A DNA stretch of 39,833 bases from Candidatus Margulisiibacteriota bacterium (GTDB lineage: Bacteria; Margulisbacteria; WOR-1; O2-12-FULL-45-9; XYB2-FULL-48-7): positions 1-39,833 of the forward strand of contig JAHJKL010000033.1 in the NCBI GenBank assembly GCA_018822365.1, in the 5' to 3' direction. The notes beneath the pieces were generated by a model that was given only the letters and a program-made list of their open reading frames with translations, was not told where the DNA came from and did not search any database. A program made the translations under genes and the position numbers. This document shows positions 1-39,833 of the stretch, piece by piece; position 1 is the stretch's first letter; every line of letters starts with the position of its first letter.

Positions 1-7802: not shown

Positions 7803-8654
7803 ATGATCGATCTTTCCATTATTATCGTTAACTACAACGGCGAAAAGCTGTTAACCGACTGCCTCCGCTCAATTTATGGTTCGACCCATAAAACTTCGTT
7901 CGAAGTTATTCTGGTCGACAACCGTTCGACCGACAACTCGCTCCGCCTGGTCAAAGAACTCTTTCCCAAAGTCGAGATCATCAAGAACGAAGAGAATTTT
8001 GGCTTCTGCAAGGCAAACAACCGGGCGCTCCGGGTCTACCACGGCCGCTACGCCCTGCTGCTGAACAACGACACGATCGTCAAGGATAAAGCGCTCGACC
8101 GGATGGTCGAATTTATGGACGCCCATCCCGGGGCCGGCGCCTGCGGACCAAAGCTCCTCAACCCGGACGGGACGGTCCAGCATCAAGGGGGATTTTTTGC
8201 CCGCGAATTCTGGATCTCCCCGACACCGGTCACCGTCAACTATTTGATCGCCGCCTGCCTCCTGATCCGGCGGACGACCATTGACCAGGTCGGCCTGCTC
8301 GACGAGAACTTCTTTTTTTCCAACGACGACCTCGACTACACCCGCCGGATCGTCAAGGCGGGCTGGAAGATCTATTTTGTCCCGCAGGCGGAAGTGGTCC
8401 ACCTGGGAGGGTACACTATCAACCTTTTCCGCAAAGAGATCTTTGTCGAAGGCTTTCGCGGCGGGCTTTATTTTTGCAAAAAACATTATGGATTGATCGC
8501 CTACCAGTTTTACCGCTGGCTGGTCGTCTTTCTCCTTCTGCCGGTCATTTTGATCACCGCTCTGATTTATCCCTGGCTGAAGAACAAAGAAAAGCTCACC
8601 GCCTATCTTGAAATCCTGCGGATCTTTGTCAAAGGAGAACTTCGCCGTGTCTAA
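7803..8654 (+). CDS. GT2 family glycosyltransferase (rhamnosyltransferase-like)
   Basis: A 283-residue family 2 glycosyltransferase beginning with IIIVNYNGEK. The nucleotide-binding segment is VDNRSTDNS (38-46), LLNND (86-90) supplies the metal-binding acid, and NDDLDYTRRI near residue 180 corresponds to the catalytic-base region (D-x-D-x-x-x-R) of WbbL-like rhamnosyltransferases. A hydrophobic stretch near residues 236-258 probably anchors it to the membrane. It starts 6 nt after the preceding stop and ends 8 nt inside the next gene. The donor and acceptor sugars are not determinable here, but the setting points to core or O-polysaccharide extension. Confidence 0.85.
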   Translation: MIDLSIIIVNYNGEKLLTDCLRSIYGSTHKTSFEVILVDNRSTDNSLRLVKELFPKVEIIKNEENFGFCKANNRALRVYHGRYALLLNNDTIVKDKALDRMVEFMDAHPGAGACGPKLLNPDGTVQHQGGFFAREFWISPTPVTVNYLIAACLLIRRTTIDQVGLLDENFFFSNDDLDYTRRIVKAGWKIYFVPQAEVVHLGGYTINLFRKEIFVEGFRGGLYFCKKHYGLIAYQFYRWLVVFLLLPVILITALIYPWLKNKEKLTAYLEILRIFVKGELRRV

Positions 8655-9867
8655 AAAAGTCCTGCTGGTCAGCAACGGCCACGCCGAAGACCTGGCGGCG
8701 GCGGAGATCGGCGCCGCTCTAAAGCGGCTCGCGCCGCAAACGGAGATCGCCGCCCTCCCCCTGGTGGGGCTGGGCAAAGCGTACGAAAAAAAAGAGATCA
8801 AGACCCTTGGCTTAAAAAAGCTCCTGCCGAGCGGCGGCTTTGCCAAAGAAGGGCTCTTCCATTTCTTAAAAGACCTTGGGGCCGGCTGGCTTCCCCTCTT
8901 GCGCCGGCAGATTGCCATCTTGAAAACGCAAAAGCCGGATTTGGTCATCGCCGTCGGCGATGCCTGGGTCGTCGCCCTCTGCGGCCGCTACGTAAAAAAA
9001 CCGCTTCTTTTTGTCGACGGGCCAAAATCGGTGAAGATCACCGGCTACTGGCCGCTTGAAAAGTATCTGATGCGCCGCTATTGCTCCGGGATCGTCGTCC
9101 AGGACCAGGCGACCGCCGATCACCTGAAAAACGAAAAGTTCCCCGCCCATTATCTGGGGAGCTGGGTCATGGACTATGTCCCGCTGACCGGCGAGGATTT
9201 TGGGATCGAAAGCAAAAAAGTGATCGGGATCCTCCCCGGCACCAGGGAAGAAGCCTACGACAATCTCGGCTTGATCCTTAAAGTGATCGAAAAAATGGCG
9301 GCCCAGGCGGACAGAGAGGAAAAATTAGTCGGGCTGGCCGCCTCGACCCTTGACCGGCAAAGGCTGGCTAAAAAAATGACCGAGATCAACTGGCGGATGC
9401 ACGAACCACTGCCGGCCGATCTCAAACGAGGGATCACCGGAATGCTCGTCTCACCGCGCGGCACCCCGGTCTATCTGGCCGAAGGAAAATTCGGCGATGT
9501 TTGTCTCCGCTCCGACCTGATCATCGGCCTGGCCGGAATTGCCAATGAACAAGCGGTCGCCTTTGGCAAGCCAGCTGTCTGCTTCCCCGGAGGCGGCCCG
9601 CAAACCACGCTCCGCCGCTGGCAGGAGATCCAAAAGATCACCGGCAAGTCGATGGAAATTTTAAGCGGTGATGCCGCGGCTAAAGCAACCGCGATCTGGC
9701 GGATCTTGCGTAACCCGGCCAAAATGGCCGAGATGTCTCGGATCGGCAAAGAGAGCAAACCGCTTTGGGGAGGAACGGAACGGATTGTCAAACTGGCACT
9801 GGACATGCTTGATAACCGCGGCGTTCAGCCGCAGGTTGCCTCTCCCGCGACTAAACGTCGCGGTTAA
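8647..9867 (+). CDS. LpxB-related glycosyltransferase (second LpxB-like protein)
   Basis: A 406-residue GT-B protein of the lipid-A-disaccharide synthase-related type that I associate with cyanobacteria and plants. It has NGHAED near residue 10 in the first loop, LPGTREEAYDN in the donor domain, and a C-terminal GLAGIANEQAVAFGKP followed by GGGPQTT, which is characteristic of this branch. I chose the GTG at 8647 because AAAGGAG lies about 8-9 nt upstream. Earlier in-frame starts would overlap the preceding gene far more. The last ~17 residues (from about 9814) are encoded by a REP-like palindrome, so the C-terminus has been extended or replaced by a repeat. Its role is inferred as a glycolipid glycosyltransferase distinct from the LpxB-like protein at 1739. 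Confidence 0.82.
   Translation: MSKKVLLVSNGHAEDLAAAEIGAALKRLAPQTEIAALPLVGLGKAYEKKEIKTLGLKKLLPSGGFAKEGLFHFLKDLGAGWLPLLRRQIAILKTQKPDLVIAVGDAWVVALCGRYVKKPLLFVDGPKSVKITGYWPLEKYLMRRYCSGIVVQDQATADHLKNEKFPAHYLGSWVMDYVPLTGEDFGIESKKVIGILPGTREEAYDNLGLILKVIEKMAAQADREEKLVGLAASTLDRQRLAKKMTEINWRMHEPLPADLKRGITGMLVSPRGTPVYLAEGKFGDVCLRSDLIIGLAGIANEQAVAFGKPAVCFPGGGPQTTLRRWQEIQKITGKSMEILSGDAAAKATAIWRILRNPAKMAEMSRIGKESKPLWGGTERIVKLALDMLDNRGVQPQVASPATKRRG
9814..9865. repeat. REP-like double hairpin overlapping a gene end
   Basis: Outer arms AACCGCG (9814-9820) and CGCGGTT (9859-9865) enclose two small hairpins: GCGGC/GCCGC (18-22 and 28-32 of the 9800s, loop GTTCA) and CGCGAC/GTCGCG (9846-9851 and 9857-9862, loop TAAAC). 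It encodes the last residues of the LpxB-related protein (…PATKRRG-stop). A related palindrome, read in the same frame as PAAKRRG, lies inside the gene at 17675-19330, and a third relative forms the hairpin at 33286-33343. Confidence 0.7.
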
Positions 9868-9875
9868 TAAAACTT

Positions 9876-11363
9876 ATGACAAACAAATATAACTCCCGGA
9901 TCATCTGGTTCATCATTCTCTTTACCATATTTTTTACAGGTTTCAGGATGATGCAGCACTACACTTTTAACAATAACGCTTTAGACGACGGGTTCAATGA
10001 CAACCTGATCTGGAACACTATACACGGAAAGTTTATGTACAGCGACATCAAGGGATCAAGCACCCTGGGAGACCACCTTGAGCTTGCCACTCTTCTCTTT
10101 ATCCCTTTCTATTTGTTGGGGCTTGGCCCATTTATTTTATTTTTTGGCCAGACCCTGCTGATCGGGCTGGGAGCGCTCCCCATTTACTGGCAGGCGCGCG
10201 ACAGCCTGGGGGAGAGCCCTTTTGTCTGGCTGATGCCGCTCGCTTATCTGTTATATTTACCGACGGTCAACATCACTTTTCAGGGGTACTACCCGATCGC
10301 CCTCTGCATCACTCCGCTCCTCTTCGCGACCTACTATTTGCTCAGGGGGCGCTATCTCCCTTTCTTGCTCTGGCTGGGGCTGGCGATGCTCTGCCAGGAA
10401 AACATTTATCTGGTCGCCGCTTTTTTCGGGCTCTATATCCTCGGTTTTAAAAAAGAAAAACTGGCCGGAGGGTTGCTTTTTATCAGCGGGCTGGCCCTCT
10501 TTATCCTGGCGATCTCGGTCATCATCCCGCATTTTAATACCGGGGGCAGTTATGTTTATTATGAGCGTTATGCCTACCTTGGCAATTCCCTTCCGGCAAT
10601 GGTCATGACTATCGCTGCCCGGCCGCTTTATGTACTGGCACACGTCATTACCCCAGAAAAGATCTGGTTTATCGTCGGTTTATTTCTCCCGGTCGCCTTT
10701 CTCTCTTTCCGCCGCCCTGCCCTTTTGATCCCGGCCCTGCCGATCTTTGCCATTAATTTATTGAGCAGTTACCGGGACATGTACCAGCTGGGGACCCGTT
10801 ACCCGTCGGCGATCGTCCCTTTCGTCTTTATGACCGCCATCCTCGGACTGGCCACGGTCCAGCCCGGAGAAATAAGGAGAATGGGCCGGATCAAAACCAC
10901 CATGGTCCTCTTCATGGTCCTTTCAACCCTGTATTTCTTCGCTGGATTTTATTGGCGCTACACGGTGATCACCGAACCGGTCAAAGAGGGCCACCAGCTC
11001 CTCCGACAGGTCCCGGCCGACGCGGCCATTTCCGCTCTGGGGAATCTTTATCCTCATCTTTCCCACCGGGAAAAGATCTGGCTCTTCCCCAAGAACTGGG
11101 AGAAGTCGGATTATCTGATCCTCTGCAAGCTCGATCCGACCTGGCCGATAGAGGGGGATTATACGACCGCTCTGACCCAGCTGATCAAAAAGAAGAACTA
11201 CGGCAAACTGCTCGAATATATTTTTGTCGGTGAAACCCCGCTTACCGGGCCGCTCTCTAAAACAGACTACGCGCCGCTTTATGAAAAGATCAGGGCTGAC
11301 CGGCACTTCACGATGGTCACCGAAAAAGAGTCGTATATATTATTAAAGAGGACCCGAGAATGA
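9876..11363 (+). CDS. DUF2079-family polytopic membrane protein (GT-C-like)
   Basis: A 495-residue membrane protein with about ten transmembrane segments. After the first segment it has the loop NALDDGFNDNLIWNTIHG and then a GDHLELATLLFIPFY segment, which is the pattern of DUF2079 proteins (there usually D-x-G/Y-x-Q…, H-x-S/E-P-I). These are thought to be related to GT-C glycosyltransferases, but no activity has been assigned that I know of. A ~115-residue C-terminal domain follows the last membrane helix. It starts 8 nt after the LpxB-related gene and overlaps the next gene by 4 nt (ATGA), so it belongs to the same operon. A role in transferring sugars from lipid-linked donors outside the membrane is likely but inferred. 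Confidence 0.75.
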   Translation: MTNKYNSRIIWFIILFTIFFTGFRMMQHYTFNNNALDDGFNDNLIWNTIHGKFMYSDIKGSSTLGDHLELATLLFIPFYLLGLGPFILFFGQTLLIGLGALPIYWQARDSLGESPFVWLMPLAYLLYLPTVNITFQGYYPIALCITPLLFATYYLLRGRYLPFLLWLGLAMLCQENIYLVAAFFGLYILGFKKEKLAGGLLFISGLALFILAISVIIPHFNTGGSYVYYERYAYLGNSLPAMVMTIAARPLYVLAHVITPEKIWFIVGLFLPVAFLSFRRPALLIPALPIFAINLLSSYRDMYQLGTRYPSAIVPFVFMTAILGLATVQPGEIRRMGRIKTTMVLFMVLSTLYFFAGFYWRYTVITEPVKEGHQLLRQVPADAAISALGNLYPHLSHREKIWLFPKNWEKSDYLILCKLDPTWPIEGDYTTALTQLIKKKNYGKLLEYIFVGETPLTGPLSKTDYAPLYEKIRADRHFTMVTEKESYILLKRTRE

Positions 11364-12964
11364 CCAGGCAGTTCTCCGATGCTTACGCTCTGCTGACCCT
11401 GGCGGCCGCCATTTTACTCTTTCGGGGTGGCTGGCTGCTGCTCGCCGCTTTCATTATATTGATCGGCTCCGGTTATATTTCGCTAAAACTCCGCCGGGCT
11501 TCGCACCGCCTTCTGCTGCAGGTATTGACGATCGCCTCCCTGCTGTTGATCGCCGGAGTTTTACCGGTCCTCCTGGCGCTGACCGCCTATTTCGCTCCCA
11601 AGATCGTCGTCTATTTATATTATCGAACGACGATCAGCCTGCCTCGCGACATTAAAAAGATCGTCATCCAGCGGGCTGATGCTATTGGCGATACCGTACT
11701 GGCGACCGCGGCGATCGCTCCGGTCAAAAAGCTCTTCCCCGGAGCAAGGATCGATTTTCTCTGCCGCGACTTCACCAGCGAGCTGGTCGCCGCTCACCCG
11801 GCGCTGGACCAGGTCATCGTCCATCCCGGGAACAAAGAACAGCTGATCTCTCTTTTTAAAGAGCACCAGTACTCCCTGATCATCTCGCTCTGGGAAGACG
11901 AGCTCTTTCCCCTGGCCGCCTGGCGGGCCGGGATCCCTTATCGCTGCGGACCGCTGGAAAGCAAGAAATACGGCTGGCTCTACAATTGCGGCGTTTTTCG
12001 CCGGCTGAACTTCGCGACCCACCAGATCGAGCGGAACTTTGACATCATCAAAAGCCTTGGCGCCACCGGGCCGATCACGCTTGATCTTCACCTCTCCGAA
12101 GCAAACAAAGAAAAAGCGGCCAATCTATTTCCCCCTGGCGACTTTATAGTCGCTCTCTCTCCAGGGACCAGCGGGACCAACAAAGCCCTTTCAGCTAAAA
12201 CTTACGGCCGCTTTATTGATCTCGCCGCCGCGAAGTTCAGCTGTAAATTTATACTCCTGGGCGGAGAAGCGGAAAAAACGATCGCCGCCGAAATTGCGGC
12301 CGCTTGCGGAGAAAACATTTATGACCTGACCGGAAAAACAACCGTCGGCGAGAATGCCGCCCTGATCGCCCGCTGCCGCTTTCACGTCGGCTGTGATTCG
12401 GGGCCAACCCACCTGGCGGCCGGGGTCAAAACCCCCTGTCTGGTTATTTACACCAGCAAAGCGCAAAAGCCGCTGACCTGGGGCCCGTGGGGAATCCCTC
12501 ATCGGATCGTCAGGAAAGCGGTCGATTGTAATTTGATCTGCGCTACTCGCTCCTGCGAGGCAAACTACTGCGCCGACCAAATTAGCGCCGAAGAGCTTCT
12601 GGAAGAATTCTCCCGCCTGGTCGCCGGTGAAGGGGTTGCCGACCCGCTGGAGACCAAGCGTTATTGGGCGGCCAAATCGCTCAACATCCTGCTAACCACA
12701 AATGACGGGCCAACTATGGCGGCATTAACTGAAGAAGGTTTCAATGTTTTTCTCCCCTCCAACGTGAAGATCGACCGCCTGGTTGAGCAAGACATCAGCG
12801 TTATATATAATCCAAAAGGGAGGGTCGGGCCGATCTGGCGGTTGGCCGCTCTCCTGGCCGGGGCTTATCTTAATTTTGCGCCGGCTGTTATTGATAAAAG
12901 CGAGGGGCCAATCAGCAATTGGGCCGATCACTTTTTAAAGGCGACCAATGAGAAACACGTTTAA
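11360..12964 (+). CDS. GT9 (heptosyltransferase-like) with N-terminal membrane segments and C-terminal extra domain
   Basis: A 534-residue protein in three parts. Residues ~10-85 contain two or three hydrophobic segments. Residues ~95-430 form a GT9/ADP-heptose transferase domain starting with IVIQRADAIGDTV, with SPGTSGTNKALS as the donor-binding loop and GCDSGPTHLAAG as the conserved heptosyltransferase motif. Residues ~435-534 are an additional domain resembling a half of a GT-B Rossmann fold. The C-terminal domain shares a pattern with that of the next gene (P-x-x-x-G…LAA-x-L…PAV). Heptosyltransferases normally have ~320-370 residues, so both extensions are unusual. It overlaps its neighbours by 4 and 17 nt. 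Expected role: adding heptose or another sugar to the inner core at the cytoplasmic face. Confidence 0.83.
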   Translation: MTRQFSDAYALLTLAAAILLFRGGWLLLAAFIILIGSGYISLKLRRASHRLLLQVLTIASLLLIAGVLPVLLALTAYFAPKIVVYLYYRTTISLPRDIKKIVIQRADAIGDTVLATAAIAPVKKLFPGARIDFLCRDFTSELVAAHPALDQVIVHPGNKEQLISLFKEHQYSLIISLWEDELFPLAAWRAGIPYRCGPLESKKYGWLYNCGVFRRLNFATHQIERNFDIIKSLGATGPITLDLHLSEANKEKAANLFPPGDFIVALSPGTSGTNKALSAKTYGRFIDLAAAKFSCKFILLGGEAEKTIAAEIAAACGENIYDLTGKTTVGENAALIARCRFHVGCDSGPTHLAAGVKTPCLVIYTSKAQKPLTWGPWGIPHRIVRKAVDCNLICATRSCEANYCADQISAEELLEEFSRLVAGEGVADPLETKRYWAAKSLNILLTTNDGPTMAALTEEGFNVFLPSNVKIDRLVEQDISVIYNPKGRVGPIWRLAALLAGAYLNFAPAVIDKSEGPISNWADHFLKATNEKHV

Positions 12965-14453
12965 AAACATTTTAGTCATCAGGCCGGACGCGATCGGCGA
13001 TCAAACTTTGATCACCCCCGCCCTCTCGGCTTTGCGTCAGCGTTTTCCCGAAGCCAAAATTACTCTATTGACCAGGCGCTACAGCGCCGCGATCTTTGAG
13101 GATACTCCGCTTTTTGACGACCTGCTCTTTGACGAAGAGCTTTACGACAAGATCTTCAAGAAAGAACGGATCGCCTGGCGGACGATCGCCCGCTATAGCA
13201 AAGAGATCAGAAAGAGGAAATTTGACCTGGCAGTTTTTTTTACCGACCACTGGAGCTACTCCATGATCGCCCTCCTGGGAAAGGTCCCTTGCCGTTTGGG
13301 GGATAAAGCCCACCTGATAACCGCTCTGTTTAAAAACATCAAAGCGCTGCAAAGGTGGAAAGATATAACCCGCCATGAAACGGAACAAAACCTCCTTCTG
13401 CTTGAGCCGCTGGGGATCAAAGGGGAACCGGCCGAGATGACGATCCTCCCCACGACAGAAAATCTGGCCAGGATCAAACAGATCTTTGCGGAAAACGGGA
13501 TCGCGGATAGCGACCAGGTGATCGGGCTCCACCTGGGGACCGGGAGCGGCAACAAGCCGTGGGACCCGCTCGGCTGGCCCGAATTGGTCAAACTGATCAT
13601 GACCCGGCACCCGCGCGCTAAGATCGTCTTGAGCGGTGGGCCAAATGACCGGGAAAAAGCGGCCAGGGTAACTGGCGAAGTAAAAGGGGTGCTCGACCTG
13701 ACCGACCGACTCTCTCTCGGCGAACTGGTCGCCCTGATCGCCAGCTTTTCGGTTTATGTCGGGGTCGACACCGGACCTTTCCATCTGGCGGCGGCGCTGA
13801 AGCGGCCGATGGTCGCGATCTTCACTTCCAAGGCGGCCAAGCCGACCCGCTGGGGCCCCTGGAAGACCAAACATGTAGTCGTCAGAAAAAAGAGCAGCTG
13901 TCCTAAATATTGCGACGCCAGCCACTGCCCCGACACCCTCTGCCAGACCGAAATAAAACCGGGGGAGATCGCCGACGCGCTGGATAAATTGCTTAAAGGA
14001 GAAGGATTAAAGACCCATAGCGAAGCCTTTGCCGACTGGTGCAAAAAGACTTTTTGCGTCACCTACAGCTTTTTCAGCCGGGATGAAAAGCTGATCGCCA
14101 AGGCCGCCTCTTTCCTCGATCAGATGATCAATGACGGATACATGCTCTCCCTGGTCACCTCGCCTGATCATCCGCTGGCCAAAGAATTTAAAGGACGGCT
14201 AACCCTCTATACTTTCAATCGCCGGCCAGGTCTTTTTTCGCTCGGCCAACTGCTCAAGATCTTTGTTCTGGAAAACACCAATATAATCCACCCGCTCGAT
14301 AAGGCCGGACGCTGGATATTTTCGCTGGCAGCGATCTTATCTGCAAATAAGCTGCAGATTCCGGCGGTGCTGATCAAGGGGAAAGGGTGTTTCCGGTCGT
14401 CTGCCGAGGCTCGCTCTTATTACATTACCGCCTGTCGGAGCATTAAATACTAG
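12948..14453 (+). CDS. GT9 (heptosyltransferase-like) with C-terminal GT4-like half-domain
   Basis: A 501-residue protein. Residues ~5-345 are a GT9 domain: VIRPDAIGDQTLITPAL at the N-terminus, HLGTGSGNKPWDPLGW in the donor region, and GVDTGPFHLAAALKRP. A cysteine-rich stretch CPKYCDASHCPDTLC (about residues 322-336) follows the catalytic domain, in the same place as a similar Cys-rich segment in the preceding GT9. Residues ~360-501 resemble the N-terminal half of GT4 enzymes: repeated alpha/beta units and NIIHPLDKAGRWIFSLAA, like the IIH-x-H…KAG…LAA signature. It begins 17 nt inside the preceding gene and converges with the minus-strand GT9 (11-nt overlap at the 3' ends). Confidence 0.83.
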   Translation: MRNTFKNILVIRPDAIGDQTLITPALSALRQRFPEAKITLLTRRYSAAIFEDTPLFDDLLFDEELYDKIFKKERIAWRTIARYSKEIRKRKFDLAVFFTDHWSYSMIALLGKVPCRLGDKAHLITALFKNIKALQRWKDITRHETEQNLLLLEPLGIKGEPAEMTILPTTENLARIKQIFAENGIADSDQVIGLHLGTGSGNKPWDPLGWPELVKLIMTRHPRAKIVLSGGPNDREKAARVTGEVKGVLDLTDRLSLGELVALIASFSVYVGVDTGPFHLAAALKRPMVAIFTSKAAKPTRWGPWKTKHVVVRKKSSCPKYCDASHCPDTLCQTEIKPGEIADALDKLLKGEGLKTHSEAFADWCKKTFCVTYSFFSRDEKLIAKAASFLDQMINDGYMLSLVTSPDHPLAKEFKGRLTLYTFNRRPGLFSLGQLLKIFVLENTNIIHPLDKAGRWIFSLAAILSANKLQIPAVLIKGKGCFRSSAEARSYYITACRSIKY

Positions 14454-15444
14454 CCAGCTGCCGCTTCATTGCCTGAAACATCTCATCGACGGAAACGAGA
14501 TCCATGCAATTCGGTTTTTTTTCGCATTTCTTTTTGTAGCAGACCGCGCAATCGATCGGGGCGAGGAGTTTTTCCCCCAGCCCGTATAGTTCGATCTCGG
14601 CGGCGGAGGTCGGCCCAAAGAATATTACCAGCCGTTTTTTCAGGGCGACCCCAAAATGCATCGCCAGGCTGTCGCTTGAGACAAGCGCTTTGGTCTGATC
14701 AATGACCGCGGCAAATCCGCGCAATGAATGCGAACCGGCGCTCGGCATATCGGTTTCTTTAGCGATCAAGGCGTTCCGTTCCTGCTCCTGCTCCCCACCT
14801 AAGATCAGGGAAACCACCCCAAGCTCTTTCCGGAGCCTCATGACCAGATCGATCGTCCGCCCCACTCCCCAACTTTTAAGCGGCCATCGTTTTCCCGCGC
14901 CGGTATTGATCCCAACAACTGTTTCGCTTTTACCAATCCCTAATCCCCTGATCACCTTCTCCCCATATTCCCTCTCCTCCGGCTTCAGATTAAATACGTA
15001 AGGAGAGATCTCGATCCCGAGCAGAGCGGCCATGTGCTGTTGGTAGGTATTTTGGTTCCTTTTTTTCAGGACGTTCGCTTGCTCCAGCCCAAAGCGGGAG
15101 ATCATCGACATATCAAACCAGCCAGAGGTGGTATAGGTCTGCCTGCCATTCTTCAGGTAAGCGCCGACAACCTGTTCCACCTGCCTAGACGCAACGTATT
15201 CGCAAGCTTTTTTGTCGTCTTCCAAACCAATGATCAGTTTATAGTCGTTAAGCTCTCCCCGCTCTTCCCATATTGCCAAACGGCTGATCAGCTGGTTATT
15301 CAGGAGGATATCTTTGGCCGAGCCAGAGGTCAGCCAGTCAATAGTGGCCTGGCGATTAAACTTGTCGTGCAAACCTGGAAGGAGCGAAGTGGTGCGGAGA
15401 ACGTCCCCGATCGCCCCCAATTTAACAATCAGTATTTTTACCAT
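14443..15444 (-). CDS. GT9 family (heptosyltransferase-like) protein
   Basis: A 333-residue GT9 enzyme of normal family length, without the C-terminal extension of the two plus-strand GT9 proteins. It opens with ILIVKLGAIGDVLRTTSLLP, carries NTGAGKRWPLKSW in the donor-binding loop and SSDSLAMHFGVALKKR in the heptosyltransferase motif position, and ends with a Cys-rich CAVCYKKKCEKKPNC segment. It is cotranscribed with the GT2 gene upstream (7-nt overlap). Its 3' end overlaps that of the plus-strand GT9 by 11 nt. It probably adds heptose or a related sugar to an LPS-type core. Confidence 0.86.
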   Translation of the reverse strand: MVKILIVKLGAIGDVLRTTSLLPGLHDKFNRQATIDWLTSGSAKDILLNNQLISRLAIWEERGELNDYKLIIGLEDDKKACEYVASRQVEQVVGAYLKNGRQTYTTSGWFDMSMISRFGLEQANVLKKRNQNTYQQHMAALLGIEISPYVFNLKPEEREYGEKVIRGLGIGKSETVVGINTGAGKRWPLKSWGVGRTIDLVMRLRKELGVVSLILGGEQEQERNALIAKETDMPSAGSHSLRGFAAVIDQTKALVSSDSLAMHFGVALKKRLVIFFGPTSAAEIELYGLGEKLLAPIDCAVCYKKKCEKKPNCMDLVSVDEMFQAMKRQLASI

Positions 15445-16250
15445 GTGATGAATTTGTGCCCTCTTACCCAGCGCCTGAGAAGGGACCCCTGCTTTTTAAG
15501 CTCGAATTCGTTGAAGGAGCCGTCAAAGCGCCTCGCCTGCTTGTAATTTGGCAGGATCTCGACAAAACAATCGTCGGCTGTCTGAAGCTTATTGTAGCTG
15601 ACCGAAAAACCCGATTTTAAATGCTGTTCCTTTTTTTTCATCATCTGGCTGACAGAACGGTATGGATAATGCTTGTAAACCGGAAAATGCTTGTAGATCT
15701 GCCAGCCTATCCCGTGGGGCAAGGTATTGTTCCGCTGTCCCAGATCATAATAGATCCCCGGTTTGTTGCGGAACTGGCGGATCTCAAGATAGCCCGGGCA
15801 ATACCAGAGGAGACGCTCCTGGACCGATCTTATCGACTCAAGGTCCCTCTCCTTGTCCGAAGGATGAAGAAAAAAGTTCATCACGTACCAGTTGACCTTT
15901 TCGGCCCGCGCTTTTTCCGCTTCGTTTGCTACCCAATTCGGGTCGTCATGCCAGATCTCATCGCCATGAAGAAGAGTAAACCACCCTTCCACCGGATACC
16001 GCGCCTGCGCCCTTTCCAGCAAAAACTGGCGGGCCCCGTCTTCGAACTTCCGGTTGGGGAGACGGTCGATAATTTCTTTATCTTTAAGGAAGTACTTCAC
16101 GCAGTCATAGCTTCTGACGATCTCTTCGGTCCGGTCGTCGGAACCGTCCAGGACCAGGATCTTGTCAAAGTGCTTTTTATTGACCTCCATGACCTCTTCG
16201 ATCACGTCTTCTTCGTTCCTCGTCAACATTAATCCGATGTTCTGTGTCAT
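15438..16250 (-). CDS. GT2 family glycosyltransferase
   Basis: A 270-residue family 2-like glycosyltransferase. It starts with NIGLMLTRNEEDVI, the usual N-terminal strand and loop, followed by VLDGSDDRTEEIV, the nucleotide-binding DGS-x-D motif. A LHGDEIWHDDPNW segment near residue 95 supplies the DxD-like acidic cluster. The C-terminal half is less conserved, with many aromatic and basic residues. It is the first gene of a two-gene minus-strand unit with the GT9. Its ATG (16248-16250) is only 18 bp from the start of the divergent GT39-like gene, so both promoters are packed together and overlap coding sequence. Substrate unknown. Confidence 0.8.
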   Translation of the reverse strand: MTQNIGLMLTRNEEDVIEEVMEVNKKHFDKILVLDGSDDRTEEIVRSYDCVKYFLKDKEIIDRLPNRKFEDGARQFLLERAQARYPVEGWFTLLHGDEIWHDDPNWVANEAEKARAEKVNWYVMNFFLHPSDKERDLESIRSVQERLLWYCPGYLEIRQFRNKPGIYYDLGQRNNTLPHGIGWQIYKHFPVYKHYPYRSVSQMMKKKEQHLKSGFSVSYNKLQTADDCFVEILPNYKQARRFDGSFNEFELKKQGSLLRRWVRGHKFITW

Positions 16251-16256
16251 GTGTGT

Positions 16257-16262
16257 TATAAT
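16257..16262 (+). promoter_or_regulatory. -10 box giving a leaderless start
   Basis: A perfect TATAAT lies exactly 6 nt before the ATG at 16269, so transcription should start on or next to the A of the start codon. No Shine-Dalgarno sequence is present and no clear -35 box is visible. The same 6-nt spacing occurs at the genes starting at 23922, 25899 and 35305. Confidence 0.65.
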
Positions 16263-16268
16263 TTTAAC

Positions 16269-17678
16269 ATGAATTTGCCGCTTTTCTTAATTGTCGCTAT
16301 TAACCTCTTAAAACTCGGCTTGATCCGCTTTTTTCCGTTAATTGGGGACGAAGCTTACTATTGGCTCTGGGGGCAACACCTTGCTTTCAGCTATGTCGAC
16401 CATCCGCCGATGATCGCTTATCTTAACCGGGTCCTGGCCACTCTCTTTGGCAACAGCGAACTTGCGGTCCGCCTGGCAGCGCTGACGATCGTCGCGCTGG
16501 TCACTTACATCATATATTTGACCGCCAAAGAACTTTTTGGCAAACAGACCGCCCTTTGGAGCGCCCTTTTCTTTAATCTGATCCCAACTTTTTTTGGCGG
16601 CGGGATGTTCCTGGTCCCGCAGATGCTGGTCTTTTTCTTCTGGTCTCTGAGTTGCTATCTGCTGATCAGGCTAATAAAAAGCGGCGATGGTAAATACTGG
16701 TATTACCTGGGAATATCGATCGGCCTGGGGCTTTTGAGCGATTACGTCATGGCCCTTTTTATCTTTGCTACCTTTATGTATCTGATCGTCGACCAGGAAA
16801 AGCGATTTTGGTTTTGGCGCAAAGAACCTTACCTCGGCCTCTGCCTTAGCCTCGGCCTTTTCCTCCCTGTTATTGTCTGGAACTTTGGTCTCGGTTTCAC
16901 CCCTCTCTTTTACTGGGGAGGGAAAATGGGGGCCGGACCGCGGATCGGCGACAACCTGCTCAACTTTTTCGGGTTGCAGACCCTGCTCTACACTCCGCCG
17001 ATATTTCTCGGAACGATCTATTTAATCTTTAAACAATTCTGGAAACCCAAGACTAACCGCGAAGTTTATTCGCAGGTTTTCTTGATGGCAACCTTTGCCG
17101 GCGCGGTCTTTCTCCCCTTCGCGCTGATCAGCCCGATCATTAACGTCGGCGGACATTGGCCCGCCTGCGCCTATCTGCCGGCGATCGTCGCCAGCGGAAA
17201 AATGAAGCGCTGGACCATCGTTGTTCTGCTTATTTTCGCCCTGATCCTTGACGGCGCCGGACTGTCATACTACTTATTTGCTTATCCGACTCCAGCCGAC
17301 CTGAAGGGGAAAGAGTTTTCGATCAACGCCCAGCTCCCCGCCTACATAAAAGAAACAACACCAAAGAGCGGCAAGACCTATTACTTTGCCAACGACCTGG
17401 GGATGCTCGGCCTGGTCGCGTTCCACGGACAGGTCAAGGTCAATATGGCTCCCGGCCGGCTCAAGCAGGTCGACTTATGGGGGACACCCAGATTAAATAA
17501 AGGCGACAATATTATCTACTTCGCGATCAACGAATTTGAGCTCCATCAGAAATTAGCCCCTCTTTTCCAGAAAGTCTGGGTCGAACCAAAACGCCGGCTC
17601 TTCAACAAAGACGCCGACCTCCCCAGACTGACCAGGATCTATCATGCTGAAGGATATAAAGGCGGGCTCATTCCATGA
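16269..17678 (+). CDS. GT39/PMT-like membrane glycosyltransferase
   Basis: A 469-residue polytopic GT-C protein. The first extracytoplasmic loop carries GDEAYYWLWGQHLAFSYVDH followed by PP, the acidic signature of the PMT_2/GT39 family. About nine to ten membrane segments follow, with a ~125-residue C-terminal domain. A GTG at 16251 would extend it by six residues. I prefer ATG 16269 because TATAAT is only 6 nt upstream, which fits a leaderless mRNA. It is closely similar to the gene at 19333-20727, including the C-terminal L-W-G-x-P…IYY/F pattern, so these two are paralogues flanking a more distant GT39. Its end overlaps the next gene by 4 nt. It probably transfers a sugar from a polyprenyl-phosphate donor. 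Confidence 0.84.
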   Translation: MNLPLFLIVAINLLKLGLIRFFPLIGDEAYYWLWGQHLAFSYVDHPPMIAYLNRVLATLFGNSELAVRLAALTIVALVTYIIYLTAKELFGKQTALWSALFFNLIPTFFGGGMFLVPQMLVFFFWSLSCYLLIRLIKSGDGKYWYYLGISIGLGLLSDYVMALFIFATFMYLIVDQEKRFWFWRKEPYLGLCLSLGLFLPVIVWNFGLGFTPLFYWGGKMGAGPRIGDNLLNFFGLQTLLYTPPIFLGTIYLIFKQFWKPKTNREVYSQVFLMATFAGAVFLPFALISPIINVGGHWPACAYLPAIVASGKMKRWTIVVLLIFALILDGAGLSYYLFAYPTPADLKGKEFSINAQLPAYIKETTPKSGKTYYFANDLGMLGLVAFHGQVKVNMAPGRLKQVDLWGTPRLNKGDNIIYFAINEFELHQKLAPLFQKVWVEPKRRLFNKDADLPRLTRIYHAEGYKGGLIP

Positions 17679-19330
17679 ACCTTCGCCTAAGCCTGGGGCT
17701 TTGCCTGGCCCTTTTTATCCTGGCCTCCTTCGCCACTCTCCCCCGCAATCCTCTGCAAAACGACGACGCCTCTCTTTACGCCCTGGCGGCCAAGAACGCG
17801 GTCGTCCACAATCAGTGGCTGGCGCAGTATATTTCACCCGGGGACCCGGCCTCTTTTCTCGATAAGCCCCCCCTGGGGATCTGGCTCCTCGCCTGGCCGA
17901 TGAAACTTTTCGGGGTCAGCGAACTGACTGTTCATATTCCCAACGTTCTTTATTTTGCCCTGCTCCTGGCGGTGATCTACTTGTCAGTCCAGAGAATTAA
18001 TGGCCGGCGGCTCGCCCTTTTATCGATAGTTATCGCCGGGACCAGCCTGGGGCTGGTCGTTTATTCACGGGCGCCAAAGCTTGATATCCTGCTCCCTCTC
18101 TTTGTCACCCTTGCCCATTTCGCCATTTACGATTTCATAAAGAACGATCGCCAAAAGTCCCTCTATCTCTTTGTCGCCGCTCTGGCGGGCGGTTTTCTCG
18201 TAAAGTCTGGCTTTGGCCTGCTTCTCCCCGGATTAACCGTCATCTTCTTGTTCATTTTTAATAAAGAAGCGAGAAGCAGGTTTTTACACCTTCTTTTCTC
18301 TTACCGCTTACTGCTTAGCGCTTTCCTCCTTCTCCTGCTGGTCGGCAGCGTCCTTGGCCTGCAAGCCCTCTCCCTCGGCGACCAATGGCTTCCATATTTA
18401 AAAAGCATTACTATCCAGAGCAAATACAATACCAGCTATCTTGGTTTCGGCTTTTACACATCGATTATCGGTTATTTGCTGATCGTCATCTTCCCCTGGG
18501 CACCACTCGCCATGACCGCGATAAGATTGCCAAACATTTTCAAACAAAGGGCCAAGACTTCAGTCTCGGGTATTGGTCTCAACCTCAACCGCTTTTGCAA
18601 CCTATGGCTCTGGTCAAATTTTCTTTTTTTATTGTTTTTCTACAGGCAGAGCGACCTGCGCACTTTTACTGTTTTTATTCCCCCGCTCGCCATATTAGCG
18701 GCGGTCAAAGTTGTTTCTTTGCAATGGCAAGCAGCACGGAAACCGGCGGCTAAACGTCGCGGTTTCCGGATTGAGCTACTCTGGAATTTATTTTTCTGGC
18801 TTCTTTTCTCGATCGGATTCATTATGTTATTAAACAAACCGTATAACGGCGATGGGATCTACATTGGCGATGCCTTAATGCCTATCGCCTTTTTTATCGT
18901 CGCGGTAAGCTGGCTCTTCTTTTATCTGTTCAAGCCAACCTGGAATAAACTAGTGGTTTTCAGCGCCCTAACTATGTTGGCTTACGGCGCCCTGTTCTAC
19001 GTCTCCCTGCCGCTGGTCAACTCGTTTAATCCAGATGTCGCTTGGCCGAAAAAGATAAACGAGTACACCTGCCGGGGCTATGCTTTTGTGATCTATCGCC
19101 CCCCGGACCGCCAGCTTTTTTACAGCCCCGACCTGTTCTATGTCGATTTCATGGCCGGTCCTGCCGATCTCTATTTTTGGGACAAAACCCAGCTGAAAGA
19201 CTTTTTGTCCACGGAAAGAGCGGTCGTGCTTAGCGACACCAAGAGCTGGGAAAAAGTGAGGCTTCGGGGAAAGGTCCTGGCCAAAGATAACTACTCGAAT
19301 TTGATCGTGATCGACCAGAAAGGAAAATAA
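17675..19330 (+). CDS. GT39/ArnT-like membrane glycosyltransferase with an embedded palindrome
   Basis: A 551-residue GT-C protein with about 11 membrane segments. The first loop has NDDASLYALAAKNAV and then DKPPLGIWLLAW, closer to the GT39 protein at 5458 than to its two neighbours. A REP-like palindrome (18738-18767) is embedded in frame and adds about ten residues including PAAKRRG to a cytosolic or periplasmic loop near residue 358, just before a membrane helix. It shares 4 nt with the gene before and stops 2 nt before the ATG of the next, so the three GT-C genes form one unit. The likely role is glycosylation of an envelope lipid or glycan; acceptor unknown. Confidence 0.84.
   Translation: MNLRLSLGLCLALFILASFATLPRNPLQNDDASLYALAAKNAVVHNQWLAQYISPGDPASFLDKPPLGIWLLAWPMKLFGVSELTVHIPNVLYFALLLAVIYLSVQRINGRRLALLSIVIAGTSLGLVVYSRAPKLDILLPLFVTLAHFAIYDFIKNDRQKSLYLFVAALAGGFLVKSGFGLLLPGLTVIFLFIFNKEARSRFLHLLFSYRLLLSAFLLLLLVGSVLGLQALSLGDQWLPYLKSITIQSKYNTSYLGFGFYTSIIGYLLIVIFPWAPLAMTAIRLPNIFKQRAKTSVSGIGLNLNRFCNLWLWSNFLFLLFFYRQSDLRTFTVFIPPLAILAAVKVVSLQWQAARKPAAKRRGFRIELLWNLFFWLLFSIGFIMLLNKPYNGDGIYIGDALMPIAFFIVAVSWLFFYLFKPTWNKLVVFSALTMLAYGALFYVSLPLVNSFNPDVAWPKKINEYTCRGYAFVIYRPPDRQLFYSPDLFYVDFMAGPADLYFWDKTQLKDFLSTERAVVLSDTKSWEKVRLRGKVLAKDNYSNLIVIDQKGK
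18738..18767. repeat. REP-like palindrome inserted in frame within a gene
   Basis: Arms GGAAACC (18738-18744) and GGTTTCC (18761-18767) flank an inner stem GCGGC/GTCGC (18746-18750 and 18756-18760, one G-U pair) with loop TAAAC. One base (18745) is unpaired. The inner sequence CTAAACGTCGCGGTT matches the REP-like element at 9814-9865 and is read in the same frame (PA-x-KRRG). The outer arms match those of the hairpin at 33286-33343. Confidence 0.7.
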
Positions 19331-19332
19331 CC

Positions 19333-20727
19333 ATGCCAACCAATTTATTATTACTGATCACCGTCGCGACCTTCTTCCGGCTGGTGCTGGGGATCCTCTT
19401 CCCTCTGACCGCCGACGAATCGTATTACTGGCTCTGGTCAAAGCACCTGGCTCTTTCCTATGTCGACCACCCTCCCATGATCGCCCTGGTCAATTATCTG
19501 ATGACCCTCGGCCAGGCCAATCTATTAACCCTTCGATTTGGCGCCGCTCTTATCAGTTTAGGGATCGCTCTGCTAATTTATTTTATCTCTCTTGATGCGT
19601 TCAACCGGAAGGTCGCCTTTTGGGCAACCGTCCTGTTCCTCATCCTCCCTCATTATCTGGTGATCTGGCTGACCCAGTTCGTTGAGCTCCCCCTGGCCCT
19701 TTTCTGGTCCCTGGCCCTTTGGCTCATGGTTAAAATTGTTAAAACCCAGCAAAAATATTACTGGTATCTCCTGGGGATCGTCGTTGGACTTGGGACTTTG
19801 AGCAAATATACTATGTTCCTCTTCTGGCCATGTCTGATCATCTTTTTTCTGATCTCGCCGGCTAACCGCTTCTGGCTAAAAAGAAAACAACCTTACCTCT
19901 GCCTCGGCCTAAGCCTTGGCCTTTTCTCCCCGGTCCTCGTCTGGAACAGCCGGCTGGCCTGGGTTTCTTTTGTTTTCCACGGAGCTAAAGCCGGCAGCGC
20001 CGCCTGGGGGAGCAGCCTGCTCCCTTTTATCGGCGATCAGTTGGTCCACTTTACCCCTTTCCTGATCTTTACCCTGATCCCGGTCTTTGCCTATTCATTA
20101 AAAAGAAACGACCTCTCCCGTTTGTTATTCGCCTTTTCTTTTCCGGTCCTTTTTGTCTTTCTGCTCTTATCTCTCAAGGTCAAGGTCTGGGCCCATTGGC
20201 CGTCGATCGGCTACCTGGCCGCCCTGCCGCTAACCGTTGCTTATCTCGACGAAAACGGCAAATCCCTGAAAAGATTTATCCTCTGGATCGCTCTTTTTAC
20301 CTCGCTCATCCTGGTCATTCTTTTTTGGGTCTCGCCCGGGGTCCTGCTCCACCAGAAAGATTACGCCCGAAATCGCGAGCTGTCAGCTCTTTTCCCCAAA
20401 GAGAAGATCTTCGCCCGGACCAATGTCTCCGCCTCACTACTGGAGTTTTACACCGGCCGGCAAACTTATATGGCGACCGGCTTCCTCAAGCCGGGTCCGC
20501 TCTGGGGTGAAAAACAATACGAGCTTTGGGGGATCCCGAACCTTACGCAAGCGGAATCGGTCATCTACTATGGGGAAGACACCAAAGAGTTCCGAAGGGC
20601 GGCCATGCAGAATTTCACCAGTGTCGCCTTGCTGGCAGATATTAAAATGAACCTGATCGAAGATTATATTGCCGATAATTATCATTTTTTCCGCCTGGCC
20701 GGGTTCAAAGGAACGGGCCACCCCTGA
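19333..20727 (+). CDS. GT39/PMT-like membrane glycosyltransferase (paralogue of the one at 16269)
   Basis: A 464-residue polytopic GT-C enzyme with about ten membrane segments. Its first loop, ADESYYWLWSKHLALSYVDH then PP, is almost the same as in the gene at 16269. The soluble C-terminal domain also shares the pattern L-W-G-x-P-x-L and a conserved ending around G-x-K-G. The start ATG follows the preceding stop by 2 nt. This is the last gene of the three-gene GT-C group. A C-rich 53-nt spacer without an obvious terminator follows. Tandem duplication with divergence is likely, suggesting different sugars or acceptors for the two paralogues. Confidence 0.84.
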   Translation: MPTNLLLLITVATFFRLVLGILFPLTADESYYWLWSKHLALSYVDHPPMIALVNYLMTLGQANLLTLRFGAALISLGIALLIYFISLDAFNRKVAFWATVLFLILPHYLVIWLTQFVELPLALFWSLALWLMVKIVKTQQKYYWYLLGIVVGLGTLSKYTMFLFWPCLIIFFLISPANRFWLKRKQPYLCLGLSLGLFSPVLVWNSRLAWVSFVFHGAKAGSAAWGSSLLPFIGDQLVHFTPFLIFTLIPVFAYSLKRNDLSRLLFAFSFPVLFVFLLLSLKVKVWAHWPSIGYLAALPLTVAYLDENGKSLKRFILWIALFTSLILVILFWVSPGVLLHQKDYARNRELSALFPKEKIFARTNVSASLLEFYTGRQTYMATGFLKPGPLWGEKQYELWGIPNLTQAESVIYYGEDTKEFRRAAMQNFTSVALLADIKMNLIEDYIADNYHFFRLAGFKGTGHP

Positions 20728-20780
20728 CCCCCCCCCTGAAATCCAGCCGTTTTTTTGACGATATATAACCGTGATGGAAA

Positions 20781-21590
20781 ATGAAGATTGAAGTCAGGAA
20801 CGCTCCTTCAGAATTGTGCCGTAAAGTTTTTACAGCGGCAGCCGGTGAACTACGCCGGTTCCGGCCCAACCAGTTTTACACTGACTCGACCGATGCCATC
20901 GCTCAACTGCATGGCTATGTTAACTTTGAGGAATTTAAACGTGGGCATGATTTCCGTCGGGCGGCAATTAAAGAATTTTTAGCCCAGGGGGCAAAAGGCA
21001 ACGACCGGCTCGCGTTGTTACAAGCGTTGATCGATTCACATCTCTTTTCACCCTTGAATTACAAGATATACCAGCAGAATCTTGTCCCGGTTGAAACAGC
21101 CAGAAGGATCATTTTCCAGGATATCCAGCCGACCGGCATCCAGCTCGCCAGCAATTATGGCGTTTATCCTCTTTTCTTAAAGGAACAAGCGGGTCTTTCC
21201 CGCTTTTTTGGGATAGATATTGACAAGGCCGCTGTCGCTTACGCCCAAACAATTGGAGCGCCGGTCATCGAAGCCGACACCCGCCAGCTTCCCTTTTTTC
21301 CACACTCACTCGATTTAGTTATTAGCTCCCATTTTTTGGATAGCAGCTATTTTGGCCTTGTTCTGGCAGTTAAAAACAATAATTGGGGCGAAGATTTTAT
21401 TAAAATGCGGCTAGCCGTAATGAGTGAAGTTTATCGGGTCCTGCGTCCAGGCGGCTGGTTTGTAACCCAAACCGAAGTCACATCATTAAATGATCTGATC
21501 TGTTCCTGGCCGGGAACGATCGCCCAAATAATGACGTTTGATTTTGGACCGATAAAATTTGATAATCTCTTCGCGGTCCAGAAAGGCTAA
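20781..21590 (+). CDS. Class I SAM-dependent methyltransferase-like protein
   Basis: A 269-residue protein with a Rossmann methyltransferase core. A strand-loop ASNYGVYP with FFGIDIDKAAVAYA (about residues 128-160) corresponds to motifs I and II, although the usual glycine-rich loop is weak. DLVISSHFLDSS (about 180) is motif IV-like, and VYRVLRPGGWFVTQTEV (about 218-234) is the typical type-11 methyltransferase motif. The N-terminal ~120 residues form an additional helical part. Its 3' end overlaps that of the convergent minus-strand radical SAM gene by 4 nt. The substrate is not evident; modification of a polysaccharide end or lipid carrier would fit the neighbours, but this is inference. 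Confidence 0.7.
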   Translation: MKIEVRNAPSELCRKVFTAAAGELRRFRPNQFYTDSTDAIAQLHGYVNFEEFKRGHDFRRAAIKEFLAQGAKGNDRLALLQALIDSHLFSPLNYKIYQQNLVPVETARRIIFQDIQPTGIQLASNYGVYPLFLKEQAGLSRFFGIDIDKAAVAYAQTIGAPVIEADTRQLPFFPHSLDLVISSHFLDSSYFGLVLAVKNNNWGEDFIKMRLAVMSEVYRVLRPGGWFVTQTEVTSLNDLICSWPGTIAQIMTFDFGPIKFDNLFAVQKG

Positions 21591-22603
21591 CCCCAGACCC
21601 CGGCAATGGGGTGCTGGCAGACCGGACAAACTCCGGTTCCGCTGACCAGGTCGGTCATAGTCCTGAATTCCGACCTGATAATTAGCGGCTTGCCGCATTG
21701 GGGACAATGGGTCTCTTCTCCGCCGGGGATCGGCACATTGCCGGCATAGACGTATTTTAATCCCAGGCTTCTACCGATCTCCCTGGCTTTACTCAAGGTC
21801 ACCGCCGGGGTCGGCGGCTGATCCAGCATTTTATAAACCGGATAAAAACCAGTAACATGCCAGGGGGTCTCTTCCCCCAACTCCAGCTTGATGAAACTGG
21901 CTATGTCAGTCAACTCTTCCACCGAATCGTTTAATTCTGGGATAATCAGAGTTGTTACCTCAACCCAGATTTTCAACTTTTTCAAAAGCTTTAGGGTTTC
22001 CAGCACCGGCTTAAGCTGTCCACCGCAGATTTTTCGGTAATAATCGTCGCGGAATGATTTCAGATCAACATTAGCCGCGTCAAGGTAAGGGGCGATCATT
22101 TCCAGCGGAGCCGGATTGATATATCCATTAGTGACAAAAATATTTTTCAACTTCTTCTCGCGCGCTAATTTGGCGCAATCAAAGGCATACTCGAAGAATA
22201 TCGTCGGTTCGGTGTAAGTATAGGAGATGCTTAGAGCGCCGCTCTCCCGCGCGCTCGCGACCACCTGTTGGGAAGTAAGATCTAACCCGACGATCGCCTT
22301 TTTTTCCCGCGGCGTTTGAGAGATCCCAAAATTCTGGCAAAAATCGCAGCGGAAATTGCAGCCAACAGTAGCAATGGAATAAGTAGTTGATCCGGGAAGG
22401 AAATGGAACAGAGGTTTTTTCTCGATCGGGTCGATCTGCGTCGAGACCAGCTTGCCGTAGACCAGGGAAACCAACCGTCCCCCCTGGTTCTCCCTGACCC
22501 CGCAAATTCCTCTCTCCTTGTCGGAAATCAGGCAATTATGCGGACAAAGCTCGCAGCGGACTTTTTGGCCATCTAGCTCTTTATAGAATAAAGCCTCATG
22601 CAT
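21587..22603 (-). CDS. amrS: AmrS-type radical SAM protein (AmmeMemoRadiSam system)
   Basis: A 338-residue radical SAM enzyme with an N-terminal cysteine cluster (C17, C20, C24, C34; the pattern CELCPHNC…GICGVR) and the cluster-binding CNFRCDFCQN (C82, C86, C89). This order is typical of AmrS proteins, which are named for the AMMECR1-Memo-RadicalSAM gene association. A C-terminal zinc-ribbon-like tail carries two C-x-x-C pairs (CPQC and CPVC). I place the start at the ATG 22601-22603, two bases after the hisS stop. An upstream TTG start would lie inside hisS. It is probably translated by coupling from hisS. Biochemical substrate unknown. Neither AMMECR1 nor Memo genes are in the window. Confidence 0.86.
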   Translation of the reverse strand: MHEALFYKELDGQKVRCELCPHNCLISDKERGICGVRENQGGRLVSLVYGKLVSTQIDPIEKKPLFHFLPGSTTYSIATVGCNFRCDFCQNFGISQTPREKKAIVGLDLTSQQVVASARESGALSISYTYTEPTIFFEYAFDCAKLAREKKLKNIFVTNGYINPAPLEMIAPYLDAANVDLKSFRDDYYRKICGGQLKPVLETLKLLKKLKIWVEVTTLIIPELNDSVEELTDIASFIKLELGEETPWHVTGFYPVYKMLDQPPTPAVTLSKAREIGRSLGLKYVYAGNVPIPGGEETHCPQCGKPLIIRSEFRTMTDLVSGTGVCPVCQHPIAGVWG

Positions 22604-22605
22604 TA

Positions 22606-23922
22606 TCAATCATCGCAGCCGCAATTGCCGCCGCAGCCGCCGCAGGACGGCTCTTCATGGGCCGACTCCAGCCCGAACGGTTCGTAGAGAATATTTTCAA
22701 AGGTGACGGTCCGCTCTTCCGAGCTTGCCATGGTCTTAAGCACCGCCGACCCTTTGGCCACTTCATCTTCACCGATAATATAAACATACTGCGCTTTGAG
22801 CCGGTCCGCCGCTTTCATCTGCGATTTAAGCGATTTACCAGCATAGTCCATATCGGCCGGGATCCCCATTTCGCGAGCTTTAAGCAGCAAATCAAAAGCA
22901 ACTTTTCTCGCCGTCTCACCGATCGTCGCGATGTAAAGCAGCAGTCCCCGGGAATCGTGGCCGGCCAGCTTGGCCTGTTTCATAACCTCCACCAGCCGTT
23001 CCAGGCCGATCGCGAAGCCGATCGCCGGGGTTGGTTTCCCTCCCAGCTCTTCAACCAGTTTGTCGTAACGCCCGCCGCCGCAAACCGCGTTCTGCGCCCC
23101 GAGCTGGCTGGAGACCACTTCAAAAGCGGTCTTGGTGTAATAATCGAGCCCCCTGACCAGCCGGTCGTTCTGCTGGTATTTGACCTTGGCTAAATCCAAA
23201 TGGGCCAGAAGTTTTTTGTAGTGGGTGTCGCATTCTTCGCAAAGATGATGGGTTGAGACGGGAGCGGAAGCAATGATCTTTTGACAGGCCGCTTCTTTGC
23301 AATCAAGGATCCGCATCGGGTTGGTCTCCAGCCTTTCCTGGCAATCGGCGCACATCCCGCCGATAATCGACCGGAAATAGTCCTGGACCGACTGCCGGTA
23401 GCCGGGCTGGCATTTGCCGCAACCAACCGAGTTGAGGTTGATCTGCAGATCGGCCAGGCCAAGCGAATTAAAAAGCCTGACCGCCATAATAATGACTTCG
23501 GCATCCAGCAATGGGTCGGCGGAGCCAAAAGCTTCAACTCCCGCCTGATGAAACTGCCGCTGTCGGCCCGCTTGCGGCCGTTCATACCTGAACATCGGTC
23601 CGATATAAAATAGTTTGGTTAAGTTATCGGGAGAAATAAGGTTGTTCTCCAGCCCGGCTCTGACCACTGCCGCGGTCGCTTCCGGCCGCAGGGTCAGGCT
23701 TCGCCCCTTCCGGTCGGCAAAAGTATACATCTCTTTTTTGACGATATCGGTGGTTTGGCCAATTGACCGGGAAAACAGTTCAGTCGCCTCAAAAACAGGA
23801 GTACGGATCTCCTGATAATTATTGAGAAAAAACATATCCCGGCAATTATCTTCGATATACTGCCAAAGACCGGCCTCTTCCGGCAAAATATCCTTGGTCC
23901 CTCTTGGTGCTGTGTATTTCAT
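22606..23922 (-). CDS. hisS: Histidyl-tRNA synthetase
   Basis: A 438-residue class II aminoacyl-tRNA synthetase. It has RGTKDILPEE at the N-terminus, motif 2 FRYERPQAGRQRQFHQ (about 112-127), the histidine-specific GLDYYTKTAFEV and GGRYDKLVEE, and motif 3 IGFAIGLER. The Cys-rich insertion around residues 167-232 (several C-x-x-C pairs) is present in many bacterial HisRS. The C-terminal anticodon-binding domain is followed by an unusual ~12-residue tail, CGGCGGNCGCDD, which I do not know from HisRS. TATAAT 6 nt before the ATG predicts a leaderless transcript separate from the thi genes just upstream. It charges tRNA-His with histidine in the cytoplasm. Confidence 0.95.
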   Translation of the reverse strand: MKYTAPRGTKDILPEEAGLWQYIEDNCRDMFFLNNYQEIRTPVFEATELFSRSIGQTTDIVKKEMYTFADRKGRSLTLRPEATAAVVRAGLENNLISPDNLTKLFYIGPMFRYERPQAGRQRQFHQAGVEAFGSADPLLDAEVIIMAVRLFNSLGLADLQINLNSVGCGKCQPGYRQSVQDYFRSIIGGMCADCQERLETNPMRILDCKEAACQKIIASAPVSTHHLCEECDTHYKKLLAHLDLAKVKYQQNDRLVRGLDYYTKTAFEVVSSQLGAQNAVCGGGRYDKLVEELGGKPTPAIGFAIGLERLVEVMKQAKLAGHDSRGLLLYIATIGETARKVAFDLLLKAREMGIPADMDYAGKSLKSQMKAADRLKAQYVYIIGEDEVAKGSAVLKTMASSEERTVTFENILYEPFGLESAHEEPSCGGCGGNCGCDD

Positions 23923-23928
23923 GATTTT

Positions 23929-23934
23929 ATTATA
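23929..23934 (-). promoter_or_regulatory. -10 box for hisS, leaderless start
   Basis: On the minus strand a perfect TATAAT is followed by exactly 6 nt and then the hisS ATG. The box lies only 8 bp after the end of thiS. No convincing -35 hexamer is visible in the GC-rich 3' end of thiS. Confidence 0.6.
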
Positions 23935-23942
23935 CCACGCCC

Positions 23943-24143
23943 CTAACCGCCGCCCATCATCCGGATGACCTCAACCGTATCCCCTTCGTTGATCAAAGTT
24001 TTTAATAGTTTTTCTCTTTTCAAGATCTTGCCGTTGAGCTCAACCGCGCAAACTTTTGGGGAGATCTTAAATTTCCCCAAAAGATCGGCTACCGTTGATC
24101 CGGCCGCAACACTCCACTCTTTTCCGTTGACGGTAATTTTCAT
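23943..24143 (-). CDS. thiS: Sulfur-carrier protein ThiS
   Basis: A 66-residue ubiquitin-fold sulfur carrier. It starts [10 protein letters not shown], contains the usual beta-grasp pattern and ends in MMGGG, so a C-terminal Gly-Gly is available for adenylation and thiocarboxylate formation. ThiS-COSH donates sulfur to ThiG during thiazole formation in thiamine synthesis. The ATG at 24141-24143 overlaps the thiH stop codon by one base. A longer upstream start would extend into thiH and disrupt the family N-terminus. The adenylating enzyme ThiF is not in the window. Confidence 0.92.
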   Translation of the reverse strand: MKITVNGKEWSVAAGSTVADLLGKFKISPKVCAVELNGKILKREKLLKTLINEGDTVEVIRMMGGG

Positions 24144-25141
24144 TATCCTAAAACCCTTTCCCAGTCTTTCCAAACTGGTTCATAGCCGGCAAGTTTAAGA
24201 GACCGCCCCACTTCACGCGGTGTTCTGGCATCGGCTATCTCAAACTGCTTGCCGTTTTTTTTCGCCAGCGCGTACCCTCCCGGCGAGGTCTTTGATCCGG
24301 CGCTCATTTGGGTAATGCCAAAACGGAAGATCTGGTCGCGGAACGCGGCCCGCTCCCTGGTCGACAGGGTAAACCCGATCTCCGGAAAAAGGAGCCGCAG
24401 GGCGCAGACCAGTCTAAGAAAGTCATCATCGCTAACCGGGTATTTGACCCGATAGTTGGTTTCGGCCGGATTGATCCTGGGGAAACTGACCTGAAACTGG
24501 GTCTGCCAGTGATTTTTGAGGAGGGATTGAAGATGCTCCGCCAGGCGGACCGCTTCATACCGCCAATCATAGAGACCAAGCAAAAAGCCCAGCCCAACCT
24601 TGCGCATACCAGCCCTCGCTCCTCTGGCCGGAGCTTCAAGCCGCCAGCCAAAATCCCGCTTGGGGCCATCCGGATGGACCGCCTGATAGGTCGGCCGATG
24701 GTAAGTTTCCTGATAAATAGCCAGGCCATCGACCCCGGCTTTGATCAGCTCACTATACCCCTCCTCCATCAGAGGATAGATCTCAACCGAAAGAGAAGCA
24801 AACATTTTTTTCAATTCCACGACCGCTTCTTTAATGTAGCTGACCGGCACTTTCGCCGGATCTTCGCCGGTCAGGATCAAAATGTGCTGAAAACCTTCTT
24901 TTCGCAAATATTCCGCTTCCCTGACCGCCTGATCAACCGTCAGGGTTGACCGTTTGATCCCGGAACGCCGGTTAAACCCGCAATAGACGCAGCTGTTGAC
25001 GCATTCATTGGAAAGATAGAGGGGAGCGTAAAGCTGGATGGTCCGGCCAAAATGTTTTAAAGTCTCTTGATGGGCGGCCGCCTTTAACTCTGACAATTCC
25101 ATCTCACCGTTAATGATCTTTTTAAAGGAATGGAGATTCAT
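24143..25141 (-). CDS. thiH: 2-iminoacetate synthase ThiH
   Basis: A 332-residue radical SAM enzyme that cleaves tyrosine to dehydroglycine (2-iminoacetate) and p-cresol for thiazole synthesis. The iron-sulfur motif is CVNSCVYCG (C47, C51, C54) after the typical [17 protein letters not shown] and [15 protein letters not shown] are characteristic of ThiH. It overlaps thiG by 4 nt and thiS by 1 nt. Use of ThiH rather than the glycine oxidase ThiO is the option typical of anaerobes, which fits the other radical SAM enzymes in the window. Confidence 0.93.
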
Positions 25142-25899
25142 TTTTGCGACGGGCTCGAGGCTCTGGCGATCCTGCTGCCGGCAATGATCCCGGCAAGATA
25201 CCCTTTTCGTCCGGCTTGAACTCCCAATTTGAACGCTTCCGCCATCGCAACTGGATCGTCTGCCGCGGCAATTGCCGTGTTGACCAGGACCGCGTCCGCC
25301 CCCATTTCCAACGCTTCGGCCGCATCGGCCGGACTTCCCAAGCCGGCATCAACCACTACCGGAACATTGGCCTGCTCAATTATTATAGCCAGACTCTCCC
25401 TGGTCTTGATCCCCTGGGCAGAGCCAATGGGAGACCCTAACGGCATAACTGTCGCGCAGCCGGCCTCGGCCAGCCGTTTGGCCAGGACCGGATCAGCATT
25501 AATATATGGAAGAACAGTAAACCCCTCTTTTACCAAAATTTCCGCCGCCTTGAGCGTTTCGATCGGATCAGGCAGCAGGAACCTTGGATCAGGCGTTACC
25601 TCAAGTTTGACCCAGGCGGGGAGACCAAAGGAACGGGCCAATCGAGCTAAACGGACCGCTTCATCAGCTGTTCTTGCCCCGGATGTGTTGGGGAGGATCA
25701 AATACTTTTTTGGGTTGATATATCCAAGAATATGGTCGTCCGGGTCATTTAGGTCAACCCGGCGGAGGGCGACCGTTACGATCTCCGCCTCCGAAGCCTC
25801 AATTGCTTTTTTCATCACTTTAGGTGACGAAAACTTACCGGTCCCAAGCAATAACCGGGAATTGAACTTTTTCTTGGCAATAGCGAGGAAATCCTTCAT
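25138..25899 (-). CDS. thiG: Thiazole synthase ThiG
   Basis: A 253-residue TIM-barrel enzyme that builds the thiazole phosphate moiety of thiamine from 1-deoxyxylulose 5-phosphate, dehydroglycine and ThiS thiocarboxylate. RLLLGTGKF (15-23) is followed by the Schiff-base lysine in WVKLEVTPD (K98), then [12 protein letters not shown] and [20 protein letters not shown], the phosphate-binding C-terminal motifs. It is the first gene of thiG-thiH-thiS. The start ATG lies 6 nt after a TATACT box, so there is no leader and no space for a TPP riboswitch. Confidence 0.95.
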
Positions 25900-25905
25900 A
25901 TTTCA

Positions 25906-25934
25906 AGTATACAAGAAATTGCGCGCGACCGCAA
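25906..25934 (-). promoter_or_regulatory. Promoter of the thiGHS genes, leaderless
   Basis: On the minus strand, TTGCGG (25929-25934) and TATACT (25906-25911) are spaced by 17 nt, and the thiG ATG follows after 6 nt. It overlaps and opposes the promoter of the hydrolase gene (25919-25947), so the two transcription units share about 56 bp of regulatory DNA and could interfere with each other. Confidence 0.7.
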
Positions 25935-25947
25935 TTTAGGCTAAAAT
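25919..25947 (+). promoter_or_regulatory. Promoter of the secreted hydrolase gene
   Basis: TTGCGC (25919-25924) and TAAAAT (25942-25947) are spaced by 17 nt. The ATG at 25956 is 8 nt after the -10 box, so the leader would be only about 1-3 nt. Confidence 0.65.
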
Positions 25948-25955
25948 GTTGTTTC

Positions 25956-27506
25956 ATGCCACGAAATTATTATATTTCCGCGCGATTATTTCCGCGGTTA
26001 AATATCGTTTTGATCTTTATCCTTATTACGTGGATATTCCCTCCCCCCGGCTTCGCTCTTGATCTCAATACTCTCTGGCAACTCCCTTCCCCAGAAGCAG
26101 CTCCCAGGATCGCTCGCACTTATATTCAAGATGGGGTAAAAGTAAGCGAGGTCTATTACCCCAGCCGCCCTTACAAAGGGAAAACGGCTATTATTTTTGG
26201 TTATTATTGCGTTCCACTGTACGTCAAAGAAAAACAACCGGCGATATTGATCTCTCACGGCGGAGGAGGGAGCGCCAGCCTGCAGACCGGTCTCCGCTGG
26301 GCCAGGTATGGCTACGCCAATCTGGTCATTGATCTGCCTGGAAAAGGAAAACAACGGGAAGCCTCCCGCTCCACCGGCCCCGACATGGACGTTGAGAACC
26401 TGCTCTATACCGGAAAAGATTTGGAGAATAATTATCTCATTCATTCGGTCGCGGCGATCCGGAACGGCATCTCTTTTTTAGCCGGACAACCGGAAGTCGA
26501 TCCGGAACGGATCGGGATGATCGGCCTTTCCTGGGGAGGGGTCAATGCGCTTCTGACCAATGGGCAGGAACCAAAATTAAAAGCGGTCGTCAATGTTTTT
26601 GGCGCAGGATTTATCCCCGAAGGGTGCACCTGGATGGACCAATTTACCAAAAAATCACCAGAAGAGATGGGGCGCTGGCATAAATACATCGACCCAAGCC
26701 GTTTCCTGGCAACCCAAAACGCTCCAATTCTGTTTATTACTGGAACAAACGATCATTGTTACTATCTCCCTACTTTTCAAAAAAGTTACCTTAAAATTAA
26801 TGGGGAAAAGCAGCTTTGCCTGGTACCTAACCTGCGGCATCAATTTTATCCCAGGGATGAAAAGGTCGCCCTTGCCTGGCTAAACAGTAAGCTAAAGAAT
26901 ACCGGGACTTTTCCCGAAGTGACCATCTTGCCTTTCTTTGAAGAAAAAAAACCATATTTGATGATCTCCAACAAATTGACCATGAAAGAGCCCAAATTGC
27001 AGCGCGCTCCTGACTATTTAACTATTCCGGTCATGACCGACAGCAGAGCCGACATCAACAACCTGGTATTATATTATTCCGCGGGCGGGCCAAACCAATG
27101 GACAATAAAAAAATGGCATAGCTTAAAAGCCAATTACGGTAAAAATGGTTATTTCTTCAAGATCCCCCACCGCCTGATCGACCCGGAAATACTTTTTTTC
27201 ACCTCCATAACCGATCTCGACGGCCGGACCTCTTCATCCCTGGCCCGCTCGCTATTTAAAATGACCCTGGAAAATGGGGAGCAAACTTATGCTGTTTCGC
27301 CCCCGCTTACCAGGACTTTTAAGCATGATCTCCCCATGACCTTGCTCAATGGAGAAAAAATAAGATCAAACAGTTATCTGGTCTATTCGCCAAAAACAAA
27401 GAGTTACCTGCTTTTCAGCAAAAAGATGAGGCGGGCGGAAAGATCGTTATTTAGAAAATGGCTCAGTACGCTCAAAATCTGGCAAATAGGCCTGCTGGCT
27501 CGTTAA
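25956..27506 (+). CDS. Secreted alpha/beta hydrolase
   Basis: A 516-residue protein with a signal peptide: basic start, hydrophobic core about 14-30, likely cleavage after FA at residue 34. An alpha/beta hydrolase domain of the acetyl-xylan esterase / dienelactone hydrolase / BAAT type follows. The oxyanion-side loop is HGGGG (101-105), the nucleophile elbow is GLSWGG (S192), and the likely acid and histidine are D266 (GTNDH) and H295 (NLRHQFYP). Residues ~310-516 form an extra C-terminal domain that is probably beta-rich. It should act in the periplasm or outside on an ester, perhaps of a polysaccharide. The last 60 nt overlap the 3' end of the convergent radical SAM gene. Confidence 0.82.
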   Translation: MPRNYYISARLFPRLNIVLIFILITWIFPPPGFALDLNTLWQLPSPEAAPRIARTYIQDGVKVSEVYYPSRPYKGKTAIIFGYYCVPLYVKEKQPAILISHGGGGSASLQTGLRWARYGYANLVIDLPGKGKQREASRSTGPDMDVENLLYTGKDLENNYLIHSVAAIRNGISFLAGQPEVDPERIGMIGLSWGGVNALLTNGQEPKLKAVVNVFGAGFIPEGCTWMDQFTKKSPEEMGRWHKYIDPSRFLATQNAPILFITGTNDHCYYLPTFQKSYLKINGEKQLCLVPNLRHQFYPRDEKVALAWLNSKLKNTGTFPEVTILPFFEEKKPYLMISNKLTMKEPKLQRAPDYLTIPVMTDSRADINNLVLYYSAGGPNQWTIKKWHSLKANYGKNGYFFKIPHRLIDPEILFFTSITDLDGRTSSSLARSLFKMTLENGEQTYAVSPPLTRTFKHDLPMTLLNGEKIRSNSYLVYSPKTKSYLLFSKKMRRAERSLFRKWLSTLKIWQIGLLAR

Positions 27507-28328
27507 TTCCTGCGCGAAAATATTTCTCAGCCCAAGCTTTTCGGCATACGCCAGGACCGGCGTGTACTCCTCAATAGTAAGCGTCCGGGAAAGCTCTGGA
27601 AATTGGGAGGCCAAATGCCTGGGAGAATATTGGGCCATCAGACTGACCTGGATCTCCGGGGAAAGCGAGGCTAAATAACCAAGGACCCGCCGACTGCCGG
27701 AAATCCCGTTTGGCAAGACCAGATGACGGACGACCAACCCTTGGGGCCCCACCTGGCGGAACATTTCAAAGATCGCCGCTTTCGCGGTCTCAAAGTAATT
27801 CGGCGCGCCGGAATATTTCAGGGCGGCTTCGTCATCGCCATATTTAAAATCTGGAAGATAGATGTCGACCATGCCAGTGAGCGCTTCGAGGAGCTCCAGG
27901 CTATCGTAGCCGCTGGAGTTCCAGACTATTGGGAGTTTTAATCCTTGAGCGCGGGCTTGCTTTATCGCTTCAATGATCTGCGGGCCGTAATGGGTGGGAG
28001 AAACAAGATTAATGTTGTGTGCCCTTTGCGCCTGCAATTCCAACATAATTTCAACCAGTCCCGTCTCCCGTATCCCCGTGTCCCGTATACCCGTACTTAT
28101 CTGATAATTCTGGCAAAAAACACAGCGCAGACTGCAGCGGGCAAAAAAGATGGTCCCTGACCCTTGAGTCCCGGAAATGATCGGCTCTTCACCATGATGG
28201 AGGCAATAAGAGGCGATTTCGATATCGGCGCCGGCCCGACAAAGACATCTCTCACCTGCTAAGCGATTCACTCCGCAGCGGTGGCCGCAGAGCCGGCAGT
28301 TCCTTATTTCTTCTGTCTGGCCGACCAA
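27447..28328 (-). CDS. PflX-type radical SAM protein
   Basis: About 293 residues, related to the PflX / pyruvate formate-lyase activase-like radical SAM proteins (COG1313 type). A cysteine cluster near the N-terminus (CRLCGHRCGVNR) precedes the iron-sulfur motif CSLRCVFCQNYQIS. HNINLVSPTHYGPQI, SSGYDSLELLE and DIYLPDFKYGD are characteristic of this family. The end AYLPDF is where family members end, so the 60-nt tail-to-tail overlap with the hydrolase gene is probably real. I prefer the TTG start at 28328; an ATG at 28373 would overlap the upstream gene by 70 nt. A tandem 7-nt repeat (28059-28095) encodes a loop just after the cluster motif. Substrate unknown. Confidence 0.8.
   Translation of the reverse strand: MVGQTEEIRNCRLCGHRCGVNRLAGERCLCRAGADIEIASYCLHHGEEPIISGTQGSGTIFFARCSLRCVFCQNYQISTGIRDTGIRETGLVEIMLELQAQRAHNINLVSPTHYGPQIIEAIKQARAQGLKLPIVWNSSGYDSLELLEALTGMVDIYLPDFKYGDDEAALKYSGAPNYFETAKAAIFEMFRQVGPQGLVVRHLVLPNGISGSRRVLGYLASLSPEIQVSLMAQYSPRHLASQFPELSRTLTIEEYTPVLAYAEKLGLRNIFAQELTSQQAYLPDFERTEPFSK
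28059..28095. repeat. 7-nt tandem repeat inside a radical SAM gene
   Basis: On the minus strand this reads as successive units ATACGGG, ACACGGG, GATACGGG and AGACGGG, so about five units of consensus RYACGGG. It encodes a GIRDTGIRETG loop directly after the CQNYQIS motif. The same repeat occurs in bioA at 32355-32389. Confidence 0.7.
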
Positions 28329-29398
28329 ACCATACCGCCAACCGCCACCGCCAGTAAAATAAGAAGCAGCCAAATATTATGGGCGATCATTGAAACAATA
28401 ATAGTAACCGCTGAAAGGATCAAAGCTGCCGGGAAAGTTGCCAGCCCGGAAACAAAACGGCCGGCGGTCCCTAAAAATGGTACGACTTTAAGCAAAGTAT
28501 TGAGCGGCCCAAAGAACAAAAAGAGGCCAAACCACATCATCAGGAAGCCAATGAGCCTGACGGCCCAAAGAGCAGCTTTATGCTCGCCTTTCATTTTGGC
28601 CATGGCCTGTTCGCGGCTCCCGGCGATCGCCCGGAAAATGGTCCGCTCACCATCATAAACGTAAGGGACCAGGCTCGCCCCTTCGATCTGGCCAAAAACC
28701 GTGACATTTATATTACTGGGTATTATTGTGTAACTAAGACGAATATCCCCGATCCGCGGATCGGCGGTCGACCCCTGGCCGATAAACTGGGTATTACCCA
28801 GCAGATAGCCGCGCAAGAGCATCTCCGGCAATAACCTGAGCTCTTTACCGTCCGGCAGCTTCATTTCGCCAGGATCAAGATTATAGGCCCCGATCCTGGC
28901 CGAGCGGACAGTTAACTTGTCGCTATTCAGCGTCAGTGGCGGGTTTTGGTGGCCTTCTGGATACTTGAACCTGGTCGAATCGCCGGGAGAAGCGGTCCAT
29001 TTCTTTTCGTACGCGTAGGTTGTTTTTGTTTCGCTCCCGCCGCCAAGCTTGTCTTCGGTCTTGCTGCTTTTATTCTCGACCCAGGCAAACATCTCGACTT
29101 TTCTCGCCAGCTGTAAATAATAGCCGGCCGAAAGGTAGCCCGGATCGCCGACTTTTTCAGTCGTCGTCAATGTTCCGGTCAGGGAAACGAATTTGCCGTT
29201 GTTGGCCGGATCAACTTTGACCGCCGCTACCGGCAGACTTGTCTTAACAACCTTAGAAAGGTCAACCGACCCTTCGTTGGTCCAAAGGACCCAAAAAGAA
29301 GCAAGAAACAGAATTATTCCCAATCCCACCCCAACAAATGAATCAAGCAGATTGCGCCCCCAGTTTTTGCTCGTCACTTCCGCAAATTGATCAGCCAT
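28304..29398 (-). CDS. TMEM43-family membrane protein
   Basis: A 364-residue protein of the TMEM43 (DUF1625) family. It has one N-terminal membrane helix (about 19-42), a large extracytoplasmic part of about 240 residues, and several C-terminal helices (about 272-360). Characteristic features are FWVLWTNEGSVDLSK after the first helix, the segment YLQLARKVEMFAWVE and the region around VLPYVYDGERTIFRAIAG-like residues near 250. The function in bacteria is not established. It has a strong AGGAGG ribosome binding site (29405-29410) and a recognisable promoter, in contrast to the leaderless genes. Its 3' end overlaps the start of the radical SAM gene by about 25 nt. Confidence 0.85.
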   Translation of the reverse strand: MADQFAEVTSKNWGRNLLDSFVGVGLGIILFLASFWVLWTNEGSVDLSKVVKTSLPVAAVKVDPANNGKFVSLTGTLTTTEKVGDPGYLSAGYYLQLARKVEMFAWVENKSSKTEDKLGGGSETKTTYAYEKKWTASPGDSTRFKYPEGHQNPPLTLNSDKLTVRSARIGAYNLDPGEMKLPDGKELRLLPEMLLRGYLLGNTQFIGQGSTADPRIGDIRLSYTIIPSNINVTVFGQIEGASLVPYVYDGERTIFRAIAGSREQAMAKMKGEHKAALWAVRLIGFLMMWFGLFLFFGPLNTLLKVVPFLGTAGRFVSGLATFPAALILSAVTIIVSMIAHNIWLLLILLAVAVGGMVWSARQKK

Positions 29399-29433
29399 GG
29401 TTTGCCTCCTGTTTCTCCGTCTGGACCAAACAA

Positions 29434-29462
29434 ATTATAGGCGATAGTTATCGGACAATCAA
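29434..29462 (-). promoter_or_regulatory. Promoter of the TMEM43-family gene
   Basis: On the minus strand, TTGATT (29457-29462) and TATAAT (29434-29439) are spaced by 17 nt. The resulting leader is about 29 nt and contains AGGAGG. This is a conventional leadered start, and the -35 box overlaps the last codons of the preceding large gene. Confidence 0.65.
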
Positions 29463-31828
29463 CGCTGTTGGGTTAAAATATATTTGGAAAAATCCTGGTA
29501 GCCAACGGTCCGGTCAACAAACCTCATCAGGTCAAAATTGACCCCGCCATAAAGATTGTGAGGATTACTCTCTCCGGCAGAAGAGATCCGTTCCCACCCA
29601 AAATAAAGACCAAGAGGTAAGCCGTCAAATATCCCCCGGTCCCAGCGGGCATCGAACCCAACCCCCCCACCGCGCAATTGCCGCCCCTCTCCGGCAATCA
29701 CCCTCTCTCCGGACGGGACAAGGCCAAAATGCAAATTAAGTTTTTCCGGCAAATAGACGGAGCGCCCGTCGCCAAACGTGATAAAGCCGTCCCCGCTTAA
29801 CCGGAACCGCCCGTCTCTTTGATCATCCATGGTTTTTGTATAGCTCCACTCGCCACTCGCTCTGACAGTTAAAGCTTTACCCGGAATATAGCTCAGAGAA
29901 AACCGTCCATCTGTCATAAAAGACGATCGCTCATAATAATACGGCAGATTATAAACCGACCCGCTGGTCGCGTATTTTGCCTGGCCGGCCGATTCCAGCT
30001 TGAATCCCCAGTAAGAAATATTGATATACCCCTGGGCCTGGCAACCGTCGATCACCTCCCCGCTAAAGAACGAACAATCCCCCCGACCGGAAAACTCAAC
30101 GTATTCACTCTTAATTGCTCCGGTTTTACCGATCAATTGCGGGTTAAATCCCAATATCAATGGAACGCTGCTGCTATTTTCCTGAACGGAAACACCGAGC
30201 GAAGCGGTTGGCCGCACAACATCATGCAGAACAGGTGACAATTGATATGGAACCTGTCGGACAATAGTCCGGTCCTGAATAATGACTATTGTCACATCAT
30301 TTAAGCCGGCTATGTGAGTGCCAGCCGCATCCAAAGCCACGATATTAAGCCGGAACGGGCCCGCTACTCGATCGGGAAACAAAGCGGCGAACTTGATCGG
30401 ATCCAGGGTAATCGGTATCGATATTCGTCGATTATTGTCAAAAATCATTTCCTGACTTACAATGATCGGCTCAATGGCGTTAACGCCGGTCGCCGGCACG
30501 GTCAAGCGGATGATTTTTACCGATCCGACATTATCACCGACCACATGTAATGTTTGGCTCTGGTTGTTGGCCAAAAGTGTCGTTGGTGAAACGATCAGGC
30601 CAAGTGACAAAGAATCATTGACCAGCGTCAATGGCCAAATCTCTTCGCGATTACCATACTCCACTATCATTGACGCTTGATAGCTCCTCGATCCAACGAT
30701 CCTTTTAGGATCAACCCGTAAAGCAATTGTAACTCTTTTTTTATCGGCCGAGATTTGATCTGGTGTTATGTTTATCGGATCGATTAGGTCAACGCGGTCG
30801 TTCGGCGTAACTACCCTGATTCGAGTGACAGAGCCCATGTCTTCCCCTACTATTGAAACCAATTGCGATCGATCATTAACGGCAATTGTCGCTGGTATGA
30901 CAAAGGTTGTTAGTGGCGGCCGGCGGTCATCGATCACCGTAAAAGGGTAACTGGTTTCCGGGGTTCCATCAGAGTAAGCTACAACAATTGAAAAGTTGTA
31001 TCTTTTTCCATGTCCCCCTGCCAAAACAACCGGCCCGTGGCTTACCAGCTGGTCAGGGTCAAGCTGCAAGCTGAAAGAGCGCATTTGCCGGTCAGGCGTT
31101 TCAACTGAAGCTAAGTTTGCAACCAAGTTATTGTTCTGATCGACCAGTCGAACAACGCTGATTTTATCTGCCTTCTCTCCAGTCAGTAAAACATTTATCG
31201 GTTGGTTGTTCGCGACTGTTGATTCGGGGAAGACCCTGCTGGGGAGAGGTGATGGGGCCGGCTGGTTTCGGTCAATAACCTCAAAAATGTCATTTTTTTC
31301 GATCGACGATTGATTCTTTCTAATAATTCTAAGCTTATATATTCCAAGCGACACATTTTGATCTAGAACAACCGTTAATGTTATCTTTTTGCGGCCATTC
31401 CATGAAGGGTCGCGGAAAAAGCCTTCAACATTAAGACGACTTCCGCTCTGATTTGTCAATTCGATCCGCTCAATCTGATTACTATATGGCAAATAATCTC
31501 CAATAATAGTCAAAGTAATCCTGTTTAGCTGGTTTGGTTTTCTGATATATGCTGGACTAACCGCATAAACATCTGGTGGTCTCGGGGGAGTGGTGGTTGG
31601 AGGAACTGGCGTGCCCGGCGTACAGTTTCCCGGTCCATTTTGGGCCAGATATTGGCTGCTCCTTTCTTCGCTTAATTCCCTAATAAGGCCAGTTAACTCC
31701 GCTGATATGAAATACAAATCTTCCGCGACCTGGTCTTGTTTCTCCACCCTTCCTTTATTAAGGACAAAAGGCTCACGATTATTCGACCAGTTTTGATCCA
31801 CTCCTAAAGAAATCGGATTGACTGCCAT
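29459..31828 (-). CDS. Large IPT/TIG-like repeat protein, possibly surface or outer-membrane
   Basis: A 789-residue protein I cannot name. Residues 1-65 are charged and helical, followed by a Pro/Thr-rich linker (about 70-85). Four repeats of about 100 residues follow (about 85-190, 195-300, 305-405 and 408-520). Each begins with a P-x-T-x-x-x-N-x-Q type strand and a G-(D/E)-x-x-x-x-(V/I) turn, like IPT/TIG or Ig-like folds. The last ~215 residues alternate polar and hydrophobic, rich in Tyr, Gly and Arg, as in beta-barrels or beta-sandwiches. There is no signal peptide, and stop codons just upstream exclude an N-terminal extension. AAAGGAG about 11 nt before the ATG supports this start. Confidence 0.7.
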   Translation of the reverse strand: MAVNPISLGVDQNWSNNREPFVLNKGRVEKQDQVAEDLYFISAELTGLIRELSEERSSQYLAQNGPGNCTPGTPVPPTTTPPRPPDVYAVSPAYIRKPNQLNRITLTIIGDYLPYSNQIERIELTNQSGSRLNVEGFFRDPSWNGRKKITLTVVLDQNVSLGIYKLRIIRKNQSSIEKNDIFEVIDRNQPAPSPLPSRVFPESTVANNQPINVLLTGEKADKISVVRLVDQNNNLVANLASVETPDRQMRSFSLQLDPDQLVSHGPVVLAGGHGKRYNFSIVVAYSDGTPETSYPFTVIDDRRPPLTTFVIPATIAVNDRSQLVSIVGEDMGSVTRIRVVTPNDRVDLIDPINITPDQISADKKRVTIALRVDPKRIVGSRSYQASMIVEYGNREEIWPLTLVNDSLSLGLIVSPTTLLANNQSQTLHVVGDNVGSVKIIRLTVPATGVNAIEPIIVSQEMIFDNNRRISIPITLDPIKFAALFPDRVAGPFRLNIVALDAAGTHIAGLNDVTIVIIQDRTIVRQVPYQLSPVLHDVVRPTASLGVSVQENSSSVPLILGFNPQLIGKTGAIKSEYVEFSGRGDCSFFSGEVIDGCQAQGYINISYWGFKLESAGQAKYATSGSVYNLPYYYERSSFMTDGRFSLSYIPGKALTVRASGEWSYTKTMDDQRDGRFRLSGDGFITFGDGRSVYLPEKLNLHFGLVPSGERVIAGEGRQLRGGGVGFDARWDRGIFDGLPLGLYFGWERISSAGESNPHNLYGGVNFDLMRFVDRTVGYQDFSKYILTQQR

Positions 31829-31905
31829 TACTATTTAATCTCCTTTAACTATTGATATAACCTTATAACCTATCAAACAAATCAAAGAAAAATTTCAGGC
31901 TTTTC

Positions 31906-31935
31906 TTGACCTTTATCGGTTTAAACCTTTATACT
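31906..31935 (+). promoter_or_regulatory. Promoter of bioA
   Basis: TTGACC (31906-31911) and TATACT (31930-31935) are spaced by 18 nt. The ATG at 31945 follows 9 nt after the -10 box, so the leader is about 2-3 nt. No Shine-Dalgarno sequence is present. Confidence 0.7.
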
Positions 31936-31944
31936 TTAAAGATC

Positions 31945-33285
31945 ATGCGCCAACAGACCAAAGCCTTATTAGATAAGGATAATCACTGTCTCTGGCATCC
32001 TTTCACCCAAATGAAAGATTGGCTGGCAAACGACCAGCTGATCATTGAAAAAGGGGACGGCGTATATCTCTGGGATACCGAAGGGAAGAAATACATCGAC
32101 GGCTGCTCTTCCCTCTGGGTCACCGTCCATGGCCACAACAACAAAGCCCTTAACCAGGCGATCAAAAAACAGCTCGATAAAGTCGCCCACTCCACCCTCC
32201 TCGGCCTGGCCAATGTCCCGGCAATCGAATTGGCAAAGCAATTGGTCAAGATCACGCCAAAGGGGTTAAATAAAGTCTTCTATTCAGATAGCGGCTCAAC
32301 CGCGGTCGAGATCGCCCTGAAGATCGCTTTTCAATATTGGCAGCAAAGGAAGGGACACGGAATACGGGGGACGGGGGACGGGACACGGAAAACTCATAAA
32401 ACAAAATTCCTCACCTTAACCAACGCCTATCATGGAGATACAATAGGTTCAGTTAGCGTTGGCGGCATCAACCTCTTCCACAAAATCTACAAACCACTCC
32501 TCTTTAAATCGATCAAAGTTACGCCGGGAAACGTTGCCGAGCTAGAAAAACTCCTTAAAGCCAAACACCAGGAAATCGCGGCAATGATCGTCGAGCCGCT
32601 TGTCCAGGCGGCTGCCGGGATACTGTTGCAGCCCAAAGGATATCTTAAAGCGGTCCGCAGGCTCTGCTCCAAATACGGCATTCTGCTGATAGTCGACGAA
32701 GTGGCGACCGGTTTCGGCCGGACCGGCAAGATGTTCGCCTGCGAACACGAAGGGGTCAGCCCTGACCTGATGTGCGTCGCCAAAGGGATCACCGGCGGTT
32801 ATCTTCCCCTGGCGGCCACTTTAACAACCGATCAGATCTATAACGCATTTCTTGGACACTTTGAAGAGAACAAGACCTTTTTCCACGGCCACACTTATAC
32901 CGGGAATCCGCTCGCCTGCGCCGCCGCCCTCGCCTCGCTCAACCTGTTTAAAAAAGAAAAAGTCCTGGCGAACGTTAAGCAAATTTCCGCTTTGCTGGCT
33001 AAAGAGCTCCCCAGGTTTAATCAATTAGCACACGTTGGTGATATCCGCCAATGCGGGACTATGGTTGGGATTGAGTTGTTTGCTGATAAAAAGAGGAAAA
33101 TCGCTTATTCCGCGAAAACCAGACTGGGGCACCAGGTCATTTTAGAGGCTCGCAAACGGGGAGCAATCCTTAGGCCGCTCGGCGACGTCATCGTCCTAAT
33201 GCCCCCATTGAGCATCACCCAAAAAGAACTCAAAGAACTTCTCGCTATCACCCATGATTCAATTAAAGCCACGACTGAAAAGTAA
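31945..33285 (+). CDS. bioA: Adenosylmethionine-8-amino-7-oxononanoate aminotransferase
   Basis: A 446-residue class III PLP aminotransferase that makes 7,8-diaminopelargonate in biotin synthesis, with SAM (or lysine) as amino donor. Family features are LWHPFTQM (16-23), the GCSSLWVTVHGHN region (53-65), DEVATGFGRTG (251-261) and the PLP lysine K280 in CVAKGITGGY. GHTYTGNPLACAAAL follows. The start at 31945 fits the promoter spacing; an in-frame ATG at 31906 lies inside the -35 box. A 7-nt tandem repeat (32355-32389) adds a Gly/Arg/Thr-rich stretch near residues 137-149 in a loop before the conserved AYHGDT motif. No other bio genes are in the window. Confidence 0.94.
   Translation: MRQQTKALLDKDNHCLWHPFTQMKDWLANDQLIIEKGDGVYLWDTEGKKYIDGCSSLWVTVHGHNNKALNQAIKKQLDKVAHSTLLGLANVPAIELAKQLVKITPKGLNKVFYSDSGSTAVEIALKIAFQYWQQRKGHGIRGTGDGTRKTHKTKFLTLTNAYHGDTIGSVSVGGINLFHKIYKPLLFKSIKVTPGNVAELEKLLKAKHQEIAAMIVEPLVQAAAGILLQPKGYLKAVRRLCSKYGILLIVDEVATGFGRTGKMFACEHEGVSPDLMCVAKGITGGYLPLAATLTTDQIYNAFLGHFEENKTFFHGHTYTGNPLACAAALASLNLFKKEKVLANVKQISALLAKELPRFNQLAHVGDIRQCGTMVGIELFADKKRKIAYSAKTRLGHQVILEARKRGAILRPLGDVIVLMPPLSITQKELKELLAITHDSIKATTEK
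32355..32389. repeat. 7-nt tandem repeat inside bioA
   Basis: Five consecutive 7-nt units (ACACGGA, ATACGGG, GGACGGG twice, ACACGGA) fit the consensus RNACGGR. They encode the insertion HGIRGTGDGTRK in BioA. The same unit is repeated in the radical SAM gene at 28059-28095. Total length keeps the reading frame. Confidence 0.72.
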
Positions 33286-33343
33286 AAAGGGAAACCGCGA
33301 CGCCTGCCCGCCTATGGCGGGATATTGTCGCAGGTTTCCCTTT
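33286..33343. terminator. Bidirectional intrinsic terminator built from a REP-like hairpin
   Basis: A long hairpin between two convergent genes. The outer arms are 33286-33296 and 33333-33343 (11 bp, with an A-run on one side and T-run on the other). A second stem is GCGAC/GTCGC (33297-33301 and 33327-33331), and the apical hairpin is CCCGCC/GGCGGG (33307-33312 and 33316-33321). It begins one base after the bioA stop codon. The GGAAACC…GGTTTCC arms are shared with the palindrome at 18738. Confidence 0.8.
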
Positions 33344-33359
33344 ATATAAGACTACGCTC

Positions 33360-33860
33360 TTAGATATTAAAGCTCTGCGAAAAACCACCCTGGATATAGG
33401 CATTGGACGAAGTCACCGAGGTCGACTTGCTGGCATCCGGGAAAATGATCCGGTATTCAACCCCGGCGGTCATCCCGGCCAGAGCGAATTTAACCCCCAC
33501 TTCCCCCTGATAGCCGGTCGTTGAACTGGTCGAACCACCGGCGCTTACCGAGTTATAGCTCAAACCGGCGCCGGCATATGGGGTAACCATATCGCTAAAG
33601 GTCTGGTGGTAGATCAGGTCAACGGAGATCGGCATATAAGTGGTAGAAACCCCTCCAACATCGTAGCTGGTCGTATCAACCGCTCCGCGGACCGATAGAT
33701 TTTCGGTAATGCCATAATCGGCGCTCACCCCATACATCATCGACGTCGAACCGCCGCCATTATTGAACATCCCGGCCCGACCGGAGACATTGACCGTCCC
33801 GGCAAAAGAAACGGAAACCAGTAATCCCAGTGCTAATGCGGCAACAAATACTTTTTTCAT
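33360..33860 (-). CDS. Small outer-membrane beta-barrel protein
   Basis: A 166-residue protein with a clear signal peptide (KK start, hydrophobic core, cleavage after SFA at about residue 20). The mature part consists of alternating strands rich in Gly, Ser, Thr and Tyr, of the OmpA/OmpW-like small barrel type, ending in a hydrophobic strand (SQSFNI). An AAGGAG ribosome binding site lies 6 nt before the ATG. It follows the similar gene at 33883 by 22 nt and is probably the last gene of the cbiM unit. A specific function is not evident; the location suggests an outer-membrane channel or scaffold. Confidence 0.78.
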   Translation of the reverse strand: MKKVFVAALALGLLVSVSFAGTVNVSGRAGMFNNGGGSTSMMYGVSADYGITENLSVRGAVDTTSYDVGGVSTTYMPISVDLIYHQTFSDMVTPYAGAGLSYNSVSAGGSTSSTTGYQGEVGVKFALAGMTAGVEYRIIFPDASKSTSVTSSNAYIQGGFSQSFNI

Positions 33861-33882
33861 TTTTTACTCCTTATTAATATAT

Positions 33883-34308
33883 TTACAAAGGAAGTTTAAC
33901 ATACGCGCCGATGCTTGGCAAAACGGTCCAATTCGGGTCAGCGTTGGCGGTTGTATCGTAATTGATCAGAGTAAAAGAGGCGCCAACAGTAACATTGTCG
34001 TTGATCGCCTGTTCCAGCGCGTATTGCAGGTTCAGGTCATAAGCCAGATCGGCATTGACCGCGACTTTTTTGGCAGTGATCCCTACCCCCCAGTTTCCCC
34101 AGAAATAATCGACATAAGCCGAGTAGGTGGAACCGGATGGACCGGAACCGCCGGTCGCGCTAAAGTCGATCGCTCTTCCATCCCCGAGATCAAGCCCTAC
34201 CCCTCCCCCCAGGGCGCCCCAGGTGGTGTTAGCATAAAGATATGGCGAAACAGCGTAAACTTGAGCGGCAGCCAACATAGCAAAGAGAAAAATAATAATT
34301 TTTTTCAT
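33883..34308 (-). CDS. Small outer-membrane beta-barrel protein
   Basis: A 141-residue protein with a signal peptide (KKIIIFLFAMLAAAQVYA, cleavage near residue 18-20). The mature domain has predicted beta-strands with Gly/Tyr/Trp alternation, ending YVKLPL. Its ATG overlaps the stop codon of the PDGLE gene (4-nt overlap), and AAAGGAG precedes it inside that gene. This makes it translationally coupled to the cobalt/nickel uptake genes. It is similar in design to its neighbour at 33360 but not an obvious duplicate. Confidence 0.75.
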   Translation of the reverse strand: MKKIIIFLFAMLAAAQVYAVSPYLYANTTWGALGGGVGLDLGDGRAIDFSATGGSGPSGSTYSAYVDYFWGNWGVGITAKKVAVNADLAYDLNLQYALEQAINDNVTVGASFTLINYDTTANADPNWTVLPSIGAYVKLPL

Positions 34309-34541
34309 TTAACTGCTCCTTTATTACTTTTAAAAAGACGGACACTCCCCCAGAACAGGGCGAGGATGATCACCACCCCAACGATCCCCGCAGTTGAATA
34401 ATTTAATAGCGCGGTCCGTTCCACCCCCTTGTTGGCAAAGTTGTATGATCCCGCCACATAATCAAGACCATCAGGATGAGTTGAAGCGAAAAAAGAGGCA
34501 AGAACAACAATGGCAATAGAGAGGAGAAAGAGGTTTCTCAT
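34305..34541 (-). CDS. PDGLE-domain protein (CbiN-like component)
   Basis: A 78-residue protein with two membrane helices (about 3-20 and 48-67). Between them lies an extracytoplasmic loop that starts ASTHPDGLDYVAG, the hallmark of PDGLE-domain proteins, which replace or accompany CbiN in cobalt/nickel ECF transporters. The ATG at 34539-34541 overlaps the cbiM stop by 4 nt. A longer upstream start would lie inside cbiM and lacks support. It should pair with CbiM in the cytoplasmic membrane. Confidence 0.85.
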   Translation of the reverse strand: MRNLFLLSIAIVVLASFFASTHPDGLDYVAGSYNFANKGVERTALLNYSTAGIVGVVIILALFWGSVRLFKSNKGAVK

Positions 34542-35236
34542 CCTTCCTCCTTCAACATAGAGCGGAACGATCCGACCAAAGCCAGGGAGATCAACGCTTC
34601 GGCGATCCCGATCACCGCGTGGACTTTGACCATCGCTGGAATTACCATAGCAAAAGGAACAGTTCCGGAAATTCCCAGTTCCAACGAGCAAGCCAGGGCG
34701 GCTAGAACAACCGATGACCAGGCGGCCAGAGCGATCGCCCCCCACTCCGGCATAATCTTCTTGAGCAAATAATATATATAATAGCCAATGATCGAACCGA
34801 TAGCCGCCATGTTGATAATGTTGGCCCCGACGGCGATCAACCCGCCGTCCGCAAAAAAGAACATTTGGACCGCCAGGACGGCCGCGATGACGAGCGAGCC
34901 GGCAAACGGGCCCAACACCACCGCCGCGAACACCCCACCGATCAGGTGGCCGGAAGTCCCGCCGCTGATCGGGAAGTTAAACATCTGCGCGGCAAAGATC
35001 AGCGCCGCGACCATCCCCATCTTATAGATCGTCCGTTCCCCTTCACCGGTCAGCATTTGCCGCGTTCTACCCAGGATTTGGCCCCCTTTTTTGCCAGCGG
35101 TAGCCAAAACAGCCGCCGGAACCAAAGCGGTCACCGCCGCCCGGACTTTTGCCAGGCTGTAGCCAAGGACCAGCGCCGCCCCGCCTAACAGGCCGGCCGA
35201 TACTTTCGGATCAAGGAATCCGTCTGGAATATGCAT
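34538..35236 (-). CDS. cbiM: Cobalt/nickel transport protein CbiM
   Basis: A 232-residue membrane protein with about seven hydrophobic segments. It begins MHIPDGFLD, and in this family the N-terminal Met-His forms the metal-binding site. GGTSGHLIGGVFAAVVLGP, around residue 90, is a further conserved CbiM segment. It is the substrate-specific subunit of an ECF-type Co/Ni transporter. The energising subunits CbiQ and CbiO are not adjacent, so they must lie elsewhere or be absent. The short upstream gap (68 bp to the divergent gene) leaves no room for a cobalamin riboswitch. It leads a probable four-gene unit with the PDGLE gene and two outer-membrane proteins. Confidence 0.93.
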   Translation of the reverse strand: MHIPDGFLDPKVSAGLLGGAALVLGYSLAKVRAAVTALVPAAVLATAGKKGGQILGRTRQMLTGEGERTIYKMGMVAALIFAAQMFNFPISGGTSGHLIGGVFAAVVLGPFAGSLVIAAVLAVQMFFFADGGLIAVGANIINMAAIGSIIGYYIYYLLKKIMPEWGAIALAAWSSVVLAALACSLELGISGTVPFAMVIPAMVKVHAVIGIAEALISLALVGSFRSMLKEEG

Positions 35237-35269
35237 TTCTACCGTTTATGATAGCCCACGTATTACGAC

Positions 35270-35298
35270 TTGTCCACACCGCTCCCCCCCTATATAAT
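35270..35298 (+). promoter_or_regulatory. Promoter giving a leaderless start for the GT2 gene
   Basis: TTGTCC (35270-35275) and a perfect TATAAT (35293-35298) are spaced by 17 nt, and the ATG at 35305 follows exactly 6 nt later. It lies in the divergent intergenic region with cbiM. Confidence 0.78.
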
Positions 35299-35304
35299 GT
35301 GATC

Positions 35305-36138
35305 ATGCGATTATCGGTTATTATTGGAACATATAACCAGAAAGAGGTTTTGCGGCAAACCCTCGAATCCCTTTTTCGCCAGACCCTCGCTTCCGATCAA
35401 TATGAGATCCAGCTGGTCGACAGCTCCTCGACCGACGGGACCGACCAGATGGTTCAGGAACTCCATCCCCCCTGCCGCTTCAATTACCAGCGGGTGGAGA
35501 ACAAAGGGAAAACTTTTGCCCGCAACCTGGGGATCAAGGCGGCAACCGGCGAGATCGTTTTCCTGACCGACGCCGACATGGTCGCAAAAGAAACACTGCT
35601 AGAGGAGCACCTGAAGGCCCATCGGAAGAAAATGAACACTTCGTTTGAAGGTTTGACGATCAATCCGGACGGCAAGCCGTATATCAAGTCTTTTATTTTT
35701 CCCAACTCCCGGCTTAAGTGGTCATACTTTCTGACCGGCAACCTCTCTCTCCCCAAAAAGATCATCCTGGAAGCAGGGCTTTTTGACGAACGGTTCAAAG
35801 GTTACGGCTGGGAAGATATTGAGCTCGGCTACCGGCTCTCCCGGATGAAGGTCCCGCTCTATTACCTCCCCGGCGCGGTTAATTACCACCATCACCCGGT
35901 CAGCGACGCCGGGATGCTGGAGCGCAAGTTTGAAATGGGACGCTCCGCCGCCCTCTTTTACAAAAAGCATCCCAATCTAACGATTAAAATGTTCCTGGGG
36001 ATAAACCCGCTGGCAATGGGGATTTACTCCCTGCTAAAGAGGAGCCCCAAGCTCCTGGCCCGGGTCAAATCACGCTACCTGCTGGAGGAGTATCAATACC
36101 GGCGGGGCTTAGAAGCCGGACTCCAGGAATTTCAGTAG
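35305..36138 (+). CDS. GT2 family glycosyltransferase
   Basis: A 277-residue family 2 glycosyltransferase: [20 protein letters not shown] at the N-terminus, [12 protein letters not shown] as the nucleotide-binding motif, FLTDADM as the DxD-type metal site, and [13 protein letters not shown] as the ED-type catalytic base region. HHHPVS near residue 195 is common in the subgroup. The ATG at 35305 is supported by the promoter 6 nt upstream; longer readings of the frame run through the promoter and the end of cbiM. It is monocistronic between divergent cbiM and the rpmE operon. The donor sugar is unknown. Confidence 0.86.
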
Positions 36139-36165
36139 ACAACCCCACTCTTTTCATGTTATGAT
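36136..36165 (+). promoter_or_regulatory. Promoter of rpmE-prfA-prmC
   Basis: TAGACA (36136-36141) and TATGAT (36160-36165) are spaced by 18 nt, and the rpmE ATG at 36176 follows 10 nt later. The -35 box overlaps the stop codon of the upstream GT2 gene. The leader would be only about 3-5 nt. Confidence 0.6.
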
Positions 36166-36175
36166 TATTAGCGAT

Positions 36176-36478
36176 ATGAAGGAAGGAATTCACCCAAAAT
36201 ATTTTGACACTAAAGCGACCTGCGCCTGTGGCGCGGTATTCGCTATTGGTTCGACCAGAGAAAACGTCACGGTCGACATGTGCTCCGCCTGCCATCCCCT
36301 CTTTACCGGCAAGCAGAAGCTGGTCGACGCCGAAGGACGCGTCCAGAAGTTCAAAAAGAAATTCGCCAATGTCGCCCCGCGCGTGAAGAAAGAGAAGAAA
36401 AAGAAAGTCGCCAAAGCGGCCGCCAAAAAAACTGCCGCCAAGAAACCCAAAAAAGCCGCCGCCCCCAAGGAAAAGTAA
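36176..36478 (+). CDS. rpmE: Ribosomal protein bL31 with a lysine/alanine-rich tail
   Basis: A 100-residue protein. The first ~62 residues are bL31 of the zinc-binding type: [10 protein letters not shown] start, C16 and C18 in TCACG, and C36 and C39 in MCSACHPL. The remaining ~35 residues are Lys/Ala-rich with KKAAAKK-type repeats, giving a long basic tail that ordinary bL31 (about 66-85 residues) does not have. I chose the ATG at 36176 because the family begins MKEGIHP; an ATG at 36161 overlaps the promoter. The order rpmE-prfA-prmC is a common conserved arrangement. Confidence 0.92.
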
Positions 36479-36499
36479 CCGTCCCCTCCCGGACACCTC

Positions 36500-37561
36500 A
36501 TGTTTTTAGACAAACTTGCCAACGTCGAAAAAAGGTTCATTGAGCTGGAAACTTCTCTTAGCCAGCCTGATATTATCAACGACCGCGAACTTTTCTCCAA
36601 TTACGCCAAAGAATTAAGCTCACTTCGTGACGTGGTTGAAAAATACCGGGCCTACAAACAGGCGGAACATGAGATCGTCGAAGCCGAAGCGATGCTCAAA
36701 GACGAAGGAATGCGTGAAATAGCCGAAGAAGAGATCAAAGGTCTGGAGAAAAAAAAGTTAGCGCTCGTCTCCGACCTTGAGATCCTGCTGATCCCCAAAG
36801 ACCCATTGGACGACAAGAACATTATCGTGGAGATCCGGGCCGGGACCGGCGGCGACGAAGCGGCCCTTTTTGCCGGCGACCTGCTCCGGATGTACCTGCG
36901 CTACGCCGAACGCAAAGGGTGGAAAACCGAGATCATTGACGCCAACGACACCGGGCTTGGCGGCTACAAAGAAGCGATCGTCAACATTATTGGCAAAGGG
37001 GCTTACAGCCGCTTAAAATATGAAGGGGGGATCCACCGGGTCCAGCGGGTCCCGAAAACTGAAGCAAGCGGCAGGATCCACACTTCTGCCGCGTCGGTCG
37101 CGATTTTGCCGGAAGTTGAAGATATGGACATCCACATTGACGAAAAAGACATCTCCTTTGAAGCGTTCCGGGCCGGCGGGGCCGGCGGCCAGAACGTCAA
37201 CAAGGTCTCTTCCGCCGTCCGGGTCATCCATATCCCGACAGGCACCGTCGTCGAATGCCGGGAAGAGCGCTCCCAACTCCAAAACCGGGCCAAGGCGATG
37301 AAACTTCTCCGCGCCCGTATTTACGAGGTAGAAGAAGAAAAGCGGCGCAAGGAGCGGGAATCGAGCCGCCGGGTGATGGTCGGGAGCGGCGACCGCTCGG
37401 AAAAGATCAGGACCTATAATTTCCCGCAGAACCGGCTGACCGACCACCGGATCGGTTTTACCGTCCATCAGTTGGACCAGGTCTTAGACGGCAACCTGGA
37501 CGAAATGATCGACGCCCTGGCGACCGCCGACCGGGCGGCCAAGCTCGCCAACGCGGCATGA
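36500..37561 (+). CDS. prfA: Peptide chain release factor 1
   Basis: A 353-residue class I release factor. The N-terminal helical domain is followed by the codon-recognition domain with HRVQRVPKTEASGRIHTS (tripeptide anticodon P-K-T, 185-187; the PxT form identifies RF1 for UAA/UAG). The GGQ loop AGGAGGQNVNKVSSAVR (G229-Q231) sits in the peptidyl-transferase-reaching domain. The C-terminal NRLTDHRIGFT is conserved. It is 21 nt downstream of rpmE and overlaps prmC by 4 nt (ATGA). PrmC methylates the GGQ glutamine, so the coupling makes functional sense. Confidence 0.95.
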   Translation: MFLDKLANVEKRFIELETSLSQPDIINDRELFSNYAKELSSLRDVVEKYRAYKQAEHEIVEAEAMLKDEGMREIAEEEIKGLEKKKLALVSDLEILLIPKDPLDDKNIIVEIRAGTGGDEAALFAGDLLRMYLRYAERKGWKTEIIDANDTGLGGYKEAIVNIIGKGAYSRLKYEGGIHRVQRVPKTEASGRIHTSAASVAILPEVEDMDIHIDEKDISFEAFRAGGAGGQNVNKVSSAVRVIHIPTGTVVECREERSQLQNRAKAMKLLRARIYEVEEEKRRKERESSRRVMVGSGDRSEKIRTYNFPQNRLTDHRIGFTVHQLDQVLDGNLDEMIDALATADRAAKLANAA

Positions 37562-38436
37562 CAATCGCCGAGGCGCTCGCCTGGGGGATCGCCCAACTCG
37601 CTAATTTAGAAGATCCCCGGCTGGAAGCGGAAATTCTCTTAACTAACAACCTCCAACTGACAACTGCCAACATTATTGCTCATGGAACCCAGATTATTCC
37701 CCCAAATATTTTAGACAACTTTAAACATTCAATTGCTAGACGATTAGCTCATGAGCCGACCGCTTACATTGTCGGTTATCAGCCTTTTATGGGTTTAGAT
37801 ATTAAAGTCGACCAACGGGTATTGATCCCCCGTCCGGAAACGGAACTGTTAGTGGAGAAAATATTCACCTTGTTGCCTAATCACCTAATCCCCTATTCTC
37901 CTATCATCGCCGATATTGGGACAGGGAGCGGCTGTATCGCTATTAGCCTGGCTAAATCACTTCCTAAAGCCAAGATCATAGCTATTGATCTCTCAGTGGA
38001 CGCGCTCGCCTTAGCAAAAGAAAATGCCGCCGCACATAACGCGCGAATCACTTTTCTTGAAGGGGATCTCCTCTCACCTTTAAAAGAAAAAGTCGAGCTG
38101 CTCGTCTCCAACCCTCCCTATATCCCAACCTCTGATCTGGCCGGGCTGGAACCCGACGTTAAAGATTGGGAACCAGTCAGCGCTCTTGATGGCGGCAACG
38201 ATGGGTTAGATTATATTCGCCGTCTAATTAATGACGCCCCTGTTCATCTTAATCCTGGGGGAAAGTTAATATTTGAGTTTGGGTTTGGGCAAGCTGAAGC
38301 GATTAAAACTCTCTTTGCCGCAGATAACCGCTACTCACAAGTCGAGATCTTCAACGATTATGCGGGGATACCGAGGATTGCGAAGGCGGGTATCCGCTCG
38401 GAACCTGAGAATGAATTCTCGGTTCCTCGCAAATAA
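37558..38436 (+). CDS. prmC: Release factor glutamine methyltransferase PrmC, with an altered C-terminus
   Basis: A 292-residue N5-glutamine methyltransferase acting on the GGQ motif of release factors. It shows PRPETE (91-96), the SAM loop DIGTGSGCIAISL (119-131) and the catalytic NPPY (185-188). The usual C-terminal strand DYAGIPRI-x-KAGI is followed by 13 extra residues (RSEPENEFSVPRK) encoded by a hairpin region. The DNA for that strand is repeated 196 bp downstream (38553-38589), where it is followed directly by a stop codon. This suggests that the original 3' end was separated from the gene by an insertion or duplication. Catalytic motifs are intact, so the protein is probably functional. 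Confidence 0.92.
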   Translation: MTIAEALAWGIAQLANLEDPRLEAEILLTNNLQLTTANIIAHGTQIIPPNILDNFKHSIARRLAHEPTAYIVGYQPFMGLDIKVDQRVLIPRPETELLVEKIFTLLPNHLIPYSPIIADIGTGSGCIAISLAKSLPKAKIIAIDLSVDALALAKENAAAHNARITFLEGDLLSPLKEKVELLVSNPPYIPTSDLAGLEPDVKDWEPVSALDGGNDGLDYIRRLINDAPVHLNPGGKLIFEFGFGQAEAIKTLFAADNRYSQVEIFNDYAGIPRIAKAGIRSEPENEFSVPRK

Positions 38437-38496
38437 ACAGCCAGTATTTACTATCAAATTGATATTTTTTAAGGATATCACAAATTGTGATATCCT
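38400..38496. other. Two palindromes after prmC
   Basis: The first is an interrupted hairpin at 38400-38426 (GGAACC/GGTTCC and GAGAA/TTCTC, loop TGAA) that encodes the extra C-terminal residues of PrmC. The second, at 38472-38496, is a perfect 12-bp inverted repeat around one base (AGGATATCACAA and its complement). It has a T-run upstream but none downstream, so it does not look like a terminator for prmC. An operator or repeat function is possible. Confidence 0.6.
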
Positions 38497-38552
38497 CTCC
38501 TTTGAAATACCACAAAAATATCATTGTTTTTACCGAAAACGAAGTCGCAATC

Positions 38553-38589
38553 ATTACGCGGGGATACCGAGGATAGTGAAGGCGGGTAT
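38553..38589 (+). pseudogene. Duplicated prmC 3'-end fragment
   Basis: 37 bp matching 38357-38393 at 34 positions. In the same reading it encodes H-YAGIPRIVKAGI and then a TAG stop, the expected C-terminus of a PrmC. Sequence just upstream also resembles the equivalent part of prmC more loosely. It is a remnant and not an independent gene. Repeat copy C starts only about 30 bp further on. Confidence 0.75.
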
Positions 38590-38621
38590 TTAGTTTGTCC
38601 CCTGTACGTATTTAGCTTTAT

Positions 38622-38880
38622 CGCTCTCTTTTATTGGGCTGTCCATTTTCTTTGTCTGGCCACAAAGAAAATGGACGAAAAGAAAAGGCCTAGCGCTTTT
38701 TGATTTTTCTCAAGGTAAGCAAAAAGCGCGCCCACTCTGAATTTATAAGAGGCACTTCAATAAATAAATAAAAGTAATTATCATAGGTTTTTTCGACCGG
38801 AAAAGATGGACATCTTTGTCCCCATTTGCCATGATGCATTTTATAGCCGTCTAACCTTCGATGGATTTATCATTTAGTAT
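38622..38880 (+). repeat. Structured two-hairpin repeat, copy C
   Basis: Same core as copies A, B and D: hairpin 1 arms 38641-38655 and 38662-38676 (loop CTGGCC), linker 38677-38692, hairpin 2 arms 38693-38702 and 38720-38729 (17-nt loop). Two base pairs of hairpin 2 differ from the other copies, and in both cases the opposite arm carries the matching change. The downstream block (about 38806-38878) aligns with that of copy A and contains TGCAT and TAACCTTCGATGG. The 487-nt gap between prmC and the next gene holds the prmC remnant, the palindromes and this repeat. Confidence 0.85.
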
Positions 38881-38923
38881 CATCAATCTTCAAAGGGCCC
38901 CATCAGGAATTTATATTATTTTA

Positions 38924-39235
38924 TTAATTAGAGAAATGAGAAAAATCGAAATCCCACTCATGTTTACAGTCCTTACATTTCCCATGATCGTATCCAGCAT
39001 AACAAACATCTTCAAAATCTGACCCAGTAATAATTTCTGGAATAATCTCGATGTTTTTACTTGCACATTTCGGACAAAGATTTCTTTTAACGACTTCAAT
39101 ATAATGCTTCTTAGCTATTTCCCACGGCAACATTTTTCTATAACCACTCCACCACCAAGTACAAATTATAGCAAAACCAGTCAAAACGAACGTAAGACCC
39201 AAATTAGCTATTGCCAACCAAGTTGCTAAATCCAT
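38924..39235 (-). CDS. Small membrane-anchored zinc-ribbon protein, hypothetical
   Basis: About 103 residues starting MDLATWLAIANLG. One N-terminal membrane helix (about residues 3-28) is followed by a basic segment. A cytosolic-looking domain then carries C-x-x-C (CPKC) and, about 35 residues later, C-x-x-C (CKDC), a zinc-ribbon pattern. I prefer the ATG at 39235 because a GGGGAGGGGG purine-rich Shine-Dalgarno-like stretch lies about 10 nt upstream. An ATG at 39262 would translate that stretch and overlap the preceding gene. It lies 19 bp after the 81-residue gene, so the two form a pair. AT-rich, and between inverted repeat copies C and D. Function unknown. Confidence 0.65.
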   Translation of the reverse strand: MDLATWLAIANLGLTFVLTGFAIICTWWWSGYRKMLPWEIAKKHYIEVVKRNLCPKCASKNIEIIPEIITGSDFEDVCYAGYDHGKCKDCKHEWDFDFSHFSN

Positions 39236-39254
39236 AGCTACTATCCCCCTCCCC

Positions 39255-39500
39255 TCAAACAAGCCTAATTTCTTTGTTCAATTCGTCATTGATCTGATTA
39301 TATCTATCTACTCCTAACGTAGAAATTGCGACGTTAATAATCGCCTTATAACTGTTGCTATGATCATCACATTTTTTTGATATTTTTTCTAATTCAATTG
39401 AGTTAAAGTTATTAATTAAATTCTTTTGGTATTGATTCAACAGCTCCTTCGCAATAAGTTTCCAATTTTTCATCATTTCTTTAATATTTTTTTCATCCAT
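39255..39500 (-). CDS. Small helical protein, hypothetical
   Basis: An 81-residue soluble, highly charged and predominantly helical protein with no recognised domain. AAAGGAG about 8 nt before the ATG is a good ribosome binding site. It is the first gene of a two-gene unit with the membrane zinc-ribbon protein. A short protein followed by a membrane protein in an isolated AT-rich island could be a toxin-antitoxin-like or defence-accessory pair, but nothing in the sequence proves this. Confidence 0.62.
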   Translation of the reverse strand: MDEKNIKEMMKNWKLIAKELLNQYQKNLINNFNSIELEKISKKCDDHSNSYKAIINVAISTLGVDRYNQINDELNKEIRLV

Positions 39501-39558
39501 TGAGCCACTCCTTTATTTTTTTGTCTAGCAACCAACTTCAGCTCTTTTACTGCCCACA

Positions 39559-39582
39559 TTTTACGCACAGTTAAGCGTAAAA
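39559..39582. other. Short inverted repeat upstream of the two-gene accessory unit
   Basis: An 8-bp inverted repeat (TTTTACGC and GCGTAAAA, arms 39559-39566 and 39575-39582) with an 8-nt loop lies about 60 bp upstream of the 81-residue gene. It could be an operator or part of the promoter region of the unit. No clear -10/-35 pair was identified around it. Confidence 0.4.
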
Positions 39583-39600
39583 GCAATCGAAGAAACCAAC

Positions 39601-39833
39601 AAAAGATCATCCCAACCTTCAAAATGTATCGCAATACTCATAAACAACGATATCCTTCGTTACCGGCCGAAAGAACCACCTTGAAAGCAATATTACTTAT
39701 ATTTTGAATTGTCTCGTTTAAATTCAGCGTGTTCTGCGCATTTCGCTTACATTGAGAAAAATCGAAATGCGCGAGGCCTTTTCTTTTCGTCCATTTTCTT
39801 TGTGGCCAGACAAAGAAAATGGACAGCTCAATA
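39601..39833 (-). repeat. Structured two-hairpin repeat, copy D (inverted, at the window edge)
   Basis: Reverse-oriented copy. Hairpin 2 arms are 39736-39745 and 39763-39772 (17-nt loop), the linker is 39773-39788, and hairpin 1 arms are 39789-39803 and 39810-39824 (6-nt loop). The window ends 9 bases after hairpin 1, so the upstream block is cut off. The block 39601-39655 resembles the downstream block of the other copies only loosely. The 333-nt stretch 39501-39833 holds this repeat and the short inverted repeat at 39559; I see no further gene in it. Confidence 0.8.

Follow-up and report, generated by a model that had tools for sequence, protein, structure and literature searches.

The window, a stretch of 39,833 nt that forms the entire contig C33 of a WOR-1 MAG (G000; 1.68 Mb in 88 contigs), contains two modules in which AT-rich cargo lies between copies of a repeat, here named R1. 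Module 2 consists of R1 copy C (38589–38884, + strand), a gene for a 112-aa protein (38924–39262, −), an ORF of 81 aa (39255–39500, −), and R1 copy D (39833–39581, −), which is inverted relative to C and lacks its 5′ tip because the contig ends there. The preliminary description of C and D as opposed copies that enclose two AT-rich ORFs is borne out by these coordinates and by inverted arms of 98 nt (38632–38729 and 39736–39833), which are 93% complementary, enclose 1006 nt, and constitute only the best-conserved part of R1. Module 1 consists of R1 copy A (74–367, +), a second repeat, R2 (404–610, +), situated upstream of the cargo, a gene for a 220-aa protein without a family match (650–1312, +; 34% GC), and R1 copy B (1328–1623, −). 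Copy B is inverted relative to A in the manner of C and D, and the claim of one frame common to both modules therefore holds for the R1 pairs, but not for the extra R2 in module 1.

The cargo has a GC content of 27–36% vs 47–58% in the core genes. The 112-aa protein (36% GC) has a predicted hydrophobic N-terminal helix and a C-terminal zinc-ribbon-like CxxC...CxxC motif, and its structure model is weak (pLDDT 64), with a helix and a few strands. Its ORF is supported as a gene by a 46%-identical homologue in the sister species G001 (WOR-1 RIFOXYB2_FULL_45_9, MEUD01000001.1; complete, one contig), the closest relative compared. A search of 74 genomes of the phylum finds this Zn-ribbon gene in two, with one copy in each of these species. 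In contrast, the 81-aa ORF (27% GC) is unsupported as a gene. Against Pfam, NCBIfam, PHROGs, and PADLOC, the 112-, 81-, and 220-aa proteins give weak matches at most; no plasmid match is found for the 220-aa protein and no defence match for the module 2 cargo.

Between prmC and copy C, two direct repeats of 42 nt with 88% identity, one at the prmC 3′ end (38352–38393) and the other ending at the start of C (38548–38589), flank a 154-nt insert that comprises a REP-like palindrome and an ORF6N (anti-repressor) remnant. The palindrome CGGAACCTGAGAATGAATTCTCGGTTCC, at 38394–38428, forms the end of prmC. The remnant (38450–38552, +) is 91% identical over 80 nt to G001, in which an intact ORF6N gene is located at the same place beside prmC. 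Further dispersed palindromes (AAGGTGCCAAATTGGCACCTT, GAGGTCACAATTTGcGACCTC, and GGATATCACAAATTGTGATATCC) are found at positions 1–75 and 38475–38500 of the window and at L064:5334–5840, and GGATATCACAAATTGTGATATCC lies inside the ORF6N gene of G001.

Structure and conservation of R1

In-register pairwise alignment with wider flanks delimits an R1 unit of approximately 300 nt, longer than first described, which begins some 55 nt ahead of hairpin 1 and extends to roughly 240 nt past the first base of that hairpin. The outer tip, CCTGTACGTATT in C and CCTATACGGA in A and B, whose tips are alike (GGCCTATACGGA), is followed by hairpin 1 (GTCCATTTTCTTTGT..ACAAAGAAAATGGAC), a linker (GAAAAGAAAAGGCC), hairpin 2 (GCGCATTTCG..CGAAATGCGC), and a less conserved 3′ half. 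In copy C, the tip is located at 38601, the two hairpins at approximately 38641–38676 and 38693–38730, and the 3′ half extends to about 38884. R1 is short, multicopy, and without a long ORF inside. Compared with shuffled sequences, the hairpins have z values of −5.6 to −7.1 (−5.6 for C and −6.3 for D), and compensatory changes occur at 6 of their 31 base pairs.

Among the R1 copies, the cores are 76–90% identical and the 3′ halves mostly 47–67%; the hairpin core thus looks constrained and the copies old. C and D are 89% identical in their cores and 58% in their 3′ parts and, judged by sequence, are without a recent origin as a matched pair. The copy on contig C82 (L055:1–252) departs from this pattern relative to A, the 3′ halves being 95% identical vs 86% in the hairpin core, which suggests recombination between the repeats.

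The exact hairpin pattern, searched over 85,000 species, matches in WOR-1 genomes only. Among viral contigs it has no match, and a phage origin of R1 is rejected on this ground. A literature search of partial coverage found no description of such repeats in WOR-1.

The hairpins could instead function at the RNA level, for instance by terminating transcription around foreign genes or by insulating them. The compensatory changes, which keep the hairpins, and four terminator-like sites in the module vs 0.9 expected are consistent with this explanation. However, the two main hairpins are without a U tract, R1 copies occur at gene starts, at gene ends, and beside a tRNA alike, the window has no Rfam match at the gathering score, and promoter-like sites are at chance level. 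A regulatory RNA or terminator is hence very improbable, and the repeat pair as a unit of regulation, one of two roles offered in the preliminary description, finds no support.

Copies of R1 and the related repeat R2

Searches that included an R1 covariance model give seven R1 copies in the source genome, namely A, B, C, D, C61:19581 (+), C72:31256 (+), and C82:62–244 (−). In G001, three full copies are located at 436036 (+), 794207 (+), and 1644761 (−), and a 114-nt palindrome at 1294.5 kb, which carries CCTGTACGTATT at each end, consists of two R1 tips and hairpin 1 in a head-to-head junction. Such a head-to-head double-tip palindrome is a classic form of a MITE.

R2 is composed of a hairpin (CCCCATTTCTTTG..CAAAGAAATGGGG), the segment GAAAGAAACTGC, a second hairpin, and the end AAGGCCATATTTGATTTT, and its tip in G001 is GGCCTATACGGAGGTTAC. 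Apart from module 1, R2 is found in G001 at 1644056 (+) and 794.5 kb (−) and in the source genome on contigs C48 and C22; R2 remnants lie 3′ of R1 on C72 and at 436 kb of G001, the latter recognised by eye. The R1 covariance model matches R2 on C48 (E 7e-5) and in module 1 (E 0.002), and these matches, together with tips common to both repeats, indicate that R1 and R2 are related. C48 also carries a second, partial tRNA-Asp broken by palindromic inserts (L066, approximately 1230–1400) beside an intact tRNA-Asp (732–810). At the ends of C72 and C22, R2 contains IS3-like ends (TGACCT...), possibly accompanied by a 4-bp duplication of GAAC, and the two contigs probably join through an IS3-like element.

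Inverted pairing of the repeats

Close inverted pairs exceed chance. Both pairs in the window, A/B and C/D, are convergent, and seven positions drawn at random in 1.68 Mb would include two neighbour pairs less than 1.7 kb apart with p ~0.0007, orientation left uncounted. In G001, an R2 or a remnant of it faces each of the three full R1 copies (436, 794, and 1644 kb) in convergent orientation at a distance of about 0.7 kb or less. Were three R1 and three R2 placed at random, a single pair no more than 800 nt apart would already have p = 0.009; three are seen. The opposite end of a frame is thus often R2 rather than a second R1, especially in G001.

Alternatively, mobile repeats and foreign genes could pile up independently in tolerant intergenic regions and flank each other incidentally, with no functional unit. 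These regions are indeed crowded with unrelated palindromic repeats (REP-like, ORF6N-type palindromes, and R2), and the C61 copy is solo and adjoins a gene. In the more distant G023, which has its own repeat family, one inverted pair surrounds cargo (L056, approximately 4425–6545) and four copies are single, so that solo copies account for 4 of 6 matches and the pair for 1 of 5 places. Within the genus, however, the R1/R1 and R1/R2 neighbours are convergent, with the exception of the tandem A–R2 of module 1, and the Zn-ribbon gene abuts the same R1 end in both species although the sites differ; incidental flanking is accordingly considered unlikely. Convergent pairs without cargo also exist, at 794 kb of G001, on C72, and in G025, a genome of another family, whose gene-free pair of convergent hairpin repeats measures about 490 nt. 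The genome-wide excess of inverted pairs anticipated in the preliminary description is therefore evident in the genus as close convergent pairs, and only weakly so outside it.

Cargo and sites compared between the two species

The Zn-ribbon gene is situated downstream of prmC in the source genome vs upstream of an lpxB-like gene in G001 (1644377–1644703, +), where it lies between R2 (+) and R1 (−). The two sites are non-orthologous, and in both species gene and R1 are oriented alike relative to each other, with their 3′ ends facing. The lpxB site carries module 1 with the 220-aa cargo in the source genome vs the Zn-ribbon gene and a gene for a 547-aa protein in G001, and the two lpxB sites are taken as orthologous by the sequence just before lpxB, which is common to both species. 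Likewise, the ORF6N gene or remnant common to both species marks the prmC sites as orthologous; beyond ORF6N, the G001 site holds an AT-rich gene of 98 aa (30% GC) and an R1 3′ remnant (37 nt, 81%). A DNA search of the source genome did not recover the naxE side of the prmC site. The comparison of lpxB and prmC thus gives different cargo at one site and one cargo at different sites. A simple inversion of the 37-kb lpxB–prmC block as the cause of the two places of the Zn-ribbon gene is rejected, since the immediate lpxB and prmC flanks are kept and the orientation of the gene relative to lpxB/prmC is the same in both species.

Two further sites differ between the species. The ribD–hypC site contains an AbrB/PIN-like gene pair (recognised by eye), R1, and a 90-aa gene in the source genome, and the 114-nt palindrome in G001. 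Just beyond hypC on C61, HipA_C and HIRAN genes (L053:6114–7807) match the PADLOC candidate pair PDC-M03A/B. On C72, R1 follows the gene next to uvrA and is absent at the orthologous position of G001 (498.9 kb).

Such sites could also be explained by repeats that no longer transpose and serve as old, fixed landmarks at a few permissive intergenic sites, between which the cargo is exchanged by homologous recombination. The lpxB, prmC, and ribD–hypC sites carry R1 or pieces of it in both species with different content, and the R1 copies are strongly diverged, both of which fit such anchors. Nevertheless, the presence of R1 at the C72 site in one species and its absence in the other indicate that insertions or losses do occur, and an identity of 76–90% over short cores would make homologous recombination inefficient. 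We regard fixed recombination anchors as somewhat unlikely.

Proposed composite cassettes with MITE-like ends

The reading that we prefer, with a probability of roughly one half, is that R1 and R2 form an old non-autonomous MITE-like family whose inverted pairs are the ends of composite cassettes. Each repeat would contribute an outward-facing tip (CCTRTACG...) and two subterminal hairpins without a gene, and two facing copies would form the cassette ends, between which an AT-rich gene could be carried, lost, or replaced. Beside prmC, the module 2 cassette would comprise C, the Zn-ribbon gene, the 81-aa ORF, and D. A transposase acting in trans, by recognising the tips or the hairpins, would probably mobilise the cassette, and homologous recombination between copies at occupied sites may follow later. 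The repeats and their cargo probably shift and swap together, like known gene-carrying miniature transposons. Inverted pairing beyond chance, gain or loss of R1 between two species, one cargo framed at two sites, changed cargo at one site, and a derivative in MITE form are observed directly, whereas joint movement of the pair, and transposition as its means, are what we infer.

Several observations count against composite cassettes: the copies are strongly diverged, C61 and most copies of G023 are solo, and A and R2 form a tandem in module 1. No target-site duplication is recognisable around module 1, the Zn-ribbon unit of G001, or the 114-nt palindrome, the copies being old and the outer end of D missing, and the searches yielded neither a recent R1 copy nor an autonomous element with R1 tips. 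In the source genome and G001, the tip pattern returned the known copies and a few candidate matches with one mismatch. Moreover, recombination between fixed anchors accounts nearly as well for sites that both species share but fill differently, and our confidence in the composite MITE-like cassettes is therefore moderate. The role of the pair as the unit of movement, the other role proposed for it at the outset, is favoured by pairing beyond chance and by the R1/R2 frame around the Zn-ribbon cargo elsewhere in G001, and is weakened by the solo copies, the empty pairs, the mixed R1/R2 ends, and the lack of a target duplication or transposase. The related proposal that repeats flank accessory modules agrees with the AT-rich, accessory cargo and with the different cargo at the lpxB and prmC sites of two species, except that a frame often combines R1 with R2 instead of two copies of one repeat. 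A dedicated cassette-exchange system of WOR-1, integron-like in function yet without an integron, seems quite improbable; in it, conserved inverted hairpin repeats would tag fixed positions between genes, and a recombinase that recognises hairpins would exchange individual accessory or defence genes among them.

Three WOR-1-related genomes have SIR2-like genes in the vicinity of hairpin repeats (C22:11680–13421 in L067, L057:4831–5754, and L061:1283–2383). The SIR2_2 match on C22 of the source genome has a Pfam E value of 5.6e-14, and those in G023 and G045 are weak in Pfam (0.0012 and 0.0068), with values of 1.1e-7 and 4e-12 for the PADLOC SIR2 models. If C72 and C22 join through the IS, as is presumed, the R1/R2 pair apparently does not enclose the SIR2 gene. 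The 547-aa protein of G001 has the look of a TIR-like or deoxyribosyltransferase-like effector; Pfam, PADLOC, PDB, and a structure model gave no confirmation of this identity, and the N-terminus of the model (pLDDT 45) is unusable. The link to defence is a lead rather than a result. If composite cassettes are the correct reading, the small genomes of an uncultured phylum gain and trade accessory genes even where no integrase or transposase of their own is close by, and R1/R2 frames offer a sequence handle for accessory, perhaps defence, genes in WOR-1, which the SIR2-like genes near repeats in three genomes make testable.

Comparison with known systems

REP elements with RAYT (Y1) transposases are palindromic intergenic repeats that often occur as inverted pairs, and the source genome, similarly, has Y1 transposases. 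The C63 Y1 gene (C63:2461–2808, L046) is flanked on both sides by the palindrome CGGAACCTGAGAATGAATTCTCGGTTCC and goes with it, and R1, of approximately 300 nt, lies away from this gene and from the other two Y1 genes (C34 and C85); the RAYT/REP reading of R1 is accordingly rejected. In integron cassettes, hairpin sites (attC) are located beside single accessory genes. R1 resembles them in that its hairpin sites adjoin single accessory genes that differ between genomes, but R1 is inverted around the gene, unlike the one direct-orientation site per gene of an integron. In none of the five genomes does the integron integrase IntI (TIGR02249) reach the curated cut-off of 265 bits, the highest score being 94.7, and the integron reading is thus rejected.

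R1 has the size, the copy number, the lack of a gene inside, and the inverted tips of a MITE. Similar to bacterial MITEs (PMC10969869), it is short, multicopy, non-coding, hairpin-forming, and intergenic, with the double-tip palindrome of 114 nt in G001; in contrast to typical MITEs, it is without an identified autonomous partner or a target duplication. The closest known systems are TIME-COMP (PMC4133298) and MITE-framed segments (PMC10969869). TIMEs are 262 bp long, with 38-bp Tn3 terminal repeats and target duplications of 5–6 bp, and TIME-COMPs are composites of two such Tn3-derived MITEs, of tested mobility (PMC4133298, PMC13367494). Compared with TIME-COMP, R1 has shorter known tips, strongly diverged copies, and often R2 as its opposite end, and no target duplication is seen. 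Nevertheless, in both systems two miniature repeats without a transposase, oriented alike or oppositely, frame unrelated genes of deviating GC content with no transposition genes, and such framing by two MITE-like repeats is found at A/B, at C/D, and at the Zn-ribbon unit of G001.
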